From positions 1-55,705 of IMG/VR virus record IMGVR_UViG_3300042862_000096: DNA of 55,705 bases; one strand, written 5' to 3'. The position numbers were made by a program, and so were the translations under genes. The stretch is from a virus. Below, piece after piece: positions 1 through 55,705 of this stretch (the first letter of the stretch is position 1; each line of letters begins with the position of its first letter). Under the pieces are notes generated by a model. That model made no database searches and had not been told where the DNA came from. It worked only from the letters and a program-made list of their open reading frames with translations.

Positions 1-19
1 CTTTTGTTAATTACACCCC
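1..19. repeat. Terminal 19-bp repeat (left)
   Basis: CTTTTGTTAATTACACCCC, identical to 55687-55705. Marks circular permutation or the assembly overlap of a circular genome. Confidence 0.9.
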
Positions 20-566
20 TGACCCTAATCAAGTCATTGGCGCTCATAGGAAATACGCTGACCCTTTGATGGAGTCTTTGCTGATCTACGCTTTACCTAT
101 AGTTAAAAAAAATACAGGGTTGCAACTTTTCCCGACCTATTCTGTTTATCGAACCTATGGCTCTGGGGATAAACTTGACCGCCATAAAGACAGACCAAGT
201 TGCGAAATAAGCATTTCGTTATGTTTAGGCTATAACTATGAAAATTCTGACCCTAATTATCGTTGGGGGTTAAATGTTGGAAACGAGGAGTTTTTTATGG
301 AAGTGGGAGATATGGTTATATACAGAGGTCTAGAGGTAGACCATTGGCGAGAACCTTTAGAAGGGGAGCAGGGGACTTGGCAAGTACAAGCCTTCTTGCA
401 TTACGTAAACGCTGAAGGTTTATATTGGCCTTTGAAATATGATGGAAAACCTTATTTAGGTTTGCCTGAAAAGTATATAAATAATGATTTACATGGCGCG
501 GCAGCCTCTATTTCACAAAGAAATTATACCGTTCCGTCTTTTTTTAACTTAATAAAGGAGAAATAA
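1..566 (+). CDS. 2-oxoglutarate/Fe(II) dioxygenase, C-terminal part (gene continues from 55581)
   Basis: The frame is open from base 1 and joins in frame to the reading frame starting at ATG 55581 across the 19-bp terminal overlap, giving a protein of about 223 aa. The metal-binding H-x-D is seen in RHKDRPSCEIS, and a distal His is in the EVDHWREPL segment, as in non-haem Fe(II)/2OG oxygenases of the prolyl-hydroxylase superfamily. The stop overlaps the start of the next oxygenase gene (TAATG), so the two are translationally coupled. The substrate cannot be read from sequence; phage homologues are common in aquatic viromes. An internal TTG/ATG near 66-69 could be mistaken for the start because the gene is cut by the window edge. 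Confidence 0.8.
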   Translation, partial: FVNYTPDPNQVIGAHRKYADPLMESLLIYALPIVKKNTGLQLFPTYSVYRTYGSGDKLDRHKDRPSCEISISLCLGYNYENSDPNYRWGLNVGNEEFFMEVGDMVIYRGLEVDHWREPLEGEQGTWQVQAFLHYVNAEGLYWPLKYDGKPYLGLPEKYINNDLHGAAASISQRNYTVPSFFNLIKEK

Positions 567-1174
567 TGCAATACATATACGGCGCAGATGTAGAACCTAC
601 AAAAATAATCGCTGGCGCTGTTTATATTTATGAAGGGGCTTGTGATAATTGGGAAACTATAATTAGCAGTATAGAAAAAGAAGTTGAAAATAAAGACTCT
701 GGGATATATTTCGAACCAGCCTCCACCCTTGATGGCAACACCCAAGGGCTCCGTAAAAATAAAATTATGTCTATTACAAGTTTCGCGAATAGAAAAAATG
801 AAACTTGTAGGCAAGTACATAATTACGTTGGCCTATTATTAAATGAACATCTTAAATCTTATTCTAAAGCATTCGAATGTAATTTCGGCGATCATGAAGG
901 TTATGGACTTTTGAAATATGAAGGGGCTACGTCAGATCATTATGATGCTCATTATGACGGGGGTCCAAATAATGGAAGATGGATTTCTGCCATACTCTAT
1001 TTGAATAATAATTATGAAGGTGGAGAATTAGAGTTCGTGGCTTTCAATGAAAAATATAAACCGAAAGCAGGAACTTTAGTTATATTTCCCTCTAATTACG
1101 CTTATCGTCACATCGCCCACTCAGTAACGAAAGGCACTAAATACGCAATAGTAACTTGGATAACTGGAAGTTAA
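566..1174 (+). CDS. 2-oxoglutarate/Fe(II) dioxygenase (prolyl 4-hydroxylase type)
   Basis: 202 aa. The P4H-type core is clear: H-x-D in DAHYDGG, the strand NYEGGELEF typical of the jelly roll, then FPSNYAYRHIAHSV carrying the distal His, and Lys/Thr residues near the C-terminus in the 2OG-binding position. The start ATG overlaps the upstream stop (TAATG) and has AAAGGAG just upstream at about 553-559. It ends one base before the convergent gene at 1175. Enzymes of this family hydroxylate protein side chains or nucleobases using O2 and 2-oxoglutarate; the target here is unknown. It forms a two-gene plus-strand operon with the gene crossing the ends. Confidence 0.85.
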   Translation: MQYIYGADVEPTKIIAGAVYIYEGACDNWETIISSIEKEVENKDSGIYFEPASTLDGNTQGLRKNKIMSITSFANRKNETCRQVHNYVGLLLNEHLKSYSKAFECNFGDHEGYGLLKYEGATSDHYDAHYDGGPNNGRWISAILYLNNNYEGGELEFVAFNEKYKPKAGTLVIFPSNYAYRHIAHSVTKGTKYAIVTWITGS

Positions 1175-1876
1175 TCAATCGAAAGATTTACTACTCCAAA
1201 AAAATTTTTTGTAACCTTCATAAAAAACCGTTTTAAGTTTGCTTAAATTTTTTACAACTTGCTGCTGGTCTATTTGGTCTCCTTTTTGCATTTGCCACTC
1301 ATCTCTCTTAAATGGAATAATCTGAACTAAAGGCGTGCCAGCAGGTATTATTCCTTCGAAATTTGAGTCTTTCAAAATAAAAGGAAAGTTTACTGGGTTT
1401 ACATACTCATCAGTATCAACAATTCCTTCAAAGATATTAAAATATGAGTTACTTCCATGTACAGGGTTTATGAATAAACAAGAATAACCTTTCGGAGTTT
1501 TAATTGACCATGGGTTTAGAAATTTAGGAACGCCTAATCCGTTGCTTGCGTAAGGGTGATTTACTAATTGCCGTTTATGGTGGAAATCGAAAGAAAAATT
1601 ATTACTGGCTTGTGAAACAACAAGTCCATCTGTTGTCTTCTCAATTGAAATTTCTTCATGAGTTACGATTACATACCCGCTAGTTAAAGCATCAAAAACT
1701 GGCATGCATTTTTTTATAGTAGAGGTTTTGTCTCCATTTATTATTTCTTTTGGTTTATCAGAAAAGTAAGGCTTTTGATTTTTGTACCAATCAGGTAAAA
1801 CTTTTTTACTTGGCTTCGGGTGATATTCAAGTTCGATATGAAAATTACCCACTTGAGTAAAAGTAATTTTGTGCAT
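1175..1876 (-). CDS. PDWYK-family conserved phage protein (paralogue of 17363-18031)
   Basis: 233 aa, function unknown. It is clearly homologous to the plus-strand protein at 17363-18031. Both have an N-terminal beta strand followed by PDWYK, a CxPxxDxLTxGY stretch, a middle NPWSI/NSIWSP segment, and a C-terminal GTPLVQIIPFKRDEW / GTPMYQLIPLAREDW motif. This resembles an uncharacterised family seen in aquatic phages (possibly DUF6065; I am not certain of the name). The ending GxPxxQxIPxxRxxW suggests a compact beta fold such as a cupin, but that is inference. It is the last minus-strand gene after the tail-fibre run and converges with the oxygenase pair. Confidence 0.6.
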   Translation of the reverse strand: MHKITFTQVGNFHIELEYHPKPSKKVLPDWYKNQKPYFSDKPKEIINGDKTSTIKKCMPVFDALTSGYVIVTHEEISIEKTTDGLVVSQASNNFSFDFHHKRQLVNHPYASNGLGVPKFLNPWSIKTPKGYSCLFINPVHGSNSYFNIFEGIVDTDEYVNPVNFPFILKDSNFEGIIPAGTPLVQIIPFKRDEWQMQKGDQIDQQQVVKNLSKLKTVFYEGYKKFFWSSKSFD

Positions 1877-1890
1877 GCGGCAATATTATA

Positions 1891-2208
1891 CTATTCAGCA
1901 ACCTGCCAAGTCTTATCAGCCTCGTTCCAAACTGTGTAAGCAATTCGGTTCACCTCATCTATCGGTGGGGGAGCGACTGGGGGTAGCCACTGTTTAATTG
2001 TGCTGTCCCATGTCCATGAAGGATAAGGTTGAATTTTCTCTTCTATTTCTTGATTATGGTTAACACCTTCATACTCAGTCAATTTCCGACCTTCAGTGCC
2101 TCCATGTAATTCTACAAATTGATTTATTTCCCCTGTTGAGGGTTCATGATCGAAATGAATAGCGTTTAATACTTTTCCGTCTTTCAATATCGCTACTATG
2201 GAGTCCAT
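1891..2208 (-). CDS. Small tail-fibre-associated protein
   Basis: 105 aa, overlapping the end of the glycine-rich fibre gene by 13 nt. It has a YPSWTWDSTIKQWLPPV segment like those found in small proteins encoded after phage tail-fibre genes, and the C-terminal half contains a second tryptophan-rich strand (VWNEADKTWQVAE). A role in fibre assembly or as a fibre-tip component is suggested by position only. No enzymatic motif is visible. Confidence 0.55.
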   Translation of the reverse strand: MDSIVAILKDGKVLNAIHFDHEPSTGEINQFVELHGGTEGRKLTEYEGVNHNQEIEEKIQPYPSWTWDSTIKQWLPPVAPPPIDEVNRIAYTVWNEADKTWQVAE

Positions 2209-3089
2209 TTAAGCACCAATATCTTTCCGGCTTCTCCTGCGGTAACTTGTACGAAAGTCGGGTTGCCTCTTCCACCTTGACCGCCCCTACCAGCCTCAAG
2301 TTTTGTTCTAGTTGCAGGATTATATACATTTGTGGCAGGGTCTCCTGTAGGCGTTCCCGCAGCACCAGTCGTAGCACCAACATTATCCGAGCCCCCACTG
2401 CCACCAACGCCTCCGTTTGCTGTTAATGAAAAACCTGTAGATGTTCCTCCAGTTCCTCCAACGCCTCCTGCTCCTGGCGATGTACCATTATTTCCTATTA
2501 CGCCTCCTGCACCTGCAGTTAAACTATAAGTTCCTGTTAATGCTATAGCAGTGTTGTTGTGAGCAACTCCTCCAACTCCACCATTTCCGCCTTGTCCGAT
2601 ACCAGCCCAACCGCCTTGTCCGCCACCGCCACCGCCACCGCCAACTACGACTACATGTGCGTATTGGCCAGCAGTGTAATTACCTGCGGTGCCGCCTGAT
2701 GTTTCATAATTTCCGCTAGATAATCTAGATAGAGTTATTGTTCCGCCATCAGCAGTAATTTTTGGATTTACTTTGTTGATTGTTAAGTCACTAGATGTGG
2801 ATGCTTGCGCTGTCCAACGCCCGATCGCAGAAGCAATAGTCGTATTTCCAGATGCCGTAGTAACAGCAATTTCTGCGAGTAAAGCATCATTAGTTCCATA
2901 TACGAACACAGTAACAGTTCCAGTAGAGCAAACAAGAGAATAAGTTCCTGCTTCGTTGAAAGACGAATCTAGCCATTCATAGGTTGTACCTACTTCAAAA
3001 ATTTCAGCATTCAACGCCCTAGTGTTTATACTCTCTTGGATAGTAACAAGCGGGTTGATAAAATTACTTCCGTTTTGAGCAACAGCCAT
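2196..3089 (-). CDS. Glycine-rich tail fibre protein
   Basis: 297 aa. The N-terminal half is beta-rich and Thr/Ser-rich. From about residue 145 there is a run of eight glycines followed by repeated GGxGG units, the low-complexity poly-glycine pattern of phage receptor-binding fibre tips. The start overlaps the upstream stop. It is the distal member of a run of small fibre genes (5322 to 1891) and the most likely receptor-contacting component. The glycine-rich codons make this stretch locally GC-richer than its neighbours. Confidence 0.7.
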   Translation of the reverse strand: MAVAQNGSNFINPLVTIQESINTRALNAEIFEVGTTYEWLDSSFNEAGTYSLVCSTGTVTVFVYGTNDALLAEIAVTTASGNTTIASAIGRWTAQASTSSDLTINKVNPKITADGGTITLSRLSSGNYETSGGTAGNYTAGQYAHVVVVGGGGGGGGQGGWAGIGQGGNGGVGGVAHNNTAIALTGTYSLTAGAGGVIGNNGTSPGAGGVGGTGGTSTGFSLTANGGVGGSGGSDNVGATTGAAGTPTGDPATNVYNPATRTKLEAGRGGQGGRGNPTFVQVTAGEAGKILVLKWTP

Positions 3090-3415
3090 TAGGCGATCTC
3101 ACTTCCGAAGGCGTTAAATGATTGACTTGCTGAAGAAGCATAAACAGTAATTACATCCGCTGCATTTAGAGTGGCGCCAATAGTATAAGAGTGATTAGCG
3201 TTCGCTGGTAACGCAACATCATAAGCAATATAGTGTTTAGCGGCCAAACTCTCACCATCAGGGCGAATAGCAATTCGATAAGACCCTGCTGTTGTTTGGT
3301 TACATACAGTAATAGTTGATATTACAGTTTCAGTTGCTGAAGGTACTGTGTAAAGAGTAGTAGCCGTTGTTGCGCTTGGATTTGATTGTCCGAGCACTTT
3401 GTAAGTAGTTGCCAT
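3089..3415 (-). CDS. Small beta-sandwich virion protein (paralogue of 54713-55018 and 55018-55320)
   Basis: 108 aa. The pattern TTLYTVPSATETVISTITVCN followed by a central polar strand and a C-terminal VYASS/FNAFGSEIA is shared with two tandem genes at the other end of the map (TLYTVPASTTTVVTSIVVNN; TLYTTPSATTTVVTEITVSN). The fold is predicted as a small immunoglobulin-like beta sandwich. Short proteins like this accompany tail-fibre or head-decoration genes in actinophages. The exact location in the virion is inferred from the neighbouring fibre genes. Confidence 0.6.
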   Translation of the reverse strand: MATTYKVLGQSNPSATTATTLYTVPSATETVISTITVCNQTTAGSYRIAIRPDGESLAAKHYIAYDVALPANANHSYTIGATLNAADVITVYASSASQSFNAFGSEIA

Positions 3416-3418
3416 GGT

Positions 3419-4096
3419 TTAGCCTCCTATGAATAAGAACGAGTTTAGCACGCCAGTAGTTAAAGATTGTGCTGTAACTAGGCTTGCCGACGAGGAAATT
3501 GACGCGTTTTCAGTTTGGGTTTGGTAGGTATTGAAAAAACTTGGAACTGTGGTCCAAGTAATAGTAGTTAATGCGGTATAAGTGGCTGCTCGGGCATTTA
3601 AGGCAGTATAAGAAGCATTGCCGTATTCAAAGTATTGATATCGACCACTAAATACATAACTTGAGAGTGCTTGGTTTATTTGTCCATCTAAGACATCTAT
3701 GTTGGCTGTAAGAACTCCGAATAGAGAATCTGAAACTAATCCTACATAAGTTTCAGCAGTTATTGCAGGACTTATGTCTGCTAAGTTAAGAGTTCCAGCG
3801 GTTGTGTAGGGCAAACTAATTGTATAAGTCCTGCCTTTGGGAAAGGCTTCTTCGACTGTAATTGTATAGGGAATTGGGACAAGGTCTGGGTCATTGGTAG
3901 CAGGAAGAGTTGTGCTAAAAGAGCCATTAGCATCTAAAGTAACTGACTTAGTAGAAGGAACTATCATTTGATTATCTGTACCATTTTGAATTAAATCACT
4001 CAAAGTAAATTTAACTTGCCCACTAATAGCAGCACCAGTATAATCAACGAAGTTTCCTGCTACTGCAACAGTAGTTATTGCTGCACCCAAAGCCAT
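3419..4096 (-). CDS. Tail fibre / minor tail protein
   Basis: 225 aa. The N-terminal about 125 residues are homologous to the 4289-4828 product (VDYTGAAISGQVKFTL; LDANGSFSTTLPATNDPD; then an Arg-Tyr/Phe strand and LADISPAI). This carbohydrate-binding-like beta domain is frequent in actinophage minor tail proteins. The C-terminal half is less ordered and ends in VLNSFLFIGG, similar to the ends of neighbouring fibre proteins. The start overlaps nothing upstream, but its own ATG lies one base from the previous gene's stop (4096). It is part of the duplicated fibre cassette. Confidence 0.65.
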   Translation of the reverse strand: MALGAAITTVAVAGNFVDYTGAAISGQVKFTLSDLIQNGTDNQMIVPSTKSVTLDANGSFSTTLPATNDPDLVPIPYTITVEEAFPKGRTYTISLPYTTAGTLNLADISPAITAETYVGLVSDSLFGVLTANIDVLDGQINQALSSYVFSGRYQYFEYGNASYTALNARAATYTALTTITWTTVPSFFNTYQTQTENASISSSASLVTAQSLTTGVLNSFLFIGG

Positions 4097-4287
4097 TACC
4101 CAACACCTCCTAAAAATGGATTAGCAACTAAAGGTGCAAGTGCTTGTATTGCTGCTAAATCGCTGATTACATCTGCGCTTGCAACATTTATAGCAGTTGA
4201 AATAGTTCCACCAATATTAGTCACTGGTGTTATTCCGTCCATAATTGCGTCATAAGTTGTAAATGTTGCGATTGCTACATTAGCCAT
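4096..4287 (-). CDS. Short fibre-cassette protein
   Basis: 63 aa, Ala/Ile/Thr-rich, with no domain recognised. It ends in PLVANPFLGGVG, a hydrophobic Phe-Leu-Gly terminus reminiscent of the FLLMG ends of the adjacent genes. Its stop overlaps the start of the downstream fibre gene by one base. It is probably a virion-associated peptide because it lies inside the tightly packed fibre operon. Alternatively it could be a remnant of a larger fibre gene. Confidence 0.5.
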   Translation of the reverse strand: MANVAIATFTTYDAIMDGITPVTNIGGTISTAINVASADVISDLAAIQALAPLVANPFLGGVG

Positions 4288-4288
4288 T

Positions 4289-4828
4289 TTATAGTCCCAT
4301 CAATAAATAAGGGCTTAAAGATACTTTTTGTATATTTCCTACTTCATTACTTGCTAGCGTGGCATTAGCCGTAGCGGTATCGGCAATAGTTTCTGCACTA
4401 TCTAAAGTAGAAAAGGTTCCGTTAGCACCATTATATTTTGCTAAAAGAGTATTATATTGAGTAGTTGTTACGAAACCTGCTGCTTCAGAACTGCTTACTG
4501 CTTCAGATAAGTCAGATAAGTCATAGGTGGCTGTTCCTGAAGGTAGAGTAACAAAGAAGTCTCGCCCACCACCAAAAATCTCTTCTATTCTATAAGCGAT
4601 AGGGTTAGGCGTATAATCTGTATCGTTAGTTACTGGCAAGGTTACAGTAAAAGCACCATTGCCGTCTAAAACTTTAGTTATGGCTTGTCCTACTACTATT
4701 TGATTTTGGTCAGTATCTATAACATTACATATAGGAGTAAAACGAATTAAACCAACTTGCGCTGCGCCAGTAATATCGACGTAAGTTCCGTTTAATACAC
4801 AGGTAGAGATGTCGCCACTTAAAGCCAC
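4289..4828 (-). CDS. Tail fibre / minor tail protein
   Basis: 179 aa, paralogue of the protein at 3419-4096 over its N-terminal 120 residues (VDITGAAQVGLIRFTP; LDGNGAFTVTLPVTNDTD; then YRIEEIF and LSDLSEAV). The C-terminal part is a helical Asn/Ala/Thr-rich segment that ends in SLSPYLLMGL. The duplication suggests modular growth of the receptor-binding apparatus. Confidence 0.65.
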   Translation of the reverse strand: MALSGDISTCVLNGTYVDITGAAQVGLIRFTPICNVIDTDQNQIVVGQAITKVLDGNGAFTVTLPVTNDTDYTPNPIAYRIEEIFGGGRDFFVTLPSGTATYDLSDLSEAVSSSEAAGFVTTTQYNTLLAKYNGANGTFSTLDSAETIADTATANATLASNEVGNIQKVSLSPYLLMGL

Positions 4829-4837
4829 TTTGAACTC

Positions 4838-5047
4838 CTAACCCATTAACAAAAAGGAATCAAATCCTCCTGCTGCTGCTGATGCCCATTTTACTCCGCC
4901 TGACTCATTAGAATCTGCTGTGAGGACTGTGCCGTTTGCGCCAACGCTTAATTTCGCTACGGTGTTATCGGCTGTAGCAACAAACATATCACCCTTGCTA
5001 TCTACAAGAACTTGAGGAACTGGATACTGAATAATCGAAATAGCCAT
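4838..5047 (-). CDS. Short fibre-cassette protein ending in FLLMG
   Basis: 69 aa. It contains DSKGDMFVATADNTVAKL, a beta motif common in phage fibre N- or C-domains, and a VKWASAAAGG segment, and it terminates in FDSFLLMG. The terminus matches the ends of the neighbouring fibre proteins (YLLMGL, FLFIGG). It is likely a structural peptide; no enzymatic motif is visible. Confidence 0.55.
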   Translation of the reverse strand: MAISIIQYPVPQVLVDSKGDMFVATADNTVAKLSVGANGTVLTADSNESGGVKWASAAAGGFDSFLLMG

Positions 5048-5049
5048 GA

Positions 5050-5322
5050 TTAAACTCCTTGTCGGATAACGCCAACTGTTTGAGTGCTTGAAGCGACTAC
5101 GCCATAAATACCTTCGCCGTCTTGTAATTCAATAGCGAAAGCGGTTCCTGCTAAAAGTAAAAAGCCATAAGAGGCTGTGGTAACACCTGTACCACCGATA
5201 TAAACACTTTGCCCATTGGTTGGGTTCTGTACTAAAACTGTTTGTCCATCTCGACCTGCGCCTGTGGCAGAAAGTAAGGTAGCAGTAGTACCTACTGAAA
5301 CTTGTGCGTGAGTTAATGCCAT
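5050..5322 (-). CDS. Small virion protein (decoration or fibre-base type)
   Basis: 90 aa, beta-rich, with TTATLLSATGAGRDGQTVLVQNP and a VYIGGTGVT turn. This pattern is seen in short phage structural proteins that form a beta barrel around Gly/Thr turns. It is preceded by a good AAAGGAG Shine-Dalgarno. It lies between the capsid block and the fibre block, so either decoration protein or tail component is possible. Confidence 0.55.
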   Translation of the reverse strand: MALTHAQVSVGTTATLLSATGAGRDGQTVLVQNPTNGQSVYIGGTGVTTASYGFLLLAGTAFAIELQDGEGIYGVVASSTQTVGVIRQGV

Positions 5323-5393
5323 AGTTGCTCCTTTAGGAAAGAGCGATACTTCATTTCTGAAGTACCACCCTTTCTAAATAATTAAGTAAATCT

Positions 5394-5792
5394 TTAGGCT
5401 ATACGGTAAATTGATACTGTCGTTGGGGCAGTTACAACTACTTCCCAGCGAGATGCTTGTCCAGCAGTCGCGGCAGTTGTTGCAAGTCCTACGATTGTTA
5501 CACCAGTTCCACCAGCCAAAGTAGCAACGTATGCTGCTAAGTTGATATAACTGAATTTAACGCTTGTTCCTACAACTGCACCTAGTTCTGCAATAAGAGC
5601 AGCAGCAGTTGGTGTTGTAATAGTTCTTGCTGTTGTAAGAGTTGCAGTATTAATACCACCAAGAATACCTGCTGTTGTAAGTACCATTGAGGTACCATCA
5701 GCGATATTTGTTACTGACCTAAGTTGCTTTAATTGACTTTTAACAGTAAGTCCGCCAACAACCGCATTACCTCGCGTAATTTGATTAAACAT
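5394..5792 (-). CDS. Putative capsid-associated structural protein
   Basis: 132 aa, Ala/Thr/Val-rich, with long predicted beta strands (AALIAELGAVVGTSVKFSYI, and GVTIVGLATTAA). It lies directly downstream of the major capsid gene after a strong hairpin. It resembles the abundant small beta structural proteins that follow major capsid genes in other phages. No specific family was recognised. Confidence 0.5.
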   Translation of the reverse strand: MFNQITRGNAVVGGLTVKSQLKQLRSVTNIADGTSMVLTTAGILGGINTATLTTARTITTPTAAALIAELGAVVGTSVKFSYINLAAYVATLAGGTGVTIVGLATTAATAGQASRWEVVVTAPTTVSIYRIA

Positions 5793-5811
5793 ATTTCTCC
5801 TTATTTTGGAG

Positions 5812-5838
5812 AGGGAGAGGGTTTTAGTCCCCCTCCCT
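5812..5838 (-). terminator. Strong intercistronic hairpin after the major capsid gene
   Basis: Minus-strand RNA AGGGAGGGGG, a 7-nt loop, then CCCUCUCCCU forms a 10-bp stem with one G-U pair. It sits in the 57-nt gap after the major capsid stop. No U-tract follows, so it may act as an mRNA 3'-end stabiliser or a partial terminator, limiting read-through from the abundant capsid message. Confidence 0.6.
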
Positions 5839-5849
5839 ACTCAATTTAA

Positions 5850-6827
5850 TTAAGCGACTACTGAATCCCAGAACCAACCTAGATCAGAAGCAATAACTTT
5901 ATTGTCAAAAGCCATTTCTCCTTCAATACGGTCTGCCTTGAGAGATTCCATACGGAATGAACTTACGCCGATTGTTGAACCGATACCGCCTGATACGCCT
6001 GTCCATGAGAAAGAGTATCCAGCAGAAGGAGTCAACAAGCCTGGTGTTGGAGCAACATAAGCAAGAAGGGCTTTCTTTCCAGAAGTAAATGAATACGCCT
6101 GTGAAGCACCTTCGTTGTTTGTAGCCTTAACACCTTTAGAGATGATAACGCGAGGAATATCAAACATTGCTGCCAACATATCAGCAGTAATAGTCTGTGC
6201 AGATGTGTACTTGATACGATCTACGATATCAGGGTGATTCTTTAGTGCACGGAATACATCGTATCCCAATACTAAAGTGTTTGGTTCCATACCAGTTGTT
6301 GAAAGAATACCTGCCTTAGCGTCTTCGATATCATCAATTGGGTCTGAAGCAGCATAGTCTGACCATTGCTTTACTTCGTTTGATGAAGGAGAACCTGAAA
6401 CGCCATCATAATCGTTAGCCCAGATACCGCCAGCAAAGAAGTCTGTGTTCCATTGGATTTCTTTACGAAGCATTAAACGACGAGTTACAAACTCTGTTGC
6501 CTCGCGTAGTGGATTCAATGGTGCATCTGCGTTAGCAACAGTCTGATCATCTACGTCCTTATGGAACGCAAATACATCTGCACTGTAGTTACCAGTTGAT
6601 AGACCATAACCTCCACCAGCAGATTCAGTTCCACCTGCTCGGCGTTGAGCCTCGTCACGGAACCAATCGTTCTTGGTGTAGGTAAAGAATTTGTCAGACT
6701 TCTTGTCCACAGGAATTACTGGGAACACCTTGTCTGCAATAAAGTTGTCTTGATTTTGTAGATATGCTACTGAAATGTTTGTCAGAATCGCATCTACGTG
6801 AACTGAGTTAATACTTGGTTGTGGCAT
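5850..6827 (-). CDS. Major capsid protein
   Basis: 325 aa. It begins MPQPSINSVHVD and has the organisation of HK97-fold major capsid proteins of the lambda-gpE-like type: an N-terminal arm with FIADKVFPVIPVDKKSDKFF, a spine-helix region (REATEFVTRRLMLRKEIQW), and a peripheral domain with NTLVLGYDVFRALKNHPDI and a C-terminal IASDLGWFWDSVVA strand. Gene order scaffold, decoration, major capsid supports the call. It is probably proteolysed little or not at all, since the N-terminus lacks a long delta domain. The gene is preceded by an AAGGAG-like ribosome-binding site. Confidence 0.88.
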   Translation of the reverse strand: MPQPSINSVHVDAILTNISVAYLQNQDNFIADKVFPVIPVDKKSDKFFTYTKNDWFRDEAQRRAGGTESAGGGYGLSTGNYSADVFAFHKDVDDQTVANADAPLNPLREATEFVTRRLMLRKEIQWNTDFFAGGIWANDYDGVSGSPSSNEVKQWSDYAASDPIDDIEDAKAGILSTTGMEPNTLVLGYDVFRALKNHPDIVDRIKYTSAQTITADMLAAMFDIPRVIISKGVKATNNEGASQAYSFTSGKKALLAYVAPTPGLLTPSAGYSFSWTGVSGGIGSTIGVSSFRMESLKADRIEGEMAFDNKVIASDLGWFWDSVVA

Positions 6828-6838
6828 GAGTTGGCTCC

Positions 6839-7228
6839 TTAGTTGGCTCTAGTTGGGTTAGCACAGTTAATTACCGCTGTGATTACGTCATTACTTGCGC
6901 CACCTGAGATAGCGGTTCCAACAACATACTTAGTTGTATCTGTCGTAGCAAGAACGCTTGCTTTTGCTGCGGAAGTTACACCTAGTATGTCACCGATAGC
7001 AATAGTTGCTCCAGCGACTAACTTAGTTCCACCAACGATAAGAATTTCTGCTTCTTGTCCTGATGTTGGGGCGTTCTGCAATACACCGATTGGAATATCG
7101 GTTGCTGCTGAACAAGTAACAACTGTGTCAGTTGTACTCAATTTAACAAAAGTATATTGAAGGGCTGATAAATCGGCTCCTGCAACTCTTGTAATTTTTA
7201 CTGAATAATTACTAAATTCAAATGCCAT
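6839..7228 (-). CDS. Head decoration protein
   Basis: 129 aa from ATG 7228, which follows AAAGGTG and overlaps the end of the scaffold region; an in-frame ATG 12 nt earlier is less likely. The protein is a small beta barrel with IPIGVLQNAPTSGQEAEILI and KLVAGATIAIGDILGVT. These are typical of capsid decoration / head-stabilisation proteins in which a Gly-rich turn is followed by a barrel. Its position between scaffold and major capsid agrees. Confidence 0.7.
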   Translation of the reverse strand: MAFEFSNYSVKITRVAGADLSALQYTFVKLSTTDTVVTCSAATDIPIGVLQNAPTSGQEAEILIVGGTKLVAGATIAIGDILGVTSAAKASVLATTDTTKYVVGTAISGGASNDVITAVINCANPTRAN

Positions 7229-7229
7229 T

Positions 7230-8135
7230 TTATTTAGCACCTTTCTCTGTTAGGTATTGGCTGTATAAATCTGGGTTAGCAATAACAGCACTTGAGAAGG
7301 CTTGCTCGAAAGTTACGCCTTTTTTGGTTTCTGTTACTGATTTAGCCAAAGATGTTAATTGGTCATAAGCACTTCCAGATGCTGGATTTACTGACTTACC
7401 AATTTCTGCAAAGATATTCGCTGACTCTGCTTGTGCATTAACTGAAGAAAGTGCTTCTTCAACTGACTTAGCAAGGTCTGAATTAACTTCTGCTAATTGA
7501 CGAAGTGCTGGACCGATTTTTTCAGCATCAAGACCTAAGAACTTCCAAGCCTTTGCTTTCTCGACTGCTTCTTCATCTGCGCGAGCAATTCTTTCTGACT
7601 TTAGAACTAATTCGATTTCTGCTACACGAGTTTGTGCTTCTTTCGCAGACTTCTCCATAGATTCTAACATTTCACGAATTGGCTCTGGTGCTGATTTAAT
7701 AAGTGAAGTAATATCTTCTTTCTTCATCTCATCATCTTCAGGTTTCATCATTTTTGCTAATTTTTTATTAGCCTTGTCTAACTCTTCTTCAAGGTCAGCA
7801 ATTTTTTTCATCATGTCGTCGTAAGACATTTTCTTCTTGTCTTCGTCTTCATACATATTTTTCTTTTTTTCATCTTCGCGCATTGACTTTTGGGTATCGT
7901 CTTCATGCACAGACTTTTGTGTTTCGTCTTGGGCCATAGTTTCCTCCTCAGTACCTTTCTGGTACAGACTTTCATCTGAGTTATTATCTTGTTTGTTTAG
8001 GTCTGAAAGAAGGTCGTCCATGCCAGTCAAATTATCTGACTTGATGACTAACCAACCTTCATGAAGATGAGCAGGGTGGTCAACTCCAGATGCTTCTTCT
8101 ATATTCAAAGAAACCATCTTGCGGGCTTTGGCCAT
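7230..8135 (-). CDS. Capsid scaffolding protein
   Basis: 301 aa. The first 35 residues (EASGVDHPAHLHEGWLVIKS) resemble the N-terminus of XkdF/scaffold proteins. Residues about 45-130 are extremely charged and rich in Asp/Glu/Lys/Met. A coiled coil follows (DMMKKIADLEEELDKANKKL and EAQTRVAEIELVLKSERIAR), and the C-terminal end YSQYLTEKGAK is short and basic. Charge, coiled coil and position immediately upstream of decoration and major capsid genes are diagnostic of a scaffold. It would direct procapsid assembly and then leave or be degraded. Confidence 0.75.
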   Translation of the reverse strand: MAKARKMVSLNIEEASGVDHPAHLHEGWLVIKSDNLTGMDDLLSDLNKQDNNSDESLYQKGTEEETMAQDETQKSVHEDDTQKSMREDEKKKNMYEDEDKKKMSYDDMMKKIADLEEELDKANKKLAKMMKPEDDEMKKEDITSLIKSAPEPIREMLESMEKSAKEAQTRVAEIELVLKSERIARADEEAVEKAKAWKFLGLDAEKIGPALRQLAEVNSDLAKSVEEALSSVNAQAESANIFAEIGKSVNPASGSAYDQLTSLAKSVTETKKGVTFEQAFSSAVIANPDLYSQYLTEKGAK

Positions 8136-8149
8136 TCTAACTCCCGTTC

Positions 8150-8183
8150 ATTATAGATAGTTTGACATCGTGCCTCTATCTAA
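8150..8183 (-). promoter_or_regulatory. Candidate promoter region of capsid operon with inverted repeat
   Basis: A perfect TATAAT (minus strand, 8150-8155) lies 15 nt before the scaffold start. A convincing -35 is absent. It overlaps an inverted repeat TAGATAG / CTATCTA (8154-8183, minus strand). Either a weak capsid promoter controlled by a regulator or an intercistronic hairpin would fit. Confidence 0.35.
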
Positions 8184-8218
8184 CTTCTAAGAATAACACA
8201 CGATAGGGTTTATTTTAT

Positions 8219-8398
8219 CTAGTAGTTGCCCTTATTTCGTGCCGCAGCAATATTCCGTAGTTTCGTGTTTGATGTGTCGAACTTTATCTGCTCATAAACA
8301 TAGCAGTCGGTACAGATTATGATATTTCCCCACTGGGTTCCTGAAAACTTAGGATTGAAGAATCTTTCGCATTTAGGGCAAGTTTTGGCTTTGCTCAT
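8219..8398 (-). CDS. Small zinc-ribbon protein
   Basis: 59 aa starting at ATG 8398, which overlaps the upstream stop (TAATG). It has CPKC at the N-terminus and CTDC about 22 residues later, forming a likely four-cysteine zinc site, followed by a basic helix. Function is unknown; such proteins are often nucleic-acid binding. It is the last gene before the scaffold. Confidence 0.6.
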   Translation of the reverse strand: MSKAKTCPKCERFFNPKFSGTQWGNIIICTDCYVYEQIKFDTSNTKLRNIAAARNKGNY

Positions 8399-8805
8399 TA
8401 CTTTACTGGTCCTCCGACCACCCAAGCACGACATGTTCTTTTTGCGGCACACTTGAAATCAAAAGCCTCGCAGTATCCTAATTGACCTGCTGCGTCTATA
8501 GAGTCAAACTCATCTTGCCTATCGCCCCCAGTCAAGCCGGAAGAGATACAGTTCTTCATTTCGGGTGTCACGATAAATACTGCACAGTTTCCGCATCTTT
8601 GTTTCTTTGCTACTGCGGTAGTAACATTCCACTCTTCAGCCATCTTTTCCCAATATTCGTTGTTGGGTTCGGCAGGATTTAGTGGTCCATACATTGCCGT
8701 ATCAATAGCATTCTTTCGATTCTTGAGATTAAGTTTAATATCCTGTGTTGGTAATGGGCAATCTTCTTCTGCCTTATTAACTGCAAACTCGTTTAGGTTT
8801 AACAT
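8398..8805 (-). CDS. Cysteine-rich capsid-region protein
   Basis: 135 aa from ATG 8805, chosen because it overlaps the upstream stop (TAATG) and follows GAGG. The N-terminal half contains RKNAIDTAMYGPLNP. The C-terminal half has CGNC, then further cysteines ending in GYCEAFDFKC and RTCRAWVVGGP. The spacing resembles a high-potential Fe-S or zinc cluster domain that I have seen in aquatic phage structural modules. The role is unknown; location between a membrane peptide and the scaffold suggests a minor virion protein. Confidence 0.55.
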   Translation of the reverse strand: MLNLNEFAVNKAEEDCPLPTQDIKLNLKNRKNAIDTAMYGPLNPAEPNNEYWEKMAEEWNVTTAVAKKQRCGNCAVFIVTPEMKNCISSGLTGGDRQDEFDSIDAAGQLGYCEAFDFKCAAKRTCRAWVVGGPVK

Positions 8806-8975
8806 TAATCCTCGGTTGAATTGCGTAGTGGAAAAGTCGCTACCCATAAAATCATAGAACCGACAATAGCATAACCTACAACAGTTTTGGCGGAGCCATC
8901 AAGAACTACCCAAGCAACAAACATGCCCAGTAATGTCCAGATTTGATTGGCTATATCAGAAAACCATTTCTTCAT
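8805..8975 (-). CDS. Small membrane protein
   Basis: 56 aa, start ATG 8975, stop overlapping the next start. Two hydrophobic segments are visible (IWTLLGMFVAWVVL and VVGYAIVGSMILWVATF) separated by a short polar turn, so a two-helix membrane hairpin is expected. It is translationally coupled to the secreted protein upstream, hinting that the two act together at the host envelope. Confidence 0.6.
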   Translation of the reverse strand: MKKWFSDIANQIWTLLGMFVAWVVLDGSAKTVVGYAIVGSMILWVATFPLRNSTED

Positions 8976-10420
8976 TACAACCTCCTTCTATAACTAACGC
9001 TACCTGCGAGTGCTGCAGTAGTAGCAGACTGAACTGCTATACCACTTACAATAACTGCGGCAACGATTGTCTGTTCTGACTCAGAGCGTTCTTCGTCAGA
9101 CATATCTGCTCCGATACTGCTTATAGCCAATAGAGCCTGAGCAGGGTCAGAAAAAATAGTACTAAGTAATTCTACTGGACTCTCTAATATAACTAACGCT
9201 GCGGCAACTTCAGCAATTACGATTACTTCATTTCCATTTGAGTCTTGGCGTACTTCAACAGGCGTGGAAGGTGGAAGATCGGCTAAAGTAATTCCTGCTT
9301 CAGCAATAGCCTCAACTGTTACTGCTTCACCTTCAGCAGATTCAATTAAGGCTTCAGCGACTAATTCCCTCTCAGATTCAGTGAAAGTTCCATCTTCGCT
9401 TAATTGCTCTGAAAGGTTATTAACTTCAGTTTGGGTGATTTCTCCGTCTTGAGATAAGGCTTCTAGTATCTCTATAGAGTCTTGAGCCGTAACTACTCCG
9501 CCCATTTCTAGGTTCTCTACTAAAGTTTCTAGTTCTGCAACTGTTATCGGTTCTAGGTTTTCTTCTATTTGGGTGATAGGCTCTTCATTAACGATAGGAG
9601 TATCAAGTGGTTCTTCTGACTGACTTTCTGGCTCTATTTCTGGTATCAGTTGTTCTGGGTTTTCTGGTATGGAAGGTTCAACAACAGGAACAAGTACCTC
9701 AAGTTCTGAAACCAATTCTTCGGGCAACTGTTCTACTGGTGGTTGTATCGTGGTTATTGGCTCTGGGCTTGTATCTATCACAATAATCTGAGGAGGAATA
9801 TATGGAATTACTATCTCTGGTGTTATCACTGGTTGCTCTACTGGAACAACAGGTGGCACTACTACTGGCTCTACTGGTTCGGTAGGTTCAGGTGTCACTG
9901 GGTTTTGGTTTTCTGATGGGTCTTCTGGCTGGGGCTGTGGCTCTTGCGGTGTTGGCTCTACTTCTGGAAGATTGATTAAATTACTACTTAAAGTATAGGT
10001 TCCAATAGGTCTTTGATTGGCAACTATAAAGTCGTAAGAAGTTGCTCGTATAGTGTAAATGTCGGGAGTTAGAGTTCCGCTTAATCTAGAAGCATAATAA
10101 TTGGTTTGGGTATTGTGGTTGCTATCGTCATCTTGTGCAATTACTGTTCCACCCTCAACTGCCACACCACGATATAAACTAATCCATGAATCTACCCATG
10201 CTTCCCTTTCAACTGTTACTGAATTAACTACTTCAGTGCGTGGTCCAGTAGTCGTTTCAATTACATATTCAGTAGGAGTTACTACCTCAACTACTGTATC
10301 TACGAAGGCTATCTCGGGAGTTAAGGTAATAGTAATTTCATCAGCGAATGCTACAACTGGGGTCAGGGTCAGCCAGCCCACTATAAAGGCAACTGAATAG
10401 TATTTGTTGAATCTTAGCAA
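8975..10420 (-). CDS. Secreted, membrane-anchored surface-like protein
   Basis: 481 aa, TTG start behind GGGGTG. Residues 1-26 are a classical signal peptide with cleavage at AFA/DE. Residues about 30-150 form a beta domain resembling bacterial pre-peptidase C-terminal domains (SLYRGVAVEGG, IAQDDDSNHN, TPDIYTIRATSYD). Residues 150-300 are a Pro/Glu/Val-rich stalk, 300-440 acidic helices with EF-hand-like spacing (SQDGEITQTEVNNLSEQ; SEDGTFTESE), and the last about 30 residues are a hydrophobic helix ending in RRRL. This is the architecture of a cell-wall-spanning surface protein, very unusual within a capsid operon. It may modify the host surface or block superinfection; that is inference. Confidence 0.65.
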   Translation of the reverse strand: MLRFNKYYSVAFIVGWLTLTPVVAFADEITITLTPEIAFVDTVVEVVTPTEYVIETTTGPRTEVVNSVTVEREAWVDSWISLYRGVAVEGGTVIAQDDDSNHNTQTNYYASRLSGTLTPDIYTIRATSYDFIVANQRPIGTYTLSSNLINLPEVEPTPQEPQPQPEDPSENQNPVTPEPTEPVEPVVVPPVVPVEQPVITPEIVIPYIPPQIIVIDTSPEPITTIQPPVEQLPEELVSELEVLVPVVEPSIPENPEQLIPEIEPESQSEEPLDTPIVNEEPITQIEENLEPITVAELETLVENLEMGGVVTAQDSIEILEALSQDGEITQTEVNNLSEQLSEDGTFTESERELVAEALIESAEGEAVTVEAIAEAGITLADLPPSTPVEVRQDSNGNEVIVIAEVAAALVILESPVELLSTIFSDPAQALLAISSIGADMSDEERSESEQTIVAAVIVSGIAVQSATTAALAGSVSYRRRL

Positions 10421-10507
10421 GTAAGCACCCCTTGTTAATTAAGGATTTCTTACCTATTATCGCATTATCTGGTTACTAATTACTGCTGTAAAAATTGACT
10501 ACCTTGA

Positions 10508-11020
10508 TTAAATATCTAGTGAACTCTCAATACCAAGTTCTCTAATGGTTTCTGGGATTTCGGTATAAGCATTTTGAATAACCTGATCTACATTCATTCT
10601 ATAAATTTCTAAACCAGAAATTTTATCTAGAGCACTCTCATATTTATTGACCCCAGATTGTATCTTTGCTATTTTTTCCTGTCCTTTAAGTTTTTTAGCA
10701 CTCATAAAATCTTTTGTTGCTCCCTCTACATTTACTCTAGCAGAATTAAGTGCTTTTATTTGTACCGCATTATCGGCACGCTCTCTTAAACCTTCTAATT
10801 CATCTACGAGGCTAATGCTTGCGTCACGCATTTGATTAGATACTTCATTACCAGTTTTATCTATAAACTCATTAGACATCATTGTATTAGGTTTAGAATT
10901 TCCGCCACCTGCACCACTTCCGCCTTTACCACCACCTCTTCTTCCATGTGATAACTGGTTATGGCTTCCGTGTTTAAGAACTTCCTGTCCTAAGCCGTGA
11001 TCATTTAAGAATATGCCCAT
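10508..11020 (-). CDS. Structural-module protein with HNQ linker
   Basis: 170 aa. The N-terminus holds HGSHNQLSHGRRGGG followed by a Gly/Ser linker, the same kind of motif found inside the MuF fusion at 12902-14833 (APGQHNQQNHAGGRR). The remainder is helical and charged with no known domain. The motif marks polymorphic cargo regions in actinophage head proteins, so this could be a head-packaged protein released from a larger ancestral fusion. Confidence 0.5.
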   Translation of the reverse strand: MGIFLNDHGLGQEVLKHGSHNQLSHGRRGGGKGGSGAGGGNSKPNTMMSNEFIDKTGNEVSNQMRDASISLVDELEGLRERADNAVQIKALNSARVNVEGATKDFMSAKKLKGQEKIAKIQSGVNKYESALDKISGLEIYRMNVDQVIQNAYTEIPETIRELGIESSLDI

Positions 11021-11023
11021 TAT

Positions 11024-11146
11024 TTACTCCGCTTTTTCTTTAGGAATCTGTATAACAATACTGGACTCAGATACAGCAACAGAGCAAGAGCACTCGCTCG
11101 AACAACAGGACGACTGCGGTAGGAATCTAAAATCTTTCTCATTCAT
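11024..11146 (-). CDS. Cysteine-rich micro-protein
   Basis: 40 aa from ATG 11146, overlapping the stop of the protease gene by 8 nt. It contains SSCCSSECSCSVAV, four or five closely spaced cysteines, then a short beta strand and a Lys/Glu tail. Could bind metal. No family recognised. Confidence 0.45.
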   Translation of the reverse strand: MNEKDFRFLPQSSCCSSECSCSVAVSESSIVIQIPKEKAE

Positions 11147-12758
11147 CGCTTTTCTTACCTTTGCTTGATAATGGGTGTGCTTCAGGTAGTAAGTCTGTAT
11201 CATACGCGCCTCTTTTGAATCTTCCATTACGCAACGCATGTAAAAATCCATTTACTCTAGCAAAAGCCCATTGTTCTTTACTTTGAACATTTGGACGAAC
11301 GGAAGATGGGTTGGTTTTATATGCCCCTATGCCTCTTCTGTAAACTTGAAGTAATGTTCCAGTAGTAGTTCTTTTGCCTTTAGCATCGCCTACTTCTTCA
11401 TTATGTTCTTTGGCTTTTTCTTCCAATGTGCTTTCAGTTGATTTCTCAATTTCTTTAAGTTTTTTAGGTGGTTTCATAATAGTATCTACATGAACCGCAT
11501 TGACACCGGGATCGCTTTTTTCTGCATCATCAGGTATATCAGTTCCTAATCTTTTTGCTTTACCACCAATAGAATATCCGCTTAGTTTGCCTGACTTAAC
11601 TAATTCCCATGCCCAGTCTTTCCACAATACTCCCATGAAAACTGTGTTGGCAGGATAAGTAAACTCTGTCTTCTTACCATCGGCTTTAGTTGTTGGAATC
11701 TTTAGTTCATAAGGGAAGGTCATCATCTCAACCCATTCACCTGCTACTACATCTCGGTTATGTTGTAAATGAATATTTCTATCGCCTGACTTTACGTAAT
11801 CCCATACAGCATTCTGCAATTCTTCTTCATCTGTCCACTCACTGTGGGCATCTAATTTATTAGGAATATACAGAGGTCCTAGAGTAAATTTCTTATCATC
11901 GGCTTTCATAAATGGTGCTAGATAATCAAAAGACTTATCAACTCTTTCTACTATTGATCTAGCCCAACTCTCAGCAGCATCGCCACCCCATGCGTCCCAA
12001 GCAACTCTTCCTCCAGATGGATAACCCTTTTCGCCTCGGTTAAAACCTTCTGCTTTCTTATCTGGTGTGTGTCTGGCTAAGAAAGAGCGCATACGCTTTA
12101 TTGTTCTTAAACTTACTGGTCTTCTTCCTGCTAATTGTGCTGCTCTTGCTCGACCTACATCAGTAAATCCCCCACCAGCCTTACCTTCACGAATCCAATT
12201 AAGTGCTCTCTTAGCATTTGTGGCAACTGAAGCAGGTGGAGTAAATGTATCTGACTCTGCAACCTTATCTACATTTTCTTTACTTGGATTAACAAGTATT
12301 TCTAATCCGTCTCCCCATAAACCAAAAGCAATTTTGAAATAATCTATATCGCCATCTTCCCATTTAACGATAATATCTTCAACTAATTCTTCTTCTCCGC
12401 TAAACAATTCCTCTAGTTCAGCACCATCTAAAGTAATCTCAGGATCAATAATTACTTCTTTCTCAAAGAACTCTTCACTGCTTAAGTCGTAGCCTCTTTT
12501 AGATAGTTCGGTAGTTATGTAATGATGAGAAGCCAGCATAGTAGCGTTCATTTCACTCTTGCTTAATTTCCCATGAAACGCTAATAGTGATTCAGTTGTT
12601 GCTTTCTGGATTACATCTGGGACATTGGCGTATAAAGCCCGAACATGTTTCGCTGCGTCTACCTTTGTGACATGGCAAGCGACTAACTCACCTGTGTCTG
12701 ATTTGACTACGGCAAATCCCGGACAACCTTTTACATTACTGGCTACTTTATACGGCAT
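11139..12758 (-). CDS. XkdF-like prohead protease / minor head polyprotein
   Basis: 539 aa, three regions. Residues 1-40 carry KGCPGFAVVKSDTGELVACH, an actinophage N-terminal module. Residues 170-270 hold the Arg-rich helical module (NAKRALNWIREGKAGGGFTD, and RAAQLAGRRPVSLRTIKRM). Residues 285-410 are XkdF-like, the putative serine protease domain of phage prohead proteins (FTLGPLYIPNKLD; DVVAGEWVEMMTFPYELKIP). The C-terminus has the SVRPNVQSKEQWAFARVNGF module and ends in basic residues. It likely processes head proteins during maturation. Catalytic residues could not be assigned with confidence. Confidence 0.65.
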   Translation of the reverse strand: MPYKVASNVKGCPGFAVVKSDTGELVACHVTKVDAAKHVRALYANVPDVIQKATTESLLAFHGKLSKSEMNATMLASHHYITTELSKRGYDLSSEEFFEKEVIIDPEITLDGAELEELFSGEEELVEDIIVKWEDGDIDYFKIAFGLWGDGLEILVNPSKENVDKVAESDTFTPPASVATNAKRALNWIREGKAGGGFTDVGRARAAQLAGRRPVSLRTIKRMRSFLARHTPDKKAEGFNRGEKGYPSGGRVAWDAWGGDAAESWARSIVERVDKSFDYLAPFMKADDKKFTLGPLYIPNKLDAHSEWTDEEELQNAVWDYVKSGDRNIHLQHNRDVVAGEWVEMMTFPYELKIPTTKADGKKTEFTYPANTVFMGVLWKDWAWELVKSGKLSGYSIGGKAKRLGTDIPDDAEKSDPGVNAVHVDTIMKPPKKLKEIEKSTESTLEEKAKEHNEEVGDAKGKRTTTGTLLQVYRRGIGAYKTNPSSVRPNVQSKEQWAFARVNGFLHALRNGRFKRGAYDTDLLPEAHPLSSKGKKSDE

Positions 12759-12767
12759 GGCTCTATT

Positions 12768-12902
12768 CTATCTGCTCTTGTCTTCGGCTTCGGTCTCGAC
12801 TTGATTTGATTCTTGTATTTCTTCTATTGTTTTAGCGACCTGTATTTTACCCTGCCCACGGATAATCTTGCCATCTTCGGGTTGTGCTATGAATCGTGAC
12901 AT
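12768..12902 (-). CDS. Short conserved-context peptide
   Basis: 44 aa (45 if the ATG at 12905 is used), starting at the overlapping ATGATG with the MuF stop. N-terminal SRFIAQPEDGKIIRGQGKIQ is beta-rich; the C-terminal half is acidic and helical. Packed between two head genes, so probably expressed. No function recognised. Confidence 0.45.
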   Translation of the reverse strand: MSRFIAQPEDGKIIRGQGKIQVAKTIEEIQESNQVETEAEDKSR

Positions 12903-14833
12903 CATTTATCCATTCTCTGAAAAACTGCTACTGGTTTACCTTCTGTATCCGTAGTCGTGCTTATTCCTAAGAATAGTAGTGGAGTTTCACGAGGAAGTAA
13001 GACTTCTTTTTCTTTACCCCAAAACTCATCTCGCCCACTTCTCCCCCTGCTTGTTAAGAGTAAATCAACAGCAAGCCCTTTACCTGTTTTGCTTGGACTT
13101 GGAAGAATTACAGTTACAGTATCATCAGTAGGTGATAAGTTGCCTAATTGTTTTCTAGCAGACTTATTTGTTACAACATTTTTCCTTGTTGTACTTAAGA
13201 ATCCTTTGTCTATAAAAGTATCTCCGGGTTTCAAATCTGTGATAAGCCTATCGGAAGCAACTCTATAAAGAGTTTTATCACCGAAAGCATCTGGACTTTC
13301 TTCAATAGTTCTATCCAAAACACTTATCTTATTTTGCATGAAGTCATCGCTTTTTTGGCTACCTCTTGCCACAGCATTAATGCCCTGATAGCCAGCAGTT
13401 GCATAATCTTCAACTTGGAATTCTGAATTATCATTTTCCTCATTTTTTACAGAATATTTATTATCGTAAGCGACTGTTATTTTTTTCGTATCTTCTAAAC
13501 TTACATCATCTTTATCCCAAGAGCCATTCTGAAAAGAAGCCAAAGCACTGGCTGAAGCCTCGTATGACCCACTACCACTCCTTCTGCCTCCTGCGTGATT
13601 TTGCTGATTGTGTTGTCCAGGAGCATGCTTAGCAAATAACCAAGAGTTATCTGACTTCCTAAGTTTAGTTCCTAATCTAGCAAGTTTTCCATTACATGAA
13701 CGGCATAAGACTCTTAGGTTCTTCCTGTCATATTTAGCACCACCATCTTTTAATCTTTTCTTATGATCTACTGTTAGGTCTGATTTACTTCCACAACGCT
13801 GGCACTTGCCTATTCTATCTTTCATTTCATTGGCTATTTTGCGCCACTTGTAATCATAGTTTCGCCAAGTTTTTTCTCCGTCAGCAAATCTATAATATCT
13901 TTTCTCAACACTATTATCAAAGGTTGGCTCTGCTGGAACAATAACTGCGGTACATCTACAATTTGGGTGATTGGGTGGCATGACATCGCCAGTAGAAAAA
14001 ACACCTTCCCAATCTACTGTTACATTATTCAATGGTGCGCAAACTGGACATGTTCTTTCATCTGCTGCTGTTTTCCACCTCTTCTGGCTTCCTGCTGGAA
14101 GTAATCCTAATTGATCTGCTTCCGCCCAAGAAAGCATGCGACCAGCATTAGCAGCAGCAATAGTTTCTGTTCTGGCAATACGAGTAGCCCTCTGGATAAG
14201 TAATCTTTCACGATATTCTTTGCTAAGTTTAGTTACTATTTTTACTGCCTTCTCGTATGTTTCACCTTGCTCAATTAACTTAAGTAAGTTCTTTTCATAA
14301 AAGTTACCCAGTGCTTTTGCTTGTCTGGAATCTAAGCCAACTATTTGAGTAATATTATTTATTACTTCTTCTCTATTTATTTGTGTACTTAAACTTCTAG
14401 CAATAGTTTCAGCAACGGCTTTCTGAGTTTCTTGAGTAATTCCTAATATTCTTGCTCCTGCTCTCTGCTGTGCCCATGCTATTGCTCTTGGGTCTTGGGC
14501 AGTAAAAGAACTATCAAATCTAATATTCTTAGGCAAAGCAGCAGCACTTATATTTGCGGAAGCAGCAAGTTGTTGCGCTAACTTAGGAACTGTGCCATCT
14601 AGCGAAGAAACAAAGTCTCCCCACTCAAAAGCAACTGCACCAGCATTTGGACTTCTCGATTCTATTGCTCGCCTAACTGCTCTAATAACTTTTTCGTTAT
14701 CTAAATCTTTAGGCATAGAGGATAAAGCCTTAGAGTAAATATCAAAGATTTCTTGTTCGAACTTATTTAATTTTGCGGTTGGGCTACGAAGAACTGGGTC
14801 GTTTCTTTTTCTAGCCTTTATGACTAAAGGCAT
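12902..14833 (-). CDS. MuF head protein fused to HNH nuclease and ADP-ribosyltransferase domains
   Basis: 643 aa. Residues about 120-300 are a MuF/SPP1-gp7-type head morphogenesis domain (RIARTETIAAANAGRM, then CPVC and NHPNCRC). Residues 344-383 form an HNH unit: CQRC, TVDHKK, KNLRVLCRSC. Residues 402-418 are the KHAPGQHNQQNHAGGRR linker. Residues 515-640 form an ADP-ribosyltransferase fold with the R-S-E signature: R524 in LYRVAS, STT at 547-549 in GFLSTTRK, and E608-x-E610 in KEKEVLLPR. MuF proteins are packaged in heads in several phages, so the two C-terminal enzymes could be injected with DNA and act on host targets. The triad is complete, so activity is likely. Confidence 0.8.
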   Translation of the reverse strand: MPLVIKARKRNDPVLRSPTAKLNKFEQEIFDIYSKALSSMPKDLDNEKVIRAVRRAIESRSPNAGAVAFEWGDFVSSLDGTVPKLAQQLAASANISAAALPKNIRFDSSFTAQDPRAIAWAQQRAGARILGITQETQKAVAETIARSLSTQINREEVINNITQIVGLDSRQAKALGNFYEKNLLKLIEQGETYEKAVKIVTKLSKEYRERLLIQRATRIARTETIAAANAGRMLSWAEADQLGLLPAGSQKRWKTAADERTCPVCAPLNNVTVDWEGVFSTGDVMPPNHPNCRCTAVIVPAEPTFDNSVEKRYYRFADGEKTWRNYDYKWRKIANEMKDRIGKCQRCGSKSDLTVDHKKRLKDGGAKYDRKNLRVLCRSCNGKLARLGTKLRKSDNSWLFAKHAPGQHNQQNHAGGRRSGSGSYEASASALASFQNGSWDKDDVSLEDTKKITVAYDNKYSVKNEENDNSEFQVEDYATAGYQGINAVARGSQKSDDFMQNKISVLDRTIEESPDAFGDKTLYRVASDRLITDLKPGDTFIDKGFLSTTRKNVVTNKSARKQLGNLSPTDDTVTVILPSPSKTGKGLAVDLLLTSRGRSGRDEFWGKEKEVLLPRETPLLFLGISTTTDTEGKPVAVFQRMDK

Positions 14834-14834
14834 T

Positions 14835-16214
14835 TTATTCTGTTTCGTCCTCGGTTGGCTCTTCCGTTTCTAGTGCCTCTTCTTCAGTTCCTCTATCTGC
14901 TTCAGGTTCTTCAATTTCTTCTTCGCCAAAGTTTAGGTCGTTATCTTTACGATTAGCAACCGGCAAACCTGCTAGTCCTCTTAAGTATTCTTCCATATCC
15001 TCATCAGGTGTTATTACTCCAGCAGTTGTAAGTTTGGCTACGAAATCAGATATTTCAGCAAGGTCTACGTGGCTTACGCTTGAATAAGTTAATTCAGGAA
15101 CAGTTCCAATTTTCATACCATTCATCTTAAGTAAGCGAGGTATGGCGTGATAGTTAATTACCTCTGCAATAGATTTACATATTGCTTCAACAGCCATTGT
15201 CCATAAATCTATTTTGCTATTACCTAATGAGAAAGAACCTACTCGGTCATGTCCAAGAAGAATAAAGTCTGATAATACAGACATAGCAATTCTTTGATCA
15301 TATCTAGAGATAACTTTATCTGTATCAAATTGTCTTGAGCCACCAGAGTTTAATAACTCTAGCGAGAACATCTTGTTTCCTCTATCATCAAATACTAATG
15401 GGAAAACAATACCTTCTTGTTCGTTTCGTTTTACATTTTGAACAATGCTAACAATGCTATCTCTTACTGCTTGTTGGTCTACGGAAGCAGTAGATGATAA
15501 GTATTCAGGAGGCATATACGCAATTGGTAATCCTGCTAAATCTCTTTCAATACCTATCGCTTCCATTTCCTCAATGCGTCTTTTGAAATACCATGGGCGA
15601 TAAGCAGTTCTTAATAATGATTTACCTTCTGGGTTATTCTTGGCACTACTAGTTCTAAATAGCAAACCTTTATCAATAGGAATTCTATGAAGACCAGCAC
15701 CGTATGGATCTACTTGTTCAAATCCTTGGATACCACCATCTTCGTCAAACATCCAGTTGTTATGAGTTTCTTGTGCACGGATTGGCCATTTACGCCAACC
15801 AATCTTTCCGTCACTAAATGCGGAACGACGAGCAGGGTCTTCGTTTCCAGCACCATCTCTAATCTTATAAACTATTTCATGGAAGGCGTAGCCATAAACA
15901 AGCATAGATAAAATCTGAGAAAGAGTGCTGTCCCAACTATCACTCATGTCATACAAGCACTGCTCAATAAACTCTGCTGTTTCTCTATCTTCTTCTTTCT
16001 CGCTTGCTGGTTTAACAGTCCACTCAAGTCTTAAGATAATTTTTTCTATTGCGTAAAGAATAGAGCCAATAACAGGATCGTTCTCAGACATCTCACGATA
16101 AACTTTTGCGCCACGACGACCACGAAGAGATACTAAAAACTCTTCGTAAACAGTTCCGCCAGTTCTGCGTAAACCTGTGCTACCTATTTCGGTTAAGTCT
16201 GGTCTTCTTGGCAT
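14835..16214 (-). CDS. Portal protein (DUF935-like)
   Basis: About 459 aa from ATG 16214 (AGGTGA upstream); a GTG at 16226 overlapping the preceding stop is an alternative. It has ENDPVIGSILYAIEKIILRL and LEWTVKPASEKEEDRETAEF near the N-terminus. It then has DSTLSQILSMLVYGYAFHEIVYK and the segment GIQGFEQVDPYGAGLHRIPI, and ends in an acidic Glu/Thr tail. These are features of Mu gp29/DUF935-type portals. Gene order portal, MuF, protease fits. It forms the dodecameric DNA gate of the head. Confidence 0.82.
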   Translation of the reverse strand: MPRRPDLTEIGSTGLRRTGGTVYEEFLVSLRGRRGAKVYREMSENDPVIGSILYAIEKIILRLEWTVKPASEKEEDRETAEFIEQCLYDMSDSWDSTLSQILSMLVYGYAFHEIVYKIRDGAGNEDPARRSAFSDGKIGWRKWPIRAQETHNNWMFDEDGGIQGFEQVDPYGAGLHRIPIDKGLLFRTSSAKNNPEGKSLLRTAYRPWYFKRRIEEMEAIGIERDLAGLPIAYMPPEYLSSTASVDQQAVRDSIVSIVQNVKRNEQEGIVFPLVFDDRGNKMFSLELLNSGGSRQFDTDKVISRYDQRIAMSVLSDFILLGHDRVGSFSLGNSKIDLWTMAVEAICKSIAEVINYHAIPRLLKMNGMKIGTVPELTYSSVSHVDLAEISDFVAKLTTAGVITPDEDMEEYLRGLAGLPVANRKDNDLNFGEEEIEEPEADRGTEEEALETEEPTEDETE

Positions 16215-16222
16215 CTTATTTT

Positions 16223-16414
16223 TCACCTATCCGTATCATCAGTAATATCATCAAAGTCATCTTCCCTTATTATCATCTTACTCGTTAAATATAGTGCTTG
16301 GTTCTCAGTGAACCCAGCCCTCATCAAAGAATTAAACATTTCATGTAATGCAGTAGCCAGTTGTGCTAATGGACTGAAAGACCCATCACCGAAGTTCATA
16401 TTAAACTCAGACAT
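16223..16414 (-). CDS. Small protein between WhiB and portal
   Basis: 63 aa from ATG 16414 (GAGGTG upstream), overlapping the WhiB stop by 8 nt. It has a helical core, LAQLATALHEMFNSLMRAGF followed by TENQALYLTSKMI, and an acidic tail. Similar short helical proteins with an FTExQAL segment occur before portal genes in actinophages. Function unknown. Confidence 0.55.
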   Translation of the reverse strand: MSEFNMNFGDGSFSPLAQLATALHEMFNSLMRAGFTENQALYLTSKMIIREDDFDDITDDTDR

Positions 16415-16742
16415 CAACCACCTCACTTACTGATTCATTATACCTGCCTACCGCTACTTTACCCCTCAGCGAAGGCGCAAACAAAGTATCAAGATATAGT
16501 GGCTCAGGTTTTATTTTAAGTTTCTTGCGTATATGACTTCTTTCTCTTTCTGTCTTTCCGCCCCATATACCAACAACATCATTCTTTAATGCGTAATCTA
16601 AGCAAGGTTTCAACCATGGGCAAGTTAGACAAAGTGTTTTGGCTAATCTTCCTGTTTGTCTATCTGCTGTTGGAAACCAAAGGTCTGGTTCTGTCTGGGC
16701 GCAAATTTGAGAGCCATCAAAGTCTGGATATTCGTTCGCCAA
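16407..16742 (-). CDS. WhiB-like Fe-S transcription regulator
   Basis: 111 aa. The four WhiB cysteines are present (C14, C38, C41, C47; C-x2-C-x5-C in LCLTCPWLKPC), followed by the tryptophan-glycine turn GIWGGKTERERSHIRKK that defines the family. Such proteins bind a 4Fe-4S cluster and partner with the principal sigma factor, almost exclusively in Actinobacteria and their phages. This is the best host indicator in the window. It could redirect host transcription or repress host whiB genes. It is co-transcribed with head genes, so it may be a late regulator. Confidence 0.88.
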   Translation of the reverse strand: MANEYPDFDGSQICAQTEPDLWFPTADRQTGRLAKTLCLTCPWLKPCLDYALKNDVVGIWGGKTERERSHIRKKLKIKPEPLYLDTLFAPSLRGKVAVGRYNESVSEVVDV

Positions 16743-16745
16743 GAT

Positions 16746-16934
16746 TTATACCAATTCTGGTTGCTTAGTCTTCATCGCTTCTAATTCACGACTATAAGAT
16801 TCAAGAGCAATAGCAAGAGTCGCTGAGGCAACTAGGTCTGATATCTGCTTCAGTTCTTCATTTGAGTAAATAAGCATTCTGTCTCGAGTGCGAAGCAGTG
16901 TTCGCTCGAGTTCTTTAATGATTACTCTCTCCAT
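16746..16934 (-). CDS. Small helical protein upstream of WhiB
   Basis: 62 aa, mostly helical with RMLIYSNEELKQISDLVASA and a charged C-terminal half. No domain recognised. First gene of the WhiB-portal-head transcription unit; divergent from the nuclease gene starting at 16994, so a promoter should lie in the 59-nt gap 16935-16993, although no clear consensus is visible. Confidence 0.5.
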   Translation of the reverse strand: MERVIIKELERTLLRTRDRMLIYSNEELKQISDLVASATLAIALESYSRELEAMKTKQPELV

Positions 16935-16993
16935 ATCTAATAGTGTAGGGCATAAATTACTGATACGCTGACTACCTTAGAGAAGGAGAACAA

Positions 16994-17362
16994 ATGTTCG
17001 AATACTTGGCAAGAGTTGATAGAGTTGTAGATGGCGATACAATAGATATAGCGATTGACTTGGGGTTTTCTTTACATTACAAGACTAGGGTTCGGTTGTC
17101 TGGTATAGATACAGCAGAGAAGAATACAGAATTAGGCAAGCAAGTCAAGGAATATGTGAAGAGTGCTCTGGAAGGCAAGTCATTCCGTATCCAAACAACT
17201 AAGCCTGATAAGTATGGACGCATACTAGGAGAATTATTTCTCCCCGACAACACTAGTTTCAACAAGTCTTTGATTGAAAAAGGACTGGCTAAGTCATACG
17301 ATGGAGGTACTAAGACCGTATGGAAAGAGAGCGAACTAAATGTTGGAAAAACTGGCGGTTAA
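16994..17362 (+). CDS. Staphylococcal-nuclease-like (TNase) endonuclease
   Basis: 122 aa, ATG behind AAGGAG. The OB-fold signature is VDRVVDGDTIDIAIDLGF, then RLSGIDTAEKN with the catalytic Arg/Glu pair, and DKYGRILGELFL with the second catalytic Arg. These are the key residues of Ca2+-dependent SNase-family nucleases. No signal peptide, so it acts in the cytoplasm; host DNA degradation or nucleotide scavenging is plausible. Its stop abuts the next gene (17363). Confidence 0.85.
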   Translation: MFEYLARVDRVVDGDTIDIAIDLGFSLHYKTRVRLSGIDTAEKNTELGKQVKEYVKSALEGKSFRIQTTKPDKYGRILGELFLPDNTSFNKSLIEKGLAKSYDGGTKTVWKESELNVGKTGG

Positions 17363-18031
17363 ATGAAAATTCAATTTATACCAGGAAGTGAGCAAGTACA
17401 AGAAATTACAGAGGCTCCAGTACCAAGTAAGTATTGTATTCCTGATTGGTATAAAACCATAGCACCTAATCGCGCTGAGCCTAATATAAAAGCCTGTTCA
17501 CCTTTTTTAGACTCTTTAACGCATGGGTATATTCAAAGAACTTGGACTGATATTAGTGTTGACGAAACAGCAGACGGCTTTCAAATCTCAGCACCTCATT
17601 TAATTAAGATGGTAGATTTTCGCGAGCCGAATCACCTTCCAGAGATAGATGGCTATTTACATTATCAGTTCTTATGGAACTCAATATGGTCTCCAATTTT
17701 CCCGTCAGGTTTTTCAGGACTCGTTACTCACCCGCTAAATCGAATTGACTTACCTTTTTACACTTTCTCAGGAATAATTGATTATGATGAGTTTAGGCAT
17801 GTACCATTTGGCAACTTGCCTTTTTATATTAAAAAAGGTTTTACAGGGGTAATACCGAAAGGAACGCCTATGTATCAACTAATACCTTTGGCTAGAGAAG
17901 ATTGGGAGGCTTCCCTAGGAAAACATGACGCTGATTTTTGGAGCGAGAAAGTGGCAGAACGCGCTCAAATCCCTAATTGGTATAAGAAAAAGATTTGGAA
18001 GAAAAAGGAATTTCAGGTAGACGCGAAATGA
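17363..18031 (+). CDS. PDWYK-family conserved phage protein (paralogue of 1175-1876)
   Basis: 222 aa, function unknown. Shares PDWYK, the CSPFLDSLTHGY stretch, WNSIWSPIFP and IPKGTPMYQLIPLAREDWEA with the minus-strand protein at 1175-1876; identity is moderate, suggesting an old duplication or two independent acquisitions. The stop overlaps the start of the AdoMet decarboxylase (ATGA), so they are coupled. Co-occurrence with speD and oxygenases puts the family among auxiliary metabolic genes. The name DUF6065 is possible but uncertain. Confidence 0.6.
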   Translation: MKIQFIPGSEQVQEITEAPVPSKYCIPDWYKTIAPNRAEPNIKACSPFLDSLTHGYIQRTWTDISVDETADGFQISAPHLIKMVDFREPNHLPEIDGYLHYQFLWNSIWSPIFPSGFSGLVTHPLNRIDLPFYTFSGIIDYDEFRHVPFGNLPFYIKKGFTGVIPKGTPMYQLIPLAREDWEASLGKHDADFWSEKVAERAQIPNWYKKKIWKKKEFQVDAK

Positions 18032-18408
18032 TATTTCATAAACACTTATTAGTTAATGCTAAAGTCAATAGCCCCATGAAGTCTGACGATGAGGCGATAG
18101 AGTTCTTAACTGACTTAGTCAAAGCAATAGACATGAAGATTATTAAAGGTCCTTTTGCCTCTTACGTAGATGTAGAGGGCAATCGAGGACTAACTGCCAT
18201 AGTTATGATTGAAACTAGCCATATTGCCTTTCATATTTGGGACGAACCTTCTCCTGCTTTATTGCAATTTGATCTTTACACCTGTGGGCAGTTAGATCAG
18301 AAAGCAGTCTTAGATACTATTAAGTCAAAGTTTGCTATTACTGCATTTGATTACATACTATTAAATAGAGAAAATGGTTTCATCACTGAAGAACATGGGT
18401 TTGAATAA
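18028..18408 (+). CDS. speD: S-adenosylmethionine decarboxylase proenzyme
   Basis: 126 aa, start ATG 18028 overlapping the previous stop. The prokaryotic class 1 AdoMetDC core is present: S64 in TSHIAFHIWDE (the residue that becomes the pyruvoyl group after self-cleavage), H69, and C86 in DLYTCG, at nearly the same positions as in the bacterial enzymes. It removes CO2 from AdoMet to supply aminopropyl groups for spermidine. The residue before the cleavage Ser is Thr rather than the usual Glu, a variation to note. Polyamines could help pack DNA or support replication. speD is also known from cyanophages. Confidence 0.82.
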   Translation: MIFHKHLLVNAKVNSPMKSDDEAIEFLTDLVKAIDMKIIKGPFASYVDVEGNRGLTAIVMIETSHIAFHIWDEPSPALLQFDLYTCGQLDQKAVLDTIKSKFAITAFDYILLNRENGFITEEHGFE

Positions 18409-18599
18409 TGATTTCTTGGGTTGCTTTAATTTTAAGTTTCTTTGCTTTTGCTTTTGCCACTGCTGCTTTTATGTTTTCTGTATATACCTATTTCAATGGT
18501 TCTAGAGTAAAAGAACTAGACCCTGATGAACTGTTTGATTTACTCTTAGAACAGAACGACACCAATGTAATATTCAAAGAAAGACCTTTTGATGACTAA
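18408..18599 (+). CDS. Single-pass membrane protein
   Basis: 63 aa. Residues about 2-28 are strongly hydrophobic (SWVALILSFFAFAFATAAFM), followed by an acidic cytoplasmic or external tail with ELDPDELFDLLLEQND. The start overlaps the speD stop by one base. It is the last gene of the plus-strand operon and converges with the oxygenase at 18596. Unknown function. Confidence 0.55.
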   Translation: MISWVALILSFFAFAFATAAFMFSVYTYFNGSRVKELDPDELFDLLLEQNDTNVIFKERPFDD

Positions 18600-19156
18600 G
18601 TTTGCGCGTCTGAGCGCAGCATAAAACCTTGAACTGTAATTCTTAAACTTGTACTAGAAGTAACAGGTGTGGTTCCGTGCATCATTGACCCCTCATTGTA
18701 AACTAAAGTATTAAACTTTGGTTCAACAACTTTTAGTTCGCTTGTGGTCTCATCTTGCCAAATAAAAAGTCCCCCATCGTTGTAATGCCAGTCTTTATTC
18801 AAATATATGGTAACTGCTTGTTTCGCATGAGCGTCACCGTGCCAGTTAATCCATGAGCCTTTCGTCCAAACATAAATCATAAACTTCATTTCCTCGCGGA
18901 GACTTTCTTCGGTTTCATTTGAAAATAAGTCGTTCTTTTTTAAGAAAGGAATTATCTGTTTGCTTAAGGATTTCGGCATTGAGTAACATAGAACAGGGGT
19001 AGACTCTTGATTTAGGTCTGAGTGCCAACGGAAATTAGTCCATGACTGTATATTGAGTTCTTCTTCTGTTAAGTCATACCCTCTTGTTAATCTGTATCCC
19101 AAACCACCAATTTCGTAACAAAGTTGTTCAGGTAATACATTTTCAATAATTCTCAT
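18596..19156 (-). CDS. 2-oxoglutarate/Fe(II) dioxygenase
   Basis: 186 aa. The metal-binding H-x-D is NWHGDAHAKQAVTIYL, the jelly-roll strand is YNDGGLFIWQD, the distal His is in MMHGTTPV, and the 2OG-binding Arg is in SLRITVQGF. Family members hydroxylate amino acids, peptides or small molecules. This is the third dioxygenase besides the TET-like protein. It shares a transcription unit with the carbamoyltransferase upstream, so joint action in a modification pathway is possible. Confidence 0.82.
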   Translation of the reverse strand: MRIIENVLPEQLCYEIGGLGYRLTRGYDLTEEELNIQSWTNFRWHSDLNQESTPVLCYSMPKSLSKQIIPFLKKNDLFSNETEESLREEMKFMIYVWTKGSWINWHGDAHAKQAVTIYLNKDWHYNDGGLFIWQDETTSELKVVEPKFNTLVYNEGSMMHGTTPVTSSTSLRITVQGFMLRSDAQT

Positions 19157-19288
19157 TTAATTCGACCACCATTTATGTGCCACAAAAATAATATAAAACC
19201 TCAGGAATTGAATAGTAAGACTTTTATCCCAACTATGGAATTGAATTGCTATCCCCCAGTTATCTGTCACACCCTTAAAAACTTTCAT
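19157..19288 (-). CDS. Small protein between carbamoyltransferase and oxygenase
   Basis: 43 aa from ATG 19288, overlapping the carbamoyltransferase stop by 14 nt; GAGAGAG lies upstream. Trp/Phe-rich: TDNWGIAIQFHSWDKS then FLRFYIIFVAHKWW. The C-terminal hydrophobic stretch could associate with membranes. Its stop is immediately before the next start (TAAATG). No family recognised. Confidence 0.45.
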   Translation of the reverse strand: MKVFKGVTDNWGIAIQFHSWDKSLTIQFLRFYIIFVAHKWWSN

Positions 19289-20924
19289 TTGTATCTCTCT
19301 CTACTATAGTTTTCGTATCAACAAAATATACCGCATCTAGGGTACTTTCGCTCAAGGTTTGTATTGCCTCGTCTTTAGTTTGAACTAAAGGCTCTCCAGC
19401 AAGATTGAAACTTGTATTAAGTAACATAGGACACCCTGTTTTTTCATAAAAGCCTTGAAGTAGGTCGAATAGAAAGCCTTCTTTGACTGTTTGTATTCTG
19501 CTTGTATTATCTACATGAATAATTCCGGGCACGAGGCTTATTGCCGACTCTTTTGCATCAAAGTTTACTGTCATATATTCTGATGAAGAAAGACCTAAAG
19601 TAACGAAATACTTATCGAATTCTGACTCTAATATAACTCCAGCAAAAGGTCTATACCATTCCCTTTTTTTAATTTTATTGACGATTGCCTTACAGTCCTT
19701 ATTTCTTGGGTCGAAAAGAATTGACCTATGACCTAACGCCCTTGGACCAGCCTCAGGACTGCCATCGAAAATGGCTAAACTCTTTTGATTGATTAACAAG
19801 TCTACTAAGTGTTCCATATTTGGCACTCTTTCACCAAAAGTTCTAAGGTCTAGGTCATAAAAATGAAAAAAGTTATCCTTTAATTTTTTAGGTCGCTTGC
19901 CTGTTTCCATAACATATTTCATCATAGCGGCACCAATAGGCACACCTGTATCATCGGCTACTGGTTCGAAATAGAAAGTAACATCTTTCATGTTTTTAAG
20001 ATAGAAGTTATTAGCGACTACATTTAATCCATAACCACCAACGAGGCAAACATTACGGACTTTGGTTTTCTCTACATGATATTTAATCAACTCTAAAACT
20101 GCTTCTTGGGTATCGATTTGAACTTGCTTAGCCAAGTTTGCGTACTCTAAGTAGTTTTGATTATCTATATCAGAAGTTATTTTATCTTCTTTTTCAAAGA
20201 AGCAAACAGGGTAAGAATCAGTAAATAATTCAGCCCTTGCAACGGACTTATGAAAGAGTTTATAGTTATCGTTGTAAGTTCCATAAGAGGAAAGCCCCAT
20301 AGTTTTTCCATTTTCTAAAGGGTTTTGCCCGATCATAGTTGTAGCCGACTCATAGACTTTAACAATGCTCAAAAAATTATTGAGAGTAACTTTTGTGTCA
20401 AGATAAAGAACTTCTAAAGACTTTAGAACTTTTAGCCGTTTAGAAGACATATCAGGCATAAGCCAAAAGTTTTTCTGTAAAGGTTTTAGAAAGTTATTTT
20501 TATCGCATAAATATACAGACTCTGACTCTCTAGCAACTTCTTTATCCTCAGCAAAAATTATAGAGCCATTTCGGTCAATAACAAAAACTAAGCAACTTTC
20601 AAACCCGCTATTAAAGTAGGCAAGGTTGGCATGTGATTGATGATGAGTTAGTGCCGAGAAATTCTCTAAAGGCACATTAAAAGTTTTTTCTATATAACGG
20701 CTATAAACAGTTTCAATACCGAGTTCATTGTTATCTGGTACTGTATAGAGCGCATGGTCTAAAGGTCCTGCTAAATTTGCTTTCAATAATTCTAAAGATT
20801 TGAAGGGGTGCTTGTCTCTCTTTTTTCTAGAGATTCGTTCTTCCTTACAAAAAAACTCAATTTCGCCATCATTTAATACACATACAGAACTATCATGGGC
20901 TATATTAAATGCTAGTATTCTCAT
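19275..20924 (-). CDS. NodU/CmcH-family carbamoyltransferase
   Basis: 549 aa, full length for the family. The N-terminal Kae1/TsaD-like domain has [15 protein letters not shown] and the metal-site [12 protein letters not shown]. The middle has [12 protein letters not shown] and [13 protein letters not shown]. The YrdC-like C-terminal domain has [30 protein letters not shown] and [14 protein letters not shown]. These enzymes transfer carbamoyl from carbamoyl phosphate, with ATP, to hydroxyl groups. In phages, relatives have been linked to carbamoylated hydroxymethyl bases in DNA. Together with the TET-like oxygenase at 24607 and the glycosyltransferase at 23807, DNA base decoration is the favoured role; modification of a small metabolite is the alternative. 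Confidence 0.85.
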
Positions 20925-21222
20925 TACGGTCCCTCTCGGCTCGCTCTTCTTGAACCATAGCCAAGGTAAGAAAGTAACCTATACCATCAACGATATTATC
21001 TACTTTAGGCGCATTGGTTTGGCGACTTATTTTAATTCCCACCATACATAAGGCTACTTGCTCAGCCGTAACTGGAACTCCTAATATCGCCTCCCATATC
21101 TTTCCTGCTCTAGTGAAGTCATCAAGAGGGTGACCGTAATCTTCTTGTCTATCTCCAGTTACTAACCTAGCAGCATAAGCAGCAATATCTCTTGGGTCAT
21201 TAAACACGCCATTTACCTCCAA
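20905..21222 (-). CDS. DUF6378-like phage protein
   Basis: 105 aa, ATG behind GGAGGT. The conserved core [20 protein letters not shown] and [20 protein letters not shown] followed by [10 protein letters not shown] matches a common actinophage family (DUF6378). The helical bundle with D-x2-D motifs recalls MazG-like nucleotide pyrophosphohydrolases, but catalysis is not shown. It lies between terminase and carbamoyltransferase and overlaps the latter by 20 nt. Confidence 0.65.
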
Positions 21223-21376
21223 ACTTAGGAACTTCTTTAAAAGATTTTACTGAACTACTACAGGTAGGGCAACTTCCTTCATAGTAAATTAAAGTAGAAC
21301 TCGGCGAACTTGGAGCATTGTTACCCTTCACCTTTACTCTTTCTTTACATTTACTACAATATCCAATGAAACTCAT
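21200..21376 (-). CDS. Small zinc-ribbon protein (DUF5679-like)
   Basis: 58 aa from ATG 21376 (AAGGA upstream); the preceding GTG is less likely. CSKC near the N-terminus and CPTC about 30 residues later make a four-cysteine zinc ribbon. [20 protein letters not shown] segment is typical of DUF5679-type small ribbons. It overlaps neighbours on both sides, as in many actinophage operons. Probably nucleic-acid or protein binding. Confidence 0.6.
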
Positions 21377-21378
21377 TT

Positions 21379-22764
21379 TCACATCCTTGGTATAGACCAG
21401 TCGTTAATTTGAGTAAGTGATAGTGGAACTGTTCCTGTTAGTGTTTGGTAACTACCGCTTAGTTCTGTAAGTGCCCAAACTAGAGCATCTAGTCTATCTG
21501 GTGATTTCTTAGAGTCCGGTGTCCAAAGAACCATTTGGTCTTCTAACTGTGGAAAGCCTCCTACGTGGTGAACCTTACCTTGTTCATAGAGTGCTGATAT
21601 CGGTTCTGCTCTTGTGGATTTATTGCGTGTCGCATGAACTTTCTTGACTGGTGCATTTCTATCTACTTGTTGAATAACCATAGCAACCATATCTCCACCA
21701 TTATTTACTTCAGCAACTAATCTGTCTGCTCTCCATCTTGTATATGCTTGAAGTGATCGCTTACCCCACTCGTTAGGTGTTGCTCTCAAAGTATCATCAG
21801 CCAATACATAGAAGTGTTTATCTTCGCCAAGACCACAAGTAATAATTCCTGTTTCATCAGAGTTCTCACTACTAGTTACGGCAGGGTCTATACCTACTAC
21901 CACTCTTGTTAGTTTAGGTAAGTTATCAATACTAATTCTTGTATCTTCAATCCAGTTTCTTATCCACAAGGCTCCCTCAGCCTGTTCAAGTATTTCGCCG
22001 TAAAGTTCCTGTCGCCCTGTTCTTGTGCCCTCATATCGGTTACGTAACTCCTTTAATGCGTTCCCTGAAAGGTTCTTAGCATTATCAAAAGTGCTACCTC
22101 TTGTTAAATGTATTGAGTTATCTGTTCTGCTAACCCACTCACGGATTAACTTAATTGGCTTGGGTGTAGTAGTAACAACAACTCTTGGTCTTTCACCAAT
22201 ACGCAATGCTGGTGCTAATCCTTCTGTCCATGATTCGTATGGATATTGCCATGATGCTATCTCGTCTAGCCAAGCACCAGATAAGTTAAGACCACGACCA
22301 GAATCTGGAGAGTCTGCACCAAAGGTATGTATTCTTGCCCCATTAGCCATATCTATTTTGTGTGATGATTTGTTATAGACATAATCTTTTTCGTTCTGTA
22401 ATCCTTGGTGTTGGAGTGCTTTCAATAATCCGCTAGGTCCTTCTACGCAGATACTCTTTGCGTCTTTGAAGGTTGGTGCGACAATAGCCCATTGGGTGGA
22501 AACATTATCTTTAGTCTTAGGGTTATCTATAACTTTCTTAGCAAGCCACTCTGCTCCAGTTCTTGTCTTACCCCAACCACGACCAGAAAGAATTAACCAG
22601 ATAAACCAATCACCTTCAGGTTCTTGTTGCTCGGGTCTACCAATAAACCACCAAGGAGATTTATAGAGTTCTGTTAATACTGGTTCAGGAAGTTCCGAGA
22701 GCCACTTTTCTTTCTCACTCTTGGATAACTTCTGGACTTTCTCCATCAATGATAAGCCCATCAT
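21379..22764 (-). CDS. terL: Terminase large subunit
   Basis: About 461 aa; the start is one of several close ATGs (22776, 22764, 22761), of which 22764/22761 sit best behind AGGGGG. The ATPase has Walker A SGRGWGKTRTG and Walker B GAWLDEIASW, with a TTTPKP coupling motif. The C-terminal RNase H-fold nuclease has acidic residues in VVGIDPAVTSSENSDE, AEVNNGGD and DRLDALVWAL. It pumps DNA into the prohead and cuts it. The terL gene is separated from the portal by the carbamoyltransferase and speD regions, an atypical order. Confidence 0.92.
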   Translation of the reverse strand: MMGLSLMEKVQKLSKSEKEKWLSELPEPVLTELYKSPWWFIGRPEQQEPEGDWFIWLILSGRGWGKTRTGAEWLAKKVIDNPKTKDNVSTQWAIVAPTFKDAKSICVEGPSGLLKALQHQGLQNEKDYVYNKSSHKIDMANGARIHTFGADSPDSGRGLNLSGAWLDEIASWQYPYESWTEGLAPALRIGERPRVVVTTTPKPIKLIREWVSRTDNSIHLTRGSTFDNAKNLSGNALKELRNRYEGTRTGRQELYGEILEQAEGALWIRNWIEDTRISIDNLPKLTRVVVGIDPAVTSSENSDETGIITCGLGEDKHFYVLADDTLRATPNEWGKRSLQAYTRWRADRLVAEVNNGGDMVAMVIQQVDRNAPVKKVHATRNKSTRAEPISALYEQGKVHHVGGFPQLEDQMVLWTPDSKKSPDRLDALVWALTELSGSYQTLTGTVPLSLTQINDWSIPRM

Positions 22765-23206
22765 CTCCCCCTTCATTAAGCATTTCTAATACTACTTTCC
22801 TAGCCTCTTCAACGCTAATTGTTATTGGCGCTCCGTCAGGTCCAGAAAGTTCTGCTTTAATCTTAGTGTGTTGTGCCCAGCGTTCAGGGTGTTTTCTTTC
22901 TAGCCACCATGCTGCTGCTTGCCATCTTCCATTTTGTGCTGCTTGAACAATTCTGCCAACATTCATTGTTTCTGCTTCTGCTTCGCTACGCTCAAACGAC
23001 TCTCGAAATTCTTGTAATTCCTCACTAGCATTCTTGGCTCTTGACTGTTCTAACCAGCGATAAAGAGTTGCTTCAGATATACCAGCAAAGGAGCAGGCAA
23101 CTTTCTTGTCGTTTCCTGCTCTTATTGCTTTGATTAACTTATCCCTTCGAGCATCATCTAGTTTGGTCTTTCTTCCTCGCTTTGTAACAGAATCGTTATC
23201 AGTCAT
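22715..23206 (-). CDS. terS: Terminase small subunit
   Basis: 163 aa from ATG 23206, which overlaps the methyltransferase stop (TAATG). A helix-turn-helix is visible in ACSFAGISEATLYRWLEQSR, followed by a helical oligomerisation region and RKHPERWAQHTKI, a recurrent terS feature. The acidic C-terminal end overlaps terL. It recognises the packaging site and loads TerL. Confidence 0.82.
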   Translation of the reverse strand: MTDNDSVTKRGRKTKLDDARRDKLIKAIRAGNDKKVACSFAGISEATLYRWLEQSRAKNASEELQEFRESFERSEAEAETMNVGRIVQAAQNGRWQAAAWWLERKHPERWAQHTKIKAELSGPDGAPITISVEEARKVVLEMLNEGGDDGLIIDGESPEVIQE

Positions 23207-23823
23207 TATCTTGCCCATACCGCAATAGTCTGCCAGCCTTTGGGCGTAATCTTAGGTGGCTTTATTGCTGTCCACTTCTCGAATCCTTGAATCAGTTTGG
23301 GTGCCTCTATCTCTCTTAAGGCTTTCCTGTTTAAGTGAATTTCCATTGTTACATATTGTACCGAATCAGGAAGTGTTTCGGGTATGTTGAATTCGTATTC
23401 TGCGCCCTCGCAGTCAATCTTTACTACATTGGGTTGAACTCTAGCCACTACCTCAGCAAATGAATCGCTCGGAACTATTATATGGTTTCTAGTTGGGCCA
23501 TCATAAAGAATACTATGTCCGCCCGTATGTCCAGAAGTTTTAACATTAAGCATTACATCTCTGCCATCACGGGTTAATGCTTTGTTATGGATTTCAACTG
23601 GTTTGCCTTCTGTGTTGAGAGTAAGCATACGGAAATTGTCTGGTTCTGGTTCATAGGCAACTACGAAACCAGCACCTTGTAGTAATGCCCAATTAGTAAA
23701 AGAACCTATGTGTCCACCAACATCTAACACTTTACAACCAGCAGGTATTGGGCAGGTTTTATACGCATTTATTTCGCCCAATGTCATAGCATCGGTTGTT
23801 CCTTCTCTAGTTTGCAAGTCCAT
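23206..23823 (-). CDS. FkbM-type SAM-dependent methyltransferase
   Basis: 205 aa. Rossmann motif I is VLDVGGHIGSFTNWAL, motif II is VVAYEPEPDNFRML, and the FkbM hallmark is VVKIDCEGAEYEF followed by YVTMEIH. FkbM enzymes O-methylate sugars and natural products. Its start overlaps the glycosyltransferase by 17 nt, so it may methylate the sugar placed on DNA by that enzyme. This is inferred from context; SAM-methyltransferases have been described in TET/glycosyltransferase neighbourhoods. Confidence 0.75.
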   Translation of the reverse strand: MDLQTREGTTDAMTLGEINAYKTCPIPAGCKVLDVGGHIGSFTNWALLQGAGFVVAYEPEPDNFRMLTLNTEGKPVEIHNKALTRDGRDVMLNVKTSGHTGGHSILYDGPTRNHIIVPSDSFAEVVARVQPNVVKIDCEGAEYEFNIPETLPDSVQYVTMEIHLNRKALREIEAPKLIQGFEKWTAIKPPKITPKGWQTIAVWAR

Positions 23824-24610
23824 GTAATGGTCTCTCTTTTCTTCCTAAAGTAATCGGCTTCAAGCGAAGATTCACTACTCCTCCTGCTTTAATCTGTATT
23901 GAAGATAGGTCTGGATATCTTTCTTGTACCCAACGCAATTCTGAAGCATGTCTATCTTTTCTCACATCTCCATCTTCTGTTACGCAAGCATCTATACCGC
24001 CTGAAGCAAAATACTTGGTCTTTGGGCATAAGAATTCTAGGCGAACAACGCAACCATATCTAGTAAATCCTCTAAGAGTTGAATGGTGGTCTTCTCCTGT
24101 TGGGGTCATGCGTCTTTCAGGATCGCAGAATATCCAGTCTTTAGCATAAGTTCCCATGAAGTTAGCACATATATATCGAAGTCCTACTGAAATATGGTCT
24201 TTTAAGAAGAAGTGGTTCATGGTTGGGTTAATACCCCACTGTCTTGCTCCCTGTTCTTCTGCTGTTGAGAAACCTATCTCTGCTATCTCGTCGAGTTGGT
24301 ACCGTGTTGGTACTAGTTTCTTATCTCCAAGTTCTAGTAAATCAGACATATCATCATCAATGCTTAATAGTCTTTCATTTTCAGGAAACCAGTTGTGGTA
24401 AAACTTTCTTTGGGTAGATATACCACGCACGCCAACAACAATGCGGTAATCGTCTTTTAATACAGACCGATAGAGTTCTTCTTGCTCTTCATTAGCGACA
24501 AAGACATGAACCTTATCTTTATCTACTTTCAGGCGTTCTAAAGTTGCTAGAGTTTGATCTCGGCAAATCTCTGCTCGCTGGTAAGAAGGAACTACTACTT
24601 GATACTTCAA
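23807..24610 (-). CDS. Glycosyltransferase of the TET-associated / GT2-like type
   Basis: 267 aa, TTG start overlapping the oxygenase stop by 4 nt. It begins VVVPSYQRAEICRDQTLATL, has the sugar-nucleotide DxD motif LLSIDDDMSDLLEL, and later GEDHHSTLRG and ASGGIDACVTEDGDVRKDRH. The pattern matches the glycosyltransferases that accompany TET/JBP oxygenases in phages (TAGT/GREB1-type), which glycosylate hydroxylated bases. Cytosolic, no membrane segments. Most likely donor is a UDP-sugar; acceptor probably a hydroxymethyl base made by the neighbouring enzyme. Confidence 0.72.
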   Translation of the reverse strand: MKYQVVVPSYQRAEICRDQTLATLERLKVDKDKVHVFVANEEQEELYRSVLKDDYRIVVGVRGISTQRKFYHNWFPENERLLSIDDDMSDLLELGDKKLVPTRYQLDEIAEIGFSTAEEQGARQWGINPTMNHFFLKDHISVGLRYICANFMGTYAKDWIFCDPERRMTPTGEDHHSTLRGFTRYGCVVRLEFLCPKTKYFASGGIDACVTEDGDVRKDRHASELRWVQERYPDLSSIQIKAGGVVNLRLKPITLGRKERPLHGLAN

Positions 24611-25473
24611 CCAACCTTAAACGGAGTATCACCTTTGAGAGCAGAAGCCAGTCCTGTTTCTCGTTCTGTTCTCCGTTTCCTCGCTTCTTTCTGTTCAACT
24701 GCGAATGAGAAGCAGTCTTTCATGCCTCTTAAGCAGTAATAAACAACTGTGTAGCGGTAAGAATCTTTCTGAACATGTGCTATCGGAGTAACTCCGTGAA
24801 GGTATCTGTATCCTGGAAAGAATAAACACCAACCATCTCGGCACTCAATAACTAAATCGTATTCGGGCATACTTAGGTAACCACCACGAGTACCTCTTCT
24901 AATTACTGGCATAGCAGACCACATATCAAAGTTGTTGCCGTCAAAGTGGTATGGAAGGGTTGAGGTTTTATTAATAACTCCGCTAGTCCAAAGACTTCGC
25001 TCGCTTAATCTCCACTCATCTGCTACTGCTGCTGTTTCGGTTACATCTGCATTGTATACATCAGGAATTAACTCTTTAATAATATCTGCTAATACATCTG
25101 CTGTTCTAGTTAGAACATCATGCTCTTCGGGTTGGTCATAAGATAATGCTGTTGGTCGGCATGCTTCTCTAGTTTGAAATGGTTTGCGTGGCGCCATACC
25201 GAAAGTTCTTGAATGATTTTCTACACCAGTTGATTGTCTAGTTACACCTGATGAAGAATACTTAATTGAACGAACTGCTTTTCTAAGTTCTGGAATTACT
25301 GCTTCTGGTAGAGGCATGTAAACTAAGAAAGGTTCATTGGTGTCTGCATCAACATAGATTCCAGCCTCTTTGATATTTGCTTCTAACTCTGGAACATCTA
25401 CACCTTTAAGTTCCTTAGTTTTACTTCTATCAAAAACTCTTTTGACTGGTATTACATCTAAATCTTTAATCAC
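24607..25473 (-). CDS. TET/JBP-family 2OG-Fe(II) DNA base oxygenase
   Basis: 288 aa from GTG 25473, chosen because it overlaps the ParB stop and follows GAGG with 6-nt spacing; an ATG 54 nt earlier has no ribosome-binding site. With this start the catalytic H176-x-D178 is in LPYHFDGNN, followed by GGYLSMPEYDL, the distal H226 in RYLHGVTP and 2OG-binding R240 in SYRYTVVYY. The order and the GG-LxxPxY strand are those of TET/JBP dioxygenases, which hydroxylate methyl groups of 5-methylcytosine or thymine in DNA. Situated between ParB and glycosyltransferase, the standard hypermodification arrangement. Confidence 0.75.
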   Translation of the reverse strand: MIKDLDVIPVKRVFDRSKTKELKGVDVPELEANIKEAGIYVDADTNEPFLVYMPLPEAVIPELRKAVRSIKYSSSGVTRQSTGVENHSRTFGMAPRKPFQTREACRPTALSYDQPEEHDVLTRTADVLADIIKELIPDVYNADVTETAAVADEWRLSERSLWTSGVINKTSTLPYHFDGNNFDMWSAMPVIRRGTRGGYLSMPEYDLVIECRDGWCLFFPGYRYLHGVTPIAHVQKDSYRYTVVYYCLRGMKDCFSFAVEQKEARKRRTERETGLASALKGDTPFKVG

Positions 25474-26137
25474 TTGGTGCCTCTGTTCCAGTCGCTTCCG
25501 CAACTGCTCTAATAATGGCGTCCCCATTACTATCTACATTATACTTTACTCTAAGTTCAGTTAGCCTGTCTTGAATCCAAATATATTGGTCGTTAGGAAA
25601 CTCACACATTAACAGCCTGACTGTTCTTTCGGCATAGTGAGATGCTCTTTCAGACATAGTCGGTCTTCTATTAACTCCTTCTTGTGCTAATTGACCGCCT
25701 CCACTAACACCCTCAACCATACTTCCAGTCTCTTCGTAAGAAGGAGTTATTGACTGTTCTTCAATTAACGCAAGTAAATCATCTATATCTTGGGTGTCGT
25801 AGCCAGTTCCCTCTAGACTAATATCTTGTAATAAATCTAATAATTCTTTCTCATCATAAGTTCCAAGTTCGCCTAATCTATTATCGCTGGCTACTATCTT
25901 CTTCGCTTGGGTGTTATTAACATCTACCTCAACAGTATCAACTCTTGTCCAACCTAATTCTTTTGCTGCTTGCCATAGATGGTTACCGGCAAGTATGTAT
26001 CTAGTTGATGCCTGAATAACAATCGGCTTGTATTGTCCGTTAGCATTTAAAGATTCTTTAAGTTTATTAACATTACCTCTTCTTGGGTTATTTGGAAAAG
26101 GTAAAAGCGTTTCTATATCAGAACTAATAATCTCCAC
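25466..26137 (-). CDS. ParB-like nuclease-domain protein
   Basis: 223 aa, GTG start behind AAGGAG. The ParB/Sulfiredoxin fold is evident: LLPFPNNPRRGNVNKLKESL, GQYKPIVIQ, YILAGNHLWQAAKELGW, then VEVDVNNTQAKKIVASDNRL. The C-terminal half is helical. ParB domains are frequently found with TET/JBP oxygenases and base-modifying enzymes and may provide DNA recognition or a CTPase clamp. A large hairpin lies just upstream in its leader (26157-26207). Confidence 0.8.
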   Translation of the reverse strand: MEIISSDIETLLPFPNNPRRGNVNKLKESLNANGQYKPIVIQASTRYILAGNHLWQAAKELGWTRVDTVEVDVNNTQAKKIVASDNRLGELGTYDEKELLDLLQDISLEGTGYDTQDIDDLLALIEEQSITPSYEETGSMVEGVSGGGQLAQEGVNRRPTMSERASHYAERTVRLLMCEFPNDQYIWIQDRLTELRVKYNVDSNGDAIIRAVAEATGTEAPSD

Positions 26138-26156
26138 AACTACTCCTTCTTGTAGG

Positions 26157-26207
26157 GTGAGAGCCTATCCTGTTGGAAGGGTAATAACAACTGGGATAGA
26201 CTCTCAC
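26157..26207 (-). promoter_or_regulatory. Long inverted repeat in the leader of the modification operon
   Basis: Minus-strand RNA folds GUGAGAG-U-CUAUCC against GGAUAG-G-CUCUCAC, a 13-bp stem with one G/U-type mismatch, around a 24-nt loop. It ends 14 nt before the AAGGAG of the ParB-like gene. It can be a terminator/attenuator, an operator, or a leader structure. No U-tract follows. Confidence 0.6.
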
Positions 26208-26317
26208 AACTTAGAGTGATAACAAATAGATTAAATACACCACGTAATTTAGTCTATCTATCGGGTTAAGCAGTCGGACGGAAGGGACAAACTGCCACTC
26301 GTATAACCCAATTCTAT

Positions 26318-26440
26318 TTAACTTACTTTCTGCTTCAATGAAGGTAAGGTTAGTGCTGGTCCTGTATATCTTCTGTTCATTTCTTTCTGAAGTCTTTTGG
26401 CTGACCACTTATAAATACCAAACATCATATTGAAATACAT
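26318..26440 (-). CDS. Micro-protein
   Basis: 40 aa from ATG 26440 (GGGAG upstream). Sequence starts MYFNMMFGIYKWSAKRLQKE, is basic and partly hydrophobic, and ends in LPSLKQKVS. No family recognised. A longer frame in another phase covers the same DNA but lacks a ribosome-binding site. Confidence 0.45.
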   Translation of the reverse strand: MYFNMMFGIYKWSAKRLQKEMNRRYTGPALTLPSLKQKVS

Positions 26441-26448
26441 TTTTCTCC

Positions 26449-26589
26449 CTAGTCTAAACACTCAGAGCAATAAGACATTGCCCTTACATTATCTACTCCA
26501 GTATTAAACCATTTCCCGCAATGGCAACACTGAATACGAACTAATTTAGTAGCCTCTTTTTTCTTAAATAGATTACCAAGGGAAATCAT
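26449..26589 (-). CDS. Small zinc-ribbon protein
   Basis: 46 aa from ATG 26589 (AAGG upstream), inside the end of ssb. A basic N-terminal LFKKKEATKL precedes CCHC and C-terminal CSEC, so a compact zinc ribbon binding nucleic acid is likely. Longer starts exist in the same frame but have weaker ribosome sites. Confidence 0.5.
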   Translation of the reverse strand: MISLGNLFKKKEATKLVRIQCCHCGKWFNTGVDNVRAMSYCSECLD

Positions 26590-26968
26590 TTTCAGTGCCT
26601 TCATTTTCTTTGATCTGAGAATTCTGTGGTTCAGGCACATACTTAGGTACTACGCCTACAGAATCTGCGTTGATTTCTAAACTCTTCTTTTCTTCTCCGT
26701 CTTTAGTTCTGAAAGTATTGATTTGAAACCTGCCCTGAACAAATACTTTATCTCCCTTTTTCAATGCGTTCGCTGCTCCTGCTGCTTCTGCATTCCATAC
26801 GAAAACTCTATACCAAGTAGTTTCTTGGTCTGTCCAAGTTCCGTTAATGTTTTTCCTAGGAGTATTAGCAAGATTGAAAGATGTCACAGGTATACCCTTT
26901 GGTGTCTTTCTAAACTCTGCATCAGAACCTAAGTTTCCAACTATCGTAATTACTGGTTCACCAGCCAT
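26573..26968 (-). CDS. ssb: Single-stranded DNA-binding protein
   Basis: 131 aa. OB-fold strands start ITIVGNLGSDAEFRKT, with VTSFNLANTP, TWYRVFVWN and KGDKVFVQGRFQ. The C-terminus ends in NDFPW, an acidic-aromatic tip equivalent to the DDIPF tip that recruits partner proteins. It protects replication intermediates and likely works with the Bet/RecT annealase and RusA. It overlaps the HNH gene by 11 nt. Confidence 0.92.
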   Translation of the reverse strand: MAGEPVITIVGNLGSDAEFRKTPKGIPVTSFNLANTPRKNINGTWTDQETTWYRVFVWNAEAAGAANALKKGDKVFVQGRFQINTFRTKDGEEKKSLEINADSVGVVPKYVPEPQNSQIKENEGTENDFPW

Positions 26969-27317
26969 CAGCCTTCCCTTCTAAGTAGCGATAACTTCCG
27001 TCATCTGTAAGTAGAACAATAGCACCACTAGGCAAAATCAATGGAGTATCTTCCGAGTCTTGCCAAGTTGCTACCATCAACCCTGCCTGATTAGAAGCGG
27101 AAGGGTTGAGATGAACACTATCCGTTCCAGTATTGTGGCATTCGTGATGTAAGGCAACTAGGTTTGATACGGTATCTTTCCCTCCACGAGACCGCAACTT
27201 CCTATGGTGTAAAGCCCATGTTTCGGTTAAGGGCTTACCGCATTTTTCGCAGTAGCCACCACACCGAACTCTCACCATTTCACGCATCTCTGTGAAATCA
27301 GTTTTGCTATTACTCAA
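26958..27317 (-). CDS. HNH endonuclease
   Basis: 119 aa. Zinc ligands CEKC and CHN, and the H-N-H core WALHHRKLRSRGG, then SNLVALHHECH. Free-standing HNH nucleases of this size occur in phage replication modules and can act in recombination or packaging. The C-terminal 40 residues are an accessory beta domain. It overlaps the RusA gene by 8 nt. Confidence 0.85.
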   Translation of the reverse strand: MSNSKTDFTEMREMVRVRCGGYCEKCGKPLTETWALHHRKLRSRGGKDTVSNLVALHHECHNTGTDSVHLNPSASNQAGLMVATWQDSEDTPLILPSGAIVLLTDDGSYRYLEGKADGW

Positions 27318-27699
27318 TTATTTGCTCTATTCCTATCCATACTCCCTGCTTCTCTCCATAAGTTTTGCTGGACTGTATGAGGATTACTTGAGAGTCATCT
27401 TCGTAAGCAACGCCAGTTAATCCATCTAGAACTGCCCTGATTAGTTTATCAAGGTCTGGTTTAACTGAGGGGAATGCTCTTTTTGCTGATTTAGGTCTAG
27501 CAATGATAAAGTCCAATTCAACTTTGACCGCACTTGCAATAGGTTTGAAACCAAATAGTTCTGCGTTTCTTGCTACATCAGCACGCCATAAAGCCAAGTC
27601 CTGAGAACGAGAGTGAATCATCACTCCAGGTCTTATGAACTTCATTGAACCTTGAGGAACAGGTCTTCCTTTAACAAAGAAAGAGTTCTTCAGTACCAT
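27310..27699 (-). CDS. rusA: RusA-like Holliday junction resolvase
   Basis: 129 aa. N-terminal GRPVPQGSMKFIRPG and the signature KPDLDKLIRAVLDGLTGVAY followed by EDDSQV carry the catalytic Asp residues of RusA. It resolves branched DNA made during replication and recombination before packaging. Overlaps neighbours on both sides, so it is part of the replication operon. Confidence 0.88.
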   Translation of the reverse strand: MVLKNSFFVKGRPVPQGSMKFIRPGVMIHSRSQDLALWRADVARNAELFGFKPIASAVKVELDFIIARPKSAKRAFPSVKPDLDKLIRAVLDGLTGVAYEDDSQVILIQSSKTYGEKQGVWIGIEQIIE

Positions 27700-28154
27700 C
27701 TATTCACACTCCAGAATTCCCATGCTTCACAGGGCGAACCATACCGCTTTTCGATATAGTTTAATCCCCATTTAATTTGGGTTTGTGGATTTTTCATAAA
27801 TGCGTCTATCTCTTCTTGGGTGTTTTTGCGCATGTGTCTTTGTGGTATGCCATAATCTTGGGTAGGTGATGCTGCCTGAAAGTTCCAAGCAGACTCTTTT
27901 CCCCACAATATACCTAAGCATTTATGTTGCTCTGAATTCCAACCATACTGCTCCTGTGCAATACTGCGAGCATATTGCTTGGGGTCGGACACCTTCATAC
28001 TTTCCACCTTAGCGTCATTAACCGAGGCGGTATGAACCCCAGTTAAAGGGGTTGCAAGGGTTATTAGAGCCGTTAAAGATAAGGCAAGGTAAAACTTCAA
28101 CCGCCTTATTTTCCTTCCGTTGTTAGGGGCTTTGTAGCCCTTTTCCTTTTTCAT
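27690..28154 (-). CDS. Secreted lytic transglycosylase-like protein
   Basis: 154 aa. A basic N-terminus and hydrophobic helix (FYLALSLTALITLATPLTGV) form a signal peptide or anchor. The catalytic domain is YGWNSEQHKCLGILWGKESA, with the Glu of the lysozyme-like fold, then YGIPQRH, TQIKWGLNYIEKRYGSPCEA. This is the Actinobacteria-type transglycosylase domain of resuscitation/lysis proteins. It lies in the replication region, far from the CHAP endolysin, so it may weaken the wall early or be used differently from the main lysin. Confidence 0.8.
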   Translation of the reverse strand: MKKEKGYKAPNNGRKIRRLKFYLALSLTALITLATPLTGVHTASVNDAKVESMKVSDPKQYARSIAQEQYGWNSEQHKCLGILWGKESAWNFQAASPTQDYGIPQRHMRKNTQEEIDAFMKNPQTQIKWGLNYIEKRYGSPCEAWEFWSVNRWY

Positions 28155-28165
28155 GTGCCCTCCTT

Positions 28166-28477
28166 TTACAGAATGCGAGTCTTAGAACTCTCTTCTGTTT
28201 CGTAGGCTTTGATTCGGGTATGTGTTCCACGAGCACGGAGTCGCTCATGGTATTCCTCACTAGTGGTCGAAGTCTTCCAAATACGCCACCTGTCGTAGTC
28301 GCAGTTCTTACACGGAACTGCCCCTTCATGTTGGGTCTTATCAATGGTATCAAACTCTGAACACCTGACGCCATCTCTATCCACCCAATATTGCTCCATA
28401 ATCCAGCCCCCATCGCAACCATCTGAATGGGTGCAAATACAGACTGGCTTACCACAATGCCTTCCTTTTGTTACCAA
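28166..28477 (-). CDS. Cysteine-rich zinc-binding protein
   Basis: 103 aa, TTG start overlapping the previous stop, preceded by AGGTGG. Contains CGKPVCICTHSDGCDGGWI and later CKNCDYDRWRIW, a set of at least six cysteines and a His that can bind zinc. The remaining sequence is basic and charged. Unknown role; probably nucleic-acid binding. Confidence 0.55.
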   Translation of the reverse strand: MVTKGRHCGKPVCICTHSDGCDGGWIMEQYWVDRDGVRCSEFDTIDKTQHEGAVPCKNCDYDRWRIWKTSTTSEEYHERLRARGTHTRIKAYETEESSKTRIL

Positions 28478-28629
28478 TTTCCACCTTTACCCTTCCACCG
28501 AGTTAAGTCGGCAACCGATATTCTATGTTTATCTTTCATGTGGCTTGAGAAAGGAACTGTTGGGTCGAACAATAAACCGACTCCAACTTCCCAAACTACA
28601 ATGAAACCCTCGCAGAAAGGACAGGACAT
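28471..28629 (-). CDS. Small zinc-finger protein
   Basis: 52 aa if started at ATG 28629, which has AAGGGTGGG in front; an ATG at 28719 gives 82 aa with a poor ribosome site and overlap with the replication gene. CPFC and a following H-x3-H (SSHMKDKH) form a C2H2-like site. No function recognised. Confidence 0.5.
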   Translation of the reverse strand: MSCPFCEGFIVVWEVGVGLLFDPTVPFSSHMKDKHRISVADLTRWKGKGGNW

Positions 28630-28672
28630 AGATTCCCACCCTTCCCCTACTTCCTTATCGCCAATATACACA

Positions 28673-29455
28673 TCAAGCCTTCTGTGATGAATACATTCGT
28701 TGAGCCACTCGGAAAGCATAACTTAGTAAGTCTGAAAGGTCTTTGCTTGCTGCTTCGTCTATTGCCAGTAGAGATATGCGCCCAAACCTTTTGGTCATTT
28801 GTCCGATTCTTGCTATCTCTGGACCTGTTAAAACTCTTGATTGGAGTTCCGACACATACCAAGAAGTAAGAGCAATACAACCACCAATATCATTCTCAGA
28901 GTGGAGTATGTCCCATTGCTCTTCAACCAACTTGCTCATGTTCCAAGCATTCACTCCACCTGCTCTTGCTTCACCCAGTTTGAGAGATATGCGCTCTACT
29001 GCATTTTTTGCTGATAGATTTCTTGGAACAAGTACTACCTCCTTAGATATGTCTATATCTAAGGGGTATGGGTTGGGTTGGGTTGGGTTGGGTTGGGGGC
29101 TGAGTTTCTTTTCCGTTTCATTTGAGTTTTGCTTTTCCCTGAATTTACGGAGTCTCTCTTTGGCTTCGTCCCTCTTCTTATTAACCTTTTCCCTTGTTGG
29201 CTGATATTCAGTATAGGAGCGAATAGCAAAACCTTTATCTACCCTTTCCCATAAGTTTTGGTCTTCTAGTTCATCGCTAGGTTTGAACGGATCATCGCCC
29301 ACCCAAGCACTTACGATTTGATATGGAATAACCCCGTCAGTTAATTGCCTATTTGAATAACACAGTCCAGTAATAAATAACCTGAAAGCCTTATCCGATA
29401 AAGCAATTATCTTGGGGTGGTCAGCAAAATTGTCATCAACTCTTACCCACCCCAT
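28673..29455 (-). CDS. Replication initiator-like protein
   Basis: 260 aa, ATG behind GGAGGT. N-terminal MGWVRVDDNFADHPKIIALS and FRLFITGLCYSNRQLTDGVI form the winged-helix domain typical of actinophage replisome-organiser proteins. A linker of PNPTQPNPYP and charged helices follows, then a C-terminal helical region (WDILHSENDIGGCIALTSWY). No DNA polymerase, primase or helicase gene was recognised in the window, so this protein probably recruits the host replisome. A candidate origin lies inside the gene, as in lambda O. Confidence 0.7.
   Translation of the reverse strand: MGWVRVDDNFADHPKIIALSDKAFRLFITGLCYSNRQLTDGVIPYQIVSAWVGDDPFKPSDELEDQNLWERVDKGFAIRSYTEYQPTREKVNKKRDEAKERLRKFREKQNSNETEKKLSPQPNPTQPNPYPLDIDISKEVVLVPRNLSAKNAVERISLKLGEARAGGVNAWNMSKLVEEQWDILHSENDIGGCIALTSWYVSELQSRVLTGPEIARIGQMTKRFGRISLLAIDEAASKDLSDLLSYAFRVAQRMYSSQKA
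29041..29099. other. Candidate replication origin: 10-bp inverted repeat plus GGGTT iterons
   Basis: Inside the replication gene. CCTTAGATAT and ATATCTAAGG (29041-29064) form a perfect 10-bp inverted repeat with a 4-nt spacer. Six bases later come five tandem GGGTT units and GGGGG (29070-29099, plus strand). Iterons beside a palindrome within the initiator gene match the organisation of lambdoid origins. The G-runs could also form a quadruplex. Confidence 0.55.
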
Positions 29456-29541
29456 AATTTACCTCCGCCTTCTTTATCTTTTAACATATATCCCTTCCTT
29501 GACCTTTCAGTCATCATGTCAGTTTTAATTGGTGCTGTAAA

Positions 29542-30483
29542 TCATTTCTTGACTGTAAGTCGGGCGGATTCTTTGCCGGTCTTGTAGGGGACATTGCCTA
29601 GAAGTTTCTTCACTTCACTTTCATCAACAGTTTTCCTGCCAGCAATAAGACTCCAAATTATCTTAATGCCTTGTGGAGTAATACCATTAACGCCTTCTAG
29701 TGCAGACTTAATAGCATCTTTCTGTTTTTCTAGTTCTGTAATTCGCTCATTGATTTCGATATAATCCTGTGCGGCTAACGCAATTTGTGTATCTTCAATA
29801 ACTGCGCTTTCCGCTTCGGCTTTTGGGCGACCGACACAACCCTTCACACCACTAGCATCATAGAATCCACAATAGTTCTTACAGAATACTGCGTCTTTTT
29901 CTGCTGGTGGCGGTGTTTTAGATTCACGAACTTGGGCAAGCCAAGCAAGTGCTTCTTTGCAGACCTCGGGATCAAATGGTTCGCTGTGATAAACAATATC
30001 TCTTTCGTCTCCGTCTCTCGGAATACCAACAAGAGTTACTGTTTTAACTTGATGTCCACCACGACTAGCAAGATATCCATATAGTTGTACTTGCCAGCGT
30101 TGGGCTTTTGATGGGAAGTAGCGACCTAGATTTGATTTGGTGCTAGTTTTCCAATCTATAACCTCTTGGTTTTCTTTGTCATACATATCTATGTGTCCGA
30201 CTAAATCATCTTCAGGGGAATCGAACTCTTGTTCTAATAAGAACCTTTCCGCAAATGGGTCTTGTTCATAAAAGATTTTCTGTAAATGGGAGTGAATACC
30301 AGTTCCCATAATTGAAGCGAGAGATAGTGTGTTTTGATTAGTTGGCTCTTGGTCGTTTAATTTATACCAGAGTTTTCTAGCACAACCACCTACTTCACTA
30401 GGTCCAACCTTAGTTTGTCTAGACCTAGTAGAGTTCTTGCTTGACTTAGTAATTATGCTGATTAGGTCATCAACTTGGGTCAT
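29542..30483 (-). CDS. Cas4/RecB-like PD-(D/E)xK exonuclease
   Basis: 313 aa. N-terminal GGCARKLWY carries the first cluster cysteine (C34). The nuclease core is VGHIDMYD with D99, then EVIDWKTS with D110-x-K112. Three more cysteines follow in CKNYCGFYDASGVKGC, the arrangement of Fe-S Cas4/AddB-type nucleases. A coiled coil (ERITELEKQKDAIKSALE) and a small C-terminal domain end the protein. With the Bet/RecT protein at 32470 it probably makes a lambda-Exo/Bet-like recombination pair. It overlaps the upstream stop (ATGA). Confidence 0.82.
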   Translation of the reverse strand: MTQVDDLISIITKSSKNSTRSRQTKVGPSEVGGCARKLWYKLNDQEPTNQNTLSLASIMGTGIHSHLQKIFYEQDPFAERFLLEQEFDSPEDDLVGHIDMYDKENQEVIDWKTSTKSNLGRYFPSKAQRWQVQLYGYLASRGGHQVKTVTLVGIPRDGDERDIVYHSEPFDPEVCKEALAWLAQVRESKTPPPAEKDAVFCKNYCGFYDASGVKGCVGRPKAEAESAVIEDTQIALAAQDYIEINERITELEKQKDAIKSALEGVNGITPQGIKIIWSLIAGRKTVDESEVKKLLGNVPYKTGKESARLTVKK

Positions 30484-30749
30484 ACATTTACCCCTTCTTT
30501 TTTGGTGGAGTTATATACTTTTTCTAAGTAATCTCTCCAAGCACCAGACAGTTCCGACCATATTCCTTCATCTCTATCCATTTTCTCAACAACTTCTTCC
30601 CATTGCTCATTAGTTATAGAGAAGTCTTCACCTTCATTAAGATTTTCTCTAATGTGTTCTTCCGACTCTTCTTTATAATACAGAGCAACAAAGACCAAGT
30701 CATCATCACTCATGTCTTTAATGATTTCCTTAAGTTCTTTCACTTTCAT
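30480..30749 (-). CDS. Small acidic protein
   Basis: 89 aa from ATG 30749 behind AAGGGGTAA. Begins MKVKELKEIIKDMSDDDLVF, a pattern seen in small phage proteins, and is rich in Asp/Glu. It overlaps the nuclease gene by 4 nt. Unknown function; an acidic DNA-mimic role is possible but not supported by sequence. Confidence 0.5.
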   Translation of the reverse strand: MKVKELKEIIKDMSDDDLVFVALYYKEESEEHIRENLNEGEDFSITNEQWEEVVEKMDRDEGIWSELSGAWRDYLEKVYNSTKKEGVNV

Positions 30750-30760
30750 TTTTACCCCTT

Positions 30761-30868
30761 CTAGTCTTCGTAGCACATATCGCACATTGCGATAAGTCCT
30801 TTATTAGTTATTACTTTGTGCGTTGCTTCTTCGCCAGTGTCGCAATTTTCGCATTTAATTCCGTACAT
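30761..30868 (-). CDS. Zinc-ribbon micro-protein
   Basis: 35 aa, ATG 30868 behind AAAGGGTAA. CENC near the N-terminus and CDMC at the C-terminus, about 24 residues apart, form a minimal zinc ribbon. One of many tiny zinc proteins in the early region. Confidence 0.5.
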   Translation of the reverse strand: MYGIKCENCDTGEEATHKVITNKGLIAMCDMCYED

Positions 30869-30881
30869 ATTTACCCTTTCT

Positions 30882-31229
30882 TTAGATATCAAGTGAAGCC
30901 CTAACAGAAGTTCCGATAGAGCGAGCGATATCTACTTGAGTTCTAACTCTTTGCCCATTGCCTCTTGCTGCTTTAACCATAGCGTCTGCAATCTGTAGGG
31001 CATGAAACTCATCAGCGCATTGTAAGAGTGCTGTATCAGCAACATCTTGAACACGCATTTTGGCAAATGAAGTTCCTGTTTCTATTCTTGCTCTTGCTAT
31101 GGATAACTCGAAAGCGGACTTGGCTTTGTGGTAATCCATTTCCGCTTTAGATAGTTCTTCATGCGCTAAGTCAATTTCTTTACTTAGTTCATAAAGTCTG
31201 TTTTCTATTCGTGTTGGTGTTATCGCCAT
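30882..31229 (-). CDS. Coiled-coil protein
   Basis: 115 aa from ATG 31229, chosen for GAGGT with 7-nt spacing; an ATG at 31256 is less well placed. Residues 10-60 are a long charged helix (NRLYELSKEIDLAHEELSKA), and the rest is helical and basic. No enzyme motif. It sits between MGLDMYL-family and acidic genes near recombination functions. Confidence 0.5.
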   Translation of the reverse strand: MAITPTRIENRLYELSKEIDLAHEELSKAEMDYHKAKSAFELSIARARIETGTSFAKMRVQDVADTALLQCADEFHALQIADAMVKAARGNGQRVRTQVDIARSIGTSVRASLDI

Positions 31230-31249
31230 TTCAGATACCTCGCTGACCG

Positions 31250-31726
31250 CTACCATGATGAGTGATAACTAAAAGATAAGTCATCAATATCGGGTAGGTT
31301 AAGCACTCGGTCAAGTTTAGTAATTGTCTCTTCGATATCAGCCCAGTAATATTCATTGATATCAGTTGAGCCAAAAAAGAAACCTTCAGTTGGCATGAGA
31401 AGACTTGGGTTCTTTTCGTCTATCACTCTGTGGCATAAGTGCCTTAGAGTCTTTAGATTTTCCGCAGAAACATAATAAGTTCCGCAGTCATCTTTTCCGT
31501 CTTGAACATTTTTTACAAACCAGTTATGTATGGCATTTGATTTACGCCAATAAGCGCAAACTACTTCTACCGAAGCCCCATAAATATCTGATGGCACATG
31601 GTCAAGTTCGACCAATGTCATGAGTGTTGTGTACTTAGGATTCACAGCGATTTCTTTTGCTGTTGATTCCTGCCAGTTCACTTTATGAACATGCTTTGAA
31701 GCACTTAGGTACATATCTAGTCCCAT
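31250..31726 (-). CDS. MGLDMYL-family conserved phage protein
   Basis: 158 aa. Starts MGLDMYLSASKHV, has AYWRKSNAIHNWFVKNVQDG followed by KDDCGTYYVS, and FFFGSTDINEYY. This is a widely distributed phage/plasmid family of unknown function. Conserved Trp, Arg, Asp and Cys residues suggest a catalytic or ligand site. Expressed early, judging from its AAGGGG-type ribosome-binding site shared with neighbours. Confidence 0.7.
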   Translation of the reverse strand: MGLDMYLSASKHVHKVNWQESTAKEIAVNPKYTTLMTLVELDHVPSDIYGASVEVVCAYWRKSNAIHNWFVKNVQDGKDDCGTYYVSAENLKTLRHLCHRVIDEKNPSLLMPTEGFFFGSTDINEYYWADIEETITKLDRVLNLPDIDDLSFSYHSSW

Positions 31727-31728
31727 AT

Positions 31729-31902
31729 TTATTTACCCCTTCTATCTAATAAGTGACAAACTATGCAAGGATTTTCCCCATAGGTTCTATTGCCACATTT
31801 ACAGTTGTTTATATTTTCTTTAGGTATTTCTATTGGCGCTGTTGGTAATGGGTGGGGATAAGTTAAGAACCACCCATCACGCCAATGGTATTGTTTAGAC
31901 AT
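31729..31902 (-). CDS. Small zinc-binding protein
   Basis: 57 aa from ATG 31902, overlapping the upstream stop by 8 nt. The C-terminus has CKCGNRTYGENPCIVC, four cysteines plausible for zinc. The N-terminal half is Trp/Pro-rich (RDGWFLTYPHPLP). Unknown function. Confidence 0.5.
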   Translation of the reverse strand: MSKQYHWRDGWFLTYPHPLPTAPIEIPKENINNCKCGNRTYGENPCIVCHLLDRRGK

Positions 31903-32467
31903 TGCCAAACAGCATTCCGTTACTGAATTCATTAGCCGTAACCCACACAATACAATCATTTCGATTTTGATTCTTGCGTGTTTTACCTGAATCAACTAAG
32001 AAGTTGTCAAGTACTAATGAACGCCTACTGGCTGAAACAGTTTGATGACTAATCTTCAATACAGTTTCTAATTCATAATCTGTATATCCGTAGCCATTAT
32101 TAGATTTAATTGTGTCATAAACTTTCCTGCGAATACTGCCAGTATTTGGTAATACCTTTTCCGCAGACTTACGACTTGTATTTTGTGCTTTTTTACTTAT
32201 CAGAACTACATTATCACCGACTTCACGGATATATTTACCACTCCGTTGAGCCATAGTTATGTAGTGATTTCTTCTGATAATCTCGGCAACTTCTTTTTGG
32301 GTCTGATGAGGTGCCCACTCATCAGTAGGTTTCAGTGTAGTTATGTCATACGCAACTGGGTGTGCCTCGCAACTGCTTGACTCATAGTCGCATATCCATA
32401 ACATATTGATACTGGGTCTACTGATACGAGTTCTGCACCAGTAGCACCCATCTACCATTAGTTCCAT
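31895..32467 (-). CDS. Zinc-finger plus winged-helix DNA-binding protein
   Basis: 190 aa, ATG 32467 behind AAGGGTAA. N-terminal CYWCRTRI and a second Cys/His pair (CDYESSSCEAH) form a zinc site. Residues about 110-175 look like a winged helix (VYDTIKSNNGYGYTDYELET, then LKISHQTVSASRRSLV). Probably a regulator or recombination accessory protein. No exact family recognised. Confidence 0.55.
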   Translation of the reverse strand: MELMVDGCYWCRTRISRPSINMLWICDYESSSCEAHPVAYDITTLKPTDEWAPHQTQKEVAEIIRRNHYITMAQRSGKYIREVGDNVVLISKKAQNTSRKSAEKVLPNTGSIRRKVYDTIKSNNGYGYTDYELETVLKISHQTVSASRRSLVLDNFLVDSGKTRKNQNRNDCIVWVTANEFSNGMLFGNV

Positions 32468-32469
32468 AC

Positions 32470-33312
32470 TTACCCTTCTACTATTTCTTGTATATGGACC
32501 AACAAATACTCCTTCAATAAAACTTCCTTTGCCCCTGCCCAGCGAGTTTGCTGTAATAGTGGTTTAGGAATAGGAGTACCTAATAACTCTTTATTGTCGT
32601 TCCATAGTTTTTTAAGTTGCTCTTTTGATTCTGCTTTGTCTATATCATTCAACAGAGACAACCATTGTGTTTCTTTTACTGGTTCTTTGGTTTCAGCAAC
32701 TGATACATCTTGTGGCTTATCCATAGAAACAATAGCCAAATCAACTTTCTTTGGCTGTATCTTTTCTTGAACTACTACATCAACTTGGCTCATTTCTTCA
32801 TCAGTATAAATACCTGATAAATCATTAGGGAAAGCCTTACGCAAGGCTAGTGACTCTGCGCATTTAGCCAACATAACATCAGGCATCTTCTTCCATATCG
32901 GATTATTCAATACGGCATAAGATTCCCAACGAGCAACTGCCCAAGTTGGTTCAGCAAAATTAGTGCGATAAACACCAATCTTTGCTGCTACTGGGGCGGT
33001 GTTTGATAACCAAACATCTTCCCAAGTTCCATCTGGACCACACCAATATGGTGCAGTTTGTCCAGCATATTGCCCACTGCGCTGAGCAATAATTCTGAAG
33101 CCATCAATACTGGTTTGAATACCCCATCTTCCGCCACGATTTATCATGTAAATCTGACGAGCGAATGGGTCAAGTCCAGTTCTTTGTGCTTGATGAAAGA
33201 AGAACGCTAAATCACCTGAGTCGGCTTGCGCTAAGCCAAGTGATTTAAGTGCTGCTAGTTGCTGAGGAGACCAGTAGGTCTGCTCATTTGTTATTGCGAG
33301 CGATGTGCTCAT
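32470..33312 (-). CDS. Bet/RecT-family single-strand annealing protein
   Basis: 280 aa from ATG 33312 (AAGGGG upstream); an upstream in-frame start is unlikely. Hallmarks: GLDPFARQIYMINRGGRWGI, then DGFRIIAQRSGQYAGQ, PYWCGPDGTWEDVW, PVAAKIGVYR, and MLAKCAESLALRKAFPND. Lambda-Bet-type proteins anneal complementary single strands. With the Cas4/RecB-like nuclease and SSB it forms a recombination-replication set. The C-terminal 70 residues are a lysine-rich helical tail. Confidence 0.88.
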   Translation of the reverse strand: MSTSLAITNEQTYWSPQQLAALKSLGLAQADSGDLAFFFHQAQRTGLDPFARQIYMINRGGRWGIQTSIDGFRIIAQRSGQYAGQTAPYWCGPDGTWEDVWLSNTAPVAAKIGVYRTNFAEPTWAVARWESYAVLNNPIWKKMPDVMLAKCAESLALRKAFPNDLSGIYTDEEMSQVDVVVQEKIQPKKVDLAIVSMDKPQDVSVAETKEPVKETQWLSLLNDIDKAESKEQLKKLWNDNKELLGTPIPKPLLQQTRWAGAKEVLLKEYLLVHIQEIVEG

Positions 33313-33415
33313 TTGTTTCCCCTTCGGTTTCTTGTTCCATTTCTTGCAATACTTTTGCAAGTTCTTCCGTAGCGATTTTTTCCATTATATTTAACCAGTC
33401 AGGTCTATTTTTCAT
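33284..33415 (-). CDS. Short acidic helical protein
   Basis: 43 aa from ATG 33415, overlapping the previous stop (ATGA) and the next start. NRPDWLNIMEKIATEELAKV then a Glu-rich helix. No function known. Confidence 0.45.
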   Translation of the reverse strand: MKNRPDWLNIMEKIATEELAKVLQEMEQETEGETNEHIARNNK

Positions 33416-33558
33416 TTTGTTGTACCCCCATGACCACAGGACACACAAACAGCGTATGGAAAATCCATAGTGTCGTGAAACTTTTGACTTTGACATTTAT
33501 CATTTCTGCAAATGATTTTATTGCCAACGCCATCGTGAGTGATTGTTCCGTATATCAT
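33412..33558 (-). CDS. Zinc-ribbon micro-protein
   Basis: 48 aa, ATG 33558 behind AAGGAAGGGTAA. CRNDKC in the middle and CVSC near the end make a four-cysteine site. Possibly nucleic-acid binding. Coupled to the following gene by ATGA. Confidence 0.5.
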   Translation of the reverse strand: MIYGTITHDGVGNKIICRNDKCQSQKFHDTMDFPYAVCVSCGHGGTTK

Positions 33559-33573
33559 TACCCTTCCTTTCCG

Positions 33574-34239
33574 TTATTTGTTTGGTATGACTGGACTGCG
33601 TAAATCTTCACGCCACTTTTCAATGGTTGAATATTTCCACAGTGGGGTGCGACCGTATTGCTTATCAGGTTTAGGCATTTGTTTCCTAGACTTGTAAGCA
33701 GAAATAGTCTTAGGTGATACACCTAATAAGTCGGCAACCTGTTTGCTTGTTAGGTAAACGACTCCTGTTTTCAACATACTTGTATCTGCTCCTATTCTTA
33801 TAGTTCCCATAAGAAAGAATCCTTCTTCACTATTTGGCCAGACATAAGGAATATTGTCTGGAACTTCATATTTATAGAAGTCGGGTGCTTTTCTCATAAG
33901 ATTTGATTGGTGAGTTAAGTGAACTAATGAATCTTTCACCCACCATGGTTTTGGTTTATGAGATTCTTGATTTTGGTTCATAAATAACCAAAACTTTTGC
34001 TCAAGGGAATCCTTGAAGCCTCGGCTAATCCACTCACCGCAAATCTCATAACCATAGTTTGCTAGTTGCCATTCATGCCCTTGCCACATCTTTGTAGCAG
34101 GGTGATTTGTCCAGCCATTTGATTTACCAGTTAAAGAGTTAAGGATTTGATATGCCTCAACTCTTTGCTTGCCCAGTCGCTTATTATCAAGCGACTGAGC
34201 AACAACAGCATATTTAGAAGCCGTCATAAAGGTTTGCAC
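33574..34239 (-). CDS. Pyrimidine-dimer-glycosylase-like domain fused to MerR/Xis-type HTH
   Basis: 221 aa, GTG start right after the upstream stop, behind GGAG. Residues 1-125 match the MSMEG_6728/T4-EndoV-like family: MQTFMTASKYAVVAQSLDNK then RLGKQRVEAYQILNSL, NHPATKMWQGHEWQLANYG and WWVKDSLVHLTHQSNLM. Residues 155-215 form a MerR/excisionase helix-turn-helix (LTSKQVADLLGVSPKTIS). The N-terminal family starts at this very MQTF, which supports GTG. A repair glycosylase guided by a DNA-binding domain, or an exotic regulator, are both possible. Confidence 0.68.
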   Translation of the reverse strand: MQTFMTASKYAVVAQSLDNKRLGKQRVEAYQILNSLTGKSNGWTNHPATKMWQGHEWQLANYGYEICGEWISRGFKDSLEQKFWLFMNQNQESHKPKPWWVKDSLVHLTHQSNLMRKAPDFYKYEVPDNIPYVWPNSEEGFFLMGTIRIGADTSMLKTGVVYLTSKQVADLLGVSPKTISAYKSRKQMPKPDKQYGRTPLWKYSTIEKWREDLRSPVIPNK

Positions 34240-34476
34240 TTAGTATCTCCAGTCATATCCGCAAGTGTTGGTTTCAATGTCACATTCCCACCAAAGACCA
34301 GACACAAAGAACACAAACAGACCGATACCTAGTCCAATAAGAACACTTACTACTATCCGACCTCTTCGGGTTAATAGAGTTTTGCGTCCTTCTTGGATTT
34401 CAAGTGCTTGTAAGCGTAGTGATAGCAGAGTCCCAATGATTCCACTAAGCACGAAAACCGCAATCATGTAAAACAT
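34240..34476 (-). CDS. Two-pass membrane protein
   Basis: 78 aa, ATG 34476 behind AGAAGGGTA. Two hydrophobic helices (MIAVFVLSGIIGTLLSL and VSVLIGLGIGLFVFFVSGLW) flank a basic loop, and the C-terminus has two Cys. Early envelope-acting proteins sometimes exclude other phages; this is inference. Preceded by an operator-like repeat (34518-34528). Confidence 0.55.
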   Translation of the reverse strand: MFYMIAVFVLSGIIGTLLSLRLQALEIQEGRKTLLTRRGRIVVSVLIGLGIGLFVFFVSGLWWECDIETNTCGYDWRY

Positions 34477-34517
34477 AGATACCCTTCTTTCTTTTCAGTA
34501 GTAATTCGTCTGCGATA

Positions 34518-34528
34518 GACAGCCGAAT
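34518..34528 (-). repeat. Operator-like repeat ATTCGGCTGTC, copy 1
   Basis: 11-bp minus-strand ATTCGGCTGTC, placed just after the stop of 34530-34703 and in front of the ribosome site of the membrane-protein gene. It is part of a hairpin AAUUC...GAAUU. Identical to copies at 38800-38810 and 40523-40533. Confidence 0.6.
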
Positions 34529-34529
34529 T

Positions 34530-34703
34530 TTATTTTCTTGGAAATCGCACCTTGAATCCTGTTGGATCCATGCTTGCGAAGTGTTCATTTACCATGTCTT
34601 GTAGCAGAGATACTGTTTCTGCTTTCGCTTCTTTTGCTTTTACTTTTTCCAGTTGTGACTTGGGAGTTGGAACCTCAACTGTTACATAGAAACGAGCCTT
34701 CAT
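34530..34703 (-). CDS. Small lysine-rich protein
   Basis: 57 aa, ATG 34703 behind AAAGGAA. Beta strand RFYVTVEVPTPKSQ, a Lys/Ala/Glu helix, and a C-terminal FKVRFPRK. No family recognised. Its leader (34724-34743) has a hairpin CUUGG/CCAAG. Confidence 0.5.
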   Translation of the reverse strand: MKARFYVTVEVPTPKSQLEKVKAKEAKAETVSLLQDMVNEHFASMDPTGFKVRFPRK

Positions 34704-34923
34704 GATTTTCCTTTCGATTTATCTTGGGGATTTTCCGCCAAGACTTGTGTTCATCTTACAGCCTGAGCCTACTTTGCCCATTCATTTATACCGAGCGTTT
34801 TGCCTCTTCAAATGAAGGACTTATACGACCTATAGAGCCTTCATAAGATTAAGCCCAAGGATTACCCTGAACTTAATTATCTGAAGACTCTAATAGGCGT
34901 ATAGGAGTTTTTTTATTTACAGG
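34704..34923 (-). promoter_or_regulatory. Non-coding leader with promoter-like elements
   Basis: 220 nt without a gene. Minus-strand TTTGAA, 16 nt, TATAAA gives a possible promoter at about 34784-34811, and a hairpin CUUGG-C-GG/CC-CCAAG lies at 34724-34743. A T7 run after an imperfect hairpin at 34892-34918 reads as a terminator only for plus-strand transcripts. No hammerhead core found here. Confidence 0.35.
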
Positions 34924-35913
34924 CTACGCAGTTAGCAAAGATTGCGCTTTATCTTTGAACTTTTCAGTACCGCCTAGAATTATTCTTTCGGCACGAAGTT
35001 CATCTTTGCCTTCTTTACTTCTTACTGGCTTAGCCCAATCTGACCACTCTACAACAGCGTTGTAAGCAGCCCACTTTGTGCCAGCAATATTGCTTTGCGT
35101 TGGTGCTTTCCACAAAGCAAATAGTTCATTTCGCTTTTGCTCAAATGAGTTCTCAGCCCTCTTGGTTAATTCACCCTTTGGCTCAGGCACTAGAACTTCA
35201 ATGAACTTCTTGTATTGCGTATCTGTGAACTTCTCAGATAGCAACTGCTCAACCTCTTGCTGAAAAGCCTCTTGGTATTTGAACACTATACCTAGAGTCT
35301 CTCTTGCGTGTTGAACTTTGGCAGTAGCACCAGAAGTATGCTTCAGAGATATCTTAGACTTTGCAGAAGCAAGTGCTAAGCGAACTGTGTTTGTGCATAC
35401 TGCTCTGATAGGTGTTACGGCAACAGTGAAGGAAGATGAACCATCGTGGCTATTAACAGCCATAATATAGTTATCTACTACATCTGCCCCATTGGCTAAC
35501 TTCATAGAGTCAGGGAACTTCATAGTCATGAAAACACGACCACCCTTCTTCAATGAACCAGCAGTTTCGAATCTAGCACCCGACTCATCAGCAATAAGGT
35601 TTAAGAAATCAAACGCCTCACTGTTTTGAATTGGTGTATATCGATTACCAACTACACCCAACGCAGCCATTCCTGACTTTGGGTGATTACGATAAGTAAG
35701 AAACTTATCTTGTAGTGTGATTGTTTTACCATCAACAACTGTGCTGATAGGTTCTTCACTTACTTTTACTGGCCACTCTAACTGCGCAGTTTTAAGTGCG
35801 TCTTGTGCAGTTAAGGCATTCGGTGTAATTTCACCGAGTTTATGCCAAGCGACTTCTCGATTAGAGAAGAACGCACTAGTGCCATCAGCAAATTGCTCTA
35901 TTTCATGAGCCAT
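34924..35913 (-). CDS. DUF932 / TIGR03299-type phage-plasmid protein
   Basis: 329 aa, ATG behind GAAAGGGTAA. N-terminal FFSNREVAWHKLGEITPNAL and SGMAALGVVGNRYTPIQNSE, with VNSHDGSSSFTVAVTPIRAV then CTNTVRLAL, match the DUF932 family found in phages and conjugative plasmids. Function unknown, often near replication and anti-restriction genes. It is the first gene downstream of hammerhead ribozyme 1. Confidence 0.8.
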   Translation of the reverse strand: MAHEIEQFADGTSAFFSNREVAWHKLGEITPNALTAQDALKTAQLEWPVKVSEEPISTVVDGKTITLQDKFLTYRNHPKSGMAALGVVGNRYTPIQNSEAFDFLNLIADESGARFETAGSLKKGGRVFMTMKFPDSMKLANGADVVDNYIMAVNSHDGSSSFTVAVTPIRAVCTNTVRLALASAKSKISLKHTSGATAKVQHARETLGIVFKYQEAFQQEVEQLLSEKFTDTQYKKFIEVLVPEPKGELTKRAENSFEQKRNELFALWKAPTQSNIAGTKWAAYNAVVEWSDWAKPVRSKEGKDELRAERIILGGTEKFKDKAQSLLTA

Positions 35914-35941
35914 TTACTTTACCCTTTCTTCTTTTCTGACG

Positions 35942-35996
35942 AGGCTCGTCAGTAGTGGCAATTACCACTAGACCCTACTTTCGTAGGGTTTCGCCT
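35942..35996 (-). ncRNA. Type II hammerhead ribozyme 1
   Basis: Minus-strand RNA from 35996 to 35942. Helix II AGGC/GCCU; GAA core; helix III ACCCUAC-GAAA-GUAGGGU; C17 at 35971 (cleavage expected between 35971 and 35970); helix I UAGUGG-UAAUUG-CCACUA; CUGACGA core. Every conserved hammerhead position is present and the open end is helix II, hence type II. Its first base is the last base of the upstream stop codon. The leader of the DUF932 gene begins just after. Confidence 0.92.
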
Positions 35997-36190
35997 TAAT
36001 TAACTTCAACCCATTCCATGGCAACACGAAGTAAATTATCGTAGTCGCCAGACATTGAAGCATTGCTGTATTCATCTATCTGTTCTTTTGTTGCTCCTGC
36101 TCTTCTGAGAGCAGACCTAACTGATCCCATTATCGCGAAAGCATTTCCGTCATTTCCTGTAAGTTGAACTGTTGTATTGAACTTAGGCAT
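35996..36190 (-). CDS. Small early protein
   Basis: 64 aa, ATG behind AAAGGGTAAAT. NGNAFAIMGSVRSALRRAGA then TKEQIDEYSNASMSGDYDNL has an acidic helix-rich fold reminiscent of small phage DUF families. Flanked by hammerhead ribozymes on both sides. Confidence 0.55.
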   Translation of the reverse strand: MPKFNTTVQLTGNDGNAFAIMGSVRSALRRAGATKEQIDEYSNASMSGDYDNLLRVAMEWVEVN

Positions 36191-36212
36191 ATTTACCCTT
36201 TCTTTGTTCTGA

Positions 36213-36277
36213 AGAACTCATCAGCGTAGTCATTTAACTACGGACGCCCAACCGAAACCGACTGGGCGTTTCGTTCT
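36213..36277 (-). ncRNA. Type II hammerhead ribozyme 2
   Basis: Minus strand 36277 to 36213. Helix II AGAAC/GUUCU; GAA; helix III ACGCCCAGUC / GGUUGGGCGU with a 6-nt loop (10 bp with two G-U pairs); C17 at 36243 (cleavage 36243/36242); helix I CGUAGU-UAAAUG-ACUACG; core CUGAUGA. The element overlaps two bases of the upstream TAG stop. Leads the 64-aa gene at 36190. Confidence 0.9.
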
Positions 36278-36545
36278 ATCTTTTTTGTTTGAGATGCTCT
36301 TCAACCATTTCTTTCATTTGTATTTTAGTGGCTGAGTTATTAAGTTCCTTAGCCATTTCTATACATAGTTTGTATGAATCAGAAACGAAAACAGGTCTAG
36401 TTGGAACACCTGCGTTCATAAACTTCTGAAACATTTTCCAGTCAATAACAAAAGACTGACCTGAACTTATCCAGTCTTTTCTTACACAAGCATCGCCGTA
36501 GTATCCACCGGACTGGCATGCGATAAATGAGTTTGTATTAGACAT
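36276..36545 (-). CDS. Early protein of unknown function
   Basis: 89 aa, ATG behind AAAGGTAA. MSNTNSFIACQSGGYYGDAC with a second Cys/Trp cluster, then FVSDSYKLCIEMAKELN and a basic helix. Overlaps the upstream gene by 8 nt. No family recognised. Confidence 0.5.
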   Translation of the reverse strand: MSNTNSFIACQSGGYYGDACVRKDWISSGQSFVIDWKMFQKFMNAGVPTRPVFVSDSYKLCIEMAKELNNSATKIQMKEMVEEHLKQKR

Positions 36546-36858
36546 GTTGATTTACCTTTCCGTGGGCGTTCCACCAAGTCTTGGCGAAGTCCAATGTTCT
36601 TTCATTGAACTGGTAGCACCACTTCTGCGTATGTGTATGATGGCAACTTCTATCTTGGTTACCTGAGTAGATAATTACTTTGCCACCATATTTATTTATT
36701 TCCATCATTATGTTTTCAGCAGGGATACCCCAGTCAAGTAGGTTGCCTACCCACTCTCTTACTCTGTCTTGTCTACAAGGTAAGCAAGGGCACTTGTGTT
36801 CTGTTTGGTGAGTTGCAACTTTAACTGTCATAAGTTCTGCTGCTGAACCTCTTTTCAT
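36538..36858 (-). CDS. Early zinc-binding protein
   Basis: 106 aa, start overlapping the previous stop (TAATG), GAGG upstream. HKCPCLPCRQDR and a CHHTHTQKWC pattern make a likely zinc site. The middle has WVGNLLDWGIPAENIMMEIN, a helical DNA-binding-like segment. Unknown role. Confidence 0.5.
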   Translation of the reverse strand: MKRGSAAELMTVKVATHQTEHKCPCLPCRQDRVREWVGNLLDWGIPAENIMMEINKYGGKVIIYSGNQDRSCHHTHTQKWCYQFNERTLDFAKTWWNAHGKVNQHV

Positions 36859-37064
36859 TATTTCCTCACCTTCAGTATTGCGTAAGAGCCACCCTTATTT
36901 AACTCTTCAAGAATTGGCTCTAGTTTTGGAACTAGTAAATCACGGACCATTTGACTTAGCAGTGAGTGCCTTAATTCAATTGGCAGTGCTAGTATCCTTT
37001 GACATGTTATATGTTTGTCGTCTAGTATCATTTCTAGTTTGATGCTGTGCTCTATTGTTGTCAT
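36858..37064 (-). CDS. Small early protein
   Basis: 68 aa, ATG behind AAAGGGTAAATA. Helical: IELRHSLLSQMVRDLLVPKL, ends in YAILKVRK. Its stop overlaps the next start. Unknown function. Confidence 0.5.
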   Translation of the reverse strand: MTTIEHSIKLEMILDDKHITCQRILALPIELRHSLLSQMVRDLLVPKLEPILEELNKGGSYAILKVRK

Positions 37065-37080
37065 TTATTTACCCTTTCAG

Positions 37081-37215
37081 TTAGTCACTCATTGATTCGT
37101 CATACATGCGGTCAGGATCTTCCTCACCGCATTTACATTCTTGTTCATCGCAATCAGCACAAGAATATAAACTTAGTGCTGCTGGGTCACCATGAAGCCA
37201 TTGTGGTTCAGACAT
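37081..37215 (-). CDS. Micro-protein with Cys cluster
   Basis: 44 aa from ATG 37215 (GAGGTG upstream), overlapping the upstream stop by 8 nt. CADCDEQECKCGEED in the middle, a possible zinc site, and an acidic tail. Unknown function. Confidence 0.45.
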   Translation of the reverse strand: MSEPQWLHGDPAALSLYSCADCDEQECKCGEEDPDRMYDESMSD

Positions 37216-37381
37216 TAGGCTTCACCTCGTCACTTACATATCCTTCTGCTAATAGTCCATCTAGTAAATCGTGAACCATTAACAAGCCCTTTTGAACTTC
37301 TGAGCCATCTTTGAAATAACGGAGAGAAGTGTTTATTGCTCCCCCCATTTTTTGTATATCTTCATACTTATATCCAAGCAT
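37208..37381 (-). CDS. Small helical protein
   Basis: 57 aa from ATG 37381 (GGAGAAAG upstream). YEDIQKMGGAINTSLRYFKD and LLMVHDLLDGLLAEGYVSDE are two helices. Overlaps the downstream micro-gene. Unknown function. Confidence 0.45.
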   Translation of the reverse strand: MLGYKYEDIQKMGGAINTSLRYFKDGSEVQKGLLMVHDLLDGLLAEGYVSDEVKPNV

Positions 37382-37404
37382 TATCTTTCTCCCGTCTATT
37401 GAAG

Positions 37405-37854
37405 TTATTCATCTTCAATCGTAATGTTGGACCATTCACAGTCTTCATTAGTTAGTTCACCTACACCATTGTAAGAAAGATCGATACTGATATCGTCCTC
37501 GCTTACCTCTTCGTCTAAGGCACATTCAACAGTTAAGTTGTATTCAACTGTTATTTGAACTGTTACCTCTTTAGTTAAGGTGATGTCCAGTTCAGCAGCC
37601 AGTTCTTTTAGTTCATCTACTGTTGCTGAATCATCATCTTTGACATGTTCAAGTATGAACGCTTTAACATAACCTAACTGTTGGTTAAGTTTTGCATTTC
37701 TTTCTTTTGAAGATTCAAGTTGCCTCTCTAGGGAATCAACTGAATTACTGTACTTAACTAACTCTGCCACTATTTCATCAGTGGCGTGATCTCTAACGAA
37801 CTCATCAGCAATTGCTTCTACTGTTGGCTCGTCTATTTGTGTTTCTGTTGTCAT
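37405..37854 (-). CDS. Acidic early protein
   Basis: 149 aa, very rich in Asp/Glu, ATG behind AAGGGTAAAT. A central coiled coil (VDSLERQLESSKERNAKLNQ) and an acidic beta-rich C-terminal half ending EDCEWSNITIEDE. The extreme acidity recalls DNA-mimic anti-restriction or nucleoid-protein inhibitors, but this is inference. Downstream of hammerhead ribozyme 3. Confidence 0.5.
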   Translation of the reverse strand: MTTETQIDEPTVEAIADEFVRDHATDEIVAELVKYSNSVDSLERQLESSKERNAKLNQQLGYVKAFILEHVKDDDSATVDELKELAAELDITLTKEVTVQITVEYNLTVECALDEEVSEDDISIDLSYNGVGELTNEDCEWSNITIEDE

Positions 37855-37880
37855 GATTTACCCTTCATGTTTCTAACGAT

Positions 37881-37935
37881 TGGCTCGTCAGTATCGGCAT
37901 TTACCGATAGACCCTGCCGAAGCAGGGTTTCGCCA
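37881..37935 (-). ncRNA. Type II hammerhead ribozyme 3
   Basis: Minus strand 37935 to 37881. Helix II UGGC/GCCA; GAA; helix III ACCCUGC-UUCG-GCAGGGU; C17 at 37910 (cleavage 37910/37909); helix I UAUCGG-UAAAUG-CCGAUA; CUGACGA. Begins immediately after the upstream TAA stop. Loop III is a UUCG tetraloop. Leads the acidic-protein gene. Confidence 0.92.
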
Positions 37936-38361
37936 TTAGTAATCAGATATGTTTGAGTACTCTTTCGCAGCAACTAAAGCCATGTAGTAAGTTCCTTGAA
38001 GTAGGTCACTATCAACATTGTTTTTAACTTTAGTAATTCGCTTGAACCAAACGCTGTATTTCTCATCACTTACATTGGTGGTTATACCAATACGACGAGC
38101 AATATCTAGCGGAGAATAATAAACAGGAACTAGGGTCTGTTCATTAGTTATAGAACTCTTGACTGACTTGTTGATATATGCTCCGTCAAGTTTTTCAAGC
38201 ACTTTAATTCGGGCATAAGTATCAGCCCAGTTGGTAACTTTGATTTCACCAATGCCTACTGCCATCATTAGCCAAATCATTTGCTCAGTCATAGCCTTGT
38301 GTTCATCAGACCATAAACTTTCATGCTCTTTGCACTTAGTTATATCCCATGATAGTGCCAT
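37936..38361 (-). CDS. Early protein of unknown function
   Basis: 141 aa, ATG behind AAGGGTAAATA. Helical N-terminal half with SLWSDEHKAMTEQMIWLMMA and YARIKVLEKLDGAYINKSVK; no known domain. It sits between ribozymes 3 and 4. Confidence 0.5.
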   Translation of the reverse strand: MALSWDITKCKEHESLWSDEHKAMTEQMIWLMMAVGIGEIKVTNWADTYARIKVLEKLDGAYINKSVKSSITNEQTLVPVYYSPLDIARRIGITTNVSDEKYSVWFKRITKVKNNVDSDLLQGTYYMALVAAKEYSNISDY

Positions 38362-38381
38362 TTATTTACCCTTCTTAATCT

Positions 38382-38434
38382 GAACTCGTCAGCGTTGGCG
38401 TTTACCAACGGACTGCCCGAAGGCAGTTTCGTTC
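38382..38434 (-). ncRNA. Type II hammerhead ribozyme 4
   Basis: Minus strand 38434 to 38382. Helix II GAAC/GUUC; GAA; helix III ACUGCC-UUCG-GGCAGU; C17 at 38411 (cleavage 38411/38410); helix I CGUUGG-UAAACG-CCAACG; CUGACGA. An outer helix UUAAUC (38438-38443) / GAUUAA (38375-38380) continues helix II past a small internal loop. Leads the 141-aa gene. Confidence 0.92.
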
Positions 38435-38439
38435 TTTGA

Positions 38440-38769
38440 TTAATTGCTTATTTCTTCATATTCGAGAATATCCCAACCACTCATTGCACAACCATAAGCA
38501 CGACCATCTAGCACTACTTCGTCACCAACGCTTATAGCAGTATGACTTCTGTTTTCAGGCATTTTTCCGTCAAGGAATAACTTCCATATTGCACCTTGAT
38601 ATAAATTGGTGCACTCGAACAGATATTCCAACCAGACCATGTCGTCACCATCAAGTTCGTAATGGTCAGTTGGAACTTCGAAGGTCATTTCAGCATTACC
38701 TATCTTGCCATTTGCAGCAAGAGCAACTGCTTGGTGTTTGAAAGCAGTCCATTTGATTGTTATTAACAT
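38440..38769 (-). CDS. Early protein of unknown function
   Basis: 109 aa, ATG behind AAAGGGTAAATA. Beta-rich: ITIKWTAFKHQAVALAANGK, EMTFEVPTDHYELDGDDMVW, VGDEVVLDGRAYGCAMSGWD. A compact beta fold is likely. Preceded by the second operator-like repeat. Confidence 0.5.
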   Translation of the reverse strand: MLITIKWTAFKHQAVALAANGKIGNAEMTFEVPTDHYELDGDDMVWLEYLFECTNLYQGAIWKLFLDGKMPENRSHTAISVGDEVVLDGRAYGCAMSGWDILEYEEISN

Positions 38770-38799
38770 ATTTACCCTTTCATTAGTTAGTGAATCAGC

Positions 38800-38810
38800 G
38801 ACAGCCGAAT
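38800..38810 (-). repeat. Operator-like repeat ATTCGGCTGTC, copy 2
   Basis: 11-bp repeat within a near-perfect hairpin (38790-38813), GUGAUUCGGC-UGUC-GCUGAUUCAC with one U-U mismatch. Lies between the stop of 38821-39000 and the next ribosome site. Confidence 0.6.
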
Positions 38811-38820
38811 CACGATTTAG

Positions 38821-39000
38821 TTAGTTAAGCGAACCATTTTCCATAATGAAATCGCTTGCTCTTTTCTTTGCTTCTTCTCTCGTAACATATTTATAGACTT
38901 TAGAACCCAGTGATAAATCACCAATACTGGCTCTGACCATAACTGAGTAATCAGTCTTTATGATTACCCATTCAATGTCTTTCAGGTTTAACTTACCCAT
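38821..39000 (-). CDS. Small early protein
   Basis: 59 aa from ATG 39000, overlapping the previous stop by 8 nt. KDIEWVIIKTDYSVMVRASI is a short beta fold, followed by a lysine-rich helix (VTREEAKKRASDFIMEN). Unknown function. Confidence 0.5.
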   Translation of the reverse strand: MGKLNLKDIEWVIIKTDYSVMVRASIGDLSLGSKVYKYVTREEAKKRASDFIMENGSLN

Positions 39001-39199
39001 TACGCTTAACCCCTATTTCATATTCTTCAATATCAGAAGCCCAGTTGCCACCGATACCACTTATTTCATTAGCGATATCTTTAGCAGTTTCTATATCGCC
39101 TTCTCGGATTGCTTTCTTTAGTTGAGGTAGTATCGCTTTGATATACCTCATGTCTGTATTGACTGACTTAACAGTCAAGTCACCTATTTTTTTAGCCAT
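38993..39199 (-). CDS. Small helical early protein
   Basis: 68 aa, ATG behind AAAGGGTAAACC. Two helices (YIKAILPQLKKAIREGD and TAKDIANEISGI) joined to a basic start. No family recognised. Confidence 0.5.
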   Translation of the reverse strand: MAKKIGDLTVKSVNTDMRYIKAILPQLKKAIREGDIETAKDIANEISGIGGNWASDIEEYEIGVKRNG

Positions 39200-39221
39200 T
39201 TGGTTTACCCTTTCAGTTGGT

Positions 39222-39440
39222 TTATGAACGACCTGAAGACCTTCCGTTCTTCAAGTCGGGACTATCTTTATGAACTATTGTGAAACCTTGCTTCGGCACT
39301 AGCATTAGCCGATAATTTTCTCTGCCTGTAACTCCATTGGTTGATAAGCAATCTCGTTTCATGCAGTAGTAGTAACCCAGTTCCCATCTTCTTGGATCAA
39401 CTGGGTCGTTGCAATAAATGCAATAATTCTCGCTAGACAT
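39222..39440 (-). CDS. Zinc-ribbon early protein
   Basis: 72 aa, ATG 39440 behind AAGGAATC. CIYC and CMKRDC form a possible zinc knuckle, followed by an Arg/Lys-rich C-terminus. Likely nucleic-acid binding. Confidence 0.5.
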   Translation of the reverse strand: MSSENYCIYCNDPVDPRRWELGYYYCMKRDCLSTNGVTGRENYRLMLVPKQGFTIVHKDSPDLKNGRSSGRS

Positions 39441-39446
39441 GATTCC

Positions 39447-39560
39447 TTAGTTACTTTCCATTAGAACTTCTAGTGACTGCTCTTTGTAGCATTTTTTACA
39501 AACAAGAGTGGAGTCAAAGAAAGTAACTGGAACTTTACAGCACTTAGATAATCCGTTCAT
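39447..39560 (-). CDS. Zinc-ribbon micro-protein
   Basis: 37 aa, ATG 39560 behind AAAGGGTAAAC. CC and CKKC (LVCKKCYKEQSLEVLM) are the metal-binding candidates. First gene downstream of the whole early leader and of hammerhead ribozyme 5. Confidence 0.5.
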   Translation of the reverse strand: MNGLSKCCKVPVTFFDSTLVCKKCYKEQSLEVLMESN

Positions 39561-39583
39561 TGTTTACCCTTTCGTTTTCAGAC

Positions 39584-39643
39584 AGACTCATCAGTTACGG
39601 CGTATACCGTAAGACACGCAACAGGGTGCTGCGTGTTTCGTCT
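39584..39643 (-). ncRNA. Type II hammerhead ribozyme 5
   Basis: Minus strand 39643 to 39584. Helix II AGAC/GUCU; GAA; helix III ACACGCA / UGCGUGU with a 9-nt loop; C17 at 39613 (cleavage 39613/39612); helix I UUACGG-UAUACG-CCGUAA; core CUGAUGA. Unlike the others it is not preceded by a recognised gene but by the long early leader, so it would trim the 5' end of the first early mRNA. Confidence 0.9.
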
Positions 39644-40266
39644 TATATAATTAATTGCACAACTTTCTACCGCAAGATAGTTAGTTGATATGTTTGATTT
39701 ACTTTTGAAAGTCATTCGTCGTAGGTCTAATCTTTTTACCGTTGCGACCGGAACTACTTTTATCACTCGCTCTTTTGCTAATGGAACTAGCAATGTCATC
39801 GCGAAAGTAATTTCCTCACCTAGAACTGGCTATATCGTCGTATTATTTTGATTGACCGAGTAGTAGTCTGTAAATTGAATCAGTCTTGTTAGTTTCGATT
39901 TTACGAGCACCTGAATTACTGGAACGATTCAGGACGCCGAGACCCTTTACAGGTTTTCCTCTGACTATCCCTTCACTATTTAATTATCAGGTAATAACCT
40001 TTTCTGTCACCTTAAGAAGTTCCCTAGGGATTTAATGACTTCTTAAGTTCACCAGAGTTTTATCCCTGACCGTAGTTTTTTCACTTTTGAGTTTTGCCCC
40101 TAAGGGATTCTGAAAACCCAGCCGTGCCTACCCCTTAATCCTACTACATCTTGACCCTGTATAAAAGACGGCGAGGGGAGCCGACCTGCTTTGGGTATAT
40201 GGCAAGCCCTACAAGGAAGCCTCTAGGAAGCCTTTTGCGACCCTTTATTACAGGTCAGGTAGTTAT
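39644..40266 (-). promoter_or_regulatory. Structured early leader / control region
   Basis: 623 nt with no convincing gene on either strand. It contains: a 7-bp hairpin CCTGAAT...ATTCAGG at 39910-39933; a 10-bp inverted repeat CTTAAGAAGT / ACTTCTTAAG (40011-40047) enclosing the palindrome TCCCTAGGGA; a 9-bp tandem repeat AGGAAGCCT (40214-40235). These may be operators, a second origin or the leader of the early transcript. No -35/-10 pair was convincing. Confidence 0.5.
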
Positions 40267-40473
40267 TTACTTAGATATTAGTGAAGAAGGCTCTACGCCC
40301 AGTATCTCTGCTAATTTTAGTATGGTAGAGAACTTGGCTGGTTTACCCTTCTCTAGCCTACATAGGCTTTCAGGTCTTATTCCTGCCATCTCTGCTAGTT
40401 TAGACTGAGTAATAAACCGAGCCTTGCGGAGTGATTTAATCTTCTCTCCATTAACAATAGCAGTAGCAGACAT
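40267..40473 (-). CDS. XRE-family (Cro/CI-type) regulator
   Basis: 68 aa. A single helix-turn-helix domain: KIKSLRKARFITQSKLAEMA, then GIRPESLCRLEKG and STILKLAEILGVEPSSLISK. Compact size is typical of phage Cro-like or small repressor proteins. Its promoter carries the operator-like repeat, so autoregulation is likely. First gene of the early leftward unit. Confidence 0.82.
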   Translation of the reverse strand: MSATAIVNGEKIKSLRKARFITQSKLAEMAGIRPESLCRLEKGKPAKFSTILKLAEILGVEPSSLISK

Positions 40474-40507
40474 AGTATCCCTATCTTTAGTTGTAATTGC
40501 GGTAGCA

Positions 40508-40537
40508 TTTATATCAGAGAACGACAGCCGAATACAA
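40508..40537 (-). promoter_or_regulatory. Promoter of the XRE gene
   Basis: Minus strand TTGTAT (40532-40537), 18-nt spacer, TATAAA (40508-40513). The spacer contains the operator-like repeat. Drives the regulator and probably the whole early unit. Confidence 0.5.
40523..40533 (-). repeat. Operator-like repeat ATTCGGCTGTC, copy 3
   Basis: The 11-bp motif overlaps the -35 and the spacer of the predicted promoter, the classical place for a repressor operator. Same orientation as copies at 38800 and 34518. Confidence 0.6.
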
Positions 40538-40618
40538 GTTTACACACTAATATTCTAACATTCCTTAAGTAATTTGATAACATATAACAACCTGACGTCA
40601 CATATCCCAGACGCAGGT

Positions 40619-40672
40619 CTAAGACCGAGTTGATACCCCTCTGTCCCAAGAGGTGTGGTTCCTCGGTCTTAG
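40619..40672. promoter_or_regulatory. 11-bp inverted repeat (large hairpin)
   Basis: CTAAGACCGAG (40619-40629) and CTCGGTCTTAG (40662-40672) with an inner CCTCT/AGAGG stem; a smaller hairpin AGAC/GTCT sits on its left. In the divergent control region between the regulator and the plus-strand gene. No T-run, so bidirectional terminator or protein-binding site are both possible. Confidence 0.6.
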
Positions 40673-40697
40673 TTATTTCAAAGAAATAGTATAGATT

Positions 40698-40726
40698 TGG
40701 TCTTTATGTCTTGCTTATATGTAATT
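40698..40726 (+). promoter_or_regulatory. Candidate promoter of the 40761 gene
   Basis: TTGGTC (40698-40703), 17-nt spacer, TGTAAT (40721-40726), 35 nt before the ATG at 40761. Confidence 0.4.
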
Positions 40727-40760
40727 GATTCGCCATACTTATATCCCAGAAGGAGGCGAT

Positions 40761-40934
40761 ATGAGTAGAGCCGACCATGCTGGATTCGTTCATGACTGTT
40801 TAGCCAAGTTATCAGAGTTAGACCAACAGATAAATATGCTAGACCCTGAAATACACCAAGAGAAGATTGCTTACTTACGTGAGCAAACTCTTAGAATACA
40901 GTTATTAGCAGATAAACAATTAGCGACTATATAA
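40761..40934 (+). CDS. Small helical protein
   Basis: 57 aa from ATG 40761 behind AGGAGG. Helical: DHAGFVHDCLAKLSELDQQI, with a leucine-rich C-terminal helix. It is the only plus-strand gene in the central region, divergent from the XRE gene, like a cro/anti-repressor position. No domain recognised. Confidence 0.5.
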   Translation: MSRADHAGFVHDCLAKLSELDQQINMLDPEIHQEKIAYLREQTLRIQLLADKQLATI

Positions 40935-41442
40935 ACTTTGGTCTACCGAAGCCTACTACGGCTACTGGTAAATTAGGTTTCAGTTTGCTTCTGTTCTTCT
41001 TTTGATATGCCCTTATTTTTAGACATACTTCGCCACCATTTCTTTGGTCGCCTTTCTTATCTGCTGCAGTATTGCCTTCTACGCAAGTAATAGTTCCATC
41101 GCCATTATCTTTAACCACAATACCGACATGAGATATTCTGTCTACGCCATCACCAGGAAAATCAAAGAAAACAATATCGCCCGGAAGTGGTCTTACATCT
41201 TCTCCCTCAAACCAAGTTTTATTCTTTTGAAAAGCCTGTGCTCCGACTAGTGTTGATACGCAATTTGGGACTTTAACTCCTGCTTGGTTAGCACACCACA
41301 TAACAAACGAGCCACACCATGGTAAGAAGTTTGCTTTAGTAAACTTGCCATATTTGGTCTCGTTATCTTTGGGACCTTCAATAGTTCCTACTTCTGCCAA
41401 TGCAACTTCAATCAGTTTTGCTGGTGTATTTAACTGTGCCAT
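40927..41442 (-). CDS. CHAP-domain endolysin
   Basis: 171 aa. The CHAP/NlpC-P60 cysteine peptidase core is LPWCGSFVMWCANQAGV with the nucleophile Cys, and PLPGDIVFFDFPGDGVDRIS followed by HVGIVV with the catalytic His. The stretch VEGNTAADKKG is the family's third block. No signal peptide, so export would need a holin; the nearby membrane proteins fit. No separate cell-wall-binding domain is visible. Start overlaps the upstream stop (TAATG). Confidence 0.85.
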   Translation of the reverse strand: MAQLNTPAKLIEVALAEVGTIEGPKDNETKYGKFTKANFLPWCGSFVMWCANQAGVKVPNCVSTLVGAQAFQKNKTWFEGEDVRPLPGDIVFFDFPGDGVDRISHVGIVVKDNGDGTITCVEGNTAADKKGDQRNGGEVCLKIRAYQKKNRSKLKPNLPVAVVGFGRPKFI

Positions 41443-41606
41443 TATTTAATTCCTTTGGTTTTCTCTTTAGGGTATTTCTCAATTCTTTCTTTTATCCTAC
41501 CATCTTTGCCCATGCGAACTATCCAACCATCTTTTATCTGCATAGAGTTAAAGGGTTCACACCTTCTGTAAGAAGCAGACATTACTTTTTCACTTTGCGT
41601 TGCCAT
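41442..41606 (-). CDS. Small basic protein in lysis cassette
   Basis: 54 aa from ATG 41606, overlapping the upstream stop. CEPFNSMQIKDGWIVRMGKD is a short beta hairpin, followed by a lysine-rich helix. Unknown function. Confidence 0.5.
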   Translation of the reverse strand: MATQSEKVMSASYRRCEPFNSMQIKDGWIVRMGKDGRIKERIEKYPKEKTKGIK

Positions 41607-41746
41607 CTAGTTCCATCTTGAACTAAACCATCTTTGTCGCCGTCTTTAGCATTAGGTTTGAAGCCTTTCATTATCCTATCTTGCTTAAAAGCAAAATAAG
41701 CAATTAGAATGCCCACACCTAGAGACCAGAAAAATAAAAATTCCAT
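41582..41746 (-). CDS. Single-pass membrane protein with DGDKDG motif
   Basis: 54 aa from ATG 41746. N-terminal helix EFLFFWSLGVGILIAYFAF, then NAKDGDKDGLVQDGTRWQR and a lysine-rich tail. The DGDKDGxVQDGTxxQR string also occurs in 51127-51399 and resembles a calcium-binding loop. A holin or spanin-like role is possible because it is inside the lysis cassette. Confidence 0.55.
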   Translation of the reverse strand: MEFLFFWSLGVGILIAYFAFKQDRIMKGFKPNAKDGDKDGLVQDGTRWQRKVKK

Positions 41747-42042
41747 TACTTGCCTTTACGGGCTGAAGTCTTTCCGTCTACATCTTGAAACGCATCGTTA
41801 ATTTCAGCACTTGTTAATTTACCATCTACTAAGTAAGAGCGAGATAGTTGTTCAACAACAGTAACAACACCTAAAGTTCCTGCTAAAATTACGGCTTTAA
41901 TTGTATCAATACCAATAATTGCACCTGCGCCAATAACTGATAAACCACTAGCCAAGAATACGGCAAATATTCTTTTGGCTATGCTTAATATCTTTTCCAT
42001 AAAGTTGTCGCCCTTAAGTTGGTTCTTTCCAGTAGCAACCAT
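41746..42042 (-). CDS. Putative holin
   Basis: 98 aa from ATG 42042 behind AGGAGATAA. Two hydrophobic helices (IFAVFLASGLSVIGAGAIIG and IKAVILAGTLGVVTVVEQL) separated by a short turn, and a charged C-terminal tail. Such two-helix proteins next to endolysins are often holins. Overlaps the next gene by one base. Confidence 0.6.
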   Translation of the reverse strand: MVATGKNQLKGDNFMEKILSIAKRIFAVFLASGLSVIGAGAIIGIDTIKAVILAGTLGVVTVVEQLSRSYLVDGKLTSAEINDAFQDVDGKTSARKGK

Positions 42043-42043
42043 T

Positions 42044-42601
42044 TTATCTCCTCTTAGTCGTTTTCTTATGTTGGGGCTGTGTATAGTATATGAAAGGACC
42101 ACTAGTATACGCATCATTTCTTGCGGCAATTTCTAAAGATTCTGAAAGACTAGCCCCTGCTTCTAATGCGCCAATGGCATAACTACTACCTGACCCGACA
42201 CCATAAAATCCTGTATCGGTAAGTGAAATACTCATATCGTCTGCTAGTTCAAAGACCTGACCAGCAATGGCTATTAAGAAACAGAACTTGCTTTCGTCGT
42301 CATCTACGTCCCACTTATATTCGTTTTCTTTGAAACAGGCTTTAAGTGAAGGAACTACCTTAGCAATCATAAAATGGTAAAGGTCTTTCCATTCATTACC
42401 AGTTGGTCTTGGTGGGTTCCAGATATGTTGAGCAATATCGCACGGAGAACACTCTCCACTACCAGCAATAAGGAAGGGACCTCGTTCACTTATTTTAATC
42501 ATCTCTTTATGTTTTTGAAGTCTGCCACTACTTGCGGTTACTTGACTATCTGCACCAAACAGGACTTTGTCTTTTTGCTGAACTGCGATGATTGTGGTCA
42601 T
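42044..42601 (-). CDS. Proteasome/HslV-like Ntn-hydrolase peptidase
   Basis: 185 aa. The N-terminus MTTIIAVQQKDKVLFGADSQ fits a Thr-nucleophile (T2 after Met removal), with D18 and K32 at the active-site positions of proteasome beta subunits and HslV. A GSGECSPCD turn and YGVGSGSSYAIGALEAG follow, as in that fold. No HslU/ATPase partner is encoded here. It could form a self-compartmentalising protease, or be used against host proteins. Its place between holin-like genes is unexplained. Confidence 0.7.
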   Translation of the reverse strand: MTTIIAVQQKDKVLFGADSQVTASSGRLQKHKEMIKISERGPFLIAGSGECSPCDIAQHIWNPPRPTGNEWKDLYHFMIAKVVPSLKACFKENEYKWDVDDDESKFCFLIAIAGQVFELADDMSISLTDTGFYGVGSGSSYAIGALEAGASLSESLEIAARNDAYTSGPFIYYTQPQHKKTTKRR

Positions 42602-42676
42602 GCCCTAATAGTAAGGGAGGTGTCGGGAAAATAGGCTAGGCGACATATAGAAGCCACCTAGCCCAAGTTTATTGCA

Positions 42677-42967
42677 TTACTTTTTTGTTACTCTTTTGCT
42701 TGAACTTGACTTGCTCTTTATCTGCTTACCTACTTCTTTTGCTATAGATTCAGCAACTCTTCCGTAGGCAGGGTCTTTTGTATTTAAGTATCTTAAGGCA
42801 ACCGGCAATGCTGCTACCCATATCGCATTGGCTACTGTCCACCACTCTCCAGTATTAAATTCTAATGGAGAAACACCAGTCAAAGCACTGATAGTTGCTA
42901 CTGCTGATATTGCTGCACCTAGTAAATGGCGACCATAACTCTCTACTGCTGCTTTATTTATTTTCAC
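42677..42967 (-). CDS. Membrane protein (holin-like)
   Basis: 96 aa. Two hydrophobic segments (HLLGAAISAVATISALTG and TVANAIWVAALPVALRYL) and a basic serine/lysine tail. The WWTVANAIWVAALPVALRYL segment matches an actinophage membrane-protein family in the lysis region. Holin candidate. Confidence 0.6.
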   Translation of the reverse strand: MKINKAAVESYGRHLLGAAISAVATISALTGVSPLEFNTGEWWTVANAIWVAALPVALRYLNTKDPAYGRVAESIAKEVGKQIKSKSSSSKRVTKK

Positions 42968-42968
42968 C

Positions 42969-43265
42969 TTACTCCTTGACTGCCAACTTTTTTACGATGT
43001 CGTAGATATCGTCTATACGGTCTACTACTCCTGATTGGCGTTCTTCTAATCTTATCACCCTGTCTGCTAGTGAACTGCCCCCATTAGGTGAAAGTTGAGA
43101 TAGTTGAATCTCCATAGGCTTAAGTCTTTCGTCTAGCATGGCAATGATGTCTTGGCTTATATTTTTCTTCATAGGTCTCCAGACGAATTTACTAACTATG
43201 GTCAAAATAGCCAAAATTGAAGCAGTTGTGGCAGCAACAATTTCAGCGTATTCATAAGTACTCAT
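42969..43265 (-). CDS. Membrane-anchored coiled-coil protein
   Basis: 98 aa. One N-terminal hydrophobic helix (IVAATTASILAILTIVSKFV) followed by a coiled coil (MLDERLKPMEIQLSQL and DRVIRLEERQSGVVDRIDDI). This DUF2746-like arrangement is seen in actinophage lysis/holin modules. Confidence 0.55.
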   Translation of the reverse strand: MSTYEYAEIVAATTASILAILTIVSKFVWRPMKKNISQDIIAMLDERLKPMEIQLSQLSPNGGSSLADRVIRLEERQSGVVDRIDDIYDIVKKLAVKE

Positions 43266-43319
43266 AAGTTAAATGATAGCAATACCCTAATACTATCTTA
43301 ATATAGAGCGACTTATGTC

Positions 43320-43559
43320 TTACGCCAATTTACCTAAAACTAGAATATCTCCTGCATTTATTAAGCAAAATACTACATCTGCACTAGTAGGAGAATAACT
43401 CGAGAGATAACGAATACCAGTTAAATCAGTCGTATCACCACTTAGCCTAATAGTTAAAGAGGCTGGAGGTCCTGCTGCGGTTGATTGAACTACTGCTTGA
43501 TGAATAGCAATACGAGAATTCTGATCAACTAAACCTTTGATGATTGTTGAAAAGTCCAT
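43320..43559 (-). CDS. Small tail-region protein
   Basis: 79 aa, beta-rich (AGPPASLTIRLSGDTTDLTG and INAGDILVLGKLA). Likely an OB-like small tail protein; position right after the tail hub supports that. No domain confirmed. Confidence 0.5.
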   Translation of the reverse strand: MDFSTIIKGLVDQNSRIAIHQAVVQSTAAGPPASLTIRLSGDTTDLTGIRYLSSYSPTSADVVFCLINAGDILVLGKLA

Positions 43560-43568
43560 GATTATTCC

Positions 43569-44705
43569 TTAACTATAACTTTCATTGGCTTCAACTAGTC
43601 TAACAGTTCTTGCTGAAGCCGACATAACTTCGTTTGGGGATAGCGGAATAGTAAGAGTATCTAAAATAACGATTCTGTCCACCTTGGCACCCGTAGACTT
43701 TACATAAACAATATCTTGAACATCTAGAGCGGGATTAACTAACCCGTCCCAATTTATAGTTTCCTGTGCGCCGATATAAGTGTTTAGTAATAAAGTTGCT
43801 GCGGTAATCGCTGCGGCAGAAGTACTTAATAAATTAGTAGATATGAAAGTAGGGACTTGGCCGAACTTTCCGTATCGGTAAGTTGGACTCCCAGAGTCTT
43901 CGTCCCAGACCTCTACTCTTATTGGAGTAGAAACATTACTTCCTTCAACATAGTAGATAACTCCATTGAAAGTTTCCTTTGTGCTAATAGACCTATTTAG
44001 ACTTATAACAGTTGTTCCACTTCCTTCTTCGAAAGTAGCAATAGGACTAGTTCCATCTAAAGTGGGGAACTGTTTCATTGTAACTACTCCTGTTGCGTCG
44101 AAGAATAAATCGAAGCCTACTAACTCACAGATTTCTACCGCATCTTTCCAAGGGTCATTTTCATTTTCAGCACCTAAGATAACTTGGTTGATAGTTACGT
44201 TAGTAGTAGGGAAAGAGATAACTGCCTCAGGGTACCTGTTGAGCAACAAATTGGTGATAGAGGTTTCTAAAGTGCCTGTCGTTAATTGGTAAGGTGAAGT
44301 CCATTTATTCCTACTTACTATTAGTGCTCTGTCTTCACCGCTCAATTCAATAGATACTCCTTCGTTAGTATCTGAAATACTTACATCTGTAATCACGAAT
44401 ACTCCTAAAGGAATATACTCTTCTGTAGCGTCTGAAAACCTAACTCCTCTATAAAGCCTTATTTCATTACCAAAAGGATTGAGCAAGTCAAATTGATTAT
44501 CAGGCACTAAATTATTATTCGTTCTATCGGTGATCAAACTTACTTTGCAAGTTCTTCTTATTGCGCTAGAAGTTGATATCTCTACTGAACCTGATTCAAT
44601 ATCTATGTCGGCGAGTTTCTGGTCTGTCGCCCATATTTCAGCCTTGCTTACTACTACATGGCTAGTAGATATCGCTGTTCTAAAATTAGCACTAGTAGGA
44701 AACAT
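43569..44705 (-). CDS. Tail hub / minor tail protein
   Basis: 378 aa. Beta-rich N-terminal part (VEISTSSAIRRTCKVSLITD), then LFDATGVVTMKQFPTLDG style strands and a C-terminal OB-like part (LDVQDIVYVKSTGAKVDRIV). The pattern resembles tail-hub (gp27-like / DUF5047) proteins. Gene order tape measure, distal tail, hub fits a siphovirus. Confidence 0.65.
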   Translation of the reverse strand: MFPTSANFRTAISTSHVVVSKAEIWATDQKLADIDIESGSVEISTSSAIRRTCKVSLITDRTNNNLVPDNQFDLLNPFGNEIRLYRGVRFSDATEEYIPLGVFVITDVSISDTNEGVSIELSGEDRALIVSRNKWTSPYQLTTGTLETSITNLLLNRYPEAVISFPTTNVTINQVILGAENENDPWKDAVEICELVGFDLFFDATGVVTMKQFPTLDGTSPIATFEEGSGTTVISLNRSISTKETFNGVIYYVEGSNVSTPIRVEVWDEDSGSPTYRYGKFGQVPTFISTNLLSTSAAAITAATLLLNTYIGAQETINWDGLVNPALDVQDIVYVKSTGAKVDRIVILDTLTIPLSPNEVMSASARTVRLVEANESYS

Positions 44706-46231
44706 TATCCATCTACCTCAACATAGGCTAATTCTATGTCGCGATAAATAACTCCATTTTGAAAAGATTCAGCAGCCCAAGTTCTGCCAACTACACGGAT
44801 AAACTTTTGATTAAGTTGTGGGTCTTGAACTAACAAAGTTCCTTGGTGTTCAATAATTGGATAAAAGTCGTCCCACTCGGTCTCAGTTAAAGTTTTAATT
44901 TGATAGATACCATCTTCGCCTTGAATTGGGCCAGCAACTACAATAGGACGACTTTCTCCTAATGGGCGAAATATCGTATTTGGTTCTTCGATATTAGTAT
45001 CTAACTGTGCTAAAACTCTTATGCTACCGATATTTATAGAAGGCTTACTGATAGCCTTAAACCACCAAGTTTCATCGCTCACTACATACACTTGAACTAC
45101 AGCACTATAAGCGGAAGGAATTTCAACTCCACCTGAAGTAGTTGCTATAGATCTAACTCGGTAATATGCACTTGCATCTCTTGGCGCTTCATAATCAATT
45201 ACTGAAGCAATAAAACTTCCACTAGGAGTCAAGTCACCCCCACCTCTAACTAATGCATAAGTTGTTCCTGAATCGTCCGACCTATAAATTTCAAATACTT
45301 GACTTGCAAATCCTCCTGATACCGCTACTCCTGTTGCAGTTAAAGTCGTGTAGTTATCGTCGTTACTATAAACAGCAGATAAAGAAGGACCTGTTGGCAA
45401 AGTGTTATTTATTACGAATCCGCTGTAAGCCCAATCTGAATAAAAAGGCGAGTTATTAACTGTCTTTCCAACTTTCATATATGCCCTATATGTAGCGTTT
45501 GCGAGTAAAGCGCCAACTACGGCGTTAGTATCAGCAGAACCAATTACGCCCGAGTCATAAGTTGAAGTCGAGGTTTCAGGGTCAAATCCTCCTGCTCCAT
45601 ACTGGGCAGCAGTGAAAACTTTTATTTGATAGTAACTCTGAGTATCGCCATCGCTATCAGTAAAAGTCCACGCAACATCAGGGCTAGCAGTATTAGTAAT
45701 AGTTCCGTTGGGATTACTTACCGTTACAGAAGGTTTACTAACGATATCCACATCTACATAAAGTTCGTAAAGGTTTGATATATCTGTTGAGTCTTGATAC
45801 TCAGTAATTTTAACTCTTAAGTTGTCTATATCGGTTTGAGTCCATGCTAAACCATTCGGGGCAGCGACTTGATATGCTCCAGTTAAAGTAGTGATACTTC
45901 CATAAGTTCCACGAAGTTGTAATGGAGAATGATAGTAGTTTTCATTGTCAATACGAGAACCTAAATAAACATTTAACTTACCAGTTGCCGAAGACCCAGT
46001 TTTAATTCTTGCTCTGACTCGTACTCTTTTAACTTTTTGACTTGCCGTTAAGGTAGTTGTTCCGAAATCATAAAGAACAGATGCTATGCCTGAAACTGAA
46101 GTTTTTTTAGAAATAAAAGTTGAATCACTTGCGTCATTCACAGCAGCGTGAAAAGAAGCAGCACCGCCATTATTATCAAAGTTTCCTGAACCCGTTACTG
46201 TGGCATTAGCCAATACTGTTGTAACTGCCAT
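44705..46231 (-). CDS. Distal tail / fibronectin-containing minor tail protein
   Basis: 508 aa. N-terminal jelly-roll-like region, middle fibronectin-III-like domains (PSVTVSNPNGTITNTASPDV then AWTFTDSDGD; GPSLSAVYSNDDNYTTLTAT), and a C-terminal distal-tail-type domain (SKPSINIGSIRVLAQLDTNI, then GRTWAAESFQ). The start overlaps the tape-measure stop. Likely initiates the tail tip. Confidence 0.7.
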   Translation of the reverse strand: MAVTTVLANATVTGSGNFDNNGGAASFHAAVNDASDSTFISKKTSVSGIASVLYDFGTTTLTASQKVKRVRVRARIKTGSSATGKLNVYLGSRIDNENYYHSPLQLRGTYGSITTLTGAYQVAAPNGLAWTQTDIDNLRVKITEYQDSTDISNLYELYVDVDIVSKPSVTVSNPNGTITNTASPDVAWTFTDSDGDTQSYYQIKVFTAAQYGAGGFDPETSTSTYDSGVIGSADTNAVVGALLANATYRAYMKVGKTVNNSPFYSDWAYSGFVINNTLPTGPSLSAVYSNDDNYTTLTATGVAVSGGFASQVFEIYRSDDSGTTYALVRGGGDLTPSGSFIASVIDYEAPRDASAYYRVRSIATTSGGVEIPSAYSAVVQVYVVSDETWWFKAISKPSINIGSIRVLAQLDTNIEEPNTIFRPLGESRPIVVAGPIQGEDGIYQIKTLTETEWDDFYPIIEHQGTLLVQDPQLNQKFIRVVGRTWAAESFQNGVIYRDIELAYVEVDG

Positions 46232-49200
46232 TATTTACCTCGCCTTTGAGAAAGTGCTTTACCTACTGCTGAGGCAACTGTTCTTGAAGTTACTGTAGTT
46301 GCTACTTTTTGAGTGTTGATATTTACATTAACATTAGGATTTCCGCCACCATAAGTAAAGTTAGAAGAGTTTAATTTACCTAATGACCCTAAACCACTTC
46401 CGCCAAAACCACCTGCGTCTGAACCTGTTTTTTTAGTTGCAGGAGCAGGAGCAGCACCGCCACCGCTACTACTTGCGCTTCCAGCACTACCTTTGATTCC
46501 GCCTATTGAAGCAAAAGCAGCAGCGATAACAGCAACTATTTGTTGAGCAATACTTGACGCGGTTGCTACTAAACTTGCTCTTTGGGATTCTAGAGCGTTC
46601 ATTATATTTAAGGCTAAGTCAGTTCCTAGTGCAGTTCCTTCATCTCTTAATGGCGCAAGTACAGCAGTTATTGAATCTTTAATGAAAGTCATTTGAGCGT
46701 TAATGCTTTCTACTTCTGCTTGGGCTCCAGTAACAAATGCTTGAGCCATACTTACTGCATTGCCATAAAACACAGTAGCCATTTCAGTTCCAAAAGTAGT
46801 TGAAGCAGTATTAATTTGTCCATATAAAGAGTTAATAGCCGTAATTTGTTCTGCGCTTGCAGTTGTTAATGCTTGTGCTGTTAAAGAAGCAGTTTCAGGA
46901 CCAGCCTCTAATAGTTGGCGTACATAAGTTTCATTAACTCCCGACGCTAACAGTTTCTTGATATTGGCTGAGAAAGAAGTAATCATGGTTAAGCGGTCTT
47001 GTAACTGCTTAGTGATAGATTCAATACCACCTGAAGAAGCCTTTATTTGTGAAATAACATAACCAGTTGCTGTTCTTGCTACATTGTAAACTGAAGCACT
47101 ATCAGCCTTAGATAAATCAACTAAAGCCAAAGCATAACTTTTTAGATTACTTGTTATAGATTTGTTGAAATCTGCTTGTTCAGACAGAACAGTTTCTAAA
47201 TTCTTTTGGGCTTCTTCTAATACTTTAACTGCTACTTCTCTACGCTTAGCAAGCACTATCAACTTTTTGGTTTGTGATTCTAAGAATGTTAATAATTTAT
47301 TAGCAGAAGCAGGATCTATCCCGGCATACCTCTTGTTTATAGCAGCAGCCAACTGGTCATACATACCAATAATAGAACCTACGTCAGCCTCAGCACTTGA
47401 TAGTGCTCTCGTCAATGCACTTGGCTCACCAAAAGGTCTGCGTAAAATATCAGCAAGTTCGGAAGCACCTTCTGCCCTGCTCTTAAGTGCGTCTTGGTAA
47501 GCACTTTGTGCGTCTTCTAATTTTTTAGTAACCGCTTCTAAGGCAACAGCATTGGCTTCTGCTTGTGGAATAAAGCCTCTAACAACATCGTTCAACTTAT
47601 CGAAAGATTTTCTTAAGTTAGCCAAAGCAGAACCACTTAACATCTTGCCTTTTGCTTCAAATACTGCTGCTACTTTATCTAATGAATCAATTATTGCGCC
47701 TCGGGCTGATTCAGCACTTTCTGTGAACTTATCTGAGAATTCATATTTGATGAAATCGTTATAAGACGCTGTGGCTTCTTTCAAGCCTTGCTTCATTTCT
47801 GCTAATTTTTTGGCTGCTGACTCTGCTGCTTTTCTTACTTTATCGTTGATTATATCTCTGTCTGTTGTGCCAAGTCCGTCTGGATTAACCATGCCAGCAA
47901 CATCACCATTTATACTATCAACAGTTTTTTTAGTGATGGTTTTATATTTCTCTAATCCTTTTGCGAAGTCTTGTGCTTTAATGGCTGCTTCATCAAAGAA
48001 GTCACCCAGTCCCCCAGGAAGTTTACCTAATATTTCAAATGCTTTAGCAACTACTTTGACAACCATTTGTATTGCGCCAACTACTACCTTTCTAAATGTT
48101 GTTGATTTTTCCCAAGCAAGTTTGAAGCCCATTGCTACTACCGAAAGAGCGGTAATGATTATTCCTATTGGGTTAGCGCGGAAAGCATTACCTAATGTTT
48201 TCATTGCGAAAGCAAACTTTGTTGTCGCCCCAGTAGATGCGTAAGTAAAAAATGCATACGCTTGTTGGGCTTTTTTAACATTGAATAGAACTTTACCTAA
48301 TCCCATTGACGCTATTTTCGCAGCCTTAGTAGCAACTACGAAGGTTATAATTGCAGTCGCAGCAACAGTAAACAATGCTGAGTTATCTTTAATAAATCTT
48401 CCTATCGAACCCAATACTTTAATAAACCCTATCAATGCTCCGATTGCTATTTTAATTGCTGAGGTAAATATCGGTACAAATACTGCGCCCATTGCTTTCG
48501 CGAAGTCCGTAATATCTATTGCTAAGCCTTTAATTAAAGTGATGAAACCCTCAATGGCTTTTCCGTCAGCAAATTTTGCTTGTAACTGAGTTAAAATTGG
48601 AGTCAATGTACTATTAAGTGTCGTAGAAACTGCGCCCAAAACTGGCTGTAGTGCTGTTCCTAGAACCTTTCTTGTATCATCAACACTTCTAGCAAATTCT
48701 CTTTGAGCCTTCTGTGCTGGTGTTAGAGCATTTTCAGCGAAACCTCTATAGGTAGTACCAAGGACTTTAACAATGGCTTGTGATCTTTCAGTTTCGTTTC
48801 CAGAACTGATCATTTTTTTCGTATTAGCATCAAGTATAAAACCAGTTTTAGTTAATGAACTGAAATTACCTTGCAATGCTTGAGCAAGACCATTAGTAAG
48901 TGCCCTAAATTCATCGGCACTTGCTGCTGCTCCTTTTTCTGCTACTACATAATCTAAAATAGCAGGAGTTAATCTACCAATAGTACTTCCATGTAAATCA
49001 AATGTTGCTAACTGAGATTGAATTACTGTGATATTTTCTTTTGAAATACCTGTTAATGACTCAAGGGCTTTGCCTTGTCCAAATAGTATTTGTATCTGCT
49101 CTTCTGTAGCACCATTTGTGTTGAGCAATAGTTTTCTTAATCTATTTTGTGCTTGACCTGCGACTGTTGCTGCTTGAACTGAATCGCGACCTAGTTTGAC

Positions 49201-49383
49201 TGCATAAAGTGCAAGTGAAGTTGCTGCTACTCTTTTGAATACACTACCTAAATTACTAACACCAACTTGAGACTTAGCCGCAGATTGATTTAGGGCATCG
49301 GTTGCGCGAGCAGCCTTTTCCATACCAGCAATGAATTGACCAGTATCCGCTTTTAGACGAGCAAGTACATCAATTACTGCCAT
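46231..49383 (-). CDS. Tape measure protein
   Basis: 1050 aa, the longest gene. N-terminal coiled coil, two central hydrophobic regions (IFTSAIKIAIGALIGFIKVL and LFTVAATAIITFVVATKAA), and long helical stretches (KLEDAQSAYQDALKSRAEGA). The end is Gly/Ser-rich, with SAGSASSSGGGAAPAPATKK. The length fits a tail of roughly 150 nm (1.5 angstrom per residue, known rule). It lies directly after the frameshifted chaperone pair. Confidence 0.92.
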   Translation of the reverse strand: MAVIDVLARLKADTGQFIAGMEKAARATDALNQSAAKSQVGVSNLGSVFKRVAATSLALYAVKLGRDSVQAATVAGQAQNRLRKLLLNTNGATEEQIQILFGQGKALESLTGISKENITVIQSQLATFDLHGSTIGRLTPAILDYVVAEKGAAASADEFRALTNGLAQALQGNFSSLTKTGFILDANTKKMISSGNETERSQAIVKVLGTTYRGFAENALTPAQKAQREFARSVDDTRKVLGTALQPVLGAVSTTLNSTLTPILTQLQAKFADGKAIEGFITLIKGLAIDITDFAKAMGAVFVPIFTSAIKIAIGALIGFIKVLGSIGRFIKDNSALFTVAATAIITFVVATKAAKIASMGLGKVLFNVKKAQQAYAFFTYASTGATTKFAFAMKTLGNAFRANPIGIIITALSVVAMGFKLAWEKSTTFRKVVVGAIQMVVKVVAKAFEILGKLPGGLGDFFDEAAIKAQDFAKGLEKYKTITKKTVDSINGDVAGMVNPDGLGTTDRDIINDKVRKAAESAAKKLAEMKQGLKEATASYNDFIKYEFSDKFTESAESARGAIIDSLDKVAAVFEAKGKMLSGSALANLRKSFDKLNDVVRGFIPQAEANAVALEAVTKKLEDAQSAYQDALKSRAEGASELADILRRPFGEPSALTRALSSAEADVGSIIGMYDQLAAAINKRYAGIDPASANKLLTFLESQTKKLIVLAKRREVAVKVLEEAQKNLETVLSEQADFNKSITSNLKSYALALVDLSKADSASVYNVARTATGYVISQIKASSGGIESITKQLQDRLTMITSFSANIKKLLASGVNETYVRQLLEAGPETASLTAQALTTASAEQITAINSLYGQINTASTTFGTEMATVFYGNAVSMAQAFVTGAQAEVESINAQMTFIKDSITAVLAPLRDEGTALGTDLALNIMNALESQRASLVATASSIAQQIVAVIAAAFASIGGIKGSAGSASSSGGGAAPAPATKKTGSDAGGFGGSGLGSLGKLNSSNFTYGGGNPNVNVNINTQKVATTVTSRTVASAVGKALSQRRGK

Positions 49384-49389
49384 CTAATT

Positions 49390-49919
49390 TCACTTCCTTC
49401 TCCTAGCCTCTTGTTCTTGCTCCCATATCCGCAACCGCTCGAGTGCTTCCCATTCTGCTAATTCAATAGCAGAGATAGGCTGAAAGTTAGGACTGCCATA
49501 TAAGAGTTCTTCGACAGTCCTACCTAAGCGTTCTGCTAATTCGAAGACGAACCTTCTGTAGCCGTTACGGAGGAATCTTTTCCCACTTCATCGGCACTTT
49601 CTTGTGTGAATCCCGATAACCTCATACCAACTGCTGCTAAGCGATCTAACGCTGTTGCTGCTTTGGCAAGTAAGGCATCGCGGTCTGCGGGCTTAAAGAT
49701 TTGAACGCCAGTTTCTGTATCGAAAGAAGTAGCGATTACAATTTCAGGATAAACAAATTGTAGATTAACTCCACCTTTGTTATCTATTGCTAAATCCATG
49801 ATACGAGTGCGCTCTGCGCCTGTCATACCACGAACTTCTACTTTAACACCCCACTCTGGAACATCTACCATCTCTGATGGAATATCCTGAGCAGATAAGA
49901 TTTGGTCTCTAATGGACAC
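49390..49919 (-). CDS. Tail assembly chaperone GT fusion (programmed -1 frameshift)
   Basis: Frame 0 (the 49536-49919 protein) reaches the heptamer GGGAAAA at 49578-49584 (minus strand; read as G GGA AAA). A -1 shift continues in the frame encoding FLRNGYRRFVFELAERLG and RTVEELLYGSPN, ending at 49390 (about 176 aa total). The extension ending LAEWEALERLRIWEQEQEA is typical of lambda gpGT-like extensions. The TerL-to-tape-measure order and the slippery sequence make this a strong case. Confidence 0.82.
49536..49919 (-). CDS. Tail assembly chaperone G
   Basis: 127 aa, frame-0 product. It starts MSIRDQILSAQDIPSEMVDV, has WGVKVEVRGMTGAERTRIMD, and ends with Ser/Thr-rich GKDSSVTATEGSSSN. It overlaps the frameshift product. 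It would assist assembly of the tape measure and tail tube. Confidence 0.78.
   Translation of the reverse strand: MSIRDQILSAQDIPSEMVDVPEWGVKVEVRGMTGAERTRIMDLAIDNKGGVNLQFVYPEIVIATSFDTETGVQIFKPADRDALLAKAATALDRLAAVGMRLSGFTQESADEVGKDSSVTATEGSSSN
49578..49584 (-). other. Slippery heptamer GGGAAAA
   Basis: A canonical X XXY YYZ -1 frameshift site in the 3' end of the chaperone gene, producing the GT fusion. Downstream structure was not folded. Confidence 0.75.
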
Positions 49920-49932
49920 GATTTCTCCTTTT

Positions 49933-49951
49933 GGTCTCGTTGGACTCGGTT
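49933..49951. repeat. 19-bp intergenic repeat, copy 1
   Basis: GGTCTCGTTGGACTCGGTT, matching 51463-51481 with two mismatches. Lies in the 58-nt gap between tail-tube and chaperone genes. Confidence 0.5.
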
Positions 49952-49977
49952 ATTGGGATTCTACTGCTTTTTAATTA

Positions 49978-50394
49978 TTAAGCGAAAGCACCACGGGTAA
50001 TGGCACCTGTAACTTGGAACTCTGCTGAATAGGAAACAATGTCGCCTACTCCTGCTGAAGTTTCGTATGAAGTCAAGAAGCACTCGCCTGTGTACTTTGT
50101 GAAAGTAGAGGTTGTGCCTTCAGGACCATACTCAAATGATACTGAGTCGGTCTTTCCTACAATGGCAGCCAAGTGCGTATCAACAGTAGCGTCGAATGAA
50201 CCTTCGATACTGATAGTTGCGCCTGTGAAGCCGATAACATAAGAACGATCAGATGAACCAAATGAGGTTGTCTCTAAAGTCTCTGCTTCTCGAGGGAAAG
50301 AAACTGAATTAAGTGTATTGCTGATATCGGTAAGTGTGCCAGCGTTATTATCTACTTTGAACGACGCTGACTTACCATGTCTGAATGTTGGCAT
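49978..50394 (-). CDS. Major tail (tube) protein
   Basis: 138 aa. Begins MPTFRHGKSASFKVDNNAGT; has FPREAETLETTSFGSSDRSY followed by VIGF, and GDIVSYSAEFQVTGAITRG, the beta-sandwich pattern of siphovirus tail-tube proteins. Tandem with a longer paralogue upstream. Confidence 0.78.
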   Translation of the reverse strand: MPTFRHGKSASFKVDNNAGTLTDISNTLNSVSFPREAETLETTSFGSSDRSYVIGFTGATISIEGSFDATVDTHLAAIVGKTDSVSFEYGPEGTTSTFTKYTGECFLTSYETSAGVGDIVSYSAEFQVTGAITRGAFA

Positions 50395-50398
50395 ATTA

Positions 50399-51127
50399 TT
50401 ATCTCCTTGAAAAAGCGACGCTACGGGTTATAGCACCTGTGCCTGTTGCGATTGTGGTTCTTGTTCTCAGGTAGCGATTTACTGTCGTTCCTGAAGCAAC
50501 TTCAACTCTTTCTGAATCAAGTCCAGAAAGTGCTACCGTACCGAATACAACTAAATCAGCCCATGTTGAGTTATCGGCTGAATGTTGAACTGCGATTACA
50601 GTAGTTGCTGTTCTTGCATTTGAGGTTACATGCATGTGCGCTACCCCACCATTAGTAGATGATGCAGCATTATCAACACTTGTGGTGTTGGTGGTTGTAG
50701 ATACAGCGGTTTGGCAAACTAACCAAACACCTGAATCTAATCCTCCATCTGCAATTGCTTCTGCTGATACAGAAACAACATCAGTTAAAGGACTACTAAT
50801 TTCATACGAAGTAGATGATGCTGCTGCAAGAATTGCTCGCCCACCTATACTGGTACTGTCGTTAGATATAGTCACTACTTTATCGGTAGTATTTCCCAAG
50901 GCGGCATGAAATATTGAATCTGCACTAGCGGTGGTCCCATCAAATAAGCCTTCAAATGATATTGAACCTTCATTATGACCGACAATATAAGAGCGGTCAG
51001 ATGAGCCGAAAGTTGTAGTTTCTGGTAATTCAACTGCGTAAGCAGCGGTTGCGCTGTTAAGGTAAGTGGTTAGGTCAAAATCATCACTTAATACTGTGGT
51101 GTTTTTACCATGGCGAAATGTAGGCAT
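50399..51127 (-). CDS. Second tail-tube-like protein with extra domain
   Basis: 242 aa. The first half is a paralogue of the 138-aa tube protein (MPTFRHGKN; TTFGSSDRSYIVGHNEGSIS; SVSAEAIADGG). The second half is an added beta domain (SNARTATTVIAVQHSADNST, then TRTTIATGTG). The tail may incorporate two tube proteins, one decorated with an outer domain. Confidence 0.7.
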   Translation of the reverse strand: MPTFRHGKNTTVLSDDFDLTTYLNSATAAYAVELPETTTFGSSDRSYIVGHNEGSISFEGLFDGTTASADSIFHAALGNTTDKVVTISNDSTSIGGRAILAAASSTSYEISSPLTDVVSVSAEAIADGGLDSGVWLVCQTAVSTTTNTTSVDNAASSTNGGVAHMHVTSNARTATTVIAVQHSADNSTWADLVVFGTVALSGLDSERVEVASGTTVNRYLRTRTTIATGTGAITRSVAFSRR

Positions 51128-51399
51128 TATTTACTCTCTTCGACTGGGCGTTGAAATTCTGTTCCATCTTGAACGAATCCGTCTTTATCGCCATCTATTG
51201 CTTCAGGGTCAAAAGTAACTTCAGGTTCGGTTTCAATTATTGTTTCAACTTTTTTTGCTTTACCATCAGAGGTCTCAATTAAGCCTTGTTCAAGTAACCA
51301 CTTGGCTGATTTCTCTGGAATATCTGAAACAATAGTTCCCGACTCTGCTCGCTTATCGGGTGGATAATCTATACCTGTAAGAACTCGGTACTGTGTCAT
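51127..51399 (-). CDS. Small structural-region protein with DGDKDG motif
   Basis: 90 aa. N-terminal YRVLTGIDYPPDKRAESG and ETSDGKAKKV, then AIDGDKDGFVQDGTEFQR shared with the membrane protein at 41582-41746. Probably a head-tail accessory protein; function unknown. Confidence 0.5.
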   Translation of the reverse strand: MTQYRVLTGIDYPPDKRAESGTIVSDIPEKSAKWLLEQGLIETSDGKAKKVETIIETEPEVTFDPEAIDGDKDGFVQDGTEFQRPVEESK

Positions 51400-51462
51400 T
51401 AAGTGTCTCCTCTGGGCAACACAGACCCAACTACCTTGGGCACTTGGCTCTATATGTAGTGG

Positions 51463-51481
51463 GGTCTCTATGGACTCGGTT
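51463..51481. repeat. 19-bp intergenic repeat, copy 2
   Basis: GGTCTCTATGGACTCGGTT, in the 123-nt gap 51400-51522, matching the first copy at 49933. Confidence 0.5.
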
Positions 51482-51522
51482 GATTAAGGTTAGCACGATT
51501 TACTCAAATAATACTACTGGAC

Positions 51523-52734
51523 TTACTTTAGAATTGATATGTCCGTAACTCTAATTTCAGGATACATGCAGAATGTTAAAACTCCGGACTCTGATTTTTC
51601 TCCAGACATTTCCCTCCACCAATCACTTCCCCCGTCCATTGCTGGTGCTTGAAGCCAAACACAACCACCCCAGTCCGCAACTCTAAAATGGTGAAAGTGT
51701 CCTGAAACTAATACATCTGCGCCACCTACATTTTGGCGACCTAGTGATTGTCCCTCTAGCCATCTTCTTAATTTTCCTTCTACTCCCTGACCACCTCTTC
51801 TTGCTGCGTGACCATGAGTAATTCCTAAAACCCAACCAGCAACTTCGGCGGTAATGCTAAGTCTGTCTTTCGGTATAGCAAACTGAATATGACCATAAGC
51901 CTCTTGGTTGGTTTCAAGTATTTCTGCCACCTGCTCAACTATTGCTACATCGTCATTATCGTTTAGAGTTGTATAAGACTTGCCTGAACTATTGCGATTC
52001 TCTCCATGATTACCACCTACCGCTAAGACTTGAACAACAGTAAAGTATTTACTCCACCTCATTAACGCATCTCTCAATAACCTTCTTACTACTTTTACTT
52101 GATCTCTTCTGTCTAATTCAACACTAAATGTTTGTTGCGCGTAATGCCCTACACAACCTTCTATAGAATCACCAGTCCAAAGAACTACTAATTTACCTAT
52201 CGGTCTTTTAAGTTTTTCAAGTTCTTTAATTCTTATTTCTACTTTATCTATTGCGTTAAGTATTCTTTCAATAGTTCCCTTGAGTCCATCTCCATCTGCT
52301 TTACCTATCTGCCAATCAGATAAAACTACTACCATTGCGCCTTCTCCAACAAAGGAACTTTTAAGATTTGGTTTATGTTTCTTTATTTCATTTTCTAACT
52401 TAGTTAAATCTTCTTTCTTAACATCGTCTGCTATTTGGACTACTTTACCTTTCCATTGGCGATTCAATGCGCCATCAGGATTACCCCAAACATTAAATAA
52501 AACAGGTTCTACTACTCTAAACTTTGATGGCTCTAATCCCCAGATGCGTAGTATTGCGTCCCAGTTAGGTGCTTCTTCTAAAGGTAGTGCAGTAGTTGTT
52601 ATTGTTCCTTCATTGCCGTTCCAAATAACTCCTGCTTGCCACTCTGCTCCAATTTTATTTAATCTTGGTTCGCTAGTTGGGTTGGTTGAAGTCTGAAGAA
52701 GTTTGTCCATCTCATCATCTAGATTTATGGACAA
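51523..52734 (-). CDS. Metallophosphoesterase
   Basis: 403 aa. Calcineurin-like fold with DWQIG, WTGDSIEG, VGGNHGENRNSSG, THGHAARRGG and GHFHHFRV, i.e. the DxH-like (here DxQ), GD, GNH, and GHxH motifs. A helical N-terminal region precedes it. Phosphoesterases of this type occur in actinophage structural regions and may degrade nucleotides or act in replication. Confidence 0.8.
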   Translation of the reverse strand: MSINLDDEMDKLLQTSTNPTSEPRLNKIGAEWQAGVIWNGNEGTITTTALPLEEAPNWDAILRIWGLEPSKFRVVEPVLFNVWGNPDGALNRQWKGKVVQIADDVKKEDLTKLENEIKKHKPNLKSSFVGEGAMVVVLSDWQIGKADGDGLKGTIERILNAIDKVEIRIKELEKLKRPIGKLVVLWTGDSIEGCVGHYAQQTFSVELDRRDQVKVVRRLLRDALMRWSKYFTVVQVLAVGGNHGENRNSSGKSYTTLNDNDDVAIVEQVAEILETNQEAYGHIQFAIPKDRLSITAEVAGWVLGITHGHAARRGGQGVEGKLRRWLEGQSLGRQNVGGADVLVSGHFHHFRVADWGGCVWLQAPAMDGGSDWWREMSGEKSESGVLTFCMYPEIRVTDISILK

Positions 52735-52979
52735 GAACAGCCACCGCCTTTTGCTCTTCTTCTATGACGGCGCATAACTTCAGCACTAACTATTAGTTCA
52801 TGGTTTTTCAACAGAGCAACTAAATCTAAAGATAATACTTCAGGATTATCTATAAGACTTAGTAATTTATTTTTACTAGATTCAGGTAATACATCTAATA
52901 CTTTTTTTACTGAACAGACCATGCCATTTGATTTTTTACTTGGCACAAAACTATCTAGTGCATTTTCAAAATCAAGCAA
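52725..52979 (-). CDS. HTH-like phage protein
   Basis: About 84 aa if started at TTG 52979, which overlaps the stop of the zinc-ribbon gene; GTG 53084 and ATG 52922 are alternatives. Contains VKKVLDVLPESSKNKLLSLI, LLKNHELIVSAEVMRRHRRR and a Cys-x-Cys end, a recurrent actinophage helical domain. Possibly nucleic-acid binding. Start uncertain. Confidence 0.5.
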   Translation of the reverse strand: MLDFENALDSFVPSKKSNGMVCSVKKVLDVLPESSKNKLLSLIDNPEVLSLDLVALLKNHELIVSAEVMRRHRRRAKGGGCSCP

Positions 52980-53133
52980 TCTGTTGGTTTGTTGCTTTAC
53001 ATCTTCCGCAGTTGAGTTTCCATGGTCTTGTAAGGTATTCCGCGAGAATGCGATTACATCTCCAGCATCTTGGGACTTCGTCACGATTAGTACCTCTTCC
53101 GTAAATGTCTTTCTTACTCTCTGACGGCTCCAA
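52972..53133 (-). CDS. Com-like zinc ribbon protein
   Basis: 53 aa from TTG 53133 (GGGG in front; 53154 is an alternative TTG). CWRCNR, then LNCGRCKATNQQ, is the Mu Com zinc-ribbon pattern; Com activates translation of the mom gene in Mu. It overlaps the HTH-like gene in another frame. Interesting in a phage with base-modification genes, but no mom gene was seen. Confidence 0.55.
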   Translation of the reverse strand: MEPSESKKDIYGRGTNRDEVPRCWRCNRILAEYLTRPWKLNCGRCKATNQQIA

Positions 53134-53135
53134 GT

Positions 53136-53540
53136 CTATACCCCAACATGGCAATCCAAGTTAAACACGACACGAGGTCTTTCAAGTTGATCCACGGAAA
53201 GGGAGTAGAAAGTTCCAGTTGGTTCAATCCTTTTCATTACAACACCCGAAGCAGTTACATCTACTATTCCTGAAACTAGAGTTCGCAAGGCTTGAGCAAG
53301 GTCTCTTGCTGTTGCATAATCATCTCTAGCAGCCCTAACAGAGATTTGAACACTTGGTCTATCCATCTGTATTGCAGTTGCACCAAAGGTCATTACTGGC
53401 GCACTTCCTTGATATTCATAAATACATACACATGTATCTGGGGTGTCTGGCATCTTTGATAGAAATAGGTTAGTTCCTATTGTTAGATCGTTTCTATTGG
53501 TGTCTATATAAGCCCCTAGAGCCTCTAATACGGTCGCCAC
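53136..53540 (-). CDS. Tail terminator-like protein
   Basis: 134 aa. The N-terminal helix and GTNLFLSKMPDTPDTCVCIY followed by EYQ, with PSVQISVRAARDDYATARDL and ERPRVVFNLDCHV, resemble tail completion/terminator proteins (minor capsid 3 type). The order connector, stopper, HK97-gp10-like, terminator fits. Confidence 0.68.
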   Translation of the reverse strand: MATVLEALGAYIDTNRNDLTIGTNLFLSKMPDTPDTCVCIYEYQGSAPVMTFGATAIQMDRPSVQISVRAARDDYATARDLAQALRTLVSGIVDVTASGVVMKRIEPTGTFYSLSVDQLERPRVVFNLDCHVGV

Positions 53541-53930
53541 TTAGATACCCATAGCCTTTCTAACCGCACCCAGTAATCGCCCGTCCATGCCCTTTATACG
53601 CCTTCTAACTGGGTCTTCAAGGTACTTCGCTTTCCTGCCATTACGGAAGTTCATTTCTAAATCTTCGTGAACAATAGCAGCGTAATCTGCTGCTGCTCCT
53701 CCATAAGAAATCTCAACAACAACATCTTTTCCTTCTACCTTCGGAAAGCCCAATTTTCCAGAAGCCCGTAAATTACCAGTGTCAAGAGGAACTTCATCTT
53801 GGCTCTCTTCAAATATTGTTGCGCCTTCGCGATAAAGTGCTTGCCCAAGAGTGCCTAGAGACTTTGGTCCACTAAGAGTAAGTAGGTCCATAAGTTTCTT
53901 TGAATCTAGAGATACTTCATATTTAGCCAC
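53541..53930 (-). CDS. HK97 gp10-like head-tail joining protein
   Basis: 129 aa, GTG start overlapping the previous stop. REGATIFEESQDEVPLDTGN followed by LRASG and GAAADYAAIVHEDLEMNFRN are the gp10-like signature (VPVDTGxLxxS). It joins head and tail. Confidence 0.75.
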   Translation of the reverse strand: MAKYEVSLDSKKLMDLLTLSGPKSLGTLGQALYREGATIFEESQDEVPLDTGNLRASGKLGFPKVEGKDVVVEISYGGAAADYAAIVHEDLEMNFRNGRKAKYLEDPVRRRIKGMDGRLLGAVRKAMGI

Positions 53931-54288
53931 CGATAGAACCGAACCTAACTTTAGTGTGATGAACTGTTGCTGTTCCGTTAGCACTATAACTTACTTTATC
54001 TACCGATATTATTCTTGGGTCTGCATTACTTCCCGGCAAGTCTAATCTATCCCCCACTTCAACATTTGCGTCTGAAAGTATATAAAGAGTTCCGCCTTCA
54101 ACAATTTCATTACCCTGTTCATCTCGAGAGTTTTTAACATCAGATATAACACGGCAGGAAAATGAAGTAGGGGTTGCTGATATGGTACGAGAGCCGTAAT
54201 TATTCAAACTTCCTTTTTTGTACACGACTACAGTGTCGGTCATATCTCCTGACCAGTGGTTAGGAGAACCCTTTACATATGTGGTCAT
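53923..54288 (-). CDS. Head-tail stopper-like protein
   Basis: 121 aa, ATG 54288 behind AGGAG. Beta-rich: DTVVVYKKGSLNNYGSRTIS, EIVEGGTLYILSDANVEVGD then RLDLPG. Fits a stopper (gpFII-like) by order and fold. Confidence 0.6.
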   Translation of the reverse strand: MTTYVKGSPNHWSGDMTDTVVVYKKGSLNNYGSRTISATPTSFSCRVISDVKNSRDEQGNEIVEGGTLYILSDANVEVGDRLDLPGSNADPRIISVDKVSYSANGTATVHHTKVRFGSIGG

Positions 54289-54297
54289 TTTTCACTC

Positions 54298-54711
54298 CTA
54301 TACGTTGTAGTCGTGGATACCTGTATAAAAATCCGTCTTGTAAGTAGTCGTGGATTTATCTGCTGTAGCCATAATAGCCTGAGTGTTAATTTTTGGAGTT
54401 GGCGGGTTGAGGTATATTTTTTGTGATCTCAATCTGTCGGCCAAAGCGCGAAACTCAACTGCGGAAGTAGCGTAAGATTCTGATATAGAAAGGTCGCCAA
54501 TACTACGACTGTAATTAGTTTTATGAGCAAATGAACCTGCAATAATATCAGCGGCAGCAATAGCAGCGTCAAAAATATCATTACTCCAAGTAGTTAAAAG
54601 ATAAGCAATCTCTTCGTCATGTAAATGGAAATCAGTAGAGTCGGTATCTTGGACTAAAAATCTAACTTTATCTCTATTACCACTCGAAGGGTCTACATAG
54701 GTGAAAGCCAT
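54298..54711 (-). CDS. Head-tail connector (gp6-like)
   Basis: 137 aa. Helical adaptor with SGNRDKVRFLVQDTDSTDFH, then DEEIAYLLTTWSNDIFDAAI followed by AAADIIAG, and SAVEFRALADRLRSQ; matches gp6/adaptor proteins of siphoviruses. Confidence 0.7.
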   Translation of the reverse strand: MAFTYVDPSSGNRDKVRFLVQDTDSTDFHLHDEEIAYLLTTWSNDIFDAAIAAADIIAGSFAHKTNYSRSIGDLSISESYATSAVEFRALADRLRSQKIYLNPPTPKINTQAIMATADKSTTTYKTDFYTGIHDYNV

Positions 54712-54712
54712 T

Positions 54713-55018
54713 TTATACTATCTCCACTCCACAGATATGGAAATTAACTTCAGTGCTGGAAGCATTTCCTGTTATTAGTTGCCCTGTAGTTAAAGGCTGG
54801 GAGATATTATAGATTTGAGTTGCGCCTGCTGTAATACTTACAGTTCCAAATAATTGAACGCTGTTGAGCGAGATGGTAAAGGTTCGTGTAGAAGCACCAT
54901 CATTATTAACTACAATGCTCGTAACAACAGTAGTTGTAGAAGCAGGAACTGTATAAAGAGTTGAAGAACCAGTTTGGGCTGCTGCGCGGTGAAGTATCTT
55001 ATTAGTAATAACTGACAT
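54713..55018 (-). CDS. Small beta-sandwich virion protein
   Basis: 101 aa. Paralogue of 55018-55320 and 3089-3415 (TLYTVPASTTTVVTSIVVNN, ending FHICGVEIV). Overlaps its twin by one base. Probably decorates the head or tail. Confidence 0.6.
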   Translation of the reverse strand: MSVITNKILHRAAAQTGSSTLYTVPASTTTVVTSIVVNNDGASTRTFTISLNSVQLFGTVSITAGATQIYNISQPLTTGQLITGNASSTEVNFHICGVEIV

Positions 55019-55320
55019 CAGGTTATCTCCACTCCTGCTATAAAGAAGTTAATATCTGTGGCCGAGGCTAAGCCTTTAATCGTTTTGGTGGCTGTTAAGG
55101 TTTGCTTCATTGAATAGGTCGTAGTTGTGTTGGCGGCAATACTTAGTTCCTTAAACAAATCGACATCGTCTAGTAGGATAGAAAAAGTTAAAGAACCGCC
55201 TGAGGTATTGGAAACTGTAATTTCAGTAACTACTGTGGTAGTGGCTGAAGGGGTTGTATAAAGGGTCGCGCTAGAAACGGCAGCAGCCGTCCGTGAAAGT
55301 ATCTTTGGGGTTACAGCCAT
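55018..55320 (-). CDS. Small beta-sandwich virion protein
   Basis: 100 aa. Tandem twin of 54713-55018 (TLYTTPSATTTVVTEITVSN, ending FFIAGVEIT). Overlaps both neighbours by one base or so, so all three are translated together. Confidence 0.6.
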   Translation of the reverse strand: MAVTPKILSRTAAAVSSATLYTTPSATTTVVTEITVSNTSGGSLTFSILLDDVDLFKELSIAANTTTTYSMKQTLTATKTIKGLASATDINFFIAGVEIT

Positions 55321-55460
55321 TAGTTAGCCTTCATTATTTCCATGATTTGGAAGTCATCAAACTCAGCGTCTGAATCATCTGCTAAGTTTTTAATATCAGT
55401 GTGAACCGCAGGGGTATCTGCGGCTAAAGGGTATCTTAGTCCTCGACCAGTGGTTGCCAT
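55320..55460 (-). CDS. Small tail-adaptor-like protein
   Basis: 46 aa from ATG 55460 behind AGGAG. RGLRYPLAADTPAVHTDIKN is the classic short fibre/needle N-terminal segment of phage tails, followed by an acidic helix. First gene of the structural operon. Confidence 0.55.
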   Translation of the reverse strand: MATTGRGLRYPLAADTPAVHTDIKNLADDSDAEFDDFQIMEIMKAN

Positions 55461-55535
55461 TTTTACTCCTTTTAACAGTTTAATAATAGCAGAAGACTTA
55501 AAGCAAAAAGGATAGCACTTAAGGTAAGCCTTTAA

Positions 55536-55564
55536 TTGACGAAGCCTGAGTGATAGGCTACTTT
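55536..55564 (+). promoter_or_regulatory. Promoter of the dioxygenase operon
   Basis: TTGACG (55536-55541), 17-nt spacer, TACTTT (55559-55564), followed by AGGAGG and ATG 55581. A near-consensus housekeeping-sigma promoter, driving the plus-strand oxygenase pair across the ends. Confidence 0.6.
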
Positions 55565-55580
55565 TAGTTCAGGAGGATAG

Positions 55581-55705
55581 ATGAAATCAAATATAGAACT
55601 TTTCAACGAAAAAAAATATATTCACGTAAAGGGTGCTATTTCTCCAGATATTTGCGGTATTGCGGCCCAATATGGAGTTTTTGATTCTTTTGTTAATTAC
55701 ACCCC
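55581..55705 (+). CDS. 2-oxoglutarate/Fe(II) dioxygenase, N-terminal part (gene continues at 1)
   Basis: First 41 codons; ATG 55581 behind AGGAGG. The frame runs to the window end and joins the reading frame that begins at base 1, because the last 19 bases repeat the first 19. The joined protein is about 223 aa. See 1-566. Confidence 0.8.
   Translation, partial: MKSNIELFNEKKYIHVKGAISPDICGIAAQYGVFDSFVNYT
55687..55705. repeat. Terminal 19-bp repeat (right)
   Basis: Same 19 bp as 1-19; joins the split oxygenase gene in frame. Confidence 0.9.

Follow-up and report, generated by a model that had tools for sequence, protein, structure and literature searches.

According to our analysis, the window, by which we mean the whole stretch of DNA analysed (an IMG/VR virus record, 55,705 bases long, with 40% G+C), carries on its minus strand five type II hammerhead ribozymes, which we think are probably genuine hammerheads that segment the phage mRNA, after which a tail at or just behind helix II captures the core strand. 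At the level of sequence, the hammerhead fold, the placement between genes, and the complementarity of core and tail together with its covariation are established. Phage genes in the window comprise terminase, portal, head, tail, RecT, and PD-(D/E)XK genes, and its relatives suggest a freshwater-type phage; among GenBank phages, neither a DNA match for the array region nor a close relative was found.

The five elements were identified by a strict scan of both strands, which demanded GAA, A15.1-U16.1, H17, CUGANGA, three helices, and the type II permutation. The core defined in this way is exact in all five, position 17 is always C, and helix II has 4 to 5 bp, helix III 7 to 12 bp, and helix I 7 bp. 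These are the same minus-strand elements, with the same coordinates, that the first-pass annotation had proposed, whereas 20 Markov-shuffled windows (one strand each) gave zero matches. A sixth match, on the plus strand at 9703-9799 (T17, CTGAGGA), looks like chance and was rejected. In RNAfold, the hammerhead is the minimum-free-energy fold for all five, with z scores from -2.1 to -4.6. We also built a covariance model of our own, R1, from 45 equal-length elements taken only from other viruses and genomes, with the window excluded; R1 recovers all five copies at 62.8 to 46.2 bits (E values from 2.6e-14 to 5.9e-10), while the next match has E=2. The elements, in the order in which they are transcribed, are as follows.

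39584-39643, minus strand: HH5, the first of the array; helix II AGAC/GUCU; predicted cut 39613/39612; R1 E value 2.4e-10.
38382-38434, minus strand: HH4; helix II GAAC/GUUC; predicted cut 38411/38410; R1 E value 2.6e-14.
37881-37935, minus strand: HH3; helix II UGGC/GCCA; predicted cut 37910/37909; R1 E value 3.6e-11.
36213-36277, minus strand: HH2; helix II AGAAC/GUUCU; predicted cut 36243/36242; R1 E value 3.1e-10.
35942-35996, minus strand: HH1; helix II AGGC/GCCU; predicted cut 35971/35970; R1 E value 5.9e-10.

The 5'-OH positions given in the first-pass annotation (35970, 36242, 37909, 38410, and 39612) are correct when read off the sequence, and its assignment of the type II permutation, with helix II open and helices I and III closed, agrees with the scan, the folds, and the R1 matches. 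The helix covariation that it described is likewise borne out by compensatory changes, which are supported by the folds and by the alignment of relatives. Among the 45 elements of R1, 99.9% of cells are paired, a percentage partly built in by preselection with a stem filter, and both sides change in 13 of the 16 pairs; a first pattern scan, in which the core and a GG..CC loop closure were the sole requirements, met a fully paired element in each of the 49 loci that it returned.

When the window was scanned with Rfam at the gathering score, there were 0 matches. Below that score, RF02276 (Hammerhead_II) reports only 37878-37935, with 34.6 bits against a cut-off of 37 bits (E value 2e-4), so that the Rfam type II search suggested in the first pass yields one copy under the cut-off and no match for the other four. 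Across 13 multi-hammerhead loci, Rfam reported one element, and RF02276 overlooks most elements of this kind. It shares with them the helix-II-open permutation, the core, the cleavage site, and the clustered intergenic setting in bacteria and phages, but it models a 2-bp helix II, whereas the elements here mostly have 4 bp; moreover, most type II hammerheads have been reported to form a pseudoknot between loop I and the 3' tail, while here the tail pairs with the core and loop I is short and UAA-rich. That none of the copies attains the gathering score, and that activity is here predicted from sequence, would suit a view of them as inactive look-alikes, e.g., mere stem-loops for mRNA stability. 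We deem this very improbable, since no core position is lost in the five copies, whose helices differ, or in hundreds of relatives, and since a 2011 study that assayed 18 consensus hammerheads found 14 to be active (PMC3088659).

Along the minus strand, the order is HH5, five open reading frames (ORFs), HH4, a 141-aa gene, HH3, six ORFs, HH2, a 64-aa gene, HH1, and a DUF932 gene. The genes next to HH4, HH3, HH2, and HH1 to which we refer below are the following.

37936-38361, minus strand: 141-aa ORF, function unassigned, the lone gene between HH4 and HH3.
37405-37854, minus strand: 149-aa ORF with a weak Arc-like match, directly downstream of HH3.
35996-36190, minus strand: 64-aa ORF (phrog_1933), the lone gene between HH2 and HH1.
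34924-35913, minus strand: DUF932 gene (PF06067, phrog_1221), directly downstream of HH1.

The earlier description of five hammerheads in front of consecutive early genes holds as far as the array is concerned, but the copies are spread along about 13 ORFs, and "early" is a presumption. In HH1 to HH4, helix II is touched or overlapped by the stop codon of the gene before it, or at most 5 nt separate the two: HH3 starts right after the stop codon of 37936-38361, helix II of HH2 overlaps the TAG stop of 36276-36545, and HH1 begins with the final base of the TAA that terminates 35996-36190. Upstream of HH5 there is a stretch with no convincing gene. Between HH5 and HH1, the transcribed strand showed no terminator-like site, which is consistent with a single transcript.

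Relatives were collected in four scans of viral contigs (IMG/VR) and one of GTDB genomes, which together yielded 601 elements of the strict type II form, of which 325 are non-redundant at 85% similarity, a threshold that leaves residual relatedness in the counts. The search patterns required a loop I with UA or UAA and mostly a pyrimidine at position 7 (Y7), and the frequencies reported here are valid for that subset. At least two elements occur on 99 locus-strands, at a median interval of 454 nt, and both strands are occupied in only 5 loci; the largest arrays hold nine elements in 10.6 kb (locus L050), eight (L226), and seven (L086 and L235). Such arrays are widespread in phages, and for those of L086, L226, L235, L217, and L050 no close relative was found among GenBank phages.

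Placement was assessed in 127 non-redundant elements with a helix II of 4 to 5 bp. In 118 of them, a gene-like stop lies nearby, and in 103 it starts no more than 16 nt before helix II; the start codon follows a median of 24 nt downstream of the element, and the common layout is stop codon, ribozyme, and then ribosome-binding site. In 34 elements, the stop starts exactly two bases upstream of helix II and overlaps it by one base (TA|R); we did not accept this overlap as proof of translation coupling, since the base just before helix II (-1) is A in 96%, which explains the overlap equally well. The hammerhead upstream of the DUF932 gene is also present in L033, L003, and L006, and the one upstream of the 149-aa gene in L033, L010, L019, and L044, while the genes between these kept positions are replaced in the relatives. 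The elements therefore belong to gene boundaries, and their kept positions across diverged relatives led us to reject the idea of hammerheads as free mobile elements. Overall, the placement appears to fit the segmentation of a polycistronic RNA.

Segmentation of this kind has precedents. Type II hammerheads are common in bacteria, prophage clusters of hammerheads flank single genes or gene blocks, and it was proposed that such clusters divide long transcripts of the phage into mRNAs the length of an operon or a gene; tandem sets cleave in vitro, and a triple set cleaves in E. coli (Perreault et al. 2011, PMC3088659). A 2017 review describes different hammerheads as near neighbours at the flanks of small ORFs, frequently with a link to phages, and calls their role in phages an open question (PMC6155905). 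The window shows the features of such phage clusters, its hammerheads lying beside genes and all on the same strand, so that the first-pass statement that five in a row were undescribed does not stand: clustered hammerheads, type II included, were already reported by Perreault et al. 2011 (PMC3088659). The prophage clusters of that study (Agrobacterium, Azorhizobium, and Clostridium scindens) likewise consist of several ribozymes flanking the genes of one transcript, and segmentation was proposed for them as it is here. The arrays described here differ in being larger (5 in the window and up to 9 in L050), in being homogeneously type II, and in sitting right between a stop codon and a ribosome-binding site.

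What sets these elements further apart is the anti-core, a sequence N-U-Y-A-G at or just after helix II which is complementary to the core positions C3 to N7 and often straddles the 3' strand of helix II and the tail. The tail was not part of any search pattern, and it lies just beyond the coordinates given in the first-pass annotation, which had missed it. Among 257 non-redundant Y7 elements, N-U-Y-A-G was present within 17 nt of the core in 111, compared with 8, 14, and 14 of 257 in three stretches that served as controls. N7 and the base facing it covary (U-A 42, C-G 44, U-G 5, and C-A 8; Fisher 2.8e-14), as they do when one element is taken per locus and state (32 U-A and 34 C-G) and when the opposing base lies at least 3 bases after A9 (35 U-A, 26 C-G, 1 U-G, 2 C-A, and 1 U-U). 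Core-tail runs of at least 5 occur in 45% of elements versus 12% with shuffled tails. The tail starts with AG in 48 of 66 elements whose helix II ends in UC and in 32 of 195 otherwise (p 1e-16); judging from these counts, the tail adjusts to helix II. Since families could share tails by descent, tails were swapped only within a locus, across 55 independent loci: runs of at least 5 were observed in 81 elements, while the swapped sets had a mean of 70.2 and a maximum of 77, and 0 of 500 reached the observed number. In the seven copies of L086, U7 faces AUCAG and C7 faces GUCAG without exception, and at the DUF932 boundary, HH1 of the window has CUGACGA with CGUCAG where L033 has CUGAUGA with CAUCAG, a compensatory change. 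Two of the window copies, HH1 and HH3, have the full anti-core, with Watson-Crick pairing to N7.

35936-35941, minus strand: anti-core tail of HH1, CGUCAG, which pairs with CUGACG in a 7-bp run that includes the flanking U of helix II.
37873-37879, minus strand: anti-core tail of HH3, UCGUUAG, which pairs with the whole core CUGACGA over 7 bp, one of them G-U.

HH4 has a 4-bp anti-core (CUGA with UCAG, across the 3' strand of helix II and the tail), that of HH2 is limited to 4 bp (CUGA-UCAG), and HH5 has no anti-core tail. Pairing between loop I and the tail of at least 4 occurs in 31% of elements, compared with 23% for shuffled and 26% for swapped tails; the excess being this small, a loop I-tail pseudoknot was set aside as the probable meaning of the tail.

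One could still regard these elements as ordinary clustered phage hammerheads that cut mRNA and whose tail complementarity has no role of its own, the more so as clusters and segmentation were already proposed in 2011 and fewer than half of the elements carry the anti-core. Of 44 elements in which position 7 is a purine (A7 or G7), only 2 contain a motif of this kind, so that the prediction that they would carry UUCAG or CUCAG failed. We nevertheless consider this account improbable in view of the enrichment over controls, the covariation at N7, the within-phage swap test, and the compensatory change between HH1 and L033 at the same boundary. With regard to position 7, a possible reason for the lack among purines is that Y7 can shift through G-U intermediates, which a purine cannot. 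The same lack counts against a pure hairpin requirement, which would permit UUCAG or CUCAG.

Anti-core pairing excludes the active fold and so constitutes a second state of the same RNA. When tertiary contacts are left aside, the anti-core fold before cleavage is more stable than the active secondary fold by a median of 2.5 to 4.1 kcal/mol in elements with 6- to 7-bp runs, where it is favoured in 95 to 100%, and it is also favoured in HH1 (by 5.6 kcal/mol), HH3 (by 4.1 kcal/mol), HH2, and, marginally, HH4. In the leader that cleavage would leave, the core is paired downstream with P>0.5 in 63% of elements versus 33% with shuffled tails, and the probability of this pairing is 0.99 for HH1 and HH3, 0.93 for HH4, 0.83 for HH2, and 0.22 for HH5.

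We infer that cleavage takes place in the cell, that it segments the mRNA, and that capture comes after cleavage rather than before it. One long phage transcript would be cut by the intergenic type II hammerheads into single-gene or small-operon mRNAs. At every cut, the upstream mRNA would receive a 3' end shortly after its stop codon, formed by the helix III hairpin and bearing a 2',3'-cyclic phosphate; the 5'-OH end of the downstream mRNA would lie within the helix I hairpin, ahead of the ribosome-binding site. The RNA would fold and be cut, and the tail would then take the core strand (in HH1 and HH3, and more weakly in HH2 and HH4); since the ribozyme is transcribed ahead of the tail, this order is presumably the simplest. 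With the core captured, re-ligation would be blocked and the upstream product let go, and the new mRNA would have a structured 5'-OH end in which the helix I hairpin abuts an anti-core hairpin. The idea that a phage RtcB ligase joins the products into circular mRNAs was rejected, since the window record contains no RtcB; the host may encode one.

The main rival of capture follows from the same energies, since an anti-core of 6 to 7 bp that is more stable before cleavage could also make the tail act as a brake. The tail would then work mainly before cleavage, its hairpin competing with the ribozyme so that only part of the transcripts are cut, and a ribosome terminating at the abutting stop may cover the 5' strand of helix II and thereby favour the anti-core. 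To this possibility we assign a modest chance. The preference for the anti-core fold and the stop codons that sit tight against helix II speak for it. On the other hand, the whole ribozyme would emerge from the polymerase ahead of the tail, which would let fast cleavage win; the tail shows no aptamer-like conserved sequence beyond its complementarity to the core; and the near-invariant A at -1 also accounts for the one-base stop overlap. Rather doubtful, in our opinion, is the broader proposal of a large phage hammerhead group in which a tail-core switch coupled to upstream termination would set the cut fraction gene by gene.

Alternative inactive folds, in which flanking sequence sequesters ribozyme strands, occur in viroid and hepatitis delta virus (HDV) ribozymes; these resemble the present case in the way they work only, being unrelated elements with a different flanking design. 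The pseudoknot hammerhead has the same core and chemistry, but its extra pairing stabilises the active fold, whereas the anti-core pairing here excludes it (PMC11300833). The main text of Perreault et al. 2011 does not mention an anti-core tail, nor did we find a mention of a core-complementary tail in the openly searchable papers. The anti-core tail on type II phage hammerheads therefore looks new, while their clustering was already known.

As the Rfam type II model misses most such elements, the number of phage ribozymes is underestimated. The layout of stop codon, ribozyme, and ribosome-binding site, repeated in hundreds of copies, makes mRNA segmentation directly testable, and the core-complementary tail offers a testable second structure which could explain one-way or limited cleavage.

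Arrays of type II hammerheads were also found in other loci recovered by our scans of viral contigs and GTDB genomes, the locus L050 carrying nine within 10.6 kb. Helix II is GGUC/GACC in nearly all nine copies, and most of them lack the anti-core tail, the sequence at or just 3' of helix II that is complementary to the catalytic core. In several copies, a start codon lies about 10 nt or less from helix II, which leaves scant space for a separate Shine-Dalgarno sequence. In Gastranaerophilales-type genomes, type II hammerheads occur as pairs spaced by approximately 360 nt (L264, L265, L267, L278, L279, L287, L296, L300, L301, and L336), which apparently flank one small gene.

Across many loci, the base directly 5' of helix II (position -1) is A in 96%, and loop I is UAA-rich, the latter being partly a consequence of the search pattern. 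Together, these two features may form a tertiary contact in place of the known pseudoknot between loop I and the 3' tail. In elements of L354 to L398, which have a purine at core position 7, the anti-core tail is almost always absent.

In the window, the roughly 600 nt immediately upstream of HH5, the first hammerhead of the array, contain no convincing genes (39650-40250). This gene-poor stretch, which includes a promoter-like site, could hold the promoter of the hammerhead array or another RNA.

40010-39983, minus strand, promoter-like site

Two window proteins were noted for their domain content.

12902-14833, head morphogenesis (Mu F-like) protein with an HNH nuclease domain
33574-34239, protein carrying a pyrimidine-dimer glycosylase domain at its N terminus and a helix-turn-helix at its C terminus

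Four other genes of the window, near which a ParB-like gene is also located, look like a DNA base hypermodification set.

19275-20924, carbamoyltransferase gene
23206-23823, FkbM-type methyltransferase gene
23807-24610, TET-associated glycosyltransferase gene
24607-25527, Tet/JBP oxygenase gene
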